The notes below the pieces were generated by a model. That model had not been told where the DNA came from and did no database searches. It saw only the letters and a program-made list of their open reading frames with translations. The translations under genes were made by a program, and so were the position numbers. A stretch of 64,000 nt of DNA from Planctomycetota bacterium (GTDB lineage Bacteria > Planctomycetota > UBA1135 > JACQFD01): NCBI GenBank assembly GCA_016200225.1, contig JACQFD010000021.1:124001-188000 (forward strand), written 5' to 3'. Position 1 is the stretch's first letter. Every line of letters begins with the position of its first letter. This document shows positions 1-64,000 of this stretch, piece by piece.

Positions 1-468
1 GAAGCGTGGCGAGCAGGAGTGCGCTTGCCCGACGAAAGCCACCGGAAGTACGACGATCTGGCACGTTATCAAGTCTGGCGCGAAGAGGAGGTTGGATTGG
101 GAATATTGTGGTTTCACCAGGATACGAGCGAACCGGACTGGGGCGGCATGGGGAATTTCTTAATATTTGCATTCCCTCCGGGCGGCTCGTGCGGAAGCTC
201 CCATTTTCACTTCATTAGCGCTCTCGATGTCGAAGCCGGCATCCATCTTGGAATTGTCGGTTTGCGCGTCGGCGTCTCTCCGGGCCAATTGATTGATTTC
301 TTGTTGGGTTGGACGACGCTCGATATCGCGTCCGACGACCGCGAATCGCGCAGCGAGCTCGCAACGGACCGTCCCGACGAAAAATTACATAAATCATCGC
401 AACAAAAACAACCGGACACGGCCAATCCGGCCTCGCGGCCGGCGGCGAACGCAGAAACTAAGAAATAA
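1..468 (+). CDS. Hypothetical protein, 5'-truncated by the window edge; paralog of the next gene
   Basis: Frame is open to base 1 (EAWRAG...). The C-terminal half matches the next ORF (GIHLGIVGLRVGVSPGQLIDFLLGWTTLDI vs TIHLGFVGLRIGASPLQAIDWLLGWTTLDI). Confidence 0.75.
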   Translation, partial: EAWRAGVRLPDESHRKYDDLARYQVWREEEVGLGILWFHQDTSEPDWGGMGNFLIFAFPPGGSCGSSHFHFISALDVEAGIHLGIVGLRVGVSPGQLIDFLLGWTTLDIASDDRESRSELATDRPDEKLHKSSQQKQPDTANPASRPAANAETKK

Positions 469-487
469 CCTCAACGACTATTCCGTC

Positions 488-1171
488 ATGAATCCAAAAC
501 TCCTCAAATCGTTATTATTACTTATTCCCGCGTCATTTTTTACATCCTGCAAAACGACGACCGGAGGCTATTTTCAAGACCGGTTGAACGATTTTATCGA
601 TATCGTTCCGTTCGACGTCGCGGCGGGACCGGGATTTTACGTCGGCGCGCGCGGAACGGCGTTCGCGGGCGTCGGGATTGGTTATGATAAGGTTCGACGC
701 GCCGGCTGGCACCATCGTACCGCGAATGCAACAGAAGCTTCGGATCTGCGCGGATTCAAGTCATGGCGCGAGACGGAAGCCGGATTGGTAGTATTGTGGA
801 CGCGTTCGGACGATCCTACAAAAGGCGCGGGAAACGTCGGATTCATCGTCCCCGTCCAACCGGAAAAAACGCCGCTGTCGTTCAGACCCGGTCTCGAATT
901 GGGCTCGGCGCTCGACGCGGAAGTTACGATTCACCTCGGATTTGTAGGATTGCGCATCGGCGCATCGCCGCTGCAGGCGATCGATTGGCTGCTCGGATGG
1001 ACGACCCTCGACATTCTTAATGATGATTTGAACGCGCGATTTTACAATACAAAGGAAGAAGCGGATGAAGAGGACGAAGAGTACGAAAGCGCCCGCGAAA
1101 AAAAGTCGAACGAACGGAAAAAAGAGCTGGAAAAGGAAAAATCCGGCAAGCGTCGCGCCGAAGCCCGATAG
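488..1171 (+). CDS. Putative lipoprotein, paralog of the upstream ORF
   Basis: ATG at 488; N-terminus MNPKLLKSLLLLIPASFFTSCKT has a lipobox-like signal peptide; charged C-terminal tail. Confidence 0.75.
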   Translation: MNPKLLKSLLLLIPASFFTSCKTTTGGYFQDRLNDFIDIVPFDVAAGPGFYVGARGTAFAGVGIGYDKVRRAGWHHRTANATEASDLRGFKSWRETEAGLVVLWTRSDDPTKGAGNVGFIVPVQPEKTPLSFRPGLELGSALDAEVTIHLGFVGLRIGASPLQAIDWLLGWTTLDILNDDLNARFYNTKEEADEEDEEYESAREKKSNERKKELEKEKSGKRRAEAR

Positions 1172-1179
1172 CCGCTGTC

Positions 1180-1209
1180 TTGCCTCGGAGGCGGCGCCAT
1201 CCGAGGCAA
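1180..1209. terminator. Perfect 10-bp stem / 10-nt loop hairpin between convergent genes
   Basis: TTGCCTCGGA-ggcggcgcca-TCCGAGGCAA between the stop of the + gene (1171) and the stop of the - gene (1241). No classical downstream U-tract. Confidence 0.45.
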
Positions 1210-1240
1210 AAAGGGCGGCGGCGGCTCGTGGACTCGCCCG

Positions 1241-2905
1241 TTATTTTTTCGTTATTTTCAACAAATACGACGGATAGGAATCGTTCCGCGTCAAAGCATA
1301 TCGATTCGTGACTTCCGCCAGCATGTCTCCGGGAGGCGTTCCAGGCGTGATGATTTCGAGGTCGCCGACGAGCCAGACGCCGTCTCCGTTTCCGAGAATG
1401 CGTTCGATATGGCCGACAAATTTTTTCTTATAATTATTAATTTCCGCCCCGGTCTGCCAATCGATTTCGAATAAATTCATAATGAAAGGCGCGGCGCCGC
1501 TTCCGCGATGTTGATAATAATAGAGCCAAGTCGCTTGGGCCGCGGCGCTGAAATCCGCGAGGATAATGCAACCTTTGGCGCCGGCGATCTCCGCCACGGC
1601 GGCGGCGCGATCGCGAACGGGATCATTCTTAAAGTCCCTGGCCACGGCAAGCGCGGTGAGAATGCATGTAAAAAATGGCGCCAGAAAAGCGGAACGAGGC
1701 AACCGGCGCGACTCCGGCGCGGCCGGCGGAATCAGAAACCAACAAAACGCCGACGCGAACGCCCAGACGATCGTTCCGGCGTCGCGCGAAGCGGAGAATA
1801 CGGTTACGAGGGCCGGCGCAAATGCAACAATAATCACAGTCAGCGCGCGGCCGGGGCTCTTCGCGATCTCGCGATAGGCCGCGATCGCGAGCAATGCCTG
1901 CATTCCAATCGTTGGAACATAATAACAACCCATCTCGAGAACTTCCGTCGGCGCGCATAATAAGAAATAACCAATAAAGGCGAGTCCGAAGATCCAGACG
2001 ACAGGCCGCGCGCTTCGCGCGATGACTCGAAATCCCGCCGGGACGAGCGTCGACGCCGGACTTGCATATATGAACAACTCCGCGGTCGCCGTGAAAATGG
2101 TGCGCGGCCACTTCGACGGCGATTTAAACATTTCCGAGTAAATTATATTAAATCCAGTTTCATAATTCCGAATCCGATCCATCGATCTCGCGATCATAAA
2201 ATATCCGAAAAGAAACAGAATGCCGCCGGCGGCGCACGCGGAAAAGAGCTTCCATCGGTGCCGCGAGAAGTAAATCGCAGCCAGGCACGGAGGCGCGGCG
2301 GCGACTCCCGAAAGGTGGGATCCGGGCGTCAGTGCCGCGCCCGCCGCGACGATCAACCACGCGCGGGCCGGGATCGACGATCGAATCAATACGGAGACGA
2401 TCCCATATATTAATAAGGCCGAAAATGCCCCGTGTTGCGTGTGAACCTCGGTCGCCGTGGCGTTGAACCAGTAACCCGGAATGAAAATGATCATCGCCGC
2501 CGCGACGCCCGCCGCGAAATTCGACTTTAGTAATAATCGCCCCGTGAGAAACCAGAGTCCCACTCCCGCCGCGCCGCCGACCGCCGACACGAGCCGAATC
2601 GCGTCTTCCATTGTAATTGCATGAACGGGCGAAAGCAGGAGTCTGGCGCAGTGCACGAGCGGAAAATACGTGAGATATTGCGACCGCCACGCCCCTTGCT
2701 CCAGATCTCGTAAATAAAATATTCCGTCGGAATAGAGTCCGCGCTGCGGATAAAAGATATATATTAAAAACGCGGCCAACGACAGGGCAAGCGCCCAAAC
2801 GGCGGCCGTGCGCGGCGACCCGGCTTCGACGGGAGCCGCGCCGGAAGAAATATTATCAATTCCTGCGAGTACCGGGTGAGCGTCCCCGCGAGGTGAGGGG
2901 TGCAT
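1241..2905 (-). CDS. Polytopic membrane protein, possibly GT-C glycosyltransferase-like
   Basis: 554 aa, many hydrophobic segments, N-terminal YSDGIFYLRDLEQGAW loop. Confidence 0.6.
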   Translation of the reverse strand: MHPSPRGDAHPVLAGIDNISSGAAPVEAGSPRTAAVWALALSLAAFLIYIFYPQRGLYSDGIFYLRDLEQGAWRSQYLTYFPLVHCARLLLSPVHAITMEDAIRLVSAVGGAAGVGLWFLTGRLLLKSNFAAGVAAAMIIFIPGYWFNATATEVHTQHGAFSALLIYGIVSVLIRSSIPARAWLIVAAGAALTPGSHLSGVAAAPPCLAAIYFSRHRWKLFSACAAGGILFLFGYFMIARSMDRIRNYETGFNIIYSEMFKSPSKWPRTIFTATAELFIYASPASTLVPAGFRVIARSARPVVWIFGLAFIGYFLLCAPTEVLEMGCYYVPTIGMQALLAIAAYREIAKSPGRALTVIIVAFAPALVTVFSASRDAGTIVWAFASAFCWFLIPPAAPESRRLPRSAFLAPFFTCILTALAVARDFKNDPVRDRAAAVAEIAGAKGCIILADFSAAAQATWLYYYQHRGSGAAPFIMNLFEIDWQTGAEINNYKKKFVGHIERILGNGDGVWLVGDLEIITPGTPPGDMLAEVTNRYALTRNDSYPSYLLKITKK

Positions 2906-2924
2906 GAACTATGAAATTTAATAA

Positions 2925-3335
2925 TCAGAGGCGCTGGCGACCCGCGAAACCGGTGTCGATGTGATGCCAATATTCACAATTCGATTCTCCCCGTCGCCAG
3001 CATAAGTAAACTAAAAATCCGTCGCGCACGCCGTAAAAATCGAGCAACCCCGGGTTGAGCCCCTTGACCGTCGCGCCGAATTCCTGAAACGACGCCGACG
3101 TTTTTTGAAACTCGTCCTCGGCGGATTTCATGTCTTCGATATGATGTAAGTATTCCTTGTTGTCGGAGCAATCGTCGCGATTTACCTGTTCGCCCCAGAT
3201 CATCTCGAGCGCGTCGACGCGGATCTTTAACGTTCGGAGTCGATTCCGGAGACCGTCGAGTTCGATGAACTTCGATTCGAGCTCCGGAATCAGAGCGTCG
3301 ATTTCTTCAACTGTAAAAATTCGGGGTCCCGCCAC
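2925..3335 (-). CDS. DUF2203 family protein
   Basis: FTVEEIDALIPELESK...VKGLNPGLLDFYGVRDGFLVYLCWRRGESNCEYWHHIDTGFAGRQRL matches the DUF2203 pattern (LCW.rGE...WH..d.GfaGRq). Confidence 0.88.
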   Translation of the reverse strand: MAGPRIFTVEEIDALIPELESKFIELDGLRNRLRTLKIRVDALEMIWGEQVNRDDCSDNKEYLHHIEDMKSAEDEFQKTSASFQEFGATVKGLNPGLLDFYGVRDGFLVYLCWRRGESNCEYWHHIDTGFAGRQRL

Positions 3336-3412
3336 TCGTTCGCACCGTTATCTTAAGAAAAGGAATTGTGAGTTTTGCGGCCGCATGGCGGGATCATGTA
3401 CTATATTTAAAT

Positions 3413-4072
3413 TTACTGAACTTTCTTCGTCGACAAATACCACTGTTTTACATTCAACGCCTTGTCGCCGACGCGTTCCGCCGCGGCCGCCGACGTCGCG
3501 GGCGCCGGGACGATGACTTCGTCGCCTTTGTGCCAGTTCGCGGGCGTCGCGCACGCGTTCGCGTCGACCGTCTGCAACGCGTCGATCACGCGCACGAACT
3601 CGTCCATGTTGCGCCCGACCTGCATCGGATAATAAACCATCGCGCGAACGTTTTGTTTCGGATCGATGATGAAAACGCAGCGAACGGTCATCGTCGCGTT
3701 CATCGGCTTGTGAACCATTCCATACAATTGCGCGACGTTCTGATCGAGGTCGGCGACGACGGGAAACGGCACTTTCACGCCGAAGTTATCCTCAATATTA
3801 CGCATCCAGGCGATATGTGAATATACAGAATCGACCGATACGCCGATCAGTTGCGTATTCCGCTTTTCGAATTCGCCCGCGAGTTTCGCGAATCCTACAA
3901 ATTCGGTCGTGCAGACCGGCGTGAAATCCGCCGGATGCGAAAACATCACAACCCACTTTCCGGCTTTTGTATAATTTGAAAGTTTGATCATTCCGTGCGT
4001 CGAGTTCGCCTCGAAATCCGGCGCGGGGCCGCCGAGGGTGATCCGGGGACGATCGTTAGTTGTTTCTGTCAT
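3413..4072 (-). CDS. Peroxiredoxin (AhpC/TSA, 1-Cys Prx6-like)
   Basis: [18 protein letters not shown]...[18 protein letters not shown] with the peroxidatic Cys motif; start set to MTETTND. Confidence 0.92.
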
Positions 4073-4206
4073 GGGACACCTGTAATCGAAATCAAAATGG
4101 GTTATGGGAATTCGCCGATCATAGCGAAGAATCGCGAAGTAGAATCCGCGCCCTTTCCAGTCGCACAGAATCATCCCCAACGCAACCCGATCCCCGCCAA
4201 CACCCA

Positions 4207-5136
4207 GTGAGCATTCGAAACGTTGTCATCATCGGTTCCGGCCCCGCCGGTTACACAGCAGCCCTCTACGCGTCCCGCGCAAACTTGGAACCTCTGCTCT
4301 TCGAGGGCGACCAGCCGGGCGGCCAGCTCACAATTACTACAGAAGTCGAGAATTATCCGGGTTTTCCGAAGGGCATCCTTGGCCCCGAGCTCATGGAGTT
4401 ATTCAAGAAGCAGGCGGAGCGGTTCGGAACGGAGTGCCGCATCGGCCGGATCGATCACGTCGATTTCAAATCGCACCCGTTTCGCGTTCGCACGACCGAC
4501 GAGGAGACGATCGAAGCGCGCACCGTGATCATTTCGACCGGCGCGACCGCGAAATTGTTAGGAATTCAAAACGAGAACAAACTGATGGGTTACGGCCTCT
4601 CCGCCTGCGCGACGTGCGACGGCGCATTTTATAAGAATAAAAACGTGCTCGTCGTCGGCGGCGGCGACACCGCGATGGAGGAAGCTAATTTTCTCACGCG
4701 TTACGCGTCGAAAGTTACCATTGTCCACCGCCGCGACGCGTTCCGCGCTTCGAAGATCATGCTCGAGCGCGCGCGCGCGAATGCAAAGATCGATTGGGTG
4801 CTGAACGCCGATATGATACAATATTTGGAGAAAGATAATAAAATCCGCGGCGCATTGCTTAAAAGTACAAAAGACGGCCGCCAGTGGGAGGCGCCGACCG
4901 ACGGTATTTTTATTGCCATCGGCCATCAGCCGAATACGAAGATTTTCGAAGGGCAGATCGACCTCGACGACAAGGGTTATATCCGGCTCCACGGCGGCAC
5001 GCGCACCAACGTCGACGGAGTCTTCGCGTGCGGCGACGTCGCCGACGCGATTTACCGCCAGGCGGTCACCGCCGCGGGCACCGGCTGCGCGGCGGCGCTC
5101 GACGCCGAACGCTGGCTCGCGCACGGGGGGCATTGA
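4207..5136 (+). CDS. trxB: Thioredoxin-disulfide reductase
   Basis: GTG start; [76 protein letters not shown]. Confidence 0.94.
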
Positions 5137-5256
5137 ACGCGCGAAACCCGCGCGGATCATTGCAATCCATGCAAACTTTTCCAGAATTCGCTCCACACCG
5201 TTCGCGGAACAACCCGCGCGTTGATTCCGTGATAACGTAACAGGTCCTTCGATTCC

Positions 5257-7179
5257 ATGTTAACGCTCGCGACACTCCTGCTTTCGATATTACAAATCGG
5301 AGAGCCGGGCCGTGTCCTCGCTCCCCAACTGGAGGCACGGCTCGCATCCGCCGGACCGGCGGAACGGATCCCTGTTTATGTAGTATTTGCGGACCGTCCC
5401 GATTATGAACATCTGGGCCGCGCGCTTGCCGCGCTCGATCGCGGCGAACGCGGACACGCCCTCGCGGCAAAGCTCGCGACCCACGATCTCGCGCACCGCG
5501 GTCCGGCGCTCGATCTATTACATGCGTACGAAAAATCGGGCGACGCGGCGAACGTAGTCGATTTATTTATGGCGAACGCGATCGCGTTCGCGGCGACGCC
5601 CGCGGCGATCGGAGAATGTTCCAAATTGCCTGGAATTTTATATTTACAATACGACGCGCCGTTCTCCGCGCAATCGCGTCTCGACGCGCTGCCGGCCGCC
5701 GCGCCTGCGGCTGCGCCGACACCCGCGCCGGCTACAAATATCATCACCGCCGCGCATTTAACGCAGATCCGCGCGACCGACGTCTGGGCGAAAGGTTATA
5801 ACGGCCAGGGAGTCGTCGTCGCGATCATCGACACGGGGACGAATATCAATCATCCATGTCTCGCGAATCACATTTGGAATAATCCCGGCGAAACCGGCAA
5901 CGGCATTGACGACGACGGCAACGGCCTCGTCGACGACGTCCACGGTTGGAATTATGATCTTAATAATAGCAACATCGCCGGCAACACCGATTTTCACGGC
6001 ACGCAAGCGGCCGGCCTCGTCGTCGGCGACGGTTCGCTCGTCGACGGCGCGCAGAATCAATATCTGACGGGCGTCGCGCCCGGCGCAAAAATTATGATTC
6101 TCGTGAACGGCAACGCGCAGTCGAGTTACTGGGCTTGCCAACAATACGCGATCGCGAAAGGCGCCGACGTCGTTTCGAGTTCTCAATCTTACAAATGGTT
6201 CGTCGGGTTTTTTCCCGATTTTCATATGTTCCGCACGATGTGCGACGCGGAACTCGCGGCCGGAATTACACATATCAATTCGGCGGGCAACAACGGCCCG
6301 GCCCCGTCGGCGAATTTTCCCGTTCCATTCAATATCGGCGCCCCCGCCAACTGCCCCGCGCCGTGGTCGCATCCGTTACAATTACAAACCGGACTTCTCT
6401 CCTCCGTCGTCACCGTCGGCGCCGTGTCGACGACCGACGTTTTTCAAACATTTTCGAGCGTCGGCCCCTGCGCGTGGGATGAAATCAAACAATACAATTC
6501 GACGTATCCGTTTCCCGAACTTCCCCAATATTTCGATTATCCTTATTATAATAACAGCGGCCCCGGATTGTTAAAACCCGACGTGTCCGCCTCCTCGGGC
6601 GTCACGACGATTTCGGGAACCAATATTTACAGTTTCGGTTGGACCGGCACGTCCGCGTCCACGCCGATCGTCGCGGGCGCGGTCGCGCTCATGCTCTCGG
6701 GGAATCCAAAGCTCGAACCGCGGCACATCGCGCATTTGTTACAAGCCACCGCGGTCGACATCGCGCCGGCCGGAAAAGATGTACAATCGGGCGCCGGCCG
6801 GATCGACGCTTATGAAGCATGGCGCCGCGGGCTCGTTTCCATCACGACGTCGCCTCCCGTGGGCGTCCAGATTGCGAATTACCTGGCATTTCTAAATCAT
6901 ACAATTCCCGGCGACGCATCCTACGCGCTGCTCGCGCTCGGAAACAGCGGCACCGTCGTTCCGGGCATCGCAACGATCGACGTCTCGGCGCCGCTCGATT
7001 TTTTATTGAACGGTTTCGTGTCGGTCACTCCCGACTTCCCGCCGTTCGGATTCGAATTGCCCTATGAACCGGCGCTCGTCGGCATCAAGTTTTATATTCA
7101 ATTGGGCGTCGACGACACGGCGGGAGCGACCGGGAGCTGGATCATTTCCGCGATCGATTCGTTTATTATCAATCCGTAA
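5257..7179 (+). CDS. S8 family (subtilisin-like) secreted serine protease
   Basis: Catalytic Asp (VVVAIIDTGTNINHP), His (DFHGTQAAGLV) and Ser (GTSASTPIVAGAVAL) motifs; N-terminal hydrophobic segment. Confidence 0.93.
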   Translation: MLTLATLLLSILQIGEPGRVLAPQLEARLASAGPAERIPVYVVFADRPDYEHLGRALAALDRGERGHALAAKLATHDLAHRGPALDLLHAYEKSGDAANVVDLFMANAIAFAATPAAIGECSKLPGILYLQYDAPFSAQSRLDALPAAAPAAAPTPAPATNIITAAHLTQIRATDVWAKGYNGQGVVVAIIDTGTNINHPCLANHIWNNPGETGNGIDDDGNGLVDDVHGWNYDLNNSNIAGNTDFHGTQAAGLVVGDGSLVDGAQNQYLTGVAPGAKIMILVNGNAQSSYWACQQYAIAKGADVVSSSQSYKWFVGFFPDFHMFRTMCDAELAAGITHINSAGNNGPAPSANFPVPFNIGAPANCPAPWSHPLQLQTGLLSSVVTVGAVSTTDVFQTFSSVGPCAWDEIKQYNSTYPFPELPQYFDYPYYNNSGPGLLKPDVSASSGVTTISGTNIYSFGWTGTSASTPIVAGAVALMLSGNPKLEPRHIAHLLQATAVDIAPAGKDVQSGAGRIDAYEAWRRGLVSITTSPPVGVQIANYLAFLNHTIPGDASYALLALGNSGTVVPGIATIDVSAPLDFLLNGFVSVTPDFPPFGFELPYEPALVGIKFYIQLGVDDTAGATGSWIISAIDSFIINP

Positions 7180-7218
7180 AAATTAAATAAACGAACCGCG
7201 CGATTCGCCGGAGCGAAT

Positions 7219-7476
7219 TTATGATTTCGCGTGCGAACGCAGGTTGCCTTCGATACTAATATATGCCGCCTTCGCGGCGTTCGCGAGATCGGCGCGATTC
7301 GCTTTTGTAAATTCATTTTCCGCGGTCCGAAGCGCGCGACCGAGCTTCATTCCGAGCTTGACAGCGGGATCGTCTTTCAGCGATTTCAAGCGCTTGCGCT
7401 CTTCGAGTTGCGCGACTTTATGTTTCAGCGCCGCGATAATTTCATCGTACGTACGACGGTTTCGTTTGCCGGCCAT
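7219..7476 (-). CDS. Small conserved-looking hypothetical protein
   Basis: MAGKRNRRTYDEIIAALKHKVAQLEERKRLKSLKDDPAVKLGMKLGRAL...; coding-like composition. Confidence 0.6.
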   Translation of the reverse strand: MAGKRNRRTYDEIIAALKHKVAQLEERKRLKSLKDDPAVKLGMKLGRALRTAENEFTKANRADLANAAKAAYISIEGNLRSHAKS

Positions 7477-7588
7477 ATACAATCGAATTGCGAACGAGAG
7501 TGGGGATTGTTTAAACGAACGATCCACTTATCGCTATCGAACCGGGATCCTTCAACTAAAAATTCGCAAGAACACGCGGATCTTTACC

Positions 7589-8968
7589 TCAAAACGCTAC
7601 ATCCGCCCGTTGAATCAAGCGTTCAAACTCCTGCACGAGCTGATCATATTCCTTCGGCTTGCACGAGAATGTCCAGCGACACGCGCGACCCTTGATGATT
7701 GAAATAGCGCCGATGCCGCGCAATGCAATTGAATCATTTTCGAATTGAAACGAAAAACGCATGGCGGGCATTCCGCCAATCTTGAAATCCTCGAATGCGT
7801 CCGTTCGTCTGAATTCGGGCAGCGTCATGCGCAACTGTCGCTCGAAATCGGTGGCGACGCCCGCCAGCGTCGCGCCGTCTTCGAGCGTCGCGGCGCAGAC
7901 CGACGCGTTCGCGACGCCGTTTCTTCTTGTTAATGATATCGCGTCTTCCGCGATATGTTCGACTTCCCAATCCGCGTTTGGTAACAATAATCGTATCTTT
8001 CCCGACGCGTCGCGCGCGAGAAAACCGGCGTCGAGGGCCGCGCCGCGCGATGCCAGCGCCAGTTTTTGTGTCGAGCGTACGGCGACGAGTTCCGGTCCGT
8101 TTAATTCAATACGCGCGACGTCGCCCGTCCGCGAAAGCCAGCAAAGACTCTCTCGATTTCGCGATTTATAAACTAAAACATCGTGCGTCGTCGGCGTTTC
8201 GTTTTCGAGCGAGATGCTCCTCGGCAATTCCGCGCGCACCGTTCGTTTCATTATATTGCGCGCCATCGGATCGAAAACTTCCGATTCCATTTTCGCGCCC
8301 GGCGCCAATTTCGCGGCGGCGACTTTCGCGTCGAATAACATTGGGAACGTCATTCCGGCGCGGAACGGCAGCGTCTCGTGCGCGCGGCCGGCGGTGTCGA
8401 TCGTTTCCAATTCGAGCATGGAGTCCGCGACTTTCGCGATCACGGTCGACGAACCGCCTTCGAAAACTTCATGATAATACGATTCGACGGGATTCAACGA
8501 CGCGTCGAATACTTCCATTCGATTTATAATAATTCCGCGGCCGTCGTCATCCTTGATTTCAATTTTTTCCTCGAGCGTCGATAATTCGGGGCGTTCGCGA
8601 TCGCGGCGGGAAATGCACTGCCGGGTTCCGAGCGTTTCGCCGCGTGCGCCGCGCACGATCCACCACGTTTCGGAGAATGGTATATTCGACGACGCTGGAC
8701 GCGAAGCCGGCGCCGATTCCGGCTTTTTCGCCGCGCGTTGAATACTAGCAATCTCCGACCGCGCGATTTCGGCGCGCGCGCCGGGAGATATTTCGACCGT
8801 GACGGCGTCGGCGGTTTCGCTAACGATCGCGCCGTCGACGACGCCGCCGCTCTTTAATTGTACAATATCGCGGTCGTCGGCTTGCGCGGCGGCGGCGCTC
8901 GATATGGTTAATATCGAAATAATTACTAAAAATGAGGCGGTGGGGATGGAGTGAAAGATTTTCGACAC
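7589..8968 (-). CDS. Hypothetical exported protein
   Basis: 459 aa with signal peptide (FLVIISILTISSAAAAQA). Confidence 0.65.
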   Translation of the reverse strand: MSKIFHSIPTASFLVIISILTISSAAAAQADDRDIVQLKSGGVVDGAIVSETADAVTVEISPGARAEIARSEIASIQRAAKKPESAPASRPASSNIPFSETWWIVRGARGETLGTRQCISRRDRERPELSTLEEKIEIKDDDGRGIIINRMEVFDASLNPVESYYHEVFEGGSSTVIAKVADSMLELETIDTAGRAHETLPFRAGMTFPMLFDAKVAAAKLAPGAKMESEVFDPMARNIMKRTVRAELPRSISLENETPTTHDVLVYKSRNRESLCWLSRTGDVARIELNGPELVAVRSTQKLALASRGAALDAGFLARDASGKIRLLLPNADWEVEHIAEDAISLTRRNGVANASVCAATLEDGATLAGVATDFERQLRMTLPEFRRTDAFEDFKIGGMPAMRFSFQFENDSIALRGIGAISIIKGRACRWTFSCKPKEYDQLVQEFERLIQRADVAF

Positions 8969-9169
8969 GGGCGTGCGCGGGACCGGAAAAACGTTCCAGG
9001 GGTCAACCGCCCGTATCGGCTTGCGAGGCCGTTTTACTCAACGGCAATCCGGGGATAACCCATCCCTCGAAGTGCTTCCCGCTGCGCCATTTCCGTCGGC
9101 GGAACCCACCGCCGAAGCAGCAAGCGGTACGACCGGCGGCGGCCGACGCCCGGCGCCGATTCGCCGGCG

Positions 9170-11119
9170 TCACTTCTTCACGCAGGCTTCGTCGAACTCC
9201 TTCATGTATTTGTTATTGATCTTATCGTCCGCGACATGATTAAAGTCCTGACGCATCGTGATACATAACCAATCTTGAAATTCGAGTTCGAAAGCGCTCC
9301 ATTTCTCGTCGGTATCGAGTCCGAAGAGTTCGTCGAAGTACTGGCCGCTCGCTTTTTTAGTTAATTCGGCGTCGAACCACTTGTGAAATCTGTCGCGGTA
9401 TTTGCCGTTATCCGCGTGCTGCAGAAAATGACAAAGCGCCCAGCCGTACGCATACGTTCCGGAAACTAACAATCTCGCCCTTTGCGCGTCGACACCCGGC
9501 TGGGCGCCTTCCATCTGCGAACGGGCGATCCAAAATTGTAGATAATCGAGATGCACGACTTCCTTCAACGAGGGATTCGCCTCCACCGCGTCGCCGAGCG
9601 TGCTTTTCTTCGAGAATTCTCCAAAATTATAAATCTCGTTCTTTCGGCCGATATTCGGCATGCCGAAATAGTAATGATCCAATTCGGCGCCGACTGGCTG
9701 GCTCTTGTGCGTTCCTACATATTCGGCGAAACCCTCCTCCATCCACGGCATGTTGCCCGCGCCGAATCCGCGGCCGCGGCTGTTGGAGTTAAAATCCATC
9801 AATTGATGCGTCCCCTCGTGCCACACGGTATCGATGACGTGCGCGATCGGATCGTCGATGAAGTTCTTTTCCTCGTGCGAATCACGCAGCCAGATATGTA
9901 ACATTCCCGACGTGCTGTTTTTGTTCGTACCTGTATAAAACGCGGCGACGAACGCCGTTCCAGGCTGATCCAGATGTCCGCAGCGGCGCCAGCGTTCATA
10001 TTGGCCTTTCGAACGAAATATCCAAACGGGCACCGGCGTTTCCATCAAATTGCGCAGTTGGACGACGTTTTCATAACGCTTATAAAACGTCCGCCGTAAA
10101 CCGTCGAGAATCTCGCCCATGGATCTCGCCCACGATTCTGGCGGATTGAAACCTTTGTCCTGCACCGCGAGCAGGTAAGGTTTCGGCACTTCCTTGCACG
10201 CGTAAAAGAATTTAAATGTCGCCGGGATCGAATCGGATTTGCGAATCTTATCGATATTGTCGGGTTCGGATTCGTCGGTGATATCTTTTGTAGCTTTGTC
10301 CGCGAACGCGTTCACTTCGTTGATCATGCCCTGCATTTCGGCGATGCGGTCTTTTGCTTTAATAACAAACGGATCGCTCGCGCGCTCCTCCTCGATTTTC
10401 TTTAGTTTCTCCTCCTCCTCGCGGCGTTTCGCGTCGGCGGCCGTCAATTCGGCGAGCCGGGCCGCATCGACCCACTTTCCTTTATATTCGGCCGTGTCGC
10501 CGTCGTATTGCTTATGTCCCAGACCTTCGTGCGCATGCGTGTTCCCGGGATCCTTGGCGATTACTTTTTCATAAATTTTCTTCGCGTCGGCCTCGAGTTT
10601 CGGATCCTTTAAACAAAACGTAGCGATATCGAGATACGTCATCACGGGGTTTTGTTGCTTTTCCGCCTCGGCCAGTCTTTTTGTTAACTCGGCTTTCTTC
10701 TCGACGATCGGATCTTTAGGTTTCGCGGCTTCGATCTTCGCCTGTTCGGCCGCGGCCTGTTTCGCTTGCTCTTCCTTGCCGGGTCCGCCGAACATAAAGA
10801 ATGCGCCGATGCCAAGGGCGGCGACGACGGCGATTCCACCGAGTACGAGCGGAAGCGGCGACTTCTTCGGGGCAGCCTCGCGGGCATGTGCGCGACGGGC
10901 GGCGGCGGCCGATGGACGCTGCGATTTTGCGGAATCTGTCGTCGCGGGCGCGGATGGCGGCGCCGTTTCCTCGATCGGCGGAGCGCTCGCGGCCGATTCG
11001 ACCGGAGATTCCACGAGGAGGGACGCGCCGCACGTGACGCACTTGAATCGTTTACCCGCCTTCTCGGAAGGAACGCTGTACGACTTGCCACAGGTGCAGA
11101 GAACGGAGATCGGAGTCAT
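9170..11119 (-). CDS. DUF1570-like putative metalloprotease with N-terminal zinc ribbon and TM segment
   Basis: N-terminal CTCGKSYSVPSEKAGKRFKCVTCG, TM LPLVLGGIAVVAALGIGAFFMF, C-terminal WHEGTHQLMDF (HExxH) and PWMEEGFAEYVG. Confidence 0.8.
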   Translation of the reverse strand: MTPISVLCTCGKSYSVPSEKAGKRFKCVTCGASLLVESPVESAASAPPIEETAPPSAPATTDSAKSQRPSAAAARRAHAREAAPKKSPLPLVLGGIAVVAALGIGAFFMFGGPGKEEQAKQAAAEQAKIEAAKPKDPIVEKKAELTKRLAEAEKQQNPVMTYLDIATFCLKDPKLEADAKKIYEKVIAKDPGNTHAHEGLGHKQYDGDTAEYKGKWVDAARLAELTAADAKRREEEEKLKKIEEERASDPFVIKAKDRIAEMQGMINEVNAFADKATKDITDESEPDNIDKIRKSDSIPATFKFFYACKEVPKPYLLAVQDKGFNPPESWARSMGEILDGLRRTFYKRYENVVQLRNLMETPVPVWIFRSKGQYERWRRCGHLDQPGTAFVAAFYTGTNKNSTSGMLHIWLRDSHEEKNFIDDPIAHVIDTVWHEGTHQLMDFNSNSRGRGFGAGNMPWMEEGFAEYVGTHKSQPVGAELDHYYFGMPNIGRKNEIYNFGEFSKKSTLGDAVEANPSLKEVVHLDYLQFWIARSQMEGAQPGVDAQRARLLVSGTYAYGWALCHFLQHADNGKYRDRFHKWFDAELTKKASGQYFDELFGLDTDEKWSAFELEFQDWLCITMRQDFNHVADDKINNKYMKEFDEACVKK

Positions 11120-11181
11120 GCGTGGAGTTTACGAAAGACAGCCCGCGAAATCATGGCCCGCTCTGGCGGAACCGCCGAGCG

Positions 11182-12816
11182 CTACGTCCGTCCCCGCGCC
11201 TGCCCGAGCTTTCGAAAAGTAAATATCACAATCGCGACGAGGCCGAATTGGGCGAGCCAGACCGCGTAAACGGAGCGGTCGACGCCGCCAAAGCGCGCGC
11301 TGTGTCCAACGGGACCGATCGCGCCGAAGCGGGTGAATTCGATCTGCGGCGGCGGCATCGATTCGCCGTCTTTTTGTATATTTAAGTCTTCGCGATACCG
11401 CAGGCCGTCGCGGCCCGCGAACGCGGCGCGCGCGAGCGCGTGCTGGACGATCATTAAATTTAACGGATCCGTGATCGGCAACTGGCATATCAATTGAAAC
11501 CGGTCCGGATCGCGCGCGTCGGGCCAGCGCGTCCGCGCGCCGTCCATCGCGATCGCCGTGCCGCCGTAGGGCGATGTTAACATTCCTGGAAACACTAGCG
11601 CGAATCCGAGCGCGACGAACGCCGCCGAGGCGATTCTTAATTTTAATGAAAGCCGGTCGAGCGCGGCGGCCGCGATCACGGCCATGGCCGGATACGCGAT
11701 CAGCGCGTAGCGCGGACCGAACGCCCACGCGCCGTGCCACTCGAGCGTCGACGCGGGCATCGCGAGCGCGGCGGCCGCGGATATTAATAAAATAACCGGC
11801 AGCGCGCGTCCCGGATTCGTCATCGAGCGCGCAAATCCCGCGATCGTTAACATAAATAATGGAAACGCGTACGCGATCACGCCCTTCGAATGTGAAAATA
11901 TGAGTTCGCGCAGTCCCGCGAATACGTTAATTGTAAACCACTTTTGCGCGGTGGATTTTTCGTAGCCCGTGATGAACGGCGAACCCCAGCGAACCCAATT
12001 CGCGCCGCCGAAGATCAGTATGAACGGCGCCGCGCCCGCCGCGGCGAAGGCGAAGGAGCGCGCGGTGCCGGAGAATCCGCGTTCGCGCGATATAAATAAT
12101 AGCGCGAGCGGCGCGATCGCGAACGCGGTGTGCAATTTAACGATCAACGCGAATCCGGCCGCCGCGCCGAAGACTACAAAATCGACGTCGCGCCGGCTCG
12201 CGCGCGCCGCGAGCGCGCGTTCGAGCGCGAGGGCCGTCGCGAAAACCGCCTCCGCGTCGGAGAGTCCGCTGCGCGCCTGAACGCACAAATGCGTTCCGAA
12301 TCCGCAGGCGAGCGCGGCCATGAGCGCGGCGAATTGGGAGACCGACGCGCGGCGGCATGCAATATAAATGAGCGCGATCGCCGCCGCCGCCGCGAGCGGT
12401 TGGAGCGTAAATACAAAGATTCGCGCGAAATATTCGGATCCCGCGAGCGCCTCGGCGCCGAATGTTTGTTTCTCGAATGTTTTATTAATTTCAGGAAACG
12501 CGGAGTCGAAAACGCTTCCTAAATAATAGAGCGGAACGCCCGTCGCCGCGAAACCGAGGCCCCAGTACGGATACTGCCGGTCGCCCCGGCCCTTTCGACA
12601 ATTGTACGCGCCCCCCTCCGGATCGAGCATTTTCAACGCGAGCTCCGTCGAGGGCGTGTCGGCGGATAAATACAATTCGCCGCGGCGAGCGAGCGCGCGG
12701 ATTTGTTGAAATCCGATCTCGGCGTCGCCTTCCTGCGGCGTCCAATTTACGAAAATGCATAGAAAACACGCCGCGACTCCGAAGAGCCACAGAGCGATGG
12801 TCCGGTCGCGTTGCAT
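11182..12816 (-). CDS. Polytopic membrane protein (GT-C/ArnT-like candidate)
   Basis: 544 aa with repeated hydrophobic helices; adjacent to another membrane protein. Confidence 0.6.
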   Translation of the reverse strand: MQRDRTIALWLFGVAACFLCIFVNWTPQEGDAEIGFQQIRALARRGELYLSADTPSTELALKMLDPEGGAYNCRKGRGDRQYPYWGLGFAATGVPLYYLGSVFDSAFPEINKTFEKQTFGAEALAGSEYFARIFVFTLQPLAAAAAIALIYIACRRASVSQFAALMAALACGFGTHLCVQARSGLSDAEAVFATALALERALAARASRRDVDFVVFGAAAGFALIVKLHTAFAIAPLALLFISRERGFSGTARSFAFAAAGAAPFILIFGGANWVRWGSPFITGYEKSTAQKWFTINVFAGLRELIFSHSKGVIAYAFPLFMLTIAGFARSMTNPGRALPVILLISAAAALAMPASTLEWHGAWAFGPRYALIAYPAMAVIAAAALDRLSLKLRIASAAFVALGFALVFPGMLTSPYGGTAIAMDGARTRWPDARDPDRFQLICQLPITDPLNLMIVQHALARAAFAGRDGLRYREDLNIQKDGESMPPPQIEFTRFGAIGPVGHSARFGGVDRSVYAVWLAQFGLVAIVIFTFRKLGQARGRT

Positions 12817-12840
12817 GGATTTATTATGATTTAAGTTAAT

Positions 12841-14139
12841 TTACTGAAAAGCCGGCGATTCGGACGCGTCGCCGCCGATGATGACTTCGCCCGCCGACGT
12901 GCGCGTGGCCGCGAGCAGCGAAAATTGGATGATGCCGTTGGCAATCATGATGGCGGCGATCCCATGAAAAAAATACGCGGTCGCCAGAGACGCCGCGCCC
13001 GCCGCGAACGTCGCGGCGACGACGGGATTCGAAGTCCGAAGGCGCCACGCCCGATTTTTCAACGTCACAACAATTCCGTCGAGCGTCAGCAACGCGGCGA
13101 AGGCGAGCGACCAGATCCCGCTTTCTAAAATAAATAAACCGGAGTTCCCTTTTGCATGCAAACTAACGACTTTTGCGAATTCATCCCACGTTATATATAA
13201 AAGCACCGCGGCCAGCACGATTATTATCATTAACAAAGTTGCCGCAAACGCGCGCCGCGCGGCGAGCGCGTGCGCCATATAAACGATCATCGCAGACGCG
13301 AGCGGAATGCCGATCGCCGGCCAGACGGCCACGGCGCCGAACTGCAGAACAATACAAATCAGCGCCCATACGAGCGATCCCGTCCGAGATACGTGGCTCG
13401 CCGCATATTGAACTCCCACGGCGAGCGCCGCCGCCGGAATAAGCGCCGATTCGAATAATTGCAATGCCGGTTCCCTCAGCGGAATCATGAAGATCAGCGG
13501 CGCGGCGATCGCCACCACGACGGCCACGAGGACGACGGCGGGACGAAGCGAGAGACGCGTCGCAAGAAAATAATTAAACATTGCGAACAGCACGATCGAC
13601 ACGAATCGATAATTATCCGATCCCGACCGCGCGAGCGGAAAAAACCGGTCCGCGAGCGCGGTGGCGAGACCGATCGCGAGCACCGCGATCATTAACTTTC
13701 CGCCCACGCGCCACTCGACCGGCTTCGCGTACGGCGCCGGCGCGATCAATGCGGAGGGCAGAACGATATATAATAGATTCCCAGCGATTGCGCAGATTAT
13801 TAATATTGCGAGAAACGTGTGGACGCTCCCCGCTTCCATCCATCCCGGCGGAATCCATGGCATCAGCGAAAGAAACGTTGCCGCGGAGAATATAATTAAT
13901 TTCGGACCGTTCGCGGGCGCGGGGCTGGCCGCCGCATAGAATGGAAAGAACAATCCGCATAGAATCGTCGCCGAAGCGAAGATTTTCACCGCTTCGCCCG
14001 GCCAGCCGCGCAGCGCCGGCGACATATGTAATATAAACGCCACCGTCGCGAACACAGCCAGTTGCATGCACGCGAATCCCGCGCTCGCGGGCGAGCTGAG
14101 CCTGAGGGTTTTCGGTTCGTTTTGTTGCATCGCCATCAT
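12841..14139 (-). CDS. Polytopic membrane protein, hypothetical
   Basis: More than 10 hydrophobic segments; start set to MMAMQQNEPK. Confidence 0.65.
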   Translation of the reverse strand: MMAMQQNEPKTLRLSSPASAGFACMQLAVFATVAFILHMSPALRGWPGEAVKIFASATILCGLFFPFYAAASPAPANGPKLIIFSAATFLSLMPWIPPGWMEAGSVHTFLAILIICAIAGNLLYIVLPSALIAPAPYAKPVEWRVGGKLMIAVLAIGLATALADRFFPLARSGSDNYRFVSIVLFAMFNYFLATRLSLRPAVVLVAVVVAIAAPLIFMIPLREPALQLFESALIPAAALAVGVQYAASHVSRTGSLVWALICIVLQFGAVAVWPAIGIPLASAMIVYMAHALAARRAFAATLLMIIIVLAAVLLYITWDEFAKVVSLHAKGNSGLFILESGIWSLAFAALLTLDGIVVTLKNRAWRLRTSNPVVAATFAAGAASLATAYFFHGIAAIMIANGIIQFSLLAATRTSAGEVIIGGDASESPAFQ

Positions 14140-14174
14140 CGCTCCGCGCTGAAATATTAAAGTAAATTTTAATT

Positions 14175-15650
14175 TTAATTCTTTCCGCCGCACGCCGATT
14201 CGGGGGGTTTGCCCTCCGGATGCCCGTGTCCGGCGTGGATGCCCTCGTCCGCGAGCATGCGCACGCGCGAGGGATCCTTTTCGATGTTCGGAGGACGCGC
14301 CGCGATCCGAGAACGCTCGCGTTCGACGAGCGCGCGCAATTGAGATATCCGCTCGGTCACGCCGCCGAATAAATTATTACGTTCATCGGCGTCGCGGACC
14401 GGATCATACAATTCCTCCGCCGCGGCGCCGACGGTTCCGCCGGGCCATCCGCCCGGCGCGATGCGCATTGGATTACAAAGAAAGCGTTCGCGCGCGGTCC
14501 GCAGTGAAAAGATACGATTTTCCCACGAAGAGAGCGCGACGCGGTCGCGGGAGCGCGGGTCGCGCGTGATTTCGAACAAATCGCCGCCGCGCGCGCCGGG
14601 CGGCGGATCGACGCCGAACGCGTTCGCGATCGTAACTGTTAAATCCATCGAATCGACGACCTCCCCGGCCGCCTTCGGCATGCCCGCCATCCCCGCGGAC
14701 CATACAAATAGCGGAACGTGCACGGCCGATTCGCGCGGCCCGCGCGCCGAACCGAAGGAACCGCGCCCGCCGAGTTCCTCGCCGTTGGTCCCCGCGAATA
14801 GTATCATCGTCGATCTGAATTGTTGTAACGCGGGAGCGACGCCGCGCAGAAACCGCGACGCGACGGCGGCATCCTGCAGCATGCACGCGGCGTGGAGCGC
14901 GGCGACGTCCGCGCGCGTCGGCGACCCATCGTTAATATTAACTTTGGCGAGCGCTTCGAGCGAACCCGCTTTTCGGTCGGCGCCCGGCATGAATCGTCGA
15001 ATGTACTCGTCGCGCGGCTCGAACGGGGGTCGCGGCATCGACAAATGTAACCATACAAAAACCGGCTGGTCGGGGCGCGAGAGCCGGACGGAATCGAGCC
15101 ACGCGCGCGCGTCCTCGCCCGCGCCCTCCGCCGACGCCTGACCCGATTCCGCGTACGCGTCGCGCGGTTTTGTAATATAAGTTTCGAATCCGCGCTCGAG
15201 GCCGCATCCGCGCGTGAGCGACGGCCTTGTTACAAATGCGCCGCAGCGCACTCCGCGCAAAGATAACATTTCCGCGAGCGTCGCGGCGTCGTCGAGGCGG
15301 TCGAGATCGTTATAAACGCCGCTCTCCTCGGACGGCCGGCCCGTATGCAACGAAACGAGCGACGCGAACGCGCTCCCCGACGTCGAAAACGCGTTGCTGA
15401 ATCGCATTCCATGATAACGAATATCCTCGATGTCCTCGATCGTCGCGCCCGCGAACGCCGTCCCCTGCTCGACGGGCGTCGTGTCGAGCGTCGCGTAACC
15501 GCCCGCTTCGCTCGTGTCGCGCTCGCGCACGGATTCCATGGTTATTAATATAACGGCGTCGATTTTTTTCCGGGAACAGGCGGCGGGGGCCGCGGCGCAG
15601 ACGACGGCGAAGATCGTTAATATATTAATTCCTCGGCGCGCGCGTTTCAT
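14175..15650 (-). CDS. Sulfatase/alkaline-phosphatase-superfamily lipoprotein, non-canonical nucleophile region
   Basis: Lipobox AAPAACS; DAVILITMESVRERD; SNAFSTSGSAFASLVSLHTGRPSEESGVYNDLD; MDLTVTIANAFGV. Confidence 0.75.
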   Translation of the reverse strand: MKRARRGINILTIFAVVCAAAPAACSRKKIDAVILITMESVRERDTSEAGGYATLDTTPVEQGTAFAGATIEDIEDIRYHGMRFSNAFSTSGSAFASLVSLHTGRPSEESGVYNDLDRLDDAATLAEMLSLRGVRCGAFVTRPSLTRGCGLERGFETYITKPRDAYAESGQASAEGAGEDARAWLDSVRLSRPDQPVFVWLHLSMPRPPFEPRDEYIRRFMPGADRKAGSLEALAKVNINDGSPTRADVAALHAACMLQDAAVASRFLRGVAPALQQFRSTMILFAGTNGEELGGRGSFGSARGPRESAVHVPLFVWSAGMAGMPKAAGEVVDSMDLTVTIANAFGVDPPPGARGGDLFEITRDPRSRDRVALSSWENRIFSLRTARERFLCNPMRIAPGGWPGGTVGAAAEELYDPVRDADERNNLFGGVTERISQLRALVERERSRIAARPPNIEKDPSRVRMLADEGIHAGHGHPEGKPPESACGGKN

Positions 15651-16036
15651 GAACGATCGGCCGGGTGGGTCCATTCGAGAAGCCATTGCGTGTACGCGTC
15701 ATTCCACGAACCCGCCGGGATCGTTAATATCTCGGGCGTTTCATACGGATGCAATTCCGCGAGCCGGGCGGCCGCGCGCGCGGCTGCATGCGCCGACGTT
15801 TTGAGAATTGTTAAGATCTCCCCCGCGCGCTCGATCTTACCTTTCCACGGATAAATCGATTCCGCGCCGGGCAGCATCGTCGCGCAGACGGCGAGGCGTT
15901 CCTCGACGAGCCGGTCGCAGACGCGCAGCGCATCCTCGCGCGTCGCGAACGTCGTGATCATGGCCACGACCGCGCCCTCCGCGACCCGCGCCGGAACGCG
16001 TTTTCCGCTGTGGCGGCTTTCGTCGTCGATGCCCAT
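15647..16036 (-). CDS. cutA: CutA-like divalent-cation tolerance protein
   Basis: VVAMITTFATREDALRVCDRLVEERLAVCATMLPGAESIYPWKGKIE...ELHPYETPEILTIP. Confidence 0.9.
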   Translation of the reverse strand: MGIDDESRHSGKRVPARVAEGAVVAMITTFATREDALRVCDRLVEERLAVCATMLPGAESIYPWKGKIERAGEILTILKTSAHAAARAAARLAELHPYETPEILTIPAGSWNDAYTQWLLEWTHPADRS

Positions 16037-16096
16037 TGCGATACTTTACCGTTACCATGGCCGACTCAACCCGCCGCAATTCGATTTACGCAACGC

Positions 16097-17002
16097 ATGA
16101 AACTTTTTGACCGAGCCGTCGTCGCGACGCTTCCGCTCGTGCCCCGGGCCATCGTTCGAAAAATCGCCGATCGTTATATTGCAGGAGAGACGATCGAAGA
16201 CGCGATGCGCGTCGTGCGCGCGCTGAACGGCGCCGGTTGCGAGGCGACGATCGACGTGCTCGGAGAGTTTATTACTGATTTCAAACAGGCCGAGGCGACG
16301 GCGACGGCCTACCGGCAGGTGCTCGAACGCATCACAACCGAAAAACTGCGCGCAAACGTATCGATTAAACTGACGGCGTTCGGTCTCGGATTGAACGACG
16401 ACGGATGCCTCGCGCTCGCGCGCGGCCTCGTCGCGCGCGCGAAGGAATTGAATAATTTCGTGCGCATCGACATGGAGAATTCTCCATACACTACTAAAAC
16501 GCTCGGAGTGTATCGAAGACTCAAGAACGAAGGATTTATCAATTGCGGCGTCGTCATTCAGGCGTACATGCGGCGGAGTCCGGCCGACGTCGCGGATTTG
16601 TTAAAACTCGGAACCGGTTTCCGTTTGTGCAAGGGAATTTACGTCGAAACCCCGGAGATCGCTTACAAAGACCGCGAGGAAGTGCGCAATCAGTATAAAT
16701 CGCTCTTACAACAGATGTTCGAAGGCGGCGCGACGAAAGTCGGCATCGCGACGCACGATCCGCCGCTCATCGAGCACGCCCGGCAGTTGTTGATAGATCA
16801 TAAGATTCCGAAGGAACGCTACGAATTCCAGATGTTACTTGGCGTCGCCGAAGAATGGCGCAAGCGCCTCGTCGCCGAAGGACACACCGTCAGAGTTTAT
16901 GTACCATTTGGCCGCGAATGGTACGGTTATAGCATTCGCAGAATTAAAGAAAACCCGAGCATCGCCGGCTACGTCGCCAAGGGAATGTTCGGGCTGGGTT
17001 GA
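16097..17002 (+). CDS. Proline dehydrogenase
   Basis: NVSIKLTAFGL, FVRIDMENSPYTTKTLGVYRRL, CGVVIQAYMRRS, RLCKGIYVE, YEFQMLLGVAEEWRKRL, VRVYVPFGREWYGYSIRRIKENP. Confidence 0.92.
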   Translation: MKLFDRAVVATLPLVPRAIVRKIADRYIAGETIEDAMRVVRALNGAGCEATIDVLGEFITDFKQAEATATAYRQVLERITTEKLRANVSIKLTAFGLGLNDDGCLALARGLVARAKELNNFVRIDMENSPYTTKTLGVYRRLKNEGFINCGVVIQAYMRRSPADVADLLKLGTGFRLCKGIYVETPEIAYKDREEVRNQYKSLLQQMFEGGATKVGIATHDPPLIEHARQLLIDHKIPKERYEFQMLLGVAEEWRKRLVAEGHTVRVYVPFGREWYGYSIRRIKENPSIAGYVAKGMFGLG

Positions 17003-17040
17003 TTTTAATAATTCTCGCACGCCGCCGATTCGGCCGCGCA

Positions 17041-18144
17041 TCACGCGCCGAATAGATATTTCGCCGCAAGCCGGTGGAAATGATGCGTTCCAATTTCGTG
17101 CGACGGCGAGTAGCGGGAACGCGGCGCGAAGCGCGAACGCATGTTCGCTTGTATCGTCGTCACGGCTGCTTCGTCCTCCTCCTGCACGAATTGTAAATTG
17201 CCGCCCGCGCCTTTTCCGCGTAACGCATCCTTCCAAACATAACTCATAAAACGGACGCGCGTCCGCGACGCCGAAAGCGGTTCGACGATATTGACGGAGA
17301 GCCCCCACGGATAAAAATTCAACATCGTCCCCGGAAATAACCAATAATAATACGCCGCGACGCGCGTTCCCGCGTCGTGGTGGCCGGCGGGCAATTCGAA
17401 CGCGGGCTCGCTGTCGGCCGCGGGCGCGAGTTGGAGACTACAATAATCATAAAGAATCGTTCGATAATGATTCCAGTCCATCGTGGCCGCCAGTTTCTTA
17501 TGTATGAACGGAATATGAAATCCCTCGAGATAATTATCGACGTAAAGCGCCCAGTTCGCTTCGAATTCATACGTTCGCTCGGACGCCGCGTCGCACTTGA
17601 ATTCGTTCAACGGTAAAAACCCGATTCGCTGCGCGAGCGGCGCGACGACGGCGTCGAACGCGACGTCCGGGTCGAGATTGACGAATACGAGCGGCCCGAG
17701 GCGCCCGGTCGGCAGTTGTAATAAATCGTCGGACGGTGCCGGAAAACCCTCGACATTCTTAAACTCCGGCATCTGTTTCATGTGGCCGTCGAGCGCGAAC
17801 GAGCGGCCGTGGTATTTACAAACGAAAGATTCGTAACATCCGGGTTTCTCGACCACCGCGTGTCCGCGATGCGTGCAAACGTTCGGCATGCACGCGATTT
17901 TCGATCCGTCGTTTACTAACAAAACACGCTCGTCGAGCGCGCCCGGCAGCAGCGTGTGGGGCCGCGCGTCGCCGCGCGCGTCGAGGAGCGCCGCGTCGCC
18001 GGCGCAGTTCCAGCCGCGCGCGAGGATTCGGCCGCGGATCTCGTCGAACCACTCGGGATTATAATAAAAATCGGCCGGCGGACCGGCGGCCCTTCGAATA
18101 TTGGTATCGACGTGGAACTTTGGAATTTTCACGGCGGCGAGCAT
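17041..18144 (-). CDS. Rieske [2Fe-2S] aromatic-ring-hydroxylating oxygenase, alpha-subunit-like
   Basis: CTHRGHAVVEKPGCYESFVCKYHGRSFALDG (CxH...CxxH) and NYLEGFHIPFIHKKL. Confidence 0.9.
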   Translation of the reverse strand: MLAAVKIPKFHVDTNIRRAAGPPADFYYNPEWFDEIRGRILARGWNCAGDAALLDARGDARPHTLLPGALDERVLLVNDGSKIACMPNVCTHRGHAVVEKPGCYESFVCKYHGRSFALDGHMKQMPEFKNVEGFPAPSDDLLQLPTGRLGPLVFVNLDPDVAFDAVVAPLAQRIGFLPLNEFKCDAASERTYEFEANWALYVDNYLEGFHIPFIHKKLAATMDWNHYRTILYDYCSLQLAPAADSEPAFELPAGHHDAGTRVAAYYYWLFPGTMLNFYPWGLSVNIVEPLSASRTRVRFMSYVWKDALRGKGAGGNLQFVQEEDEAAVTTIQANMRSRFAPRSRYSPSHEIGTHHFHRLAAKYLFGA

Positions 18145-18215
18145 GGCGGCCGCGGCGCCGCCGCGCAAGATTCGACTTCGTCGTTTGCCCCCGCGCGTTA
18201 CGCTGTCGCCCCCCC

Positions 18216-19151
18216 GTGGCCGCGTCCCCGCCGATCGCAATCCCGCCGAAACTCGCGCTCGCATCATTTATTTTCGCGATCGGCTGGGCCTCGCCTCTGT
18301 TCAAGCTCGCGGCGGCTCCCGAATTATTAGCTTCCGCCGCGCGCGTGCTGATCGCGGCGGCAATATTATTACCATTCTTCGCGCGCGACGTGCTCGACGC
18401 GCTACGCAGCGGCCCGCGCGTGCTCGCGCGCGCGGCGCTCGCGGGAGGACTGCTCGCGGCGCACTTCGCGGTGTGGGTGCCGTCATTACAATTAACGACG
18501 GTGGCGGCATCGACGCTGCTCGTGGCCACGGAACCGCTGTTCGCGGCCGGCATCGAAAGCCGGATGTTAAAGGAACGGCTTCCGAAACAACTTATTTTCG
18601 GAATTATCATTTCGCTCGGCGGAACGGCCGTAATTCTTTCGGCCGATCTTGATATAAACAATCCGAAGGGCATGTTCGCGGGCAAGGCGCTCCTCGGCGA
18701 CGCGCTCGCGCTCGCGGGCGCGGTTTTTGGAGCATGTTATTTTGTCGTCGGACGGGCCGTGCGAAAAACGATACCGGTCGGCGCCTATCTTGTAATTGTA
18801 AATATAACCGCCGGAATAATACTTTTGATCGGAAGCGCCGCGCGCGGCGAGCCGTGGCTCGCGGGAAGCATCGAATTTAATAATTGGCACGGAATTACAT
18901 GGAAGGTGCTTGGTTACTTTTTTCTTCTCGCGGCCGTTCCCCAGCTCCTCGGCCACGGCGCGGCAAACGTCGCCGTCCGCCACTATCCGGCGACGGTCGT
19001 CAATCTCGCGGTGTTGAGCGAGCCGCTGCTCGCATCGGGACTCGCGTTTCTTTTATTTAGCGAAGTCCCGCATAATTTAGCATTATTCGCATGCGGCGGC
19101 GCCGTGCTGTTCGCCGGCCTCGTCGTCTCGCTCCGGGCGAAGCGCGGGTGA
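18216..19151 (+). CDS. EamA/DMT-family transporter
   Basis: Two EamA-like repeats, about 10 TM; GTG start chosen to clear the divergent Rieske gene. Confidence 0.85.
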   Translation: MAASPPIAIPPKLALASFIFAIGWASPLFKLAAAPELLASAARVLIAAAILLPFFARDVLDALRSGPRVLARAALAGGLLAAHFAVWVPSLQLTTVAASTLLVATEPLFAAGIESRMLKERLPKQLIFGIIISLGGTAVILSADLDINNPKGMFAGKALLGDALALAGAVFGACYFVVGRAVRKTIPVGAYLVIVNITAGIILLIGSAARGEPWLAGSIEFNNWHGITWKVLGYFFLLAAVPQLLGHGAANVAVRHYPATVVNLAVLSEPLLASGLAFLLFSEVPHNLALFACGGAVLFAGLVVSLRAKRG

Positions 19152-19196
19152 AAATATTCTTTAGTTATCCGAATGACCGCTCTCCATGATATTACA

Positions 19197-21940
19197 CTAA
19201 TGTAATTGGCTGAACATCATAGTGATTCCACCCGGAAAGGAATTATTACCGATCGCGGCGTCGAGAAATCCGTCTCCGTTCAGATCCTCCAATGCGACCG
19301 AACTTGGGGAGTTTCCAGCGACATAGAATACCTGAGACGCAAAAGTTCCGTCGCCTATTCCCAATATGATAGAAAGATCACTTGATGAATTATTGGCCAC
19401 GGCAAGATCCGGAATATTGTCACCATTCACATCCCGAGCAAGGACGCACGTCGGGTACCAGCCACAACTATATAGAACCATTTGTTTAAACGTCCCGTTC
19501 CCAAAACCCATAAATATAGAGATGTTATCAGAATTGCGATTGGCGACCGCGATATCGAGCGCGCCGTCTGAATTCAGGTCTGCCAATGATACGAAAGTAG
19601 GCGTACTGCCAGTTGTATATTGTGCTGACAGTCCGAAGTTTCGAAACCTGTTCCCTGCAACACCGAAATTGTATTTGAGCCGGCATTTGCAATTACAATG
19701 TCCGGCAGAGAGTCGCCATTGAGATCTCCGATTGCGACGGAGCTTGGGCCACTTCCAACCGAATATGCATTCGAAGCTACAAATCCTCCAGCGCCATTCC
19801 CAAATAAGACTGAACACGCGTTCGCGTTCGCATTGACAGTTACAATATCGAGCGTACCGTCTGAATTCAAATCGCTGAGCGCCACGCTCCAAGGTGTCCC
19901 AGTAATTGTAATTAACGTTGGCGGCCCGAATCCAGCATTTGTAGTTCCGAGGAGTACTGAGACACTATCGAAGTAGGCATTCGCCGTCACCGCGTCCAGT
20001 TTACCGTCGCCATTGAGATCACCGAAAACGACAGAATTCGGGCTCGCGCCTGTTGAATAGGGTGAGAACGGTAATAATCCTCCAGATCCACTGTTAAGAA
20101 AAACATCCAGTTCGCCCAGCGAATTTCCGGTAGCCGCCATGACGTCCGGCTTGCCGTCGCCGTCAAAATCAGCGGCCACAATGGACGAAGCACCCGCGCC
20201 TGTCGAATACGCAATTGGAGCCGGAAAGGCCCCACTTCCAAGCCCAAGGAGCATTGTAATATTGCCTGACATTTGATTGGATCCCGAAAGGCCGTTCGAC
20301 GTGAGAATGTCTAATTTTCCATCTTTATTAAAATCTCGAATGGCGAGTGAGTTAGCCCTTATTACTCATGAAGTCTATGAAGATGGCCCACAGTGTGTCG
20401 CCAAATGTAAGGCGCGACGACGGCGCGACCGAGCACGGTCTCGCCGGAGGAGCAACGCAACAGTTGGCGGCACAATGTGTGGCCAGATTCGTGGAATTCA
20501 TGAATAATGCGGGTTAGGTCCGGAACCAACCATGTACGATTTTGCTATTGACAGGATTCCACTTCCTGAACCCATCAATACTGATATAAAACCTGGATAG
20601 TAATTAGTGGCTGGACCGTAGTCCGCTGTTACAACATCCAAAGTTCCATTCGAGTCCAAGTCTTCACTCGCAACGAAGATAGGTGCGATACCGACCGCAT
20701 AGGATGCGGGTGTCAAATATGTTCCAGTTCCAGTACCAATGAACACTGAAATGTTATTTGAACCGTAATTTGTGGCAACAATATCGGCATTGCCATCGCC
20801 ATTCAGATCTTTCACAACGGTGGAATATGGATATGTACCCGTTGTGTACGTCACTTGCGAAGCAAAGCTTCCATTTCCCAGACCCAACAAGATCGAAATA
20901 TTATTAGATCCGTTGTTTGTAGCGACAACGTCCGTTTTGCCGTCGCCGTTAAAATCACCAGTTGACACGAAAGTAGGACTGGCGCCAACAGCAAATTGGG
21001 TCGCCGCCGAAAATGTTCCGCCGCCCAACCCCATCAATACAGATATATTATTTGACCCGGTATTCGCGGTTACAATATCGAGTTTTCCATTTCCGTTGAA
21101 ATCGGCAATGGCAACCGTTCGGGGATTCACGCCAACCGCATAAGCAACAAACTGTACAAATGATCCATTTCCCTTCCCAAGAAGTACAGAAATATTATTT
21201 GACAACCAATTTGAGGTCACGACGTCTGGTTTTCCATCTCCATTCAGATCGCCGGATGCAGCGTCAATAGGGCCCTGGCCGACCGAAAACGATACAGATG
21301 TCGCAAAAGTTCCGTTGGCGCTCCCCTGTAAAATCGAAATTTTGTTTGATTGATAATCCGGCACAATCGCATCGTCATTACCATCGCGATTTAAGTCTGC
21401 GATTGCAAGCGGGGCAACGCCAATTCCCGCCGGGTATTCAGTCGCTGGATATATAGTAGTATTTGTCTGTGAAAATGGTTGTAAAGTAATCGCGAGCCCA
21501 AGAGAGCTGCTAAGTCCTAGTGGCGGTAGAGAACAAATGTTCCCCCAACTCCAAATCGCCTGAGCATAGTAAGTCTTTCCGACGAGCTGCGAATTGTTTG
21601 GAATTGGAATCGAAGCGAATCCAACGCCATTACCATTACTTTGCATGTCGAGAATGAATAGCTCTGTCGATCCCAAAAAATCAACGTCGATGAAAATACC
21701 CACGTTAAATATGTCGCTCCCGGGATTAAGCGCCATGTTACCAATAATTGCCACGCCGGATGCCGACGGCGGCGCATTTGTGCAGGTGATCGCAAATGCA
21801 TCATTGCCAATTGTAGGTATGGAGTTCGCTCCGGGAACTTCCATACCATTACATCCCTGCATTCCGGTGCCAAACGTTTGCGTTGGAGGGCCTTGCAGTG
21901 AAGCCGCCCATCCCAGCAACACGGCAAGAAGTGGTTTCAT
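19197..21940 (-). pseudogene. FG-GAP/VCBS-repeat secreted protein gene, interrupted by an insertion and a frameshift
   Basis: Three ORF pieces (20498-21940, 19574-20272, 19197-19892) carry the same repeat (..DLNGDGKPDVV..NNISVLLG.GNGTF). Removing 162 bp and adding 1 nt gives 2583 nt = 861 codons. Confidence 0.85.
20356..20512. mobile_element. MITE-like 157-bp palindromic insertion flanked by GTTAG target-site duplications (20351-20355 and 20513-20517)
   Basis: Long imperfect inverted repeats (CCCTTATTACTCATGAAG...GATGGCCCACAGTGTGTCGCCAAATGT vs CCGCATTATTCATGAATTCC...CTGGCCACACATTGTGCCGCCAACTGT), 5-bp direct repeats, and repeat-protein homology rejoining exactly at the junction. Confidence 0.8.
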
Positions 21941-21962
21941 CGGGATACTTATGAAACTATTT

Positions 21963-24161
21963 CTAATTATCCGAACTAAACTCCGCGACGCGGTTATTCT
22001 TCCTCGCGGGATGTTTGCGCGGCTTGGCGATCGGCGCGGGCGCGGACGCCGAGCGCGTGCGCGCTATTTTTAACAATTCCGTCTGGGCCCGAAGCCCCTC
22101 GGAGCCCGGCAGGGGCGCCGTGCGCGCCCACGAGCCGTCGGGCTGGAGAATGCGCGCGCGAACGTCATCCTTAAGATACGTCATTAACAATTCGTCGACG
22201 ATGCGCGCGCGCAACGCCGCGTCGAGGACCGGAAACACGGCCTCGATGCGGCCGAAAAAGTTGCGCGGCATCCAGTCCGCGCTGCCGAGATACACTTCGC
22301 GCTCGCCGCCGTTTTCGAATACAAATATTCTGCTGTGCTCGAGAAAGCGGTCGACGATCGAGCGAACGCTAATATTCTCGCTAAGCCCCGGCATGCCCGG
22401 GCGCAAACAACAAATGCCTCGAACGATCAATTCGATCCGGACGCCGGCGCAGCTCGCTTCATACAATGCGTCGATGACTCCGCGGTCGACGAGCGCGTTC
22501 ATTTTTGCAATAATTCGCGCCCGCTTGCCGCCCCGGGCGTTGGCCGTCTCGCGCCGGATTTTTGTTATGATATTTTCGTGCAGAGAAAACGGCGCGACGA
22601 GAAGCTTGCGCATCGATCCCGGCTGCGCGTATCCGGTGAGTAAATTAAACAAATCGGAAACGTCTCGCCCGATTTCCTCGTTGGATGTAAATAATCCAAG
22701 ATCGGTATAAAGCCGCGCGGTGTTGGGATTGTAGTTTCCCGTGCCGAGATGACAATAACGGCGCACGCCCTCGTCCTCGCGGCGGACAACTAAAATAACT
22801 TTACAATGCGTCTTGAGTCCAACGAGACCGTACACGACGTGGACGCCCTGCTCTTCGAGCGCGCGCGCCCAGCGAATGTTATTTTCTTCGTCGAATCGAG
22901 CCTTCAATTCCACCAATACGGTGACTTGTTTTCCGGCCTCCGCGGCCGACATGAGCGCGCGCACGACGGGCGAATCGCCGGACGTCCTGTAAAGTGTCAT
23001 TTTGATCGCGAGCACCGCGGGATCGGCGACGGCGGCCTCGAGGAATTCCACGACCGGTTCGAACGATTCGAACGGATGATGCAATAATAAATCGGATGTA
23101 AATAATCGTTCGAAAACCTCCTCGGGCTCCGCCGCCGGAATCGGATTGATCGCGGTGTAGGGCGGCCATTTCAAATCCGGCCGGTCTTCGAGATCCACCA
23201 ATTCAACGAGGCGGCCGAGATTGACGGGACCGTTACAAATATAAACATCCGAACGCGAAAGTCCGAGCTTGCCCGCGAGTTTTTCGACAATATCGGCCGG
23301 CATGCGCGAAGTGACTTCGAGCCGCACGGCCTCGGCCTTGCGGCGGCGGCGCAATTTAGCCTCGATCGTTTCCAACAAATCGCCCGCTTCGTCTTCCGTA
23401 ACATCGAAGTCGGCGTTTCGCGTGACGCGGAACGGATAACCGTCGATCACCTGGTGTCCCGGGAAAAGTTTCTCGAGATATAGTCTTGTAAGTTCTTTTT
23501 GTAAAATATAATCCTTCGTGATCGCTTCCGACGGGAGCCGCACGAGCCGCGGCAGTACGCGCGGTATTTGTACAATTGCAAGCCGGTTTGCCGCGCCGCG
23601 CTTGCCCGCGGGTTTTAGCATGATCGCGAGATTGAGCGATTTTGATAATAATTGCGGAAACGGGTGGGCGGGGTCGATCGCGAGAGGCGTCAGAACGGCG
23701 ACCGCGAAATCGTCAAAATATTTTTCCGCCCATGCTTTCTGATCCTGCGAAAGTTCGGCGCCCGAGAGTATACGAATTCCGGCCTGCGCGAGCGCGGGTT
23801 GTAGTTTATTATTCCATGTATCATATTGATCCGATGTAAATTTTCGAACCGCCTGTTCGATGCCCTCCAACTGGCGGCGCGCGGACATGCCGTCAATCGA
23901 GAGCTCGCCAACCGACGCCTCGATCTGTCGCTTCAATCCGGCGATGCGCACTTCGAAGAATTCGTCGAGATTTGTCGATGTGATCGCTAAGAATCGAAGG
24001 CGCTCGAGCAGCGGATTTGTTTCGTCCGCGGCCTCTTCGAGCACGCGGCGGTTGAACGCCAACCACGACAATTCGCGATTTAAGTAGCATGCGGGGCCGG
24101 TGACGGCGCGCGCAGGGGCGGCCGGGTCCGAAGCTGGAGTCGTCAGGTCGGGTGCGGTCAT
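21963..24161 (-). CDS. ppk1: Polyphosphate kinase 1
   Basis: YLNRELSWLAFNRRVLEEA, LRFLAITSTNLDEFFEVR, LKTHCKVILVVRRE, VYLGSADWMPRN. Confidence 0.95.
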   Translation of the reverse strand: MTAPDLTTPASDPAAPARAVTGPACYLNRELSWLAFNRRVLEEAADETNPLLERLRFLAITSTNLDEFFEVRIAGLKRQIEASVGELSIDGMSARRQLEGIEQAVRKFTSDQYDTWNNKLQPALAQAGIRILSGAELSQDQKAWAEKYFDDFAVAVLTPLAIDPAHPFPQLLSKSLNLAIMLKPAGKRGAANRLAIVQIPRVLPRLVRLPSEAITKDYILQKELTRLYLEKLFPGHQVIDGYPFRVTRNADFDVTEDEAGDLLETIEAKLRRRRKAEAVRLEVTSRMPADIVEKLAGKLGLSRSDVYICNGPVNLGRLVELVDLEDRPDLKWPPYTAINPIPAAEPEEVFERLFTSDLLLHHPFESFEPVVEFLEAAVADPAVLAIKMTLYRTSGDSPVVRALMSAAEAGKQVTVLVELKARFDEENNIRWARALEEQGVHVVYGLVGLKTHCKVILVVRREDEGVRRYCHLGTGNYNPNTARLYTDLGLFTSNEEIGRDVSDLFNLLTGYAQPGSMRKLLVAPFSLHENIITKIRRETANARGGKRARIIAKMNALVDRGVIDALYEASCAGVRIELIVRGICCLRPGMPGLSENISVRSIVDRFLEHSRIFVFENGGEREVYLGSADWMPRNFFGRIEAVFPVLDAALRARIVDELLMTYLKDDVRARILQPDGSWARTAPLPGSEGLRAQTELLKIARTRSASAPAPIAKPRKHPARKNNRVAEFSSDN

Positions 24162-24165
24162 GAAT

Positions 24166-25770
24166 TTATCTTAAATTTGCATGAAGGCGGGCTCGCTTTA
24201 CGGAGGGGGTCTCCGGAATTTGCGCCGCGCCGATTGTTAACTTTAATGACAGGCCATACTCTTTTTCGAACAATTCGTCTTTTGTAGCAAGCGCCCAACG
24301 TTCGAGCGCGAGATCGCCTTTCGCGCGGGGAACTATAATCAATTCGCGGTCCTTGATTCGGAGCGCGATCGAACCGACTTTCTGTCGATGCTCGCGATCC
24401 AGCGCGTCGGCCACGCGCAAAATCGCCGCGAGCCGCCTGACGCGCGACTGATTTTCATTTGTAATCGACGCGTATTCCGGGTGGCGCTCCGAAGGCAGCG
24501 CGCGCCGATGATAACGAACGGACAATGCAATAATTTGCATTTCCTCCGCCGTAAGGCCGCCGATTTCGGAGTTCGTTAACAAATACCATCCGTGCTTGTG
24601 ATGGCTCGCGTAATCTACAAATTCGCCGATGTCGTGCACCGTGGCGGCGACGGCCAGCAGCAGGCGGTCGCGGTCGGGTTTTCTTAAATTTAATTTACGG
24701 CGCTCGCGCAATCGTTCATAGATCGAAAGCGCGATCTCGCGGACTTTTTTCGCGTGCATTTCGTCATATTGATAATGCTGCCCGAGCCGCTCGGCTTCAT
24801 GCATGATTCCGAGTTCCGCTTCCTGCCGATCGTCGCGGCCGGCGGCCTGGTCCGCGAGTTCCGCGAGGATTCCGTCGCGCAAGCCGATGCCCGGCGCAAA
24901 AAATCCCTTTAAATTCAATTCGCCCGCCAGAAAATCGAGAAGCGCCGCCGCCGGAACGATGGTGTCGACGCGATCGGGGCGCAAATCATAACGTTTTGCG
25001 CGTTCGTCGGCGTCGGAATGTATCAATTTTTTTGTAATATCGTGCAGATCGTCCCTGTCGACGAACGGGCCGGCCACGGGCCGCGCCTTGGAAACGCCGC
25101 CGGCGATGCGCCCGAGCGTTTCCGCGTTGCCGCCCACGGCCAGTTGCATCGCGGGGGCATGCCGCCGGATTTCGCGAATTGTATCTTTAAGCATCCGGTC
25201 GAAATATTCATATAACAGAACGCCGCGTTCGCCGCTCTTTTTCGAATTCTCGAGAAAGAATTCGAGCATGCGCACCGCGCCCAATCTGTGGCTTTGCGAA
25301 AAAATCGTCCGTCCGCGATGCACGACCGCGAATTCGACGCTTCCGCCGCCGATGTCGACAAGCAGCGCCCGGTGTTTTGATATATCTAATTTTCGCTGAA
25401 TTGCAACAGTTAGTAGCCGCGTTTCCTCGGCGCCGGAAATGACCTCCAGCTTGAGCCCCGAGCGGGACCGGACTTGCTCCAGAAATTCATCTTTATTTTG
25501 CGCTTCGCGAACGGCGCTCGTCGCGACGCAACGCGAATACACGACTCGGTGGCGGTCCATCGCCGCGCGAAATGCAGATAATACAGATACGGCGCCGTGG
25601 ATGCCGCTGTACTCGAGCCGTCCTGTTAAGAATACGCGGTGTCCGAGGCGGACCGGTTCGCGGATCGACTCGCGTTCGATGAGCGCGCCCGACGGACGCA
25701 CGCCCATGATTTGTAAACGAATCGCGTTGCTGCCGACGTCGACAGCTGCGATGGCGCGTTCGGCGCGCAT
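24166..25770 (-). CDS. Ppx/GppA phosphatase (exopolyphosphatase)
   Basis: IAAVDVGSNAIRLQIM, ATSAVREAQNKDEFLEQV, LVDIGGGSVEFAVV, C-terminal HD region (VHDIGEFVDYASHHKHGWYL); 4-nt gap to ppk1. Confidence 0.93.
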   Translation of the reverse strand: MRAERAIAAVDVGSNAIRLQIMGVRPSGALIERESIREPVRLGHRVFLTGRLEYSGIHGAVSVLSAFRAAMDRHRVVYSRCVATSAVREAQNKDEFLEQVRSRSGLKLEVISGAEETRLLTVAIQRKLDISKHRALLVDIGGGSVEFAVVHRGRTIFSQSHRLGAVRMLEFFLENSKKSGERGVLLYEYFDRMLKDTIREIRRHAPAMQLAVGGNAETLGRIAGGVSKARPVAGPFVDRDDLHDITKKLIHSDADERAKRYDLRPDRVDTIVPAAALLDFLAGELNLKGFFAPGIGLRDGILAELADQAAGRDDRQEAELGIMHEAERLGQHYQYDEMHAKKVREIALSIYERLRERRKLNLRKPDRDRLLLAVAATVHDIGEFVDYASHHKHGWYLLTNSEIGGLTAEEMQIIALSVRYHRRALPSERHPEYASITNENQSRVRRLAAILRVADALDREHRQKVGSIALRIKDRELIIVPRAKGDLALERWALATKDELFEKEYGLSLKLTIGAAQIPETPSVKRARLHANLR

Positions 25771-25923
25771 CGGGCGGATCGTGTGTCGAGGCAGGCGATT
25801 CGAGGTCATTCGATGGGGAGGTGTGACAAACGTGTCCCACTCAGATTATGCGAGCCCGCGGCGGCAGGCGACGCCGGCGACCGCCGAATTCATATCAATT
25901 CCCGAGCGCCGGGGACCCTCCGA

Positions 25924-27561
25924 TCAATGCCTAAGGATCAACGGCGCAGTTGGTTGCGTCTCAAACGTCGCCATCGAACGGTCCGCGATTCGCTCGAGAA
26001 TCGACGCGTCGACGGCCCTTCCAAAAACCGCGACGACCCTGTCACCCTTGATTCGAGACGCGATTTTAATCCCCGCTCCCCCGTGGAGCGCCGCGTGGAT
26101 CTGCTTCGCATCGATCTCCCGGTCCGAGACCGACGCGAAGACCATCGCGGCCGCGCCCGCGCCGTTTTCGTATACAGTATACAAATCGCCGCCCCAACCT
26201 TCGCTTTCGATCGTCGACGTTTGTTTAAATATTATTGACATCTCGAAAGGCATGGACTTGTCGGCGGGCGTCTCGGCCGGATCGCTATCGTCGGTCCAGA
26301 TCGCGACGCCGAGTTCGCCGAGCACGTTGCTTCCCACCTTTTTCCAATTTTTACCTAAAATATCGGTAACATCGGCGGTGCGCACCGCGATCGGTTCGTC
26401 GCGGAGATCCGGATTCCAGTATTTATCGGGGTGCAACACTTGTTCCGAAGAGCGCGGCGGATTGTTAAATGCATAATCCAAATCCGCGAGAGACGGTTTC
26501 GCGAGCCAGCCGGAACCATGATTCAAGAACGAACCGCCCACGAGATATCTGTATAAAATCGGCCGGAGCACGATCGGCGGCACCGCCGCGTAGTCAACGC
26601 CCGCGCGGCCGAATTCTCCGCCAAAGCCGGCATCCGCTTTTGGATTTGTAACTTTCGTCGAATTATTATTTTCTTCGTTCGCAATTTCTTCGATCATCGA
26701 TGTCAGCTCGTCCTCGTCGACCTGCTCGTCGTCCGCGTCCATCGACATGTCGGTTACGTCTTCGGCATTCATATCATCATTCAAATCCGCAGTGTCGGAT
26801 TCGACGGCCGTTTCGGCGTCGGTTTCGGCGTCGGTCGCGTCCATTTCCTCGATCTGCTCGGCCTTTGCGCCGTCGAACATCGCACCGATCTGCCAACGAA
26901 ACATCAATAATGTCGCGGACCCTTCGCAAACGGCGCTCCACGCGAACCGCCGGTCATTATTATTCTTATCGACGCGATCCAATGCTTGTTCGACGTCCAG
27001 AAAATGATAATATTGATCCTCGAGCGCATGGCACAATTCGTGCACCATCGTTTGTTTCGCGTTGCCGCCTTTTGCGTGTTCTTTTAACAAAAACAGCGCG
27101 CGGAGGCGCGGATCGTAGAACCCCGCGACGTCGTCCGACATCAAATCCGTGGCGATTTTCCGGAGATCCTGTCCCGGTTTCAGCATTCCAAACAATTCGA
27201 ACGCGAGTTGGTCCGCGCGCTCCGAATCGGGATCGGACTCCTCTTTCCGATCGGCCTCGAGAAATGCGGACAATTGTCGCTTGTCGATCATTGCCTTCTT
27301 CACGGGGTCGCGGAATTTTAGTTTTCTCAAATTCTCGACCTCGACCGACGAAGCGCGCGCAAGATCGTTCGCCTCCGTGTCCGTATCCGTTAATTTTAAG
27401 ATTTCGCGTTTGATGGGCGCCATCTCCTTTGCCGGATTCGACGCAACCGCGACTTCGCGCGCGCGTCCGGCGACGGGCGCCTGCGCGCAAGATGCGATAA
27501 TGACCGATAGAACCGCAATCGGGAAAACCGATCGTATATTTACAATAACCGGAATGTGCAT
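25924..27561 (-). CDS. Putative zincin-like lipoprotein (HELCHALEDQ) with acidic insert
   Basis: VLSVIIASCAQAP lipobox; TMVHELCHALEDQYYHFLD then VCEGSATLLM; paralog of the next gene. Confidence 0.72.
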   Translation of the reverse strand: MHIPVIVNIRSVFPIAVLSVIIASCAQAPVAGRAREVAVASNPAKEMAPIKREILKLTDTDTEANDLARASSVEVENLRKLKFRDPVKKAMIDKRQLSAFLEADRKEESDPDSERADQLAFELFGMLKPGQDLRKIATDLMSDDVAGFYDPRLRALFLLKEHAKGGNAKQTMVHELCHALEDQYYHFLDVEQALDRVDKNNNDRRFAWSAVCEGSATLLMFRWQIGAMFDGAKAEQIEEMDATDAETDAETAVESDTADLNDDMNAEDVTDMSMDADDEQVDEDELTSMIEEIANEENNNSTKVTNPKADAGFGGEFGRAGVDYAAVPPIVLRPILYRYLVGGSFLNHGSGWLAKPSLADLDYAFNNPPRSSEQVLHPDKYWNPDLRDEPIAVRTADVTDILGKNWKKVGSNVLGELGVAIWTDDSDPAETPADKSMPFEMSIIFKQTSTIESEGWGGDLYTVYENGAGAAAMVFASVSDREIDAKQIHAALHGGAGIKIASRIKGDRVVAVFGRAVDASILERIADRSMATFETQPTAPLILRH

Positions 27562-27565
27562 TCGT

Positions 27566-29005
27566 TTACTTTCCCGCGGGAGCCGATTGTGCCTTCGCCG
27601 GCATTTCGCGGTGAAGCGGAACGCCTTCGACCGCCTTGGCATATTCTAACAATTCCTCGGCGGCGGCCATCATGCGTTCCGCGACCTGCGCCTTGAGCGG
27701 AGCTCCGTCGGCCGTTTTTCCGAGCGCAACGAGCACGGCGCTGCCGCGGGCGTGCGTGTGGACGGATTGGATGCGTTTCGCGGAATTGTAGTTTTCATTG
27801 ATCCATTTCATGAATTCCTGGCCGTCGTTTTCCGTGTCCCACACGGAATACCAATAAAACACTTGAACGCCGTCGGGGCCAGAATATAAAACATAACGAT
27901 CGCCGTCCCAGCCCTCCGATTCGGGAGTCGTTTTCTTGCCCATTAACATTTCCATCTGGCGCGCCATCGCGTTTTTGTTTTCATCTTTTTTGGGATCCGG
28001 CGCCGGTTTCGTTAATATTGCAATTCCGAGTTCGCCCATGACGTTCGTGCCGAGCATCCGCCACCCGGCGCCGAGGGTTTTGGTAACATCCGGAAGCGTA
28101 ATTTCGCGCGGAAGATCGATTTTATCCTTATCCCAGTATTTTTCCGGATGCAACACCTGCTCCGACGAAAGCGGCGGACTCAAGAACGTTTTCTTAACAT
28201 CTTTGCGCTCCGCGCGCGCGAGCATGCCGCCCCCTCGCGTCAAGAATGCCTGGCCGCTCATATACATTTCCATCAAAGGGCGGACGATGATCGGCGGCGC
28301 CGCCATGGCGCGTTCGCCGCTCAGCGCGGGATTGCCCGCGATATCGGCTTTTAACAATTCCTGCATGTCAACCTTGCCGTCCAGCATTGCATTTTTCATA
28401 AATGCAGTCATCAAATCGGTCGCGGAACCCTCCATGACGGCGTGGGCCGCGAAAACGCGGTCGTCGTTGTCGGGCGCGGCGCTTTTATTAGCATCGTCGA
28501 TCGCTTGCAAATCGAAATGTTGATCTTCGAGCGCGTGGCAGAGTTCGTGAGCCATCAGAATGTCGCCGAGGAATCCTTTAAATCCGCGCATGACGCGCAA
28601 TTCCTTCGATTCCGGATCGTAAAAACCGCCGATCTGTTCCATGAGCACGTCGTTCGTCTCTTTCAACATATCCATCGACTCGGGAATGAGACCGAGGATT
28701 TTGTAAACTTTCTCCTGCCACGCGTATTGTTGATCGACCTTCTCTTTTTCAGTCTGTTTCTTTAAGAATTTCGCGAGCCGCTCTTTGTCATAGATCCCTT
28801 TCTTCACGGAATGTTCAAATTTGAGTCCGCGCAGTTTCTCGACTTTCTTTTCAATACGATCCGCGGTCGCGATCGCCTCGGCGTCCGCGGGGTCGGTGCC
28901 CGCGGGCGGATCCGCGGGCTTCGTTTCCTGCGCGAACGCGATGGATGTTACAAAAAACGGCGTGAGCGCGAGCGTGGCGAGTCCGCGGAGTAAGTGGCGA
29001 TTCAT
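27566..29005 (-). CDS. Putative zincin-like exported protein (HELCHALEDQ)
   Basis: Signal peptide; ILMAHELCHALEDQHFDLQ then VMEGSATDLM; shared tail (YWDKDK..LP.VT..LG..W...G.NV.GELGIAI) with its neighbour. Confidence 0.75.
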   Translation of the reverse strand: MNRHLLRGLATLALTPFFVTSIAFAQETKPADPPAGTDPADAEAIATADRIEKKVEKLRGLKFEHSVKKGIYDKERLAKFLKKQTEKEKVDQQYAWQEKVYKILGLIPESMDMLKETNDVLMEQIGGFYDPESKELRVMRGFKGFLGDILMAHELCHALEDQHFDLQAIDDANKSAAPDNDDRVFAAHAVMEGSATDLMTAFMKNAMLDGKVDMQELLKADIAGNPALSGERAMAAPPIIVRPLMEMYMSGQAFLTRGGGMLARAERKDVKKTFLSPPLSSEQVLHPEKYWDKDKIDLPREITLPDVTKTLGAGWRMLGTNVMGELGIAILTKPAPDPKKDENKNAMARQMEMLMGKKTTPESEGWDGDRYVLYSGPDGVQVFYWYSVWDTENDGQEFMKWINENYNSAKRIQSVHTHARGSAVLVALGKTADGAPLKAQVAERMMAAAEELLEYAKAVEGVPLHREMPAKAQSAPAGK

Positions 29006-29058
29006 GGATTTTGGGAGATTGGTTGGGTCGGGACCGTCTGCGGGTTAATTTTAGATAC

Positions 29059-30024
29059 GTGACGCGCCGACTTCCATTCACGGCTCCCTGGCTGCTCGCG
29101 CCCATGGAGGGCGTGACCGAGCCGTGCTTTCGCGAACTCGTGCTCGAACGCAACGCGCCGGAGTCGCTCGGCGGCGCGTTCACGGAGTTCATTCCCGTCG
29201 TCGACCACGTGTTAAAGATCGGCCGGCTCCGCGACGCGCTCGGCGAACGGCGGTTTCCGGCGCCCGTCGGATTACAACTAATCGGATCGAACCTCGAATT
29301 GCTCGCGGGCACGGCCGCGCGCGCCGCGCAAGCGGGCGTGCCGGTTTTGGATATTAATTTTGGGTGCCCGACGAAAGGCGCGCTGCGATCGTGCGCGGGC
29401 TCGGCGCTGTTAAAGGATCCTGCACAAATTGAAATCATAATAAAAACGGTGGTCGACGCCGCCGGGGCCGTGCCCGTGACCGCGAAAATGCGCGCGGGAT
29501 TCGACGACGATTTATTGTTAGAATCGCTGGCGCGCGCGGCCGAGGCGGGCGGCGCGTCGATGTTAACGTTACATTGCCGCACGCGCGCCGAGGGTTATTG
29601 TGAAAATGTGGACTGGTTGCGGATCGCGCGCGCCGTCGCCGCCGTTCGGATTCCCGTGTGCGGCAACGGAGGCGTCGAGACGCACGGCGATTTCGAGCGC
29701 ATGCGGCGCGAAACCGGCTGCGCTTACGTCATGGCCGGGCGCGCGGCGCTCGCGGATCCGTGGATTTTTAGTAATCGAATCGTTTCGCGAAAGGAAGCGG
29801 CGGAGTTTTTGTTAGAATACGGCCGCCGCCTCGTCGAGAACGGTAAATTTAATGAAAAAGGCGCGGCGGCGCGCGTAAAACAACTTGTACACTTCTGGAC
29901 GGCGGGCGCACTCGTCGGCGACGCGCGCGGCGATTGGCTCCGTCTCGAACCGGCCGCGCTGATGCGGGAAATCGGCCGCGCGGGGACGTATTCTTCGACG
30001 CTGTGGAACGCGCAAAATTTGTAA
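29059..30024 (+). CDS. tRNA-dihydrouridine synthase
   Basis: WLLAPMEGVTEPCFREL, LDINFGCPTKG, VPVTAKMRAGFDDD, LTLHCRTRAEGY, GNGGVETHGDFERM, GCAYVMAGRAALADPWIF. Confidence 0.9.
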   Translation: MTRRLPFTAPWLLAPMEGVTEPCFRELVLERNAPESLGGAFTEFIPVVDHVLKIGRLRDALGERRFPAPVGLQLIGSNLELLAGTAARAAQAGVPVLDINFGCPTKGALRSCAGSALLKDPAQIEIIIKTVVDAAGAVPVTAKMRAGFDDDLLLESLARAAEAGGASMLTLHCRTRAEGYCENVDWLRIARAVAAVRIPVCGNGGVETHGDFERMRRETGCAYVMAGRAALADPWIFSNRIVSRKEAAEFLLEYGRRLVENGKFNEKGAAARVKQLVHFWTAGALVGDARGDWLRLEPAALMREIGRAGTYSSTLWNAQNL

Positions 30025-31121
30025 TCCTCGGCGCCGGCATCGCGGGCGCGGCGGCGGCCTACGGGCTCGCGCGTCGCGGCGTGCGCGACGTCGTCGTTCT
30101 CGAGCGCGATCCGATTCCCGGGGCGCACGCGTCGGGCCGAAATGCCTCGCTCGTCCGGCGCAATTTGAAAACAGCGACCGACTGCGAACTGGCGCTCGCC
30201 GCCGAACGGTGGCTGCGGCGCCCGCCCGCCGATTTTCCGCGCGCGATCGAGTGGCGCGACACCGGCTCATTATTATTATATCAAAACGCGGAGCGCGCCC
30301 GCGTCGAAGCCGATTTCGAGCTTCAACGGCGCGCCGGGCTCGCGTTCGAAATATTATCATCGAAGGAAGCGCTCGCAAAACAGCCGATGCTCGCGCCCGA
30401 GACGTTCGACGCGGCGCAGTGGACGCCGGGCGACGGCCGGATCAATATCATCAATCTATTGCACGGAATGCTCGAATTCGCGGCGGCGCGGGGCGCGCGG
30501 ATTCTTACAAATATAAAAGTAAATTCACTGATCGTCGAAAAAGGGCGGTGCGCGGGCGCGGAGACGAACCGCGGCGCTTTTCGGGCCGAAACGGTGGTCA
30601 ACGCCGCCGGCGGCTGGGCGAACTTTATGATAAACAACGCGGCCGATCCGCTCGCGATGACTCCGTGCCGACGCACGATGGTTGTTACAGAAAACATCGG
30701 CGCCGACGGCGATCGCCCGTTCGCGTGGCACGACGGCCGCGGTTTTTATTTTCGCGAGGACAACGGCGGAATCTTAATGTCGCCGTGCGACGAGATTGCG
30801 TCGCAGAATTGTAATGAAGCCGTCGATCCGGCATGGGTCGCGCGCGCGCGCGGCCTCGCGCGCGAATTCGTTCCGTCGGTCGCGAACGCGAAAACGCAAT
30901 TTACATGGTGCGGCCTCCGAACATTAACGTTTGACCATGAGATGTACCTTGGACACGACGCGGCGCTCCCCGGACTCTTCTGGGTCGCCGGCCTCGGCGG
31001 CCACGGCGTGACGCACTCGCCGATTCTCGCGGAAATCGCCGCGGATTTGTTATTAAACGGATCCACCGATTCCATCGACGCCGCCCGCGTCGCGCCCCGC
31101 CGCGCGCGCGTCTCCGCGTGA
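30003..31121 (+). CDS. FAD-dependent oxidoreductase (DAO family)
   Basis: KFVILGAGIAGAAAAYGLARRGVRDVVVLERDPIPGAHASGRNAS; C-terminal PGLFWVAGLGGHGVTHSP. Overlaps the dus 3' end. Confidence 0.88.
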   Translation: MERAKFVILGAGIAGAAAAYGLARRGVRDVVVLERDPIPGAHASGRNASLVRRNLKTATDCELALAAERWLRRPPADFPRAIEWRDTGSLLLYQNAERARVEADFELQRRAGLAFEILSSKEALAKQPMLAPETFDAAQWTPGDGRINIINLLHGMLEFAAARGARILTNIKVNSLIVEKGRCAGAETNRGAFRAETVVNAAGGWANFMINNAADPLAMTPCRRTMVVTENIGADGDRPFAWHDGRGFYFREDNGGILMSPCDEIASQNCNEAVDPAWVARARGLAREFVPSVANAKTQFTWCGLRTLTFDHEMYLGHDAALPGLFWVAGLGGHGVTHSPILAEIAADLLLNGSTDSIDAARVAPRRARVSA

Positions 31122-31693
31122 TCGTTAAATTATATATTGTTTTGGCCGGCGCCGCGCTCGCGTCGTGCGGACCGAGCCGCGCCGAGCAAATCGCCGAATC
31201 GATCCGCCGGATGCGCGACGATCCCGCGCCGAATCGTAACATCGAGCCGCGCGCCGCGACCCGGCCCGCGCCGCGTCCGCAAGCGCGTCCGATTCCGATG
31301 GAGTTAACGAAGAAAGAGCCTGGGAACAACGCGCCGCCCCGCGAAACTCCGGCCGCGAAGAGTTTAAATATAAATAATAACAACGCGGCCGCCGGCCCGG
31401 ACCTCGACGACAATTCTCCCGAAGCATCCATTCTCTCCGCGTCCGCGCCCGCCGCGTCGAAGCCCGCTTCCTCCGCCGCCGCGTCCGCGCCCGCGCCCGC
31501 CGCCGACGCCGAATTGGAACAATTAACAACTAAAATCTCCGCGCTCGCCTCGCTGCGCGCGTCCGCCGGCGACGCCGCGGGCGCGTCGCGCCTGCGCCAG
31601 CGCGTCGCGCTCTGGCGTCTCGAATATAAGAAAGGGAATCGCGAGCGCGCGATCGTTGAATTAAAGAAAACCGCCGCGGAGGCCGACCGGTGA
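31118..31693 (+). CDS. Small lipoprotein with Ala/Pro-rich low-complexity region
   Basis: GTGA overlap with the upstream stop; LYIVLAGAALASCGPS lipobox. Confidence 0.7.
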   Translation: MIVKLYIVLAGAALASCGPSRAEQIAESIRRMRDDPAPNRNIEPRAATRPAPRPQARPIPMELTKKEPGNNAPPRETPAAKSLNINNNNAAAGPDLDDNSPEASILSASAPAASKPASSAAASAPAPAADAELEQLTTKISALASLRASAGDAAGASRLRQRVALWRLEYKKGNRERAIVELKKTAAEADR

Positions 31694-32970
31694 CGGTCGC
31701 TTCCGTTTCTCCCCTCGCCGTCCTTCGTAACAATTCCGACGTTCGCAAAATCTGGTTCGCCCAGATTATAACAGAAACGGGGGATTGGCTGACGCGGATC
31801 GCCGTCACGTCATTCGTTGCAAACGATCGCGAACGTCCCGCCCTCGCCACCGCGACGATTCTCGCGCTGATGATGGCGCCGTATTTATTTGTAAGCCCGT
31901 TTTCGGGCGTCATCGCCGACCGGTTTCCGCGCCGGACGGTCATGATGTGGGCCGACGGCATCGCGGCGATCGCGGTTTTTGGTTATCTTCTCGGATTTCA
32001 CAATTCCGTTCCCGGGTTTTCGTTAATATTGGTCGGCGCCGTCGTCGTCGTCCATCTCGGACTCGCCGGAGTATTCGAAGCATCGCGCACGGCGCTCATC
32101 GCCGCGGCCGCCCGCCCCGAGGAACTCGCGTCGGCGAACGCCATCACGCAGACCACGTGGTCGGTCTGCCTCGCGCTCGGTTCCGCCCTCGGCGGCTGGA
32201 TCGTACAACAATTCGGGCGCGACACGGCCGTCGTCGTCGATTCTTTAACATTTCAGGCCGGCGTCGCCGTTTTGTATACAGTCCGCGCCGGGCGCGAATC
32301 CGCGCTGCGAAAATCGGGCGCCGACGGCGGCTCCTTCGCCGAGGGAATCCGATATTTAAGGAAACGGCCGCGCACGCGAATCTTATTATTTCCCAAACTC
32401 GCGCTCGGCTTGGTCGGCATGAACGATCTCGCGTTCGCGCTTCTCGGACCGCGCCAATTTAACATTTCCGCGGCCGAGGCGACGTCGGCGTATTTTCTTT
32501 GCATCGGATTCGGAACGCTGCTCGGACCGCCGATCGGCAACGCGCTCGCGCGCGGCGAACCGAAGCGGATGCGCGTCGGCATCGGACTCGCGTTCGTCTG
32601 CGAAGCCGCAATTTTCAGCGGCACGCTGTTTTCGCATTCGTTATATTTAACAACTGCGTTCGCCGGCGTCGCGACCGCCTGCGGATCCATCATTTGGACG
32701 TTCTCGTGCACGCTTCTCCAGCGCGCGACGCCCGACCACGTCACGGGACGCGCCGTCGCGCTCGATTTCGGCCTGCTCACCGCCTCCGTTTCCGTATCAT
32801 TAATCGTGGCCGGCCTCCTCGTCGATTATTTACAATTCATGCCGCGGCATTTGTTCGCGCTGACGACCGCCATTTACGCATTCGGCGGCGTCCTGTGGCT
32901 GTTGATTCTTTATTATTACCGCGGCGGAGTCTGGGACGGCGACGCCGGCCGGCCCGCGGGCGATCGTTAG
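31690..32970 (+). CDS. MFS transporter
   Basis: About 12 TM; NNSDVRKIWFAQIITETGDWLTRIAV, GVIADRFPRRTVMMWAD; GTGA overlap with upstream gene. Confidence 0.88.
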   Translation: MTVASVSPLAVLRNNSDVRKIWFAQIITETGDWLTRIAVTSFVANDRERPALATATILALMMAPYLFVSPFSGVIADRFPRRTVMMWADGIAAIAVFGYLLGFHNSVPGFSLILVGAVVVVHLGLAGVFEASRTALIAAAARPEELASANAITQTTWSVCLALGSALGGWIVQQFGRDTAVVVDSLTFQAGVAVLYTVRAGRESALRKSGADGGSFAEGIRYLRKRPRTRILLFPKLALGLVGMNDLAFALLGPRQFNISAAEATSAYFLCIGFGTLLGPPIGNALARGEPKRMRVGIGLAFVCEAAIFSGTLFSHSLYLTTAFAGVATACGSIIWTFSCTLLQRATPDHVTGRAVALDFGLLTASVSVSLIVAGLLVDYLQFMPRHLFALTTAIYAFGGVLWLLILYYYRGGVWDGDAGRPAGDR

Positions 32971-32982
32971 TATCCACTTTCC

Positions 32983-34245
32983 ATGACACGCGGCGTTTTC
33001 AGCCTGCTCGTGCGCAACGCCGCCTACCGTCGGCTGTGGCTCGCGCAATTCATATCGTTCGTCGGCGATTGGTTCACGTTCGTCGCGCTCGCCGAAATGT
33101 TATATCAGGAGACCGGCCGCCGCATCGAAACGAGCATTTTCATCGTCGCCCAGTCGGTCCCGAGTTTAATATTAAGTTCGGTTTCCGGCTCGCTCGCCGA
33201 CCGGATCCCGCGCAAGAAAATCCTGATCGCCTGCGACCTGCTGCGCGCGTGCGGCGCCTTCGGTTTTTTGATACCGGGCGCGCTCCAGCTTCACGGAACC
33301 GCGGCCGTCTGCATCATTTTATTATTTGTACTATTTCAAAGTTCGCTGACGGCGTTTTTCCGCCCCGCCGGCTCGGCGTGCGTTCCGAATCTCGTCGACC
33401 GGGACGAACTCTCGGCCGCGGGCACGCTCGACGGAATCTCGTGGTCGATCGGTATCATCGTCGGCTCCGCGCTGGGCGGACTCTCCGTCGAATACTTGGG
33501 ATTGCGCGAGTGTTTCGTGATCGACTCGGCGTCATTTATAGCATCTGCATTATTATTAAGATCGCTCCCGTTGCCGAAAACGGCGGCCGCCGTCAAGATT
33601 CCCGGCGGCAAATGGATCGATTTCGCGGAACTGTTCGCGGAAATCAGATTGAATAGAAAAATTCTCGTACCGATCTTCGCGAAATGCGCGTGGGGAGTCG
33701 GCATGGCGCAGGTATTATTATTAACAACCTTCGGCGCGCAGCTCGTCGGCCCCGATCTCGCCGCCGCGGGCGTCGGATTGTTATATTCGGCACGCGGCGT
33801 CGGAACCGCGTTCGCGCCCACCGTTGCGCGGCGGCTCCTCGGCGACAGCGACCGTTCGATCCGCGCGTCGATCATTTATGGATTCTTCTTCGCGTCGATT
33901 TGTTATTTTATTTTCGGCCTCCGCCCCGGGCTCGTCGTTTCGTTATTATGCATCGCGGGCGCGCACGGCGGCGGTTCGATGATTTGGATCGGCTCGACCG
34001 TTTTATTACAAAAAGCCGCGCCCGACCGCGTCCGCGGACGCGCGTTCGCGCTCGAAATGGGGCTCCACACGATCATTTCATGCGCCGCCGCGCTTTCCGC
34101 CGGCGCGCTCTGCGACGCGGGCTTCGACCCTGCGAATCTCGTAATCCTGTTTGCCTGTCTCACGGCGGTTTTCGGCGCCTGTTGGACGATTTTTGCGTGG
34201 CGGCTCGGCGCAGCAAATGCGAATTCCGCGGCACGTTCGGAATAG
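32983..34245 (+). CDS. MFS transporter, tandem paralog
   Basis: RNAAYRRLWLAQFISFVGDWFTFVAL, GSLADRIPRKKILIACDLLRA. Confidence 0.88.
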   Translation: MTRGVFSLLVRNAAYRRLWLAQFISFVGDWFTFVALAEMLYQETGRRIETSIFIVAQSVPSLILSSVSGSLADRIPRKKILIACDLLRACGAFGFLIPGALQLHGTAAVCIILLFVLFQSSLTAFFRPAGSACVPNLVDRDELSAAGTLDGISWSIGIIVGSALGGLSVEYLGLRECFVIDSASFIASALLLRSLPLPKTAAAVKIPGGKWIDFAELFAEIRLNRKILVPIFAKCAWGVGMAQVLLLTTFGAQLVGPDLAAAGVGLLYSARGVGTAFAPTVARRLLGDSDRSIRASIIYGFFFASICYFIFGLRPGLVVSLLCIAGAHGGGSMIWIGSTVLLQKAAPDRVRGRAFALEMGLHTIISCAAALSAGALCDAGFDPANLVILFACLTAVFGACWTIFAWRLGAANANSAARSE

Positions 34246-34296
34246 AGCGGTCGGGCGCGCCGTCGATGGTCGCCGAATATTCATGAATCCATCGCC

Positions 34297-36234
34297 GTGA
34301 TCGCCACACTCGCCGTCTTCGCAGTTTTGCAGTCGCCACCGCCGGCGGCCGCCGACATTCGGGCGGTTCCAGATTTAATCAATGAAGTCTGCATCGCGCC
34401 CGCGGGGAACGGCGCGGCCTCCGCCGGCGGACAATTCGTCGAAATATACAAAACGACCGCGGGCAACATCGGCGGATATCAATTGCGGGATCATAAAGGA
34501 AATCCGCTTTTTACATTTCCCGACATGTTCGTTCCCGCGGGCGCAAAATGCGTCGTATTTCTGCGCCCCGTTCCCGACGTGCCGTCCGGTTTTTCGTTAA
34601 CATTACAGAACGGATCGGTCGCATTTTCGTCCAACGATCTTCCCGACGGAGACGACTATCTCGATCATCACGAAGGCGGCGTGCAGTTATTAGATAATTT
34701 AAAGAATCCGCGGATCGCCGACGCGGTTTATTGGAGCGATAGCGGGGCCGCGCCCGCGGAGTCGATGCCCGGCGCCCGCGGTCCCGCCGGATTCATGGAT
34801 TTATCGTTTAGTTCCGGTCACCCGCTCGGCCGGGACGGCGGCATCGGCCGCGCCGCGTCGCCGGTCGATCATTACACTTCGACCGCCGCGGATTTTTATA
34901 TTCACGGCGGCCGGAACGCGTTCGGCGCGACGCCCGGCCGCGACAATTCGGCCGGCGCGTTCACGCCCGCGGAGCTTGCGGAGGATGCGCAGTCGCTCGT
35001 GATGGCCGCGATTTTGCGATACGCGTCGGGCGCGGCGCCCGGCTGGCTGCAAATGAAGGACGCGCGGCTGGATATTCTTAATGTTCTCCGCGCGCCGTCG
35101 TCGATGAACATCGCGACGCAGCAGGAATTTTCGCTGGCCGACGCGTCGATCGGTAATATTACTCTTCGCGGCAACGTTTCCGTTCATTATCGTTGGAGCG
35201 CGAACGCCTCCGCGCAAAGTTATACAAAAACCATTCAGGGAAAAGTCGCGTCGGAGATCGGTTACGGTTTTTCGGTGCAAATCGTGGAATCGACCTCGGG
35301 ATTCGACGACGACGCGCGCACGACGCAAATATTTACCAAATTGATTTTTAACATCGCGGACCTCGAGTTCCCCGTCGAATTGCGCGAGACTTCGACGCGG
35401 CGGCGGACGAGCGCGGAGTCGTGGAAAATCGAATCGTCGGCTTCGATCCGCGATTTTACGAATAAACCGGAGCGCCGTTCGCGCGGCGTCGCGTCGATAA
35501 CAGAAATGCCGGGCGGCTCGATTCAAACCGTTTGGAACGTGACGCGCGACGCGCCGTTCGACGCGCCGCTTCCCGATTCGAACGAAACGCGCGCCTCGTC
35601 GACCGAGTCGATCAGTATTATCGCGAACGAACGCATGCGGAACGCCGACGGCGAGCGTTTTGTAGAGATTACGGATTTTAGTTATCAACAAAACGGCGCG
35701 TCGATATTTGTCATGGACCGCGGCGCGCGGGGATTCGCGGACCTGCGGCGTCCCGACTCCGGTGAAATATCACAATTCGGAACGCGCGCCGGCGAATTCG
35801 ACATGCAATTCCGGATTCCGGGCTGGTTCGGCGCGGAGGGCGCGAATCGCTCGCTCGCGGGCGCCCTCGAATGGGCGACCGGTCTGGCGCGATTGCAGAC
35901 CGACGGCCCCAACGCCGAAAAATGGATGACGCGCGGAATTGCATATTTCAATTCCGGCTTTTATGAACAATCGTTTGCATTCAATCCGTCGCCCGCGGCC
36001 GGACGCATGCCCTCGCAGTCGCCTTCCGCGTCGCGCGTGCCGCGCGTCGACTTTACAACCGCGCTCGGCGCGCTCGCCACCGTCGCGGAACTCGAGGGGA
36101 GCCCGTTGCCGAACGGAGCCGCCGAGGCGATGTACGCCGGCGTCCACGCGCTGCTCCAGAACGCGGGGCTGGCGATCATCCGCCTCGAGAACGACACAGA
36201 AATCCGCCGCGATTTAAAGGTTTCGCCAAAGTAG
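34297..36234 (+). CDS. Secreted protein with N-terminal lamin-tail-like (LTD) domain
   Basis: PDLINEVCIAPAG...GGQFVEIYKTTAGNIGGYQLRDHKGNPLFTFPDMFVPAGAKCVVFLRP. Confidence 0.72.
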   Translation: MIATLAVFAVLQSPPPAAADIRAVPDLINEVCIAPAGNGAASAGGQFVEIYKTTAGNIGGYQLRDHKGNPLFTFPDMFVPAGAKCVVFLRPVPDVPSGFSLTLQNGSVAFSSNDLPDGDDYLDHHEGGVQLLDNLKNPRIADAVYWSDSGAAPAESMPGARGPAGFMDLSFSSGHPLGRDGGIGRAASPVDHYTSTAADFYIHGGRNAFGATPGRDNSAGAFTPAELAEDAQSLVMAAILRYASGAAPGWLQMKDARLDILNVLRAPSSMNIATQQEFSLADASIGNITLRGNVSVHYRWSANASAQSYTKTIQGKVASEIGYGFSVQIVESTSGFDDDARTTQIFTKLIFNIADLEFPVELRETSTRRRTSAESWKIESSASIRDFTNKPERRSRGVASITEMPGGSIQTVWNVTRDAPFDAPLPDSNETRASSTESISIIANERMRNADGERFVEITDFSYQQNGASIFVMDRGARGFADLRRPDSGEISQFGTRAGEFDMQFRIPGWFGAEGANRSLAGALEWATGLARLQTDGPNAEKWMTRGIAYFNSGFYEQSFAFNPSPAAGRMPSQSPSASRVPRVDFTTALGALATVAELEGSPLPNGAAEAMYAGVHALLQNAGLAIIRLENDTEIRRDLKVSPK

Positions 36235-36284
36235 AGTGGCCGACGTCCGCAGAGTTTGCGGGCGTTTATTTTCGAGCGATCCCT

Positions 36285-37223
36285 ATGAAGCCAATCTTAC
36301 TAAAACCAGTATTACTATTCTCGGCCGGAATTCTTTCCCTCGGCGCCTACGCCGCCGCCCGCCCCGCGAATACCGCCGGCGAACCGGCAAATTTAACAAA
36401 TCCCGCGCAGCAGGATTTTAGTAAAGTCGAAATTAAAACCACAAAAGTCGCCGGCAATATTTACATGCTCGAGGGATCCGGCGGCAATGTGGGAATCTGC
36501 GCCGGAGACGATGGCGTGCTGATGATTGACGATCAGTTCGCGGGGCTCGAACCCAAGCTGCGAGATGCTATCAAAAAAATCTCCGACAAACCGGTCCGAT
36601 TTTTATTAAATACACATCACCACGGCGACCACACGGGCGGAAACGAAAAGTTTGGAGCCGATTCCACGATTATTGCGCACAAAAACGTGCGCGGCCGGCT
36701 GCTTGAAATCACCGGCAGCCACAAACCGATGCCGAAGCCGGGACTCCCGATTATTACTTATGACGAGGGCGTTACGTTATATTTGAACGGCGAGGAAATC
36801 CGCTGCGTCCACTATGCGCGATGCCACACGGACAACGATACAGTTGTATTATTCCCAAAATCGAACGTCATTCACATGGGCGATCTGTATTTCGCAAAAC
36901 GCGTCCCCGTCATCGACGTCCGCGCCGGCGGCAGCCTGAAAGGCATCATCGCGGCAATCGATAAGATCATCGCCGAAGTCCCCGCCGACGTTAAGATAAT
37001 CCCCGGCCACGGCCAGCTCTCGAACGTCGATGAACTTAAAGAATACGTCGCGTTTCTTAAAGACTCCCGCGAAATTGTCAAAAAAGGCGTCGCCGAAGGC
37101 AAGAACTACGACAAACTCAAAGCCGAAAAAGTCTTCGCTAAATATGACAAATACGGCTGGGAGTTCCGCAGCATCGACAACTGGCTCGAAATGGTCGTGA
37201 CGGATGTGACGGAGGATAAGTAG
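36285..37223 (+). CDS. MBL-fold (metallo-beta-lactamase) exported hydrolase
   Basis: LLNTHHHGDHTGGNEKFG (HxHxDH), IPGHGQLSN; signal peptide. Confidence 0.92.
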   Translation: MKPILLKPVLLFSAGILSLGAYAAARPANTAGEPANLTNPAQQDFSKVEIKTTKVAGNIYMLEGSGGNVGICAGDDGVLMIDDQFAGLEPKLRDAIKKISDKPVRFLLNTHHHGDHTGGNEKFGADSTIIAHKNVRGRLLEITGSHKPMPKPGLPIITYDEGVTLYLNGEEIRCVHYARCHTDNDTVVLFPKSNVIHMGDLYFAKRVPVIDVRAGGSLKGIIAAIDKIIAEVPADVKIIPGHGQLSNVDELKEYVAFLKDSREIVKKGVAEGKNYDKLKAEKVFAKYDKYGWEFRSIDNWLEMVVTDVTEDK

Positions 37224-37371
37224 ATTAGCTAGCTTGGAATTGGGCGCCCGTTTACGGGCCCGGAAGCGCAAGGCCGGATTGTGAGCGCGGTCTACGGGCA
37301 GGCACCCATCGATCTTCCGTCGAAGGGGCCGCAGCCCACGCAAAAAGCGTATGGACTTACGCTGAAGTCGT

Positions 37372-37398
37372 AGTACGCTCAAACCGTAGGAACGTACT
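37372..37398. promoter_or_regulatory. Inverted repeat, candidate operator for the MNT-HEPN operon
   Basis: AGTACGCTC-aaaccgtag-GAACGTACT (8/9 arm match), ending 4 nt before the ATG at 37403. Confidence 0.45.
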
Positions 37399-37402
37399 CA
37401 AT

Positions 37403-37999
37403 ATGCGTAAATCCACCCTCGACGCACTGTTGCCCAAGACCCGGCAGGGAATTCTCGCCCAGGCACTCATTCGCGCTCCGCAAAGGGGAATGTATCTTTC
37501 AGACTTGGCGCGACGTCTCCGCGTGCCCGGATCAAGCCTCCAACGTGAACTGGCCGCTCTCGTAGCGGCCGACATTCTTGTGCGCCGGATCGATGGAAAT
37601 CGTGTATATTTTGCACCCAATCCCGCCTGTCCGTTTCTGCCCGAACTCCGTGGATTATTAATAAAAACGGTCGGACTTGCCGACGTCCTGCGCTCCGCCC
37701 TTGGACCGTTAAACAAATATATTACGATTTCCTTTGTGTATGGTTCAATCGCACGTGGCGAGGAGCGTTCCGAAAGCGATATCGACCTGATGATCGTCGG
37801 AGATGTCACGATCAAACAAATCGCAAATCCACTCCATGTTGCGGAAGATGTCTTGGAACGTCCTGTTAGTGCGACAGTGCTGTCTCCGGATGAGTTTCGG
37901 AAGAAAGCTAAAGATAATCACTTTGTTAGAACCGTTTTGCAGGGGACAAGGATTTTTATCATCGGAGACGAACATGAGTTGGCAGAAACTCTTAACTAG
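37403..37999 (+). CDS. wHTH + minimal nucleotidyltransferase (MNT) antitoxin-like protein
   Basis: N-terminal winged-HTH (YLSDLARRLRVPGSSLQRELAALVAADILVRRIDGNRVYFAPNP); MNT signature FVYGSIARGEERSESDIDLMIVGD. Confidence 0.88.
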   Translation: MRKSTLDALLPKTRQGILAQALIRAPQRGMYLSDLARRLRVPGSSLQRELAALVAADILVRRIDGNRVYFAPNPACPFLPELRGLLIKTVGLADVLRSALGPLNKYITISFVYGSIARGEERSESDIDLMIVGDVTIKQIANPLHVAEDVLERPVSATVLSPDEFRKKAKDNHFVRTVLQGTRIFIIGDEHELAETLN

Positions 38000-38420
38000 T
38001 AACCGCGTCGAGCCGCACATCACCAGCAAGGCGGAAATTGACAGCCTCCGCCAGATGGTTGAACGCGACCTCGCCGACGCTGATATAAAACAATTGTCCG
38101 ATGATCGCCGATTTATAATAGCCTACAGCGCGGCGCTCACACTAGCGAAAATTACAATTGCGTGTGCCGGTTATCGAATAAAAGGCGTTGGAGGCGCCCA
38201 CCAAACTACGTTTGAGGCACTCAGACTCGCAATGGGCGAAAGCGTTCAAACACAGGCTATTTATTTCGACCGATGTAGAACTGTAAGAAACGATCTCAGT
38301 TACGATTCGGGGGGAACTGTTACAGAGAATGAAGTGGAAGAGATCCTTGACGAAGTGCGAGACTTCAACGTCGAAGTCGAAAGCTGGATTTCAAAAAATC
38401 ACGCGGCGTTCAAACTCTAG
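37974..38420 (+). CDS. HEPN-like domain protein, partner of the MNT
   Basis: ATG overlaps the MNT 3' end by 26 nt; helical, FDRCRTVRNDLSYDSGGTVTENEVEEILDEVRDFNVEVESWI resembles SAV_6107-type HEPN. Confidence 0.72.
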   Translation: MSWQKLLTSNRVEPHITSKAEIDSLRQMVERDLADADIKQLSDDRRFIIAYSAALTLAKITIACAGYRIKGVGGAHQTTFEALRLAMGESVQTQAIYFDRCRTVRNDLSYDSGGTVTENEVEEILDEVRDFNVEVESWISKNHAAFKL

Positions 38421-38422
38421 AT

Positions 38423-38497
38423 TACGGCTGGGAATTCCGCGGCATCGAGAACTGGATCGAATTATTAGTGATGGATGTGACGGAGGATAAGTAGATT
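38423..38497 (+). pseudogene. Remnant: last 23 codons of an MBL-fold hydrolase paralog
   Basis: YGWEFRGIENWIELLVMDVTEDK* vs intact gene end YGWEFRSIDNWLEMVVTDVTEDK* (37152-37223). Confidence 0.88.
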
Positions 38498-38504
38498 TAC
38501 GCTG

Positions 38505-38703
38505 TCCGCCCAAGTTTGCATACTCCCATTCACCTTCCGTCGGTAATCTCATTCTATCAATTTTTTCTATCAATTTTTTTCAACCAAGCATTAATATCGT
38601 TCCATGACACATCGTTCTTCGGACGAGTACTTATTTCAAGATCGCCCACATCGTAACCTGACTCGCACCAAGCCCATTCGGCATTCGTGATTTCATATTG
38701 CGT
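38505..38703 (-). pseudogene. SUMF1/FGE-sulfatase-like domain fragment
   Basis: TQYEITNAEWAWCESGYDVGDLEISTRPKNDVSWNDINAWLKKIDR-[13-bp dup]-MRLPTEGEWEYANLGG; motifs YEvTNaE, VSWddA and RLPTEaEWEYA. Confidence 0.68.
38554..38579. repeat. Tandem 13-bp direct duplication (CTATCAATTTTTT x2)
   Basis: Exact adjacent copies; removing one restores the SUMF1-like reading frame. Confidence 0.9.
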
Positions 38704-39131
38704 GTGAGCCCGGCGAGAAGGTGGTCACGTAGAACGCGCGCCGCCCAAATGCGACATTGCGTTCCACGCTTCGAATTTACGCGATAGCCGATTGAAATAA
38801 TCACATCCAAATTGTAGTATCGAATGGAGCGCGTGACGGCGCGTGCTCCCTCGACTTGAACTACCGAGGAATCCTCGGTAGTTGAGCTAGCGTCCAGTTC
38901 GCCCTCTTTGTAAACATTACGATTGTGAAGGCCGACGGTATCGGAGTCCTTGTTGAACAGAGTGGCGATCTGTCGCTGGCTCAACCAAATCGTATCGCGC
39001 ATGAGACGAACATTGAGATCGATCCTTCCGTCCGGATCTTTATAAAAGACAATCTCGCCGCCGAATGTTGAACTTTCAGCGATTTTCTTCGCGCGTCGAC
39101 TTTTGGTAATTTTCTTGCGTTTCTTCGGCAT
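38631..39131 (-). CDS. RhuM-family protein, C-terminally truncated
   Basis: GEIVFYKDPDGRIDLNVRLMRDTIWLSQRQIATLFNKDSDTVGLHNRNVYKEGELD...YYNLDVIISIGYRVNSKRGTQCRIWAARVLRDHLLAG; homology stops near 38706. Confidence 0.82.
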   Translation of the reverse strand: MPKKRKKITKSRRAKKIAESSTFGGEIVFYKDPDGRIDLNVRLMRDTIWLSQRQIATLFNKDSDTVGLHNRNVYKEGELDASSTTEDSSVVQVEGARAVTRSIRYYNLDVIISIGYRVNSKRGTQCRIWAARVLRDHLLAGLTRNMKSRMPNGLGASQVTMWAILK

Positions 39132-39229
39132 CGAATGCTGCCCCGCTGGTCTTGGCACCGCGACTTGATAGTACTCTCGATGAATCAATCGGTAAAATAA
39201 GAATTGTACGAACGACATGTCGCCCGCGC

Positions 39230-39997
39230 TCACTTCAACTTCTTCTTCAACTCCTCGAACGCCTTTCCACCCGTCTTGTCCCCCGCGACCTTCGCGAGCG
39301 CGAGACCCTGATCGATGACTACAGTTGCGCGATCCTTGCGGCCGAGTTCCACCAACATTCTGGCCATGACGCCGAGATCGTGATATTCGTTCGACGCGAA
39401 GCCCAAATTGTTATGTAATAATCGCGCCATTTGCGCGGAGTCGAGCGCGGCGTCCTTTTCGCCGAGCGCCTCCTGCGCGTCCGCGAGGCCCGCGTAACCG
39501 GACGCGGCGCCCCACCAGTCGCCGAGAGGGCGCGCGAAATCGATACATTTCTGCGATTCGTCCTTCGCCGTTTTGTAGTCTTTCTTTTTCATGGCCTGGC
39601 GCGCGGCGCCGCTCGCTTTTTGGCCGTTGCGAAATTGTTTTTGTTGTTCCGGCGTGAAGCCCGCGTAGCTCGACGCGTAATCGCTAAAAATCGGCCGGCC
39701 GAGCGCTTCGTCGATCAGCAGCGCGCCGCGCACGGCGCGTTCGTGCATTTTCGCGATCTCTTCGGCGGGCGCGGCCCCCTTTTCAATTTTCGCGAGCGCG
39801 CCTTCGAGGTATTCGTCGATCACAGAAAGGGCCTCGTGCGGATGTTCCTTCCACAAATTAACAATTCCGGCCTTGTCTCCCTTGCCGTCGAGTTCTTCAA
39901 ACCGCGACTTGAGTTCATTTCCTTGAAACGCGACGCCGGCGCCAAAAGCGGTCGCGGCGGCCAAAAACATACAAATCGTGCTGCGGAGTGTGGTCAT
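39230..39997 (-). CDS. Exported TPR-like hypothetical protein
   Basis: Signal peptide MTTLRSTICMFLAAATAFG; helical repeat-like sequence. Confidence 0.65.
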   Translation of the reverse strand: MTTLRSTICMFLAAATAFGAGVAFQGNELKSRFEELDGKGDKAGIVNLWKEHPHEALSVIDEYLEGALAKIEKGAAPAEEIAKMHERAVRGALLIDEALGRPIFSDYASSYAGFTPEQQKQFRNGQKASGAARQAMKKKDYKTAKDESQKCIDFARPLGDWWGAASGYAGLADAQEALGEKDAALDSAQMARLLHNNLGFASNEYHDLGVMARMLVELGRKDRATVVIDQGLALAKVAGDKTGGKAFEELKKKLK

Positions 39998-40057
39998 TTT
40001 GTTCGTTTTGATTAATATTGGAGAACGCTTCCTTGAACTTTCCATTCTACTCCGCCA

Positions 40058-41263
40058 TTGCACTTCACATCCAAACTCAGCACACACTCCGACCTTGAAA
40101 CGGCGCTCGGCGAAGTCGCATCCGCGACGCTCCTCGAAATGCGCGGCGCGCGGCCCGACATCGCGTTTCTTTTCATCGGCGGGTATCTCGTTTCCGAAGT
40201 CGAAAACGCCGGCCGCCGGATCCGCGAATTATCCGGCGCGCGCTTTTTGATTGGTTGCACCGCCGGCGGCGTCGTCGGCGGCGGCCGCGAGGTCGAGCAC
40301 CGCGCGTCGGTCGCGCTGACGCTCGCGTCGATGCCGAATGTTAACATTCAACCGTTCCACGTTCTCGAAAATAAGTATCCGAGCGAGGACGCGCCGCCCG
40401 CGGACTGGCACCGCGCGATCGGCGTCGATCCGATCGATGCCGCGGGCGCGTCGCCAACGTTGATTTTGCTGCCCGATCCGTTTACGTCCGATGCGCAGCG
40501 ACTGATCGACGGATTGAATTATGCATATTCGAAAAGTGTAAAGATCGGCGGCCTCGCGAGCGCAGGCAACGAGGGCATGAACCGGCTTTTTCTTAATGAT
40601 GCATCCCTTCGCGAAGGCACGACGGGCGTCGCGCTCTCGGGCGCGATCGAAGTCGAGACCGTGGTCGCGCAGGGTTGCAAACCCGTCGGCGGCGCCGGAA
40701 AAATAACAAAAGCCCAGCGCTTCTTTTTGATGGAAGTCGACGGCAAGCCCGCGATCGATTTCATACAGGCGCAGGTCGATTCCTTTACTAATGAAGAACG
40801 CGAACTCGCGCGCACGGCGCTGTTTCTCGGAATTGTTATGGACCCGTTTCGCGATCGCGAACCGTCGCAGGGCGATTATTTAATTCGCAATATCATGGGC
40901 GTCGACCGCGAACGCGGATATGTAGCCATCGGCGCGCAACTGTCGATCGGCCGGACCGTGCAACTGCACGTCCGCGACCGCCAGACGAGCATGGACGACC
41001 TGTTGGCCGTCCTCCGGCGGACCCGCGCCGGAACCGCAGGCGCTCCCGCGGGCGCGCTTCTTTTCAGCTGCCTCGGACGCGGGCGCAACCTTTATGGCGA
41101 ACCCGACAAGGACTCGAAGCTCTTCAAGTCGGTCGTGGGCGACGTGCCTCTCGGCGGCTTCTTCTGCAACGGCGAAATTGGACCCGTCTCCGGCGAGACC
41201 TACATCCATGGTTTCACGTCGAGTTTCGGGTTATTCAAAACACCGGCCGACATTCGAACGTAA
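40058..41263 (+). CDS. FIST domain protein
   Basis: IAFLFIGGYLV...ARFLIGCTAGGVVGGGREVEHRASVALTLASMP...ALLFSCLGRGRNLYGEPDKDSKLFKSVVGDVPLGGFFCNGEIGPVSGETYIHGFTSSFGLF. Confidence 0.9.
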   Translation: MHFTSKLSTHSDLETALGEVASATLLEMRGARPDIAFLFIGGYLVSEVENAGRRIRELSGARFLIGCTAGGVVGGGREVEHRASVALTLASMPNVNIQPFHVLENKYPSEDAPPADWHRAIGVDPIDAAGASPTLILLPDPFTSDAQRLIDGLNYAYSKSVKIGGLASAGNEGMNRLFLNDASLREGTTGVALSGAIEVETVVAQGCKPVGGAGKITKAQRFFLMEVDGKPAIDFIQAQVDSFTNEERELARTALFLGIVMDPFRDREPSQGDYLIRNIMGVDRERGYVAIGAQLSIGRTVQLHVRDRQTSMDDLLAVLRRTRAGTAGAPAGALLFSCLGRGRNLYGEPDKDSKLFKSVVGDVPLGGFFCNGEIGPVSGETYIHGFTSSFGLFKTPADIRT

Positions 41264-41276
41264 CAACGTCACAACG

Positions 41277-42440
41277 ATGAAAACCACTCCGCTCACCGCT
41301 GGTTTACTCATTTTCACCGCGGCCGTCGGCGGCCTTGCGCTCGGCCGCGTATTTACAGATCGAAGCGGCGGCGACGACGGGGTTCATAACTCAAACGCGA
41401 CGCCGCGCGCGATCGCCCCCCGCGGCGAACTCGAACCCGAGGAAAAAACGACCGTCGAACTGTTCAAACGCGTCGCGCCATCGGTTGTATATATTACAAA
41501 ATACGGGATTCATCAGGTGCAAACCGGCTGGTTCACGCGCGACGCGATGACCATTCCGGAGGGCACGGGCTCGGGGTTCATCTGGAGCGAAGACGGTTAT
41601 ATTGTTACCAATCGCCACGTCGTCGCCGATATCACACAAGGCAGTCAGTGGCGCGTCACGCTACCCGACCAAAATGTTACGTATGAAGCCAAGGTCGTCG
41701 GCATCGCGTCCGAAAAAGACCTCGCCGTTCTAAAGATTGACGCCGACACGAAACTGACGCCGATCAGCGTCGGCGAATCGAAGGATCTGCAGGTCGGCCA
41801 GAAAGTCTATGCGATCGGCAACCCGTTCGGCCTCGATCAAACATTAACGAAAGGTATTATTAGCGCGCTGCATCGCGAGATTAATTCCCAGGCGCGCGGA
41901 CGCACGATCGCCGACGTGATTCAAACGGATGCGGCGATCAATCCGGGCAACTCGGGCGGTCCGCTCCTCGACAGCGCGGGACGGCTGATCGGCGTGAATA
42001 CCGCAATTGCAACATTATCGGGCTCGAGCGCGGGCGTCGGTTTCGCGGTGCCGGTCGACACGATCAATCAAATCGTTCCGCAATTGATAAAATTCGGATA
42101 CGTCGTGCGTCCGGGCCTCGGCATCGTCCCCGCGGACGAAAACGCGGCGCGGCAATTGGGAATCGCCAAGGGCGTGCTCATCAAGGACGTCGCCGTCGGC
42201 AGCGGCGCGGAAGACGCCGGTCTGCAGGGCGCGGAAGTCGTCGAAACGCGGAAAGGCTACAAATTGCGAAAAGCCGACGTCATCGTGGCCGTGAACGGTC
42301 AGGCGATCAATAACAGCAACGATTTATATAATGTTCTCGATAAGTACAAAGCCGGAGACAGCGTCAAAGTCACCATCGACCGCGACAGCGGGAAGAAAGT
42401 CGAGAAAACTATTACTTTGCAGGAGATGCGGCAGAATTAG
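41277..42440 (+). CDS. HtrA/DegP-like S1C serine protease with PDZ domain
   Basis: GTGSGFIWSEDGYIVTNRHVV, KDLAVLKID, INPGNSGGPLLDSAGRLIGVNTAI, C-terminal PDZ-like region. Confidence 0.93.
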   Translation: MKTTPLTAGLLIFTAAVGGLALGRVFTDRSGGDDGVHNSNATPRAIAPRGELEPEEKTTVELFKRVAPSVVYITKYGIHQVQTGWFTRDAMTIPEGTGSGFIWSEDGYIVTNRHVVADITQGSQWRVTLPDQNVTYEAKVVGIASEKDLAVLKIDADTKLTPISVGESKDLQVGQKVYAIGNPFGLDQTLTKGIISALHREINSQARGRTIADVIQTDAAINPGNSGGPLLDSAGRLIGVNTAIATLSGSSAGVGFAVPVDTINQIVPQLIKFGYVVRPGLGIVPADENAARQLGIAKGVLIKDVAVGSGAEDAGLQGAEVVETRKGYKLRKADVIVAVNGQAINNSNDLYNVLDKYKAGDSVKVTIDRDSGKKVEKTITLQEMRQN

Positions 42441-42462
42441 TTTTCTGCGCCGCGCAATACCT

Positions 42463-44094
42463 CTAAATAATTCTATACGCCGCCGAATACGCGTCCTTTC
42501 CGCTGGACTTGCGGACGCGGGCGTTCGCGGCGAGGTGTTCGAGGACTTTGTAAATCGTTTCCTGTTCGTCGTTCAATTCGGGAACGGACGCGGCGAGGGC
42601 GTCGACGGTCAACGGGACGGCGGTTCGTTTCAGTTCGTTAAGAATCCTATTTTGTATATTTAACACTCCGGCGGCGGCTTTCTTACCGGCTTCGACGCCC
42701 GGTTGATGATAAGCGTTGATGCCGACGAGGCTCGCATAGTGACCGACCGTGCGTTCGTACATCGCGATCAGTGCGCCCAACATGCGCGCGTCGACGTGCG
42801 TGAGCGTAATCGTTACAGATTCGCGGCCCTTGTCGCGGAGCGCGCTGCGCGTGCCCTGAAGAAACGCGGATAAGTAATCTCCGGATTGGACGCCCGGCTC
42901 GACGTCGAAGGGCGCGGACCCCTCCGCGACGTTGCCGCGATCTTTTAACACTTCGACGAATGTAACGAAAAAGTTATGGACGCCCTCGCGCAATTGTTGC
43001 ACGTACGCGTGCTGGTCGGTCGATCCTTTATTACCATAAACGGCGATGCCCTGCTCGACGACGCGCCCCGTCAGATCCTTCTCCTTGCCGAGCGATTCCA
43101 TCACCAATTGTTGTAAGTAACGGCTGAACAATTCGAGCCGGTCCTTATAGGGCAATATGACCATGTCCTTCTTTCCGGCGCCGCCCGTCGCGTGGTGCCA
43201 CGCCAATGCTAACAATGCGGCGGGGTTCCGGTTCGTCTCGCGCGAACGCGTCTGCGCGTCCATCGCCTTCGCGCCCGCGAGAAATTCGCTAATATTCGTT
43301 CCCTGCAGCGCCATCGGCAGCAATCCGACCGCGGACATGATCGACGTGCGGCCGCCGACGAAATCCCAGAGCGGAAACCGGTCGAGCCACTTTTCGCCAA
43401 TCGCCAATTTGTCCAATTCGGAACCGGGACATGTGATCGCGACAAAATGCTTATTAAATTCGAGGCCCGCCCTTTTGTAAGCATTCGCGACTTCGAGCAT
43501 GCCGTTGCGCGTTTCCTTGGTGCCGCCCGATTTGGAAGTGACGATCGTCAACGTCGCCGCGAGCCCGCCCGCCGCGGCCGCGATGCGCGTGAGCACGCCG
43601 TCGATGCCGTCGGGATCTGTATTATCACAAAAAAACATTCGCATGCGATCGTTTGGCGAAGCCATCGCGGCCGCCGCGAGCTGCGGGCCGAGCGCCGAAC
43701 CGCCGATCCCGATCACGAGCACGTTTGTAAATTTTGTCGCCGGACGCGCGCGCGTTTCGCCGCGGTGCACGCTTCCCGAGAACGCTAATATTCGTTTGAT
43801 GGTCGAATCGATCTCGGCGCGAACGCCGAGATCCGGCGCGAGTTTCGGATCGCGCAGCCAATAATGGCCAACCTGCCGCCCTTCGTCCGGATTGGCGATG
43901 TCGCCCGATTCCAAATGTTGCATCCCATCATAAGCTTTCTGAAGCCGCGGCTCCATTTCGCTTTTGAAACCCGCGGGCATCGCGATTCCGCTCAAGTCGA
44001 GCGCAAAACCGAGATCGGAAAAGATATAATTATTTTCCTTGAAATTCAGCCATCGGGACGAGGCGGACGTCTGTTTGGGATTCATTGTTTGCAT
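42463..44094 (-). CDS. pgi: Glucose-6-phosphate isomerase
   Basis: VLVIGIGGSALGPQLAAAAM, VTSKSGGTKETRNGM, FVGGRTSIMSAVGLLPMALQG, KGSTDQHAYVQQLREG. Confidence 0.93.
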   Translation of the reverse strand: MQTMNPKQTSASSRWLNFKENNYIFSDLGFALDLSGIAMPAGFKSEMEPRLQKAYDGMQHLESGDIANPDEGRQVGHYWLRDPKLAPDLGVRAEIDSTIKRILAFSGSVHRGETRARPATKFTNVLVIGIGGSALGPQLAAAAMASPNDRMRMFFCDNTDPDGIDGVLTRIAAAAGGLAATLTIVTSKSGGTKETRNGMLEVANAYKRAGLEFNKHFVAITCPGSELDKLAIGEKWLDRFPLWDFVGGRTSIMSAVGLLPMALQGTNISEFLAGAKAMDAQTRSRETNRNPAALLALAWHHATGGAGKKDMVILPYKDRLELFSRYLQQLVMESLGKEKDLTGRVVEQGIAVYGNKGSTDQHAYVQQLREGVHNFFVTFVEVLKDRGNVAEGSAPFDVEPGVQSGDYLSAFLQGTRSALRDKGRESVTITLTHVDARMLGALIAMYERTVGHYASLVGINAYHQPGVEAGKKAAAGVLNIQNRILNELKRTAVPLTVDALAASVPELNDEQETIYKVLEHLAANARVRKSSGKDAYSAAYRII

Positions 44095-44134
44095 ACCCTT
44101 TGTCTATCGTCATTTGCGGAATTGCCCATGAAAT

Positions 44135-44974
44135 TCAATTCTTCGGGACTTCGTCGATTTCGATTTGTACAAACCACCGCCTCCAGTCGGACTGGCCGGG
44201 GCGCAGCCGGATCAGCCCTTCGCCGGTATTGAGCGATTTCGCGGGCCCGCTCCAAGGTTCGAGGCAAACAAAATCCTTTCCCGGCAGCGTCCAAACCACG
44301 GCGCACGGAAAACCGCCGTAATCGAGGCGAACACCGGTCCGGCCCGGAGCATTTCGAAGGCGGACGGCGCCGCCGTTCGGGTCGAGAATATGATAATCGA
44401 CTTCGCCGCCCGCGAGCGCCGGCGATTTATAGTCTACAATTTTGCCGAGTAAATTATCGAACGCGCGCGTCGCGACCGCTTCGATGCGCGCGACGCTCTT
44501 GTCCGCTTCGGAAAAGTTAAAATAAGGATGGAATCCAATCTGCGCCGGCATCGGTCGCGCGCCGGTGTTCGTTATGCAAGATTCGACGCCGATCGAATGT
44601 TCGAACAATTGATATGAAACTATTAATTCAAATTCATATGGATACATCGCGCGCGTCGAATCGTTGGAAGCGAAACGCATCGCCAATTTACCGATGTTGA
44701 CGTCGGCATCGACGAACGTCCACGGCTGTTCTCGCGCGAAACCGTGGCGCGGCAGCCGGATTTCCGCTCCTTCGAACGCGGCGCGGCCTCCTTCGAGCGG
44801 CCCCGCGATCGGAAAAAGTATCGGAATGCCGCCGCGGACGTTTTTTGTAGTATCAAGAAACGTCGATTCGTCAAAATATAATATTTCCCGTCCGTCGATC
44901 GCGGCGCGCGTCGCGATCCCGCCGCGCTCCGGAGCGAATTCGATCCACGACGCGCCGTCGTCCGATTTGAGCAT
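44135..44974 (-). CDS. Aldose 1-epimerase / glucose-6-phosphate 1-epimerase family
   Basis: GGIPILFPIAGPLEGG, RLPRHGFAREQPWTF, IGFHPYFNFSE, ALAGGEVDYHILDP. Confidence 0.85.
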   Translation of the reverse strand: MLKSDDGASWIEFAPERGGIATRAAIDGREILYFDESTFLDTTKNVRGGIPILFPIAGPLEGGRAAFEGAEIRLPRHGFAREQPWTFVDADVNIGKLAMRFASNDSTRAMYPYEFELIVSYQLFEHSIGVESCITNTGARPMPAQIGFHPYFNFSEADKSVARIEAVATRAFDNLLGKIVDYKSPALAGGEVDYHILDPNGGAVRLRNAPGRTGVRLDYGGFPCAVVWTLPGKDFVCLEPWSGPAKSLNTGEGLIRLRPGQSDWRRWFVQIEIDEVPKN

Positions 44975-45024
44975 AGTTGTTTCGAATGGTCCGCGGCGCG
45001 ATCGGCTCAAGTGAAACATATTTG

Positions 45025-45498
45025 CTATTCCGGTTTTCGATGAATTACAAAATCGATTTCGAGCATTTCGTACGGCGCCGCGTGCATTCCCAAATGTTCA
45101 TAAACGGCGCGCGCCCGGCGATTCTCCTTTTCTACATACAATCGGACGCCGCACGCGCCCGCCGCGCGCGCGGCGCCGAGCACGTGCGCGTGCAAGGATT
45201 TGTAAACTCCTCGATTACGATATTTAGGATCCGTGTAAACGCTCTGAATCCACCAGAAATCCGCGTTGCGCCAGTCGCTCCATTCGTACGTCACCATCAT
45301 TTGGCCGGCGGGAATGCCGTCGATTTCACAAATCCAGTAACGGCCGCGCGTTGGATTTTCGAGAACCGCGGACACTCCCGCGGCAATGCGCGCGGCGGGG
45401 AGTTCGATGCTCTCCGATTCGCGCGCCATTTCACAATTAAACCGCGCGATGATCCGCGCGTCTTCGGGGGTCGCGGGACGGACGTTCAGCATGCGCAT
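45025..45498 (-). CDS. GNAT-family N-acetyltransferase
   Basis: VRPATPEDARIIARFN, IQSVYTDPKYRNRGVYKSLHAHVLGAARAAGACGVRLYVEKENRRARAVYEHLGM. Confidence 0.88.
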   Translation of the reverse strand: MRMLNVRPATPEDARIIARFNCEMARESESIELPAARIAAGVSAVLENPTRGRYWICEIDGIPAGQMMVTYEWSDWRNADFWWIQSVYTDPKYRNRGVYKSLHAHVLGAARAAGACGVRLYVEKENRRARAVYEHLGMHAAPYEMLEIDFVIHRKPE

Positions 45499-45516
45499 CG
45501 TTTATCGGTGAATGAA

Positions 45517-46404
45517 CTATTTCTGGCCAGGTTCGCGCTTGTTGAGAGCCCACTCGAAATCGAAATAATAATTCTTACCGTTCACCGGCACGCGATTGTC
45601 CTTCCGCCAGAAATTGATGGCGTCGCGAACCGTCGGACCGGCCACGCCTCGGCCGCGCGCATAATCCACGAATTCGCGTTCGAACCGATCGAACACTTCG
45701 GAAAGCGTCAGACTCCCCTCTGGATTATCGTTGTTCTTCGGGCCCGTGCGCACGTTGCGCGGATCGTTACAAAACTCGACGGCGGCCTCCTCGGCGATCT
45801 TGTCGAAGTTTTCGCCTCCCGGCGCCTCGGCGCGCAGGCGCGGACCGCCGAGCGTTCCGTTGCTAATTAAAAAATGCACGCGCGGATCGCCGCTGAACGA
45901 CGCTTTTTTCTCGATTTCGTCGAGACTCATGCGCTCGCCCCCGACGATGACGCCGGACAATACTCCAAAAAACTTCATGCGCGACGGGAGCGAATCGCCG
46001 ACCGTATCGGTAATATTCTTTTCGATAATCTGGCGGATCACGCTGGCATTATACGCATTAACCCAGTATGCCATTTGATGCCATTTGTTCGGAAATAGAG
46101 ATTTGTCGTTTTCGGGCGACGTCTGCGCGAGCTGGCCGAGATATTTATCCAATTGAGCATGCTCGAGCCGGAGGCCGCCGTAGTCGACGCGTCCGGTTTT
46201 ATCTGTAATTTTCTTCAAGACCGCGTCGAAGTCCGCGTGCGAAAACGCATTCTTTGCATCTCGCGGCGGCGCCGTTTTCGCCACGGGCACGTCGATCGTC
46301 GAGCACGCCGCCGCGAGGACGGCGGAGAGCCCGATCGCAAAAACCTTCATCGCCGCGGCGATCGTTAAACTTCTGGATTGCATTTTCATGGCTTTGTTTC
46401 GCAT
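45517..46404 (-). CDS. DUF547 lipoprotein
   Basis: Lipobox LAAACST; WHQMAYWVNAYNASVIRQIIEKNI, DPRVHFLISNGTLGGPRLRAEA. Confidence 0.85.
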   Translation of the reverse strand: MRNKAMKMQSRSLTIAAAMKVFAIGLSAVLAAACSTIDVPVAKTAPPRDAKNAFSHADFDAVLKKITDKTGRVDYGGLRLEHAQLDKYLGQLAQTSPENDKSLFPNKWHQMAYWVNAYNASVIRQIIEKNITDTVGDSLPSRMKFFGVLSGVIVGGERMSLDEIEKKASFSGDPRVHFLISNGTLGGPRLRAEAPGGENFDKIAEEAAVEFCNDPRNVRTGPKNNDNPEGSLTLSEVFDRFEREFVDYARGRGVAGPTVRDAINFWRKDNRVPVNGKNYYFDFEWALNKREPGQK

Positions 46405-46505
46405 GGATTCCTTTGCAATGGTTACAAAAATGCAGCCAACTTCAAGGCGAATCGAACACCGCGCGCCGCGGGAACCCACGGGTTGTAGCGGCGCGCGCCG
46501 CACGA

Positions 46506-47465
46506 CTACTTTTCCGCTTTCGCGGGCTTCGACGACGCGCCTTCTTGAAGAGGCGCCGGCGCGAACGGTCCATCGACCCGCCACGTGAGCGAGGCCCAAA
46601 AGCTCTCCCACTGCGCCCCCGGATGATCGGTGTCGGCGAGCGGATGCGCCCGCTCCATATGCACGCACGAGGCGAGCCAGTCGCCGCCGCCGCCGATCGG
46701 AATTGTTACAAATCCGTCCGCGTCCGTTCGGAGGCGCGCGGGTGCCGGGCGCGACGCGGCGTCCGCGCTCGCGCGCCGGAACACCTGCACGAGCGCGTTC
46801 GCGAGCGGCGCCTCTTGATACAAAACACGGACGCGGAGTTCGGCCCCCGCGCGCAGCCGCGAGGGATCCGCGCAAGGGACGATTTCGAGCGGAAGCTTCG
46901 CGGGATTTGTAACAAATTCGGCCGATTGTTTAAGTTCCTTTTTCGCGGTGTCCGCCGAATTTTTAGTATCCCCGGCTTCATTGATATATATAATCGATTT
47001 CGCGCAGCGTTGATACAATTCTCGCGACACGGAATCCTGTTCGCCGCGCTGGACACGGAGTTCGCGGATCGATTCCAACCCCGCTTCGGTCAAATACTCG
47101 TCGAATTTCGCGGGCTCGAGTTCGAGATAGGATCGATTCGAATGTAAAACTAACAATAACGGTCCCGCCGCGCGCGCTTTCACGGAGCCGGTTTCCATGT
47201 CGGCGGCGAGCGCTTCCAAGAGGTCGCGCGAACCGAGCGCGTCGATCGCGCGCAACGAACGGAGTTTGCCGGGCGTGAGCGGTTTGCGATTTTCGCCGCG
47301 AAACGCGACGCCCGACCACGCTTCGAGCGGAATCGCCGTTCCGACGCCGGCCGGCCCGCGCGGATCGATCCAGAATTCATGCGCGAACGCGACGGAGGCA
47401 ATTGTAAATATTGCGAACGCGGCCGCGGCGCGCACGGCGTTTCGCGACGCGAATTTGGGTTTCAT
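46506..47465 (-). CDS. DUF4198-like exported protein
   Basis: AHEFWIDPRGPAG, GAELRVRVLYQEAPLANALVQVFRR, TDADGFVTIPIGGGGDWLASCVHM. Confidence 0.78.
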   Translation of the reverse strand: MKPKFASRNAVRAAAAFAIFTIASVAFAHEFWIDPRGPAGVGTAIPLEAWSGVAFRGENRKPLTPGKLRSLRAIDALGSRDLLEALAADMETGSVKARAAGPLLLVLHSNRSYLELEPAKFDEYLTEAGLESIRELRVQRGEQDSVSRELYQRCAKSIIYINEAGDTKNSADTAKKELKQSAEFVTNPAKLPLEIVPCADPSRLRAGAELRVRVLYQEAPLANALVQVFRRASADAASRPAPARLRTDADGFVTIPIGGGGDWLASCVHMERAHPLADTDHPGAQWESFWASLTWRVDGPFAPAPLQEGASSKPAKAEK

Positions 47466-47551
47466 TGGAGAATTACAAAAGCTTGGACGCGGACGGCGTC
47501 CAAATGCATGCTATCGCGGGTCCATTCCATCTCGAATAAATATAATTAAAC

Positions 47552-48706
47552 ATGCCCGCAATCCGCGTCGCGCTCATCGGCACCCAATTCATGGGACGCG
47601 TCCATTCCCACGCGTTTCATACCGTCGCGTCGTTTTTCCCGCTCGACGCGCCGCCCGACATGACAGTGATCTGCGGCCGGAATCCCGAGCGCACGCACGC
47701 GATGGCGGAGCGATTCGGATGGCGCGAATCGTCGCTCGACTGGCGAAAAGTAATCGCGCGAAAAGATATCGATCTCGTCGACGTCGCGACTCCCGGCGAC
47801 ACGCATGCCGAAATCGCGATCGCGGCGTTGAAGGCCGGGAAGCACGTGATTTGTGAAAAGCCGCTCGCGAACACGGCCGCGGAGGCTCGCGCGATGGCGG
47901 CGGCCGCGAAGAAGGCCGGAACTGTAAATTTGTGCGCGTTTAATTATCGGCGCGTCCCGGCAATCGCGCATGCACAACAAATGATCGCGCGCGGCGATTT
48001 GGGTAAAATATATCATTTCCGCGCGCGCTATCTTCAGGACTGGATCATGGATCCCGAGTTTCCGCTCGTCTGGAGACTACAAAAAGACCGGGCCGGCTCC
48101 GGTCCGCACGGCGATTTGAACGCGCACATCGTCGATCTCGCGCGCTTCCTCGTCGGCGATTTTTTTGAAGTATGCGGCATGATGGAAACGTTTATTAAAC
48201 AACGCCCCGTCGTAGCGGGCGACGGCGAACTCGGACGCGCTCGCGGCGGCAAAGCTAAAAAAATGGGGGCCGTGACCGTCGAGGACGCGGCGTTGTTTCT
48301 CGCACGCTTCAAAAACTGCGCGCTCGGCTCGTTCGAAGCGACGCGTTTCGCGGCCGGACGAAAAAATCATAATACTTTTGAAGTTAACGGATCGAAAGGT
48401 TCGTTAGTATTCGATCTCGAAGAACTTAATGTTCTGAAATATTACAATTGCGCCGACGCGGCGACCGAGCGCGGCTTCCGCACGATCCTCTGCACCGACG
48501 CCGGCCATCCCTACGCCGGCCGCTGGTGGCCCGCCGGACACATCATTGGTTATGAACACACGTTCACGCACGAGGTCTGGGAGGTGCTTCGCGCGATCGA
48601 GGGCAAAACGACCGTCAAACCCGACTTCGAGGATGGAAGCCGGTGTCAGGACGTGTTGAATGCCGTCGAACGCTCCGTTGTAAAGCGCTGTTGGGTAAAA
48701 GTTTAG
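47552..48706 (+). CDS. Gfo/Idh/MocA-family oxidoreductase
   Basis: VALIGTQFMGRVHSHAF, DIDLVDVATPGDTHAEIAIAALKAGKHVICEKPLANTAAEARAM. Confidence 0.93.
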   Translation: MPAIRVALIGTQFMGRVHSHAFHTVASFFPLDAPPDMTVICGRNPERTHAMAERFGWRESSLDWRKVIARKDIDLVDVATPGDTHAEIAIAALKAGKHVICEKPLANTAAEARAMAAAAKKAGTVNLCAFNYRRVPAIAHAQQMIARGDLGKIYHFRARYLQDWIMDPEFPLVWRLQKDRAGSGPHGDLNAHIVDLARFLVGDFFEVCGMMETFIKQRPVVAGDGELGRARGGKAKKMGAVTVEDAALFLARFKNCALGSFEATRFAAGRKNHNTFEVNGSKGSLVFDLEELNVLKYYNCADAATERGFRTILCTDAGHPYAGRWWPAGHIIGYEHTFTHEVWEVLRAIEGKTTVKPDFEDGSRCQDVLNAVERSVVKRCWVKV

Positions 48707-48825
48707 ACCACGAAAATATTTTTCGAGAAAATTTTCGAGTGTGCATTGTCGTGTATCTTGGGGGCATCGTGTTCGCGCACGCGCCTTCACCGGAATAACG
48801 GCGGACTTTCCGCCGCCTTCGGGCC

Positions 48826-48879
48826 GTTTATTTACATATAAGTTCAGCACCGCTTTATGACCGCGTTATGTAAGTAAAC
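48826..48879. promoter_or_regulatory. Long imperfect inverted repeat upstream of the 154-aa ORF
   Basis: GTTTATTTACATATAA-(24 nt)-TTATGTAAGTAAAC. Confidence 0.5.
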
Positions 48880-48910
48880 TTTCAAACTCAACAGGACGGT
48901 AAAACGCACC

Positions 48911-49375
48911 ATGCCCACATCACCCCGACCCATTGTCATTGCAAATGATTTGATCGGCGCCATCGTTCCGTTTAACGGTCTCGATTATCGCATCACGGGA
49001 ATCGTCGGCAGCACGCAGCTTCCAGTCGGTACGACGCTTCCCATGCTTGTGATTCAAGCGCCGGACGGATCCTCGACGACATTTACACATACGGCGGATT
49101 CCTTCGGGGCTCCGGACGGTCGCATCGGAACGATTATTAGAAACGCCTGGGTTGTATGGACCGATGATACGATTCGAGGCACGACGATCGTTCGTTTCAA
49201 CGAGTCCACGGAGACGTTCGCGTCGACCCTCACGCTCGATTGCGATATTCAAATCGAAATCGATCCCGACGGCCGGGTTCACGTCGCATGTTTTACGATA
49301 AACTGTCCCACGGGCCAGTCCTGCAAGCCGCATCAGATCCTCCTCGGCGTGTGGGTTTGCACGTGCTTGCCGTAG
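48911..49375 (+). CDS. Hypothetical 154-aa protein with Cys-rich C-terminus
   Basis: C-terminal ACFTINCPTGQSCKPHQILLGVWVCTCLP (C-x4-C-x5-C-x11-C-x-C). Confidence 0.65.
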   Translation: MPTSPRPIVIANDLIGAIVPFNGLDYRITGIVGSTQLPVGTTLPMLVIQAPDGSSTTFTHTADSFGAPDGRIGTIIRNAWVVWTDDTIRGTTIVRFNESTETFASTLTLDCDIQIEIDPDGRVHVACFTINCPTGQSCKPHQILLGVWVCTCLP

Positions 49376-49417
49376 TCTTGGGTCCGGAGCCTCCGGGCAC
49401 GAAATCAAAGTTTACAA

Positions 49418-52400
49418 TTGCCAACTAAGTCCAAACAAGAAAACGAGCGGGCGGAAAAGCGCATCGCGGACGCGTATTTCGCGTGGCGTAACCTCAAAAA
49501 CGACGCCGCGGCGGAGATATTCGTCAAAGAAGTTCTGCTTTATTATTATCCCGCCGCGCGCAGGATATGTAATAATAGGAACGAAGCCGCGGACGCGCTC
49601 CAGGAGGCGTTTCTTCAACTTGTCATTCATCATAAGAAAAGAAGGCGGCCAAAAAACATTTCAGCGTGGCTGACCAGAGTTATCATTAATATATGCATTA
49701 ACGCAAAAAAAACCGAAGGTTTTAACGAAGACATGAGATCCAACTACATACCCCAGTTGCGAGACGATGAAAATCCGGAAGATCGGTACGAATCCGATCG
49801 TGCTACACTTCTCCGCAAGGCGCTGCAGGTGATGCCTCGAAACCTCCGCGAGTGCCTTGAACTCTCGTATCTTGACGAAGTGAAGGGGACGGCGGCGGCG
49901 AAATTATTAAAAATCGACCTCGACGATTATTACAGAATCGTCCATCGCGCGCGGAAGTTCGTGCGCGACTATTTCGAACGGTCGATGAAACCGGTTTCGG
50001 ACGAGGAAATCGATCAACTCATGAAATCGCGGATCAACGAGCCCGCGCCGGATGAGTTAAAAGCATCCATTCTTGGAACGCTCCTCGCGGCATCGACGGC
50101 GTCAACCTCCGCGTCTTCAACATCCGCGGGCGCGACCTTCGCCGGCAGAACAGTTGCGGGGGCCCGCAAGTGGAGTCGTCCTGTATTCTTAGTAACGGGC
50201 GCGGCCGTCGCCCTTTCCGCCGCGATCGGAATATATATCTTAACGAAGCCGAAGGGCGTCGAATGGACGTTAATGAATGGTTACGCGTCGCCCACCGCCG
50301 CGCCAAACATATCAAACGCAGGCGCTCCGCGAATTGTAACGAACAGACGCAAACCGGACGTGGCCTGGGTTTCGACGACAATGGTAGGAAAAGTAGCATT
50401 GCGCGATCCATGGACCGGATTGCACGCGCCGTTCAACGGCGCCGTCGTCACCGCACATCTCGCGGGAATGCCAAATTCGACGGCGGTCACCGACCCGACG
50501 GGAACCTATCAATTGCCGATCGGCGATTTTACAAAACTCCAGTCGATCGACGTGATTGCCGCGCAGGCGAATTATACAAAAACCAGCGTCACTCCTTCGA
50601 CGTGGAACATGGTACTCGCGCCCGGCTACAGTACGATGGCCGACGTGCTCCTCGAGCAGGCGTCGGTCGTTTCCGGCGAAATTACATTCGAGGGAAACGA
50701 GCCTGCCGCGGATGTGGAAGTAACGATCGAGTCTCTGACGACCGGCATCATGTATCATGGCCTCGCGGGCGGCACGGACCACTCGTTCGCGATTGCGAAC
50801 GTTCCCAACGGTAAATATCAAATTCACGCCGCGTCCGGCTTCGCCGTTTACGATTCTCCGGCGCCCGTGGACATCGACGCGCACGTCGCGGCGTCGAATA
50901 TTCTTATTACATTTCCAAAGACCGTTTCGAGAACGTTTCAAATACGATTCGCTTCGAATGCGCCCGGCGGCGACATCGTCGCCGCGAAGGGCTTTGCGCT
51001 CGTAAACCAAAACGGAACGCTGATCGCGACTGTCGACACGGACGGCAAGTTCACGGTGCCCGTGCGCGACGGAGACGCGAGCGCGCCGTCGAATCTAAAT
51101 ATTCGTGGAGAATATGCGAACACACATATTTGTTATCCGCTGACGGCCAGCGACTGGACCAGCCTGTTCGATACGGGCTCGACGACGGTTCCGGCGCTGT
51201 TCGCGACGCACGTCGTGTTGCAGAATGTCCCCGCCTCCGCCGTGGTCACGCCCGAATCTGTTATTTTAAAGACTGGAATGATTCCGATCGGCGCCGATCA
51301 AATCGTCGTCAATAATAATAATTCCACGTCGCTCGATATTCATTATTCGAGCCAGGGCCAGTCAAATGTTCAATTCTGGATTCAACCGAAGGGCATGGCC
51401 CCCGTACGAGTCACGGTCGCGCCGGGGCAGGAATCCGCCGTTTTCGACGCCGGACAGGGCGGCACGATTTCGGGAACTTTGTTCGCGTCCGACAATGCGT
51501 ACGCGAAGCAGGCGGCCGTTTTGGTGTATCTCGGGCGAAACATGATCGCTGCGGTTCCAACTTCGGATGCGGGTGAATTCAACATCCCGAACATGCCGAA
51601 GGAATTGTTAACGATCTTCGCTGTGTCGGCGGCAGGTTCTTACCAAACCGCGGTCATCCCAAGCTTGCTCGGGCCGGACAACGGACTCGTCCAATCCGTC
51701 GCCGACCCCGTTGTCATGCAGCCCCTCAATCATATTCAAATCGGACTTTCGCCGGGATTTGTGCCTGAAATGAATCTTGGCATCGCGAGCGGAGTTTTGA
51801 CGGACGCTAATTATCGCCCGCAGAGCGGCCAGCTTTATCGAAGCCAGGTGCGCACCGATGAGATCCTCGACATCGGCTGGCTTCCCACGGGATTGTACAG
51901 TTGCATCGGCTATTCCCGGCCCGGCGCCAGCGCTCCGGATTCCAAAGTCACCCGCTTCTTTACAATTTCCACGGACTCGTTATACATCATCAATACGAGC
52001 GATCTTGGAACGCTTACATTGACGCTCAGCGGTCAGGCCGAGCTTTATACTTATATTTCCGCGGTTTTGTTGAATAATAAATTTCCATACTTCTCGACGG
52101 CCGAAGTCAACTCCGACGGGAGCCTGAAGTTCGAGAACGTGCCGGCGGGAAACTACGATATTTGGATCATTCCGCGCGGAGGCGCGCCCGTTCCGGGATC
52201 GCTCGTGAATCAGTCGGTGGCGATGTCCAAGGATCAAATCCACGAAGGTCTTGGAAAACTAAAGCTCGACGACTTGAACGTTAGCGTTATCGGAAATACG
52301 AAACTGACGACGCCTGCTATCATAAATATCAAAACCGGGATTTTACAAATTCAACCGGAATGGTGGACAAACTGCGGCACGATGCAAGTCTGCGCGAAAA

Positions 52401-52564
52401 CTTCGACCGGCAGAGTCGGGGGCGCCAGTCTTCGGGAGGCTTCCTCCACCGACAAGGACAAACTCCTTCTACCGCTTCCGGTCGGGAGTTATTGTTTGAT
52501 TGGCATCGCCGCCGACGGCTCGACCAAATTCACGCACGACGTCGTCACGCTGCCCGCGAAATAA
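49418..52564 (+). CDS. ECF-type sigma-70 factor fused to a TM helix and a large predicted extracytoplasmic region
   Basis: Sigma2-like RRICNNRNEAADALQEAFLQLVIHHKKRRRPKNISAWLTRVIINICIN; sigma4-like LRKALQVMPRNLRECLELSYLDEVKGTAAAKLLKIDLDDYYRIVHRARKFVRDYF; TM PVFLVTGAAVALSAAIGIYIL (about 50180-50242); about 770 aa of beta-rich, carboxypeptidase-regulatory-like sequence after it. Confidence 0.85.
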   Translation: MPTKSKQENERAEKRIADAYFAWRNLKNDAAAEIFVKEVLLYYYPAARRICNNRNEAADALQEAFLQLVIHHKKRRRPKNISAWLTRVIINICINAKKTEGFNEDMRSNYIPQLRDDENPEDRYESDRATLLRKALQVMPRNLRECLELSYLDEVKGTAAAKLLKIDLDDYYRIVHRARKFVRDYFERSMKPVSDEEIDQLMKSRINEPAPDELKASILGTLLAASTASTSASSTSAGATFAGRTVAGARKWSRPVFLVTGAAVALSAAIGIYILTKPKGVEWTLMNGYASPTAAPNISNAGAPRIVTNRRKPDVAWVSTTMVGKVALRDPWTGLHAPFNGAVVTAHLAGMPNSTAVTDPTGTYQLPIGDFTKLQSIDVIAAQANYTKTSVTPSTWNMVLAPGYSTMADVLLEQASVVSGEITFEGNEPAADVEVTIESLTTGIMYHGLAGGTDHSFAIANVPNGKYQIHAASGFAVYDSPAPVDIDAHVAASNILITFPKTVSRTFQIRFASNAPGGDIVAAKGFALVNQNGTLIATVDTDGKFTVPVRDGDASAPSNLNIRGEYANTHICYPLTASDWTSLFDTGSTTVPALFATHVVLQNVPASAVVTPESVILKTGMIPIGADQIVVNNNNSTSLDIHYSSQGQSNVQFWIQPKGMAPVRVTVAPGQESAVFDAGQGGTISGTLFASDNAYAKQAAVLVYLGRNMIAAVPTSDAGEFNIPNMPKELLTIFAVSAAGSYQTAVIPSLLGPDNGLVQSVADPVVMQPLNHIQIGLSPGFVPEMNLGIASGVLTDANYRPQSGQLYRSQVRTDEILDIGWLPTGLYSCIGYSRPGASAPDSKVTRFFTISTDSLYIINTSDLGTLTLTLSGQAELYTYISAVLLNNKFPYFSTAEVNSDGSLKFENVPAGNYDIWIIPRGGAPVPGSLVNQSVAMSKDQIHEGLGKLKLDDLNVSVIGNTKLTTPAIINIKTGILQIQPEWWTNCGTMQVCAKTSTGRVGGASLREASSTDKDKLLLPLPVGSYCLIGIAADGSTKFTHDVVTLPAK

Positions 52565-52612
52565 AGAAATTACTTAATTTCCGAGGCGGCCCCGCCGTAT
52601 TCTGGCCGCGCC

Positions 52613-53170
<558 letters not shown>

Positions 53171-53175
53171 TTTAA

Positions 53176-54387
53176 TTATCGGGGTTTGTCGGCGACGACT
53201 TTACCGTCGATCACGACGCCCGTGCAGTGCGTCGTATATTCGAACGGATCGCCGTCGTAGAGCGCGACGTCGCCGTCCTTGCCTTTCTCGAGCGAGCCGA
53301 CTCTTTTATCAATTCCGAGAAGCCGCGCCGCGTCGATCGTGAGCGCGCGCAGCGCCGCGTCGCGGCCGAGGCCGTGCGCCGCGGCCACCGCCGCTTCGAA
53401 CAATACGACGCGCGTTTTCGGAACATAACCTTCGAATCCGCTCTGGAACGCGAACGGAATTCCGGCGTCGCGAAGTTTCGCGGCGCTCTCGAATGTTAAA
53501 TTATCAGTTTCGCCGCCCGCCCTTTGCATGGCCGGATGGATAATAATCGAAACGCGGGCGCGTTGTAACGATTCGATCAGCATCGGCGCGTCCGCGGCGC
53601 CGTCGAGCACGAGTTTGATATGAAATTCGTCCGCGAGGCGCAGCGCCGCGGACATATCCGTATGCCGCTGCGCCGTCACGAGCAGCGGCATCGCGCCGTC
53701 GAGCACCTTCGATAATGTTTCCATTCTCAAATTCCGCTCCGGACGCTTCGTTTCGTCGGCGACCGCCAATTTCTTTTTGTATGCTTGCGTTTTGATAAGT
53801 TCCTCGCGGAGCATCGCGACGGCCTTCGCGCGCGTGCCGGGCGATTTGTCATTTTGCGCGCCGTCGCCGAGCGTCGCCGCGACCATGGCCTCCGAAACCA
53901 TCACCGCCTCGTCGACGGTCTTTCCAACGGTTTTCGCGATCATCGTCTGGCCGGAAATCAGCGCGCCCGGCCCGTGTCCCGTGTGAATTGTAGTCACTCC
54001 GAAACCGCGGATCCATTCGATGAGCCGCTCTTCCGGATTATAAGCATCGATCGCGCGCAGTTCGGGCTGGATCGGCGCGGAACGCTCGATTTGCTCCTGA
54101 TCGTGCGGTTGATTCAAATAACCGGTCAGCCCGACGCACGTGTGCGCGTCGACGAGTCCCGGGACGACGACGGCCGCGCGCAGAATTGTAAAATCGGGCG
54201 GAACGCGCACGGCGGAGGCGGCGCCCACTTCGTCGATCTTACCGTTTCGAATAATAACAATTCCGTCGCGGATCGGTTCGCCCGCCATCGTGTACACGGT
54301 CTCGCCGCGGATGGCGACCTGCGCGCGCGCGGTCGACACAAAACTTCCGAGAGCCGCCGCCGCGGCGAATATGTAATTGATCCTCAT
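53176..54387 (-). CDS. Amidohydrolase-family protein, probable pseudoenzyme
   Basis: Amidohydrolase fold (VVVPGLVDAHTCVGLTGYL...LLGIDKRVGSLEKGKDGDVALYDGDPFEY), but HxH is HTC and later metal ligands are not visible. Confidence 0.83.
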   Translation of the reverse strand: MRINYIFAAAAALGSFVSTARAQVAIRGETVYTMAGEPIRDGIVIIRNGKIDEVGAASAVRVPPDFTILRAAVVVPGLVDAHTCVGLTGYLNQPHDQEQIERSAPIQPELRAIDAYNPEERLIEWIRGFGVTTIHTGHGPGALISGQTMIAKTVGKTVDEAVMVSEAMVAATLGDGAQNDKSPGTRAKAVAMLREELIKTQAYKKKLAVADETKRPERNLRMETLSKVLDGAMPLLVTAQRHTDMSAALRLADEFHIKLVLDGAADAPMLIESLQRARVSIIIHPAMQRAGGETDNLTFESAAKLRDAGIPFAFQSGFEGYVPKTRVVLFEAAVAAAHGLGRDAALRALTIDAARLLGIDKRVGSLEKGKDGDVALYDGDPFEYTTHCTGVVIDGKVVADKPR

Positions 54388-54388
54388 A

Positions 54389-55747
54389 TTAACGATCCTC
54401 CCCGTCGGCGGCGCAGCAGCCGAGATCGAGACGCGGTTCGCCCGCGCCCCTGCCCCCTTCGGCGACGAGGCGGTCGCGCGCGCGCGACCGATCGAAGACT
54501 AATTTTCCTTCGATCCATGTTTCAGTAACATAAGAATAGACGCTCAGCGGATCGCCCGACCAGATCGCGAGATCCGCGTCCTTGCCGGTCTCCAGCGAGC
54601 CGATTTTTTTGTCGAGTTCGAGTATTTTCGCCCCTTCGATCGTCAACGCCGCGAGCGCGCCGCGCCGCGACATGCCGCCGCGCACGGCGAGAGCGGCCGA
54701 TCTGTTAAATAAGCGCGAATCTGTAATATAATCATCCGTATGAATCGCCACGCGCGCCCCCGCGCGCTCGAGAACGCCGCAGGTTTCGATCGATGCGTCC
54801 TTCGCCTCGAGTTTCCCCCCGGGACTGTCGATAACAATTACAGAACAAGGAACATTAGCTTTCGCGATCTCGTCGGCGACTTTCCAGCCTTCGCTGACGT
54901 GGTGCAACACGACTTTGAAACCAAACTCTTTTTGCAGCCGAAGAACTGTTAATATATCGTCGTGGCGGTGCGTGTGATGATGGACGACGCGCTTTCCGTC
55001 GAGCACTTCCACGAGCGCCTCCATGTTCAGATCGCGTTCGGGCATTTTTTCGGGATCGCCGTTCGCTTTCTTTAATTTATCGCGATACGCGGCCGCTTTT
55101 ATATATTGTTCGCGCACCAGCGCGGCCGATTTCGCGCGCGAACCGGGAAACGGCGGATTGCCGCGGCTGTTCGTGCCGTTGGCCATTTTGATTCCACCGG
55201 CGGCGGAACCGTCGTCGAGTTTTATCAATAAATCCTCGATCGCGTTGCCGTCGCGCAATTTTAAATATAATGTTTGCCCGCTTAACAAATGGCCCGATCC
55301 GGGCATCACGTTCGCGGTCGTGATGCCGCCCGCGCGCGCCCTCGCGATGCCTGGATCGCGCACGTCGATCGAATCCATCACCCGGCAATCGGGTTGAATG
55401 GGCGACGAACTGTCGCCTCCAGCCGGCGCGCCGATGTGGCTGTGCGTGTCCACAAAACCCGGAAGTATATATTTTCCGCGCGCGTCGACTTCCTCGGCGT
55501 TCGCTGGAATTGTTACATTCGCCGCGCGTCCGACGGCCGTAATTTTGCCTTTGTCGACCACGAGAACGCCGTCGTCGATGTCCTCGCCCGCCATCGTGAC
55601 GATTTTCGCGCCGCGAAAAACCACCGGGCGGCTCGCGGAGTCGGCGACGCGCGGGCCTTGGGAAAAAGAAAGCCCGCGCGCATTGGCGCACGCCGCGCCC
55701 GCCGCAAGCAGCGCGAGCGCGACAAATTGTAAGTTTTGAATTCGCAT
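54389..55747 (-). CDS. Amidohydrolase (imidazolonepropionase-like)
   Basis: YILPGFVDTHSHIGAP, VVHHHTHRHDDI, VLHHVSEGW, VAIHTDD, LELDKKIGSLETGKDADLAIWSGDPL. Confidence 0.88.
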   Translation of the reverse strand: MRIQNLQFVALALLAAGAACANARGLSFSQGPRVADSASRPVVFRGAKIVTMAGEDIDDGVLVVDKGKITAVGRAANVTIPANAEEVDARGKYILPGFVDTHSHIGAPAGGDSSSPIQPDCRVMDSIDVRDPGIARARAGGITTANVMPGSGHLLSGQTLYLKLRDGNAIEDLLIKLDDGSAAGGIKMANGTNSRGNPPFPGSRAKSAALVREQYIKAAAYRDKLKKANGDPEKMPERDLNMEALVEVLDGKRVVHHHTHRHDDILTVLRLQKEFGFKVVLHHVSEGWKVADEIAKANVPCSVIVIDSPGGKLEAKDASIETCGVLERAGARVAIHTDDYITDSRLFNRSAALAVRGGMSRRGALAALTIEGAKILELDKKIGSLETGKDADLAIWSGDPLSVYSYVTETWIEGKLVFDRSRARDRLVAEGGRGAGEPRLDLGCCAADGEDR

Positions 55748-55818
55748 GTCGCGCCTTATCGTATCGCTTGCTTTACCGGTTCGAAATACCCGGCAACCCC
55801 AGGGCCCGCGGCGGTTCC

Positions 55819-57024
55819 ATGATGCAATCCGTCAAATATCTATTTTTATCGTTATTATTTCTACTCCCGAGCGCGGCGCAGGACGGCGGTGCGTCGTCGA
55901 AACCCGCGAGCGCGCCCGCGACGATGCCTTCGGTCTCCGAACTCATTCGCGCCGGCGTGGCTCAGATCCTCGCGGGCGAGGAGAAAGTCTCCGAAAACAA
56001 GGGCTCGTGGTCCTACGAAGGAGTTTACAGATCGCAGGACGGACAGATCCCGCTCGGTTATCGCGTCGGCGGAACCGCGATCGCGTGCACCGCATTGTTA
56101 TATTGCGGAGACGTGAAGGATATAAAGATAACTTCCGCGATCGAACGCGGCGCGGAATTTATATTATCGCAACTCGGCGACCCGCTGCTGGCTCCCGACA
56201 CGAAAAATGCATATGACGTCCGGATCTGGGGCCACGCGTGCGCGCTCGAGTTCTTCTCGCACTTAAAATTAAGAAACCGCGCGGGTAAACATGCGAAGGA
56301 AATCGAGGAATGGATGCCCAAACTCGTTCAAACGATCGCCACCGAGGAAATTGCGGGCGGCGGATGGAATTATGCACATCACACGTCGTCGGCGACATTT
56401 GTTACAGCGCCCGTCGCGCTGAGTCTGCTGTACGCGCGCGACGCGGGCGCGACGTTGCCGGCCGGACTTCTCGATCGCGCCCGCGATCTGTTAGATCGGT
56501 GCCGCCTCGAGTCGGGCGCGTTCGTTTATGACGAACAAACATTAAAATTAAAGGTTCCCGAATCGAAATCGCGCCTCGCCGCGATCGAGCAGGTGGATCG
56601 CACGGCGCGGCTTCCGGGCGCGATCGGACGCTCTCCGGCGAGCGAATCGGCACTCGCGCTGCTCGGCAAAAGCGACGCCGCGAGACTGGCGAAGTCGGTT
56701 CACAATTTTTATGAATATTGGGACGAACTCGAAAAACGGCGCGCCAAGACCGGCACGCACGTGGGCGAATTCGGCATCGCGCCTTATTATTTTTATTATG
56801 CGCATCGCTACGCGGCCATGGCCATCGAATTGATGCCGGCCGCGGAACGCGCCGCCGAGCGCGCGCGTTTATTACAATTTATCATGCGAACGCGCGACGA
56901 CAGCGGCGGATGGAACGACCGCCACTTCCCCCGTTCGCGAAGTTACGGAACGGCGATGGTGATTCTCAGTCTGCTCGGCGAGCGTCAGCCGATTCCCGCG
57001 GCGTCAAACGCGAAAAAACGGTAA
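55819..57024 (+). CDS. Exported protein with prenyltransferase/squalene-oxidase-like alpha-alpha toroid repeats
   Basis: Signal peptide; AIACTALLYCG, GGGWNYAHHTSSATFVTAPVALSLLYA, DDSGGWNDRHFPRSRSYGTAMVILSLL. Confidence 0.7.
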   Translation: MMQSVKYLFLSLLFLLPSAAQDGGASSKPASAPATMPSVSELIRAGVAQILAGEEKVSENKGSWSYEGVYRSQDGQIPLGYRVGGTAIACTALLYCGDVKDIKITSAIERGAEFILSQLGDPLLAPDTKNAYDVRIWGHACALEFFSHLKLRNRAGKHAKEIEEWMPKLVQTIATEEIAGGGWNYAHHTSSATFVTAPVALSLLYARDAGATLPAGLLDRARDLLDRCRLESGAFVYDEQTLKLKVPESKSRLAAIEQVDRTARLPGAIGRSPASESALALLGKSDAARLAKSVHNFYEYWDELEKRRAKTGTHVGEFGIAPYYFYYAHRYAAMAIELMPAAERAAERARLLQFIMRTRDDSGGWNDRHFPRSRSYGTAMVILSLLGERQPIPAASNAKKR

Positions 57025-57035
57025 TTTAAGATAAC

Positions 57036-60000
57036 TTATTTATTAATTTTACAATTCGCGAGATACTCGACGAGGTCCGCGAATGCGTTTTCGTCAAGCG
57101 CGTCCGCGAGGCCCGCGGGCATGGGCGAGAGCGGTTGGATGCTGCGCGAGCGGATGCTCTTTTTTGGAATCTTGCGCGTCGCGCCGGGACCCGCGACGAT
57201 CTCCAACAGTTCGGAATTCTCGGAAATTACAGTTCCGGAGACGGGCGATTCGCCGTCGATTTCGACCACCGTCGCTTCATAACCGCTGTGGATCACGCGG
57301 CCGGGCTCCAGAATCGATTCTATTATAAATGTCTTCGAATATTTAAGACCGACGTCCGAAAGATCGGGCCCCACGCGGGTCCCTTCGTTGCCGACGACGT
57401 GGCACGCGCTGCATTTCGCGCCCGCCGGATCCATAAAGATCGCGCGGCCTTTTTCGATATTACCTTTCCGCTCGAGCGCGACCATCGTTAATTTTACGAA
57501 TCGCTTGCGCGCGTCGCCGCCGGCCGCGCGCGGCGGTTCGTTAAAATTAGGAATTTCGCGCGCGGCCCACGCGAACCAGCGATCGAGCGCGGCTTCGTCG
57601 CCGCCGCCCGCGGGCGCCCCCGAGCCCGCGATGCGCGCGCACGCCTGCAGGGCCGCGTCGCGCAGCGATCGGCCGGCCGGCGATTCGCCGGCCGCAATCT
57701 TAATCAATCCCGCCAGCGAAGCGCGCGTGCCGATTTTCTTTAATATATTAATTCCCTGCTCGCGCACGTTCGGATCCGCGAGCATTTCGCCTCCGATTTT
57801 TTCGAATTCCGCGGGCGCTTTCGCGTCGATCTGGCGCTCGAGCGCCCAAGCCGCGGCCGCGCGAATCTTATCGTCCTTCGCATTTTGATATATTGCGAGG
57901 ACGGGTGCGGCGGCGTCCGGATACGCCGTCGCGCGGAGCGACTCGAGCGCCCTCCGCGCGACGTTTTCATCGCTATCTTTCGAAAGACTTAATAATACAG
58001 TTCCGACGCCCTCGCCTTCCAATCCCGCGAGTACTTCCGCGACCGCCGCGCGGATCGCGGCCTTTTCGTCGTTGCCGAACGGGACGATGGCGTCGACCCC
58101 CGAGCACATCGCGCGAAGAATCTTTATAATTCTCAATTGGTTCGGCTCCGTCGACCTCCGCATCAGCGCCGCGAGCGGCGCGGCGAGATCCTGCGCCGGC
58201 GATTCCTCGGCGGCGGCGATCGCGGCGTTCTGTAACATCGAATCCGTGGACGCGAGCGCTTCCGCGATTTCCTTGACCGCGAGTTCGGTTCCCTCCCATT
58301 TATATATTTTGGAGCGCGGCGTGCGCGGCTGCGTTCCCCACCATTCGACGCCGTTCCACGGCGCGGCGAGAAGCGCGACGCGCCCGATTAATTGTATTAA
58401 TTCGGCGCGCGAAGCGACGCAGCGGGGATCGTGGATCGCGTCCGCGATCATGCGCACGACGCGCGGATCATAAATATCGGCAAGCGCGCGCCTCGCCGCC
58501 GCCGATTCGCGCGCGTTCGCCGACGCGAGAGCGGCCGCGAGCGGTTCGAATTTACCGATGCGACGGATCGCCTGAACTTTACAAAACGCGACCGTCGGAT
58601 CGGTTTCGTCGGCCGCGTTCGCGAGCGCCGGAACCCACGAGTTGGCGATCTTGCCGATCGCGATCGCGGCCTCGCGCCGGGCGAAGGGCCGCTGGACATT
58701 CTGTATATTTAATAAAGCGACCAGCGGTTCCAGCGCGCGGCCGTCGCGCAGATCGCCGAGCGCCCGCGCCGCCTGCGCGGCCACGGGGTCGGACGGTTCA
58801 TGTAACAAATTCGAAAGCGTGCGCACGATCGCGGGCGCGCGGCGATTGGTAAGAATCCAAAGCGCGTGGATCCGGGGAGCGGCCGTCGTATTTTTTTCTT
58901 TATTTTCCGCGAGCGCCGCGAGAGCGGCGTCGGTATTATTATCATTACTGATCCGGAGCCACTGCGTCGCGCGGTCGCGAACCGATCGGCGCGCGTCTTT
59001 CAGCGCCTCGACGGCGCCCGCGAGATCGTTTATAACCGGTTCGGGCGCCCGAGCGGACCCCTTCGCGTGGATTCTTAATATTCGTCCGATGCGCTCCGAT
59101 TGCCCCCATCCGTCGCGGCTCCAGTCGGCAATGATCAAATCGCCGCGCCCGTCGACGGCGAGATCGGTCGGACGCAGATCGTGCGCGCCGCCCTCCTCCT
59201 GCGACATGAATAATTCGACATTCGGTTTGTACGTCGCCTCCGACGGCTCGGGTTGAATTGCATAGATTTCGCGGCGCGCCCAGTCGCATGCAAACAATCG
59301 CCCGCGGTAGCGCGGCGGAAACGCCATTTCTTGATAAACGATCGTGCCGGTCGACGAGCCCCCGCCGTATTCTCCGATCGGTTGCAATATTTCGTCGGGG
59401 TGTTTTTTGAATAAATACGGATAACCGTAATTGCCTCCGGGAATCAAATGAAACAATCGCGAATCCCAACCGTCGCCGTCATTTGTATTATCCCGCGTGA
59501 ACCACTCGCCGATCTCGTTTTCGCAATGATGGAGCGTGTTGCGCAGGCCGGATGTAAAGATTTCGAGATCGCGCCCGTCGGGAGCGAATCGTAAGGATCC
59601 GCCGCCTTCGAGATCGACTTGTGCGCCGAACCGGTTGCGCGCGCGGCAGCCGTGGTCGCCGATCGATAATATAAGTTTTCCGTCGATTCCGTATTGAAGC
59701 CCCGACGGAATGTGGTGGCGCAATCCAAAGATTCCGGGCGCGGGGCCGCAATCCGTAAGAATCGTTTCGCGCTCTTCGGCGACGCCGTCGCCGTCCGCGT
59801 CGCGCAGCGCCGTCACTTCGGGCGCGGCGGCCACGAACAATGTATCATGAATATAACAAAGCCCCTGAATGCTTCCGAAACCGCGCGAAAATTCCGTGAT
59901 GCGCGCGGCGCGCCCCGTTGCGGGATCGATCTCGAGCCGCAGAATCCGGTCGAGATCGGGTTTTTCGTTTTCGACGTTCGGAATCGCATTATACATATCT

Positions 60001-60662
60001 TCCGCGACAAATAACAATTCGGGCCGGCCGTCCCGGGCGGGAGCGGCGGCGATCACCGTCGGAAACGCGATCTCGGGATCCTGCGCGACGATCGTCGCTT
60101 CGAAGTCCGGCGGCGTTTTCGGTAATATTTCTTTTCGCGTTTTCGAAAAAGGCGCGCCGGTGACGGCGAGACTTCCGCCGCGCACCAAAATCGGCTCGCG
60201 CAGCGGCGCGCCCTCGAGTTTTAGATAACTAAATTTCGCGCGGTCCGCGACCGTGTGAAAATCGACGCGGACCGAACCGTCCCGCGCGTCGACGTCGAGA
60301 GTTTTGATTACCGCCCGATTCTTAGCTTTTGCTTCCTTAAGAATGTCCAATTGTTGCAACCAGGGAGTCCCGTTCACGGCGGCGTCGAAAACGCGCCGGC
60401 CTTCGTCGTTCCAGAAAATCTCCGCGAAACCGGCTTCGAGTTTATATTTGGCGGCGGGCACGTAAAATATTACAGAAAAATTCCTGCCGCTCGACTCGCC
60501 TTGAAACAACTCCTGCGCGGCGGCTCCCGCAATCGCGTCCTCGGTGTGGTGCGCGGAGATCGCGCCCTCGATCTCGACTCGCGTTTCCGGGTCTTGCATG
60601 CCGACGCGCGGCGCCGCCGCCATGAATAATAGAAAAATCGAAGAGGGAATGGATGTGCGCAT
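57036..60662 (-). CDS. PVC-type heme-binding/membrane-bound dehydrogenase protein with HEAT repeats
   Basis: Beta-propeller-like region (LCYIHDTLFVAAAPEVTALRDADGDGVAEERETILTDCG), HEAT-like repeats, C-terminal heme motif CSACHVVGNEGTRVGPDLSDVG. Confidence 0.88.
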   Translation of the reverse strand: MRTSIPSSIFLLFMAAAPRVGMQDPETRVEIEGAISAHHTEDAIAGAAAQELFQGESSGRNFSVIFYVPAAKYKLEAGFAEIFWNDEGRRVFDAAVNGTPWLQQLDILKEAKAKNRAVIKTLDVDARDGSVRVDFHTVADRAKFSYLKLEGAPLREPILVRGGSLAVTGAPFSKTRKEILPKTPPDFEATIVAQDPEIAFPTVIAAAPARDGRPELLFVAEDMYNAIPNVENEKPDLDRILRLEIDPATGRAARITEFSRGFGSIQGLCYIHDTLFVAAAPEVTALRDADGDGVAEERETILTDCGPAPGIFGLRHHIPSGLQYGIDGKLILSIGDHGCRARNRFGAQVDLEGGGSLRFAPDGRDLEIFTSGLRNTLHHCENEIGEWFTRDNTNDGDGWDSRLFHLIPGGNYGYPYLFKKHPDEILQPIGEYGGGSSTGTIVYQEMAFPPRYRGRLFACDWARREIYAIQPEPSEATYKPNVELFMSQEEGGAHDLRPTDLAVDGRGDLIIADWSRDGWGQSERIGRILRIHAKGSARAPEPVINDLAGAVEALKDARRSVRDRATQWLRISNDNNTDAALAALAENKEKNTTAAPRIHALWILTNRRAPAIVRTLSNLLHEPSDPVAAQAARALGDLRDGRALEPLVALLNIQNVQRPFARREAAIAIGKIANSWVPALANAADETDPTVAFCKVQAIRRIGKFEPLAAALASANARESAAARRALADIYDPRVVRMIADAIHDPRCVASRAELIQLIGRVALLAAPWNGVEWWGTQPRTPRSKIYKWEGTELAVKEIAEALASTDSMLQNAAIAAAEESPAQDLAAPLAALMRRSTEPNQLRIIKILRAMCSGVDAIVPFGNDEKAAIRAAVAEVLAGLEGEGVGTVLLSLSKDSDENVARRALESLRATAYPDAAAPVLAIYQNAKDDKIRAAAAWALERQIDAKAPAEFEKIGGEMLADPNVREQGINILKKIGTRASLAGLIKIAAGESPAGRSLRDAALQACARIAGSGAPAGGGDEAALDRWFAWAAREIPNFNEPPRAAGGDARKRFVKLTMVALERKGNIEKGRAIFMDPAGAKCSACHVVGNEGTRVGPDLSDVGLKYSKTFIIESILEPGRVIHSGYEATVVEIDGESPVSGTVISENSELLEIVAGPGATRKIPKKSIRSRSIQPLSPMPAGLADALDENAFADLVEYLANCKINK

Positions 60663-60775
60663 GCGACGTGCCTTTGTGTGGCGGAATTGTCACACGATCG
60701 CGCCGCGCGACAAAGTCCCGGTAACTGAAATCTAGAAACGCGCGCCGCGAACGGATACATGTCCACTCTGAAATC

Positions 60776-62077
60776 GTGTCGAACGCCCGCGCCAAATCCG
60801 CATCATTAGCATTATCGCTCGCGATCTGCGGGTTCGCGGCCGCGCCCGGACTCATTATTAAATTCGCGGGCCTGCATTGGATGCCCGGACTCGAAGCCGC
60901 GGCGTTCGGATCGACAATATTAGCATCCGCGTTCGTGCTCACGTGGGCGAGCGAGGCCGCGGAGAAAGACGTGCCGCGCGCGTTCGCCGTCGTGGTGCTT
61001 TCGTTAATAGCCGTCCTGCCCGAGTACGCGGTCGACGTTGTCATTGCTTATAAAGCCGCACACGATCCCGCGCAACGCGGACTCGCGATCGCCAACATGA
61101 CGGGCGCGAACCGATTATTAGTAGGAATCGCGTGGCCTCTCGTTTGGGCGCTCAGCGTCTGGCGTTTGCGCCGACCGAAAGTGCGCACGCCGCGCGACCT
61201 CGGCACCGAAGTGACGATGCTCGTGATCGCAAGCGTTCTGGTGAGCGCGATGGCGTTCACGGGACAATTAACAATTCTTTTCGGTTGTATTCTTTCGTTC
61301 GTATTCCTCTTTTATGCATTCTTATCGATCCGCGCGGGCGGCGGAGAATCGCATCCGATCGGACCCGCCGGCGCGCTGATGGCGCTTCCGACGGCGAAAC
61401 GCCGCATTTCGCTCGTCGTATTGTTAATTCTCGCGGCAGGCGCGATCGTCTCGGTGGCGGAAGCATTTAAAGATTCGCTCGAACACACGAGCCTCGCGCT
61501 CGGCATTTCGGAATATGTAGTTATCCAATGGATCGCGCCGCTCGCGTCGGAGGCGCCCGAGGTCGTCGTTGCGATTTTGTTAGTTTATGCGCGCCGCAGC
61601 ACCGAGGCGCTCGCCGTTCTCGTCGCGTCGAAAGTCAATCAATTCACGCTGCTCGTCGGTTGCATTCCGTTCGCGTATGCATGGGCGAGCGGCAAAGCGG
61701 TCGCGCTTCCGCTCGACGGACATCAAATCGCCGAAGTCGCCGTGACCGGCGCGCAGACGCTTTTCGCCGCCGCGACCGTTGCGAACCGCACACTCGGAAT
61801 CAAAGGCGCCCTCGTTTTATTCTTAATGTTTATACTACAACTCGCCGCCTCCGGCGTGATCGAGTCGCGGTTCGCCGGCGAAGATCTATTATATTACGAA
61901 ACGGCCGGCCGCTGGACGTTCGCCGCGCTCTACACGGCGGCCGCCGTCGGACTCATTACCTTTCAATGGCGCGAAGCGCGCCTCACGCTCAAAGTCGCCG
62001 CCACTCGCATCCGCGCCGCGTTTATTTTCGGAAAAAAACCGGCGCGCGGGGAGAGCGGCCTTGACAGGCGCGGATGA
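60776..62077 (+). CDS. Sodium/calcium-exchanger-family membrane protein
   Basis: PEYAVDVVIAY...ANMTGANRLLVGIAWPLVWAL and SEAPEVVVAILLVYARRSTEALAVLVASKVNQFTLLVGCIPFAYAW (two alpha-repeat-like motifs). Confidence 0.8.
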   Translation: MSNARAKSASLALSLAICGFAAAPGLIIKFAGLHWMPGLEAAAFGSTILASAFVLTWASEAAEKDVPRAFAVVVLSLIAVLPEYAVDVVIAYKAAHDPAQRGLAIANMTGANRLLVGIAWPLVWALSVWRLRRPKVRTPRDLGTEVTMLVIASVLVSAMAFTGQLTILFGCILSFVFLFYAFLSIRAGGGESHPIGPAGALMALPTAKRRISLVVLLILAAGAIVSVAEAFKDSLEHTSLALGISEYVVIQWIAPLASEAPEVVVAILLVYARRSTEALAVLVASKVNQFTLLVGCIPFAYAWASGKAVALPLDGHQIAEVAVTGAQTLFAAATVANRTLGIKGALVLFLMFILQLAASGVIESRFAGEDLLYYETAGRWTFAALYTAAAVGLITFQWREARLTLKVAATRIRAAFIFGKKPARGESGLDRRG

Positions 62078-62089
62078 GTGAGCTATGTT
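62061..62089 (+). promoter_or_regulatory. Sigma70-like promoter TTGACA-N17-TATGTT
   Basis: Perfect -35, 17-nt spacer, 4/6 -10; predicted TSS about 62096 equals the antitoxin ATG. Confidence 0.6.
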
Positions 62090-62095
62090 AGCCAC

Positions 62096-62392
62096 ATGAA
62101 AGTAGTCAACGTTGCCGAAGCTAAAAACAATCTCTCCGCGCTTCTGGAGCAAGTTCGTCGCGGCAGTCGGATCCGTATCATGAATCGCGGCACGCCTGTC
62201 GCGGACTTAGTACCCGTCGAAATTACAAAGGGTTCGGAAGATGAAGCGTTTCTCGCTGATTTGGAACGGCGCGGGATCATCCGACGCGGAAAGGGCGGTC
62301 CAATTCCAAAGGAATTATTGAAACCAACAATTTCCGATCCAAAGGGCGAAACACTAAAAGCACTTCTCGAAGAACGGAGGAACGGCCGGTGA
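62096..62392 (+). CDS. Phd/YefM (VapB-type) antitoxin
   Basis: MKVVNVAEAKNNLSALLEQVRRGSRIRIMNRGTPVADLVPVE. Confidence 0.9.
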   Translation: MKVVNVAEAKNNLSALLEQVRRGSRIRIMNRGTPVADLVPVEITKGSEDEAFLADLERRGIIRRGKGGPIPKELLKPTISDPKGETLKALLEERRNGR

Positions 62393-62832
62393 AATATTGG
62401 GATACTTCGGCTCTAGTGCCGATTTTTGTAGAAGAGTCACATACGGAGGGATGTAAAGATATCGCCGAGTCGGATCCTGAGATCATGACTTGGTTTTTTA
62501 CTACATCTGAAGTGCTTTCCGCACTGTGGCGTCGTTATCGTCGCGGTGAGATCACGCGGGGTGAAGTCGAGAGTGGCGAAAACCACCTTGCCCAACTCTC
62601 GGCCCAATGGATTGACGTAAGTTCAATCGACGTCGTCCGAGACGAATCCCATCGATTATTAAGAATGCATGCTCTTCGGGCCGCTGACGCCCTTCAACTG
62701 GCCGCGGCAATTATTGCATTTGACCATCGGCCAAAGGGTCATGGATTTGTCTGCCTCGACGAGAATCTTTGCGCCGCCGCGGATCTGGAGGGATTTCAAG
62801 TTATTCGCCCGGCGGCAAGAAAGCGTAATTAA
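62389..62832 (+). CDS. PIN-domain (VapC-type) toxin
   Basis: MKYWDTSALVPIFVEE, TTSEVLSALWRR, LRAADALQLAAAIIAF, FVCLDENLCAAAD; 4-nt overlap with antitoxin. Confidence 0.9.
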   Translation: MKYWDTSALVPIFVEESHTEGCKDIAESDPEIMTWFFTTSEVLSALWRRYRRGEITRGEVESGENHLAQLSAQWIDVSSIDVVRDESHRLLRMHALRAADALQLAAAIIAFDHRPKGHGFVCLDENLCAAADLEGFQVIRPAARKRN

Positions 62833-62875
62833 TTGATGCTGCGGAAGTAACAGTCCAGACTTAATACTCTTATGA

Positions 62876-63868
62876 TTACTTCTTCTCGAACGCCGCGTCG
62901 AATTTCACATTTGAAGACTTGAAATCGAGTTTCTTTACATAACCGACGGCTTCCGAGGCGCCGGCTTCGCGGTCCATGCCCGCGTCCTCCCATTCGACGG
63001 AGAGCGGACCCTGATAGTTAACATCGTTCAGCGCGCGGATGATTTCTTCAAAGTTAATTTGTCCGCGTCCCGGCGAGCGGAATTCCCAGCCGCGGCGCGA
63101 GTCGCCGAACGGCAATTGTGATGATAATATTCCGGAGCGGCCGTCGCGGCGGATGATGCAGTCCTTCATGTGGACGTGATATATCTTTTTGCCGAATTCG
63201 CGGACGAATCCGGCCGGATCGACGCCCTGCCAGTGAAAATGGCTCGGGTCGAAATTGAACCCAAACTCGGGCCGGTCTCCCAGATATTGTAATATTTTCG
63301 CGGCCGTGTGAAAATCGTAAGCAATCTCGGTCGGGTGCACTTCGAGCGCGAATCGAACACCGCATTCTTTATAAACGTCGAGGATCGGTCCCCACGTCGC
63401 CGCGACGTATTTGTAACCTGCCTCCACGTCTTCGGGCGAAACCGGCGGAAATCCATACCAGGAATCCCAGGTCGGCGAGCCGGTAAATCCGTTTACAGTA
63501 GTCACGCCGAAATTTTTCGCCGCGCGCGCCGTGAGTTTCATTTGTTGGATCGCCCATTTGCGAATTTCCTCGGGTTTGCCGTGCAGTTCCTTCGGCGCGA
63601 ACGCGTGCGAGCGGCGATCATTAATATCACAAGTCAACTGCCCCGCGAGGTGATTGCTGATGGCGTATAATTTAAGTCCGTGTTTTTCGAGAATGCCACG
63701 CTGACGCGCGCAGTAAGTCTTGTCGTTCGCGGCTTTTTCGACCTCGACGTGGTCGCCCCAACACGCCAGTTCGAGGCCGTCATAACCCCATGCCTTGGCT
63801 TTCGCGGCGATCGTTTCGAGCGAGAGATCGGCCCATTGGCCTGTAAAAATTGTGACGAGGCGTGTCAT
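62876..63868 (-). CDS. Sugar phosphate isomerase/epimerase (xylose-isomerase-like TIM barrel)
   Basis: LETIAAKAKAWGYDGLELACWGDH, FALEVHPTEIAYDFHTA, FGFNFDPSHFHWQGVDPAGFV, GPLSVEWEDAGMD. Confidence 0.9.
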   Translation of the reverse strand: MTRLVTIFTGQWADLSLETIAAKAKAWGYDGLELACWGDHVEVEKAANDKTYCARQRGILEKHGLKLYAISNHLAGQLTCDINDRRSHAFAPKELHGKPEEIRKWAIQQMKLTARAAKNFGVTTVNGFTGSPTWDSWYGFPPVSPEDVEAGYKYVAATWGPILDVYKECGVRFALEVHPTEIAYDFHTAAKILQYLGDRPEFGFNFDPSHFHWQGVDPAGFVREFGKKIYHVHMKDCIIRRDGRSGILSSQLPFGDSRRGWEFRSPGRGQINFEEIIRALNDVNYQGPLSVEWEDAGMDREAGASEAVGYVKKLDFKSSNVKFDAAFEKK

Positions 63869-64000
63869 GATGTCGTTTGTTTTTCGTCTGTTAATTTGAC
63901 TGAAACTCGCAACAACATATCGCCCGCCGCGCCGTTCGGCGACCGCCAATCTCTTTATGAATTCGTCGTGCAGTTCCTGATTCGAAAATTCGCTTTTTGC

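Follow-up and report, generated by a model that had tools for sequence, protein, structure and literature searches.

The 158-bp insert that interrupts an FG-GAP gene in the window (the whole analysed stretch of 64,000 nucleotides) is, with high confidence, an IS1380-type MITE: its ends match those of an IS in the same genome, the transposase of that IS would have moved it in trans into the gene, and its interior has been kept as a hairpin. The preliminary description, made from the DNA sequence, had proposed a non-autonomous MITE-like element caught at a clean insertion site, and this proposal is borne out by copies, target duplications and a full-length IS that shares its ends. The element fits the usual description of an IS-linked MITE, being short, bounded by 17-bp terminal inverted repeats and devoid of a transposase gene, with 13 dispersed copies at YTAR target duplications and terminal repeats matching an autonomous 1707-bp IS1380 element of the same genome; the exception is descent of the interior from the IS.

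According to the comparison of aligned copies, the element spans positions 20356-20513 (plus strand, CCC...GGG) and is flanked on both sides by TTAG (20352-20355 and 20514-20517). The short near-palindromic insert in an FG-GAP gene and the identical GTTAG copies at 20351-20355 and 20513-20517 had been correctly recognised earlier, but the size had been given as 157 bp and the duplication as 5 bp. The alignment rules out a 5-bp duplication: the true one is the 4-bp TTAG (YTAR), whereas the fifth base G closes the inverted repeat on the right-hand side and matches by chance on the left. The left 17-bp terminal inverted repeat (20356-20372, plus strand) is diverged, with 3 mismatches to CCCGCATTATTCATGAA in the end-sequence search, and the right one (20497-20513, minus strand) matches the left end of the IS1380-family element exactly. 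The inverted arms described earlier are present (75% complementary over 36 nt and 85% over 20 nt), as is the central stem-loop CGGCGCGACCG-AGCA-CGGTCTCGCCG (20421-20446, plus strand), and the insert has, as had been noted, no ORF of its own. Folding, proposed as a check, gives a hairpin over the whole insert with a DNA MFE of −47.2 kcal/mol versus −23.9 ± 2.9 (z = −7.9) for 200 dinucleotide shuffles, 0 of which are as good as the insert.

The host gene lies on the minus strand and encodes an FG-GAP repeat protein, with PF13517 matches on both sides of the insert. Its 5′ part (20498-21940) is an ORF that now stops inside the element, and its 3′ part (19574-20353), identified like the former from ORFs, PF13517 and translation, continues in the same frame, with a possible restart ATG at 20272. 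The translation agrees with the reported break: ...SYMVGSGP is followed by NPHYS* within the insert and then by NSLAIRDFNKDGKLDIL in the same frame. Since the insert plus one duplication amounts to 162 bp, exactly 54 codons, the frame resumes, and at the insertion point only the stops within the insert break the gene. A second lesion is seen in the same gene, where the repeat reading shifts frame (ORF 19197-19892, minus strand), which points to either a sequencing error or a frameshift at about position 19640. A search for an empty-site allele in related strains found none, and one further genome of the same family that was compared has neither the MITE nor the IS.

The genome search for other copies, a lack of which would have counted against a mobile element, yielded 12 further ones, several with target duplications. 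All 13 copies are 76-100% identical, and 11 of them have both ends. End alignment defines the span as CCCGCATTATTCATGAA...TTCATGAATAATGCGGG and the duplicated target as a 4-bp YTAR. Among the 11 complete copies, the duplication is perfect in 5, counting one that needs an end shift of one base: TTAG/TTAG for C34 (the window copy) and C7, CTAA/CTAA for C14 and C19, and TTAG/TTAG for C28b provided that its right end is moved by one base. Most of the remaining complete copies show 1-2 mismatches between the duplications. ORF inspection places the window copy and C28a inside FG-GAP genes, and C7, C20 and C24 at or directly behind an ORF stop codon, for which the YTAR target naturally yields TAA or TAG; FG-GAP genes lie at or adjoin four of the copies examined.

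Several incomplete forms accompany these copies. C6 (locus L058, 3094-3234) and C28a (L059, 3283-3424) match each other across 141 shared bases and both end 16-17 bp before the right end. Their flanks differ, which would fit either the movement of a truncated copy or loss of the same end on two occasions. A 79-bp mini version with both ends is located at C12:133696-133774 (L060, about 2697-2775), and solitary MITE ends are found elsewhere, e.g., at C20:123680-123696.

As for the full-length IS with these ends, whose existence had been suggested for checking, it is present in the same genome. Further matches to the MITE end sequence lie close to the terminus of contig C34 and where contigs C27 and C35 begin, and the overlapping contig ends yield a 1707-bp IS with CTAA on each side. 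It carries a 485-aa ORF for an IS1380 transposase (PF13701, E = 1e-115; NF033539, 328.8 bits with a cut-off of 180 bits), and a second IS1380 fragment, whose protein is 91% identical, is located at the C14 terminus. The 17-bp ends are common to the IS and the MITE (17/17 on the left and 16/17 on the right), and a comparison of the two finds no common sequence beyond these ends. Having no likeness to the IS in its interior, the MITE is not supported as a derivative of this IS by internal deletion, which had been considered as an origin. Similar ends are seen on plasmids: for 5 of 6 plasmid IS1380 elements, the best end pair shows a matching YTAR duplication together with CCCGNATTATTCAC-like ends, and a related end, CCCGCATTTCTCACAG, belongs to a plasmid IS1380 element of Pseudomonas putida. 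The similarity search of plasmid DNA gave weak partial matches at most. The MITE resembles the IS1380 family (PF13701 / NF033539) in its 17-bp ends of the CCCGCATTATTCA(T/C) type and its 4-bp YTAR duplication; in contrast to the family, it has no transposase gene, and its 124-bp interior forms a hairpin with no relation to the IS. Without an ORF of its own, it is thus IS1380-linked and not itself an IS1380 element.

Because the genome's own IS1380 element shares the 17-bp ends and is flanked by a CTAA duplication, the MITE was most likely mobilised in trans, which is the best-supported mechanism. The IS1380 transposase would act in trans on the 17-bp ends and bring the element into a YTAR target with duplication of 4 bp (TTAG), an insertion that broke the FG-GAP gene. 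The hairpin is kept either through selection for the folded strand or through repair templated by the palindrome.

The hairpin of the MITE family is maintained, as the arms change together between copies. In the 13-copy alignment 97.8% of cells pair, and only 28-40% do so when the structure is slid by one to three columns. Double-change cells number 41 versus 14.7 ± 2.7 in shuffles, a count in which related copies provide fewer independent covariation events and several adjacent pairs switch jointly from one subfamily to another. Such covariation could also point to a structured RNA element as the functional unit, with selection acting on a one-strand RNA hairpin and mobility being secondary, an idea proposed for ERIC- or NEMIS-type repeats. 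Across three families 47 of 49 copies fold better on one strand, and on that strand G.U exceeds A.C and G.A/A.G exceeds C.T. However, a simulation of neutral decay shows that strand differences of such size commonly arise from one ancestor (P = 0.20, 0.45, and 0.03, one value per family), the shared ancestry of copies makes each family count as roughly one observation, and no Rfam match falls on the element, the search for known structured RNA families having covered five loci. One-strand RNA selection was therefore downgraded from a main claim and, with the strand differences mostly within the neutral-decay null, stands as a hypothesis; a primarily RNA-level function would seem rather unlikely.

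Similar elements exist outside the phylum. A scan of 85,462 species genomes for the strict form of both ends placed 108-138 bp apart returned six loci: Wenzhouxiangella sp. XN79A accounts for four and Mariprofundaceae MAGs for two. All six are palindromes of 160-161 bp, the majority with YTAR-like flanks. Among 393 genomes of the window's phylum, the strict end pattern has no carrier besides the window's genome. Wenzhouxiangella has about 30 copies and no PF13701 match in its genome, and one Mariprofundaceae MAG contains 98 matches to the ends within 1.8 Mb, with only fragmentary IS1380 remains. The interiors of these two are related (71-74%), and inspection reveals no apparent likeness to the interior in the window's genome. 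In the copies retrieved, 46 end pairs were called and 20 of them have perfect duplications, the set of 46 containing a few artefactual 26-bp calls within longer elements. In the Mariprofundaceae MAG, a 26-bp end-to-end remnant stands alone at a few sites and a single end at many, a pattern that deletion of hairpins would produce. Two 26-bp fused-end palindromes of this MAG, minimal remnants of the element, are located at L116 1619-1644 (CTAG-CCCGCATTATTCATGAATAATGCGGG-CTAG) and L120 5100-5125. At another of its loci (L153, 284-491), a palindrome starts about 210 bp downstream of a tmRNA gene (RF00023 at 1-279).

Mobilisation by a non-IS1380 transposase that uses the same ends and target would fit the two genomes just described, which have many copies and in which no intact IS1380 transposase was found. 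Nevertheless, this explanation is very improbable, since the full-length IS that shares these ends in the window's genome is an IS1380 element, plasmids repeatedly show IS1380 ends and YTAR targets, and 20 regions of the Mariprofundaceae MAG yielded no other element bounded by such ends. These regions, mostly around solitary ends, contain truncated copies and 26-bp end-to-end remnants, with no second end closing an IS that could be an autonomous partner. An assembly artefact or a chance inverted repeat is practically out of the question, given that the 13 copies are scattered, have YTAR duplications and differ in their flanks, and given the fold score of the insert.

Regarding known repeats, ERIC and Rickettsia palindromic elements (RPEs) resemble the window MITE in being about 130-160 bp long, forming hairpins and lying in and between genes. 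The MITE differs from both in its ends, its identified partner IS and its 4-bp YTAR duplications, and from RPEs also in that its insertion introduces in-frame stops. RPEs are also among the topics of a review (PMC10969869). According to the relevant passages of its report (PMC11578231), MITEPye1 of Paracoccus yeei is an IS-linked bacterial MITE that is likewise short and non-autonomous, with IS-matching terminal repeats, direct repeats and a long predicted stem-loop. It is, however, linked to IS1182, whereas the window MITE has an IS1380 link, 4-bp YTAR duplications and palindromes with related ends in unrelated bacteria. No link between a MITE and IS1380 appears in the relevant passages of PMC3281130, PMC11578231, PMC3542288, and PMC4133298, four of the open-access papers naming both, an absence that is no proof of novelty; the 2024 review of prokaryotic MITEs (PMC10969869) is not among the indexed papers that name both. 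A literature search with the end sequence gave no relevant match.

The window MITE is ordinary in kind; what makes it interesting is that the same design recurs in unrelated bacteria. IS1380-type transposases of unrelated bacteria might, as a speculative and doubtful generalisation, support a recurrent class of full-length hairpins of ~160 bp, the interior of which would be selected to fold single-stranded (as RNA or ssDNA) on one strand, with G.U and G.A pairs stabilising the folded strand while the DNA palindrome stays imperfect. An unnamed palindromic repeat is now tied to a specific IS family with a partner in the same genome. One design with different interiors (17-bp ends, a length of about 160 bp, a whole-length hairpin and a YTAR target) is found in unrelated bacteria, and whether IS1380-driven MITEs need the hairpin for mobility or persistence becomes testable.
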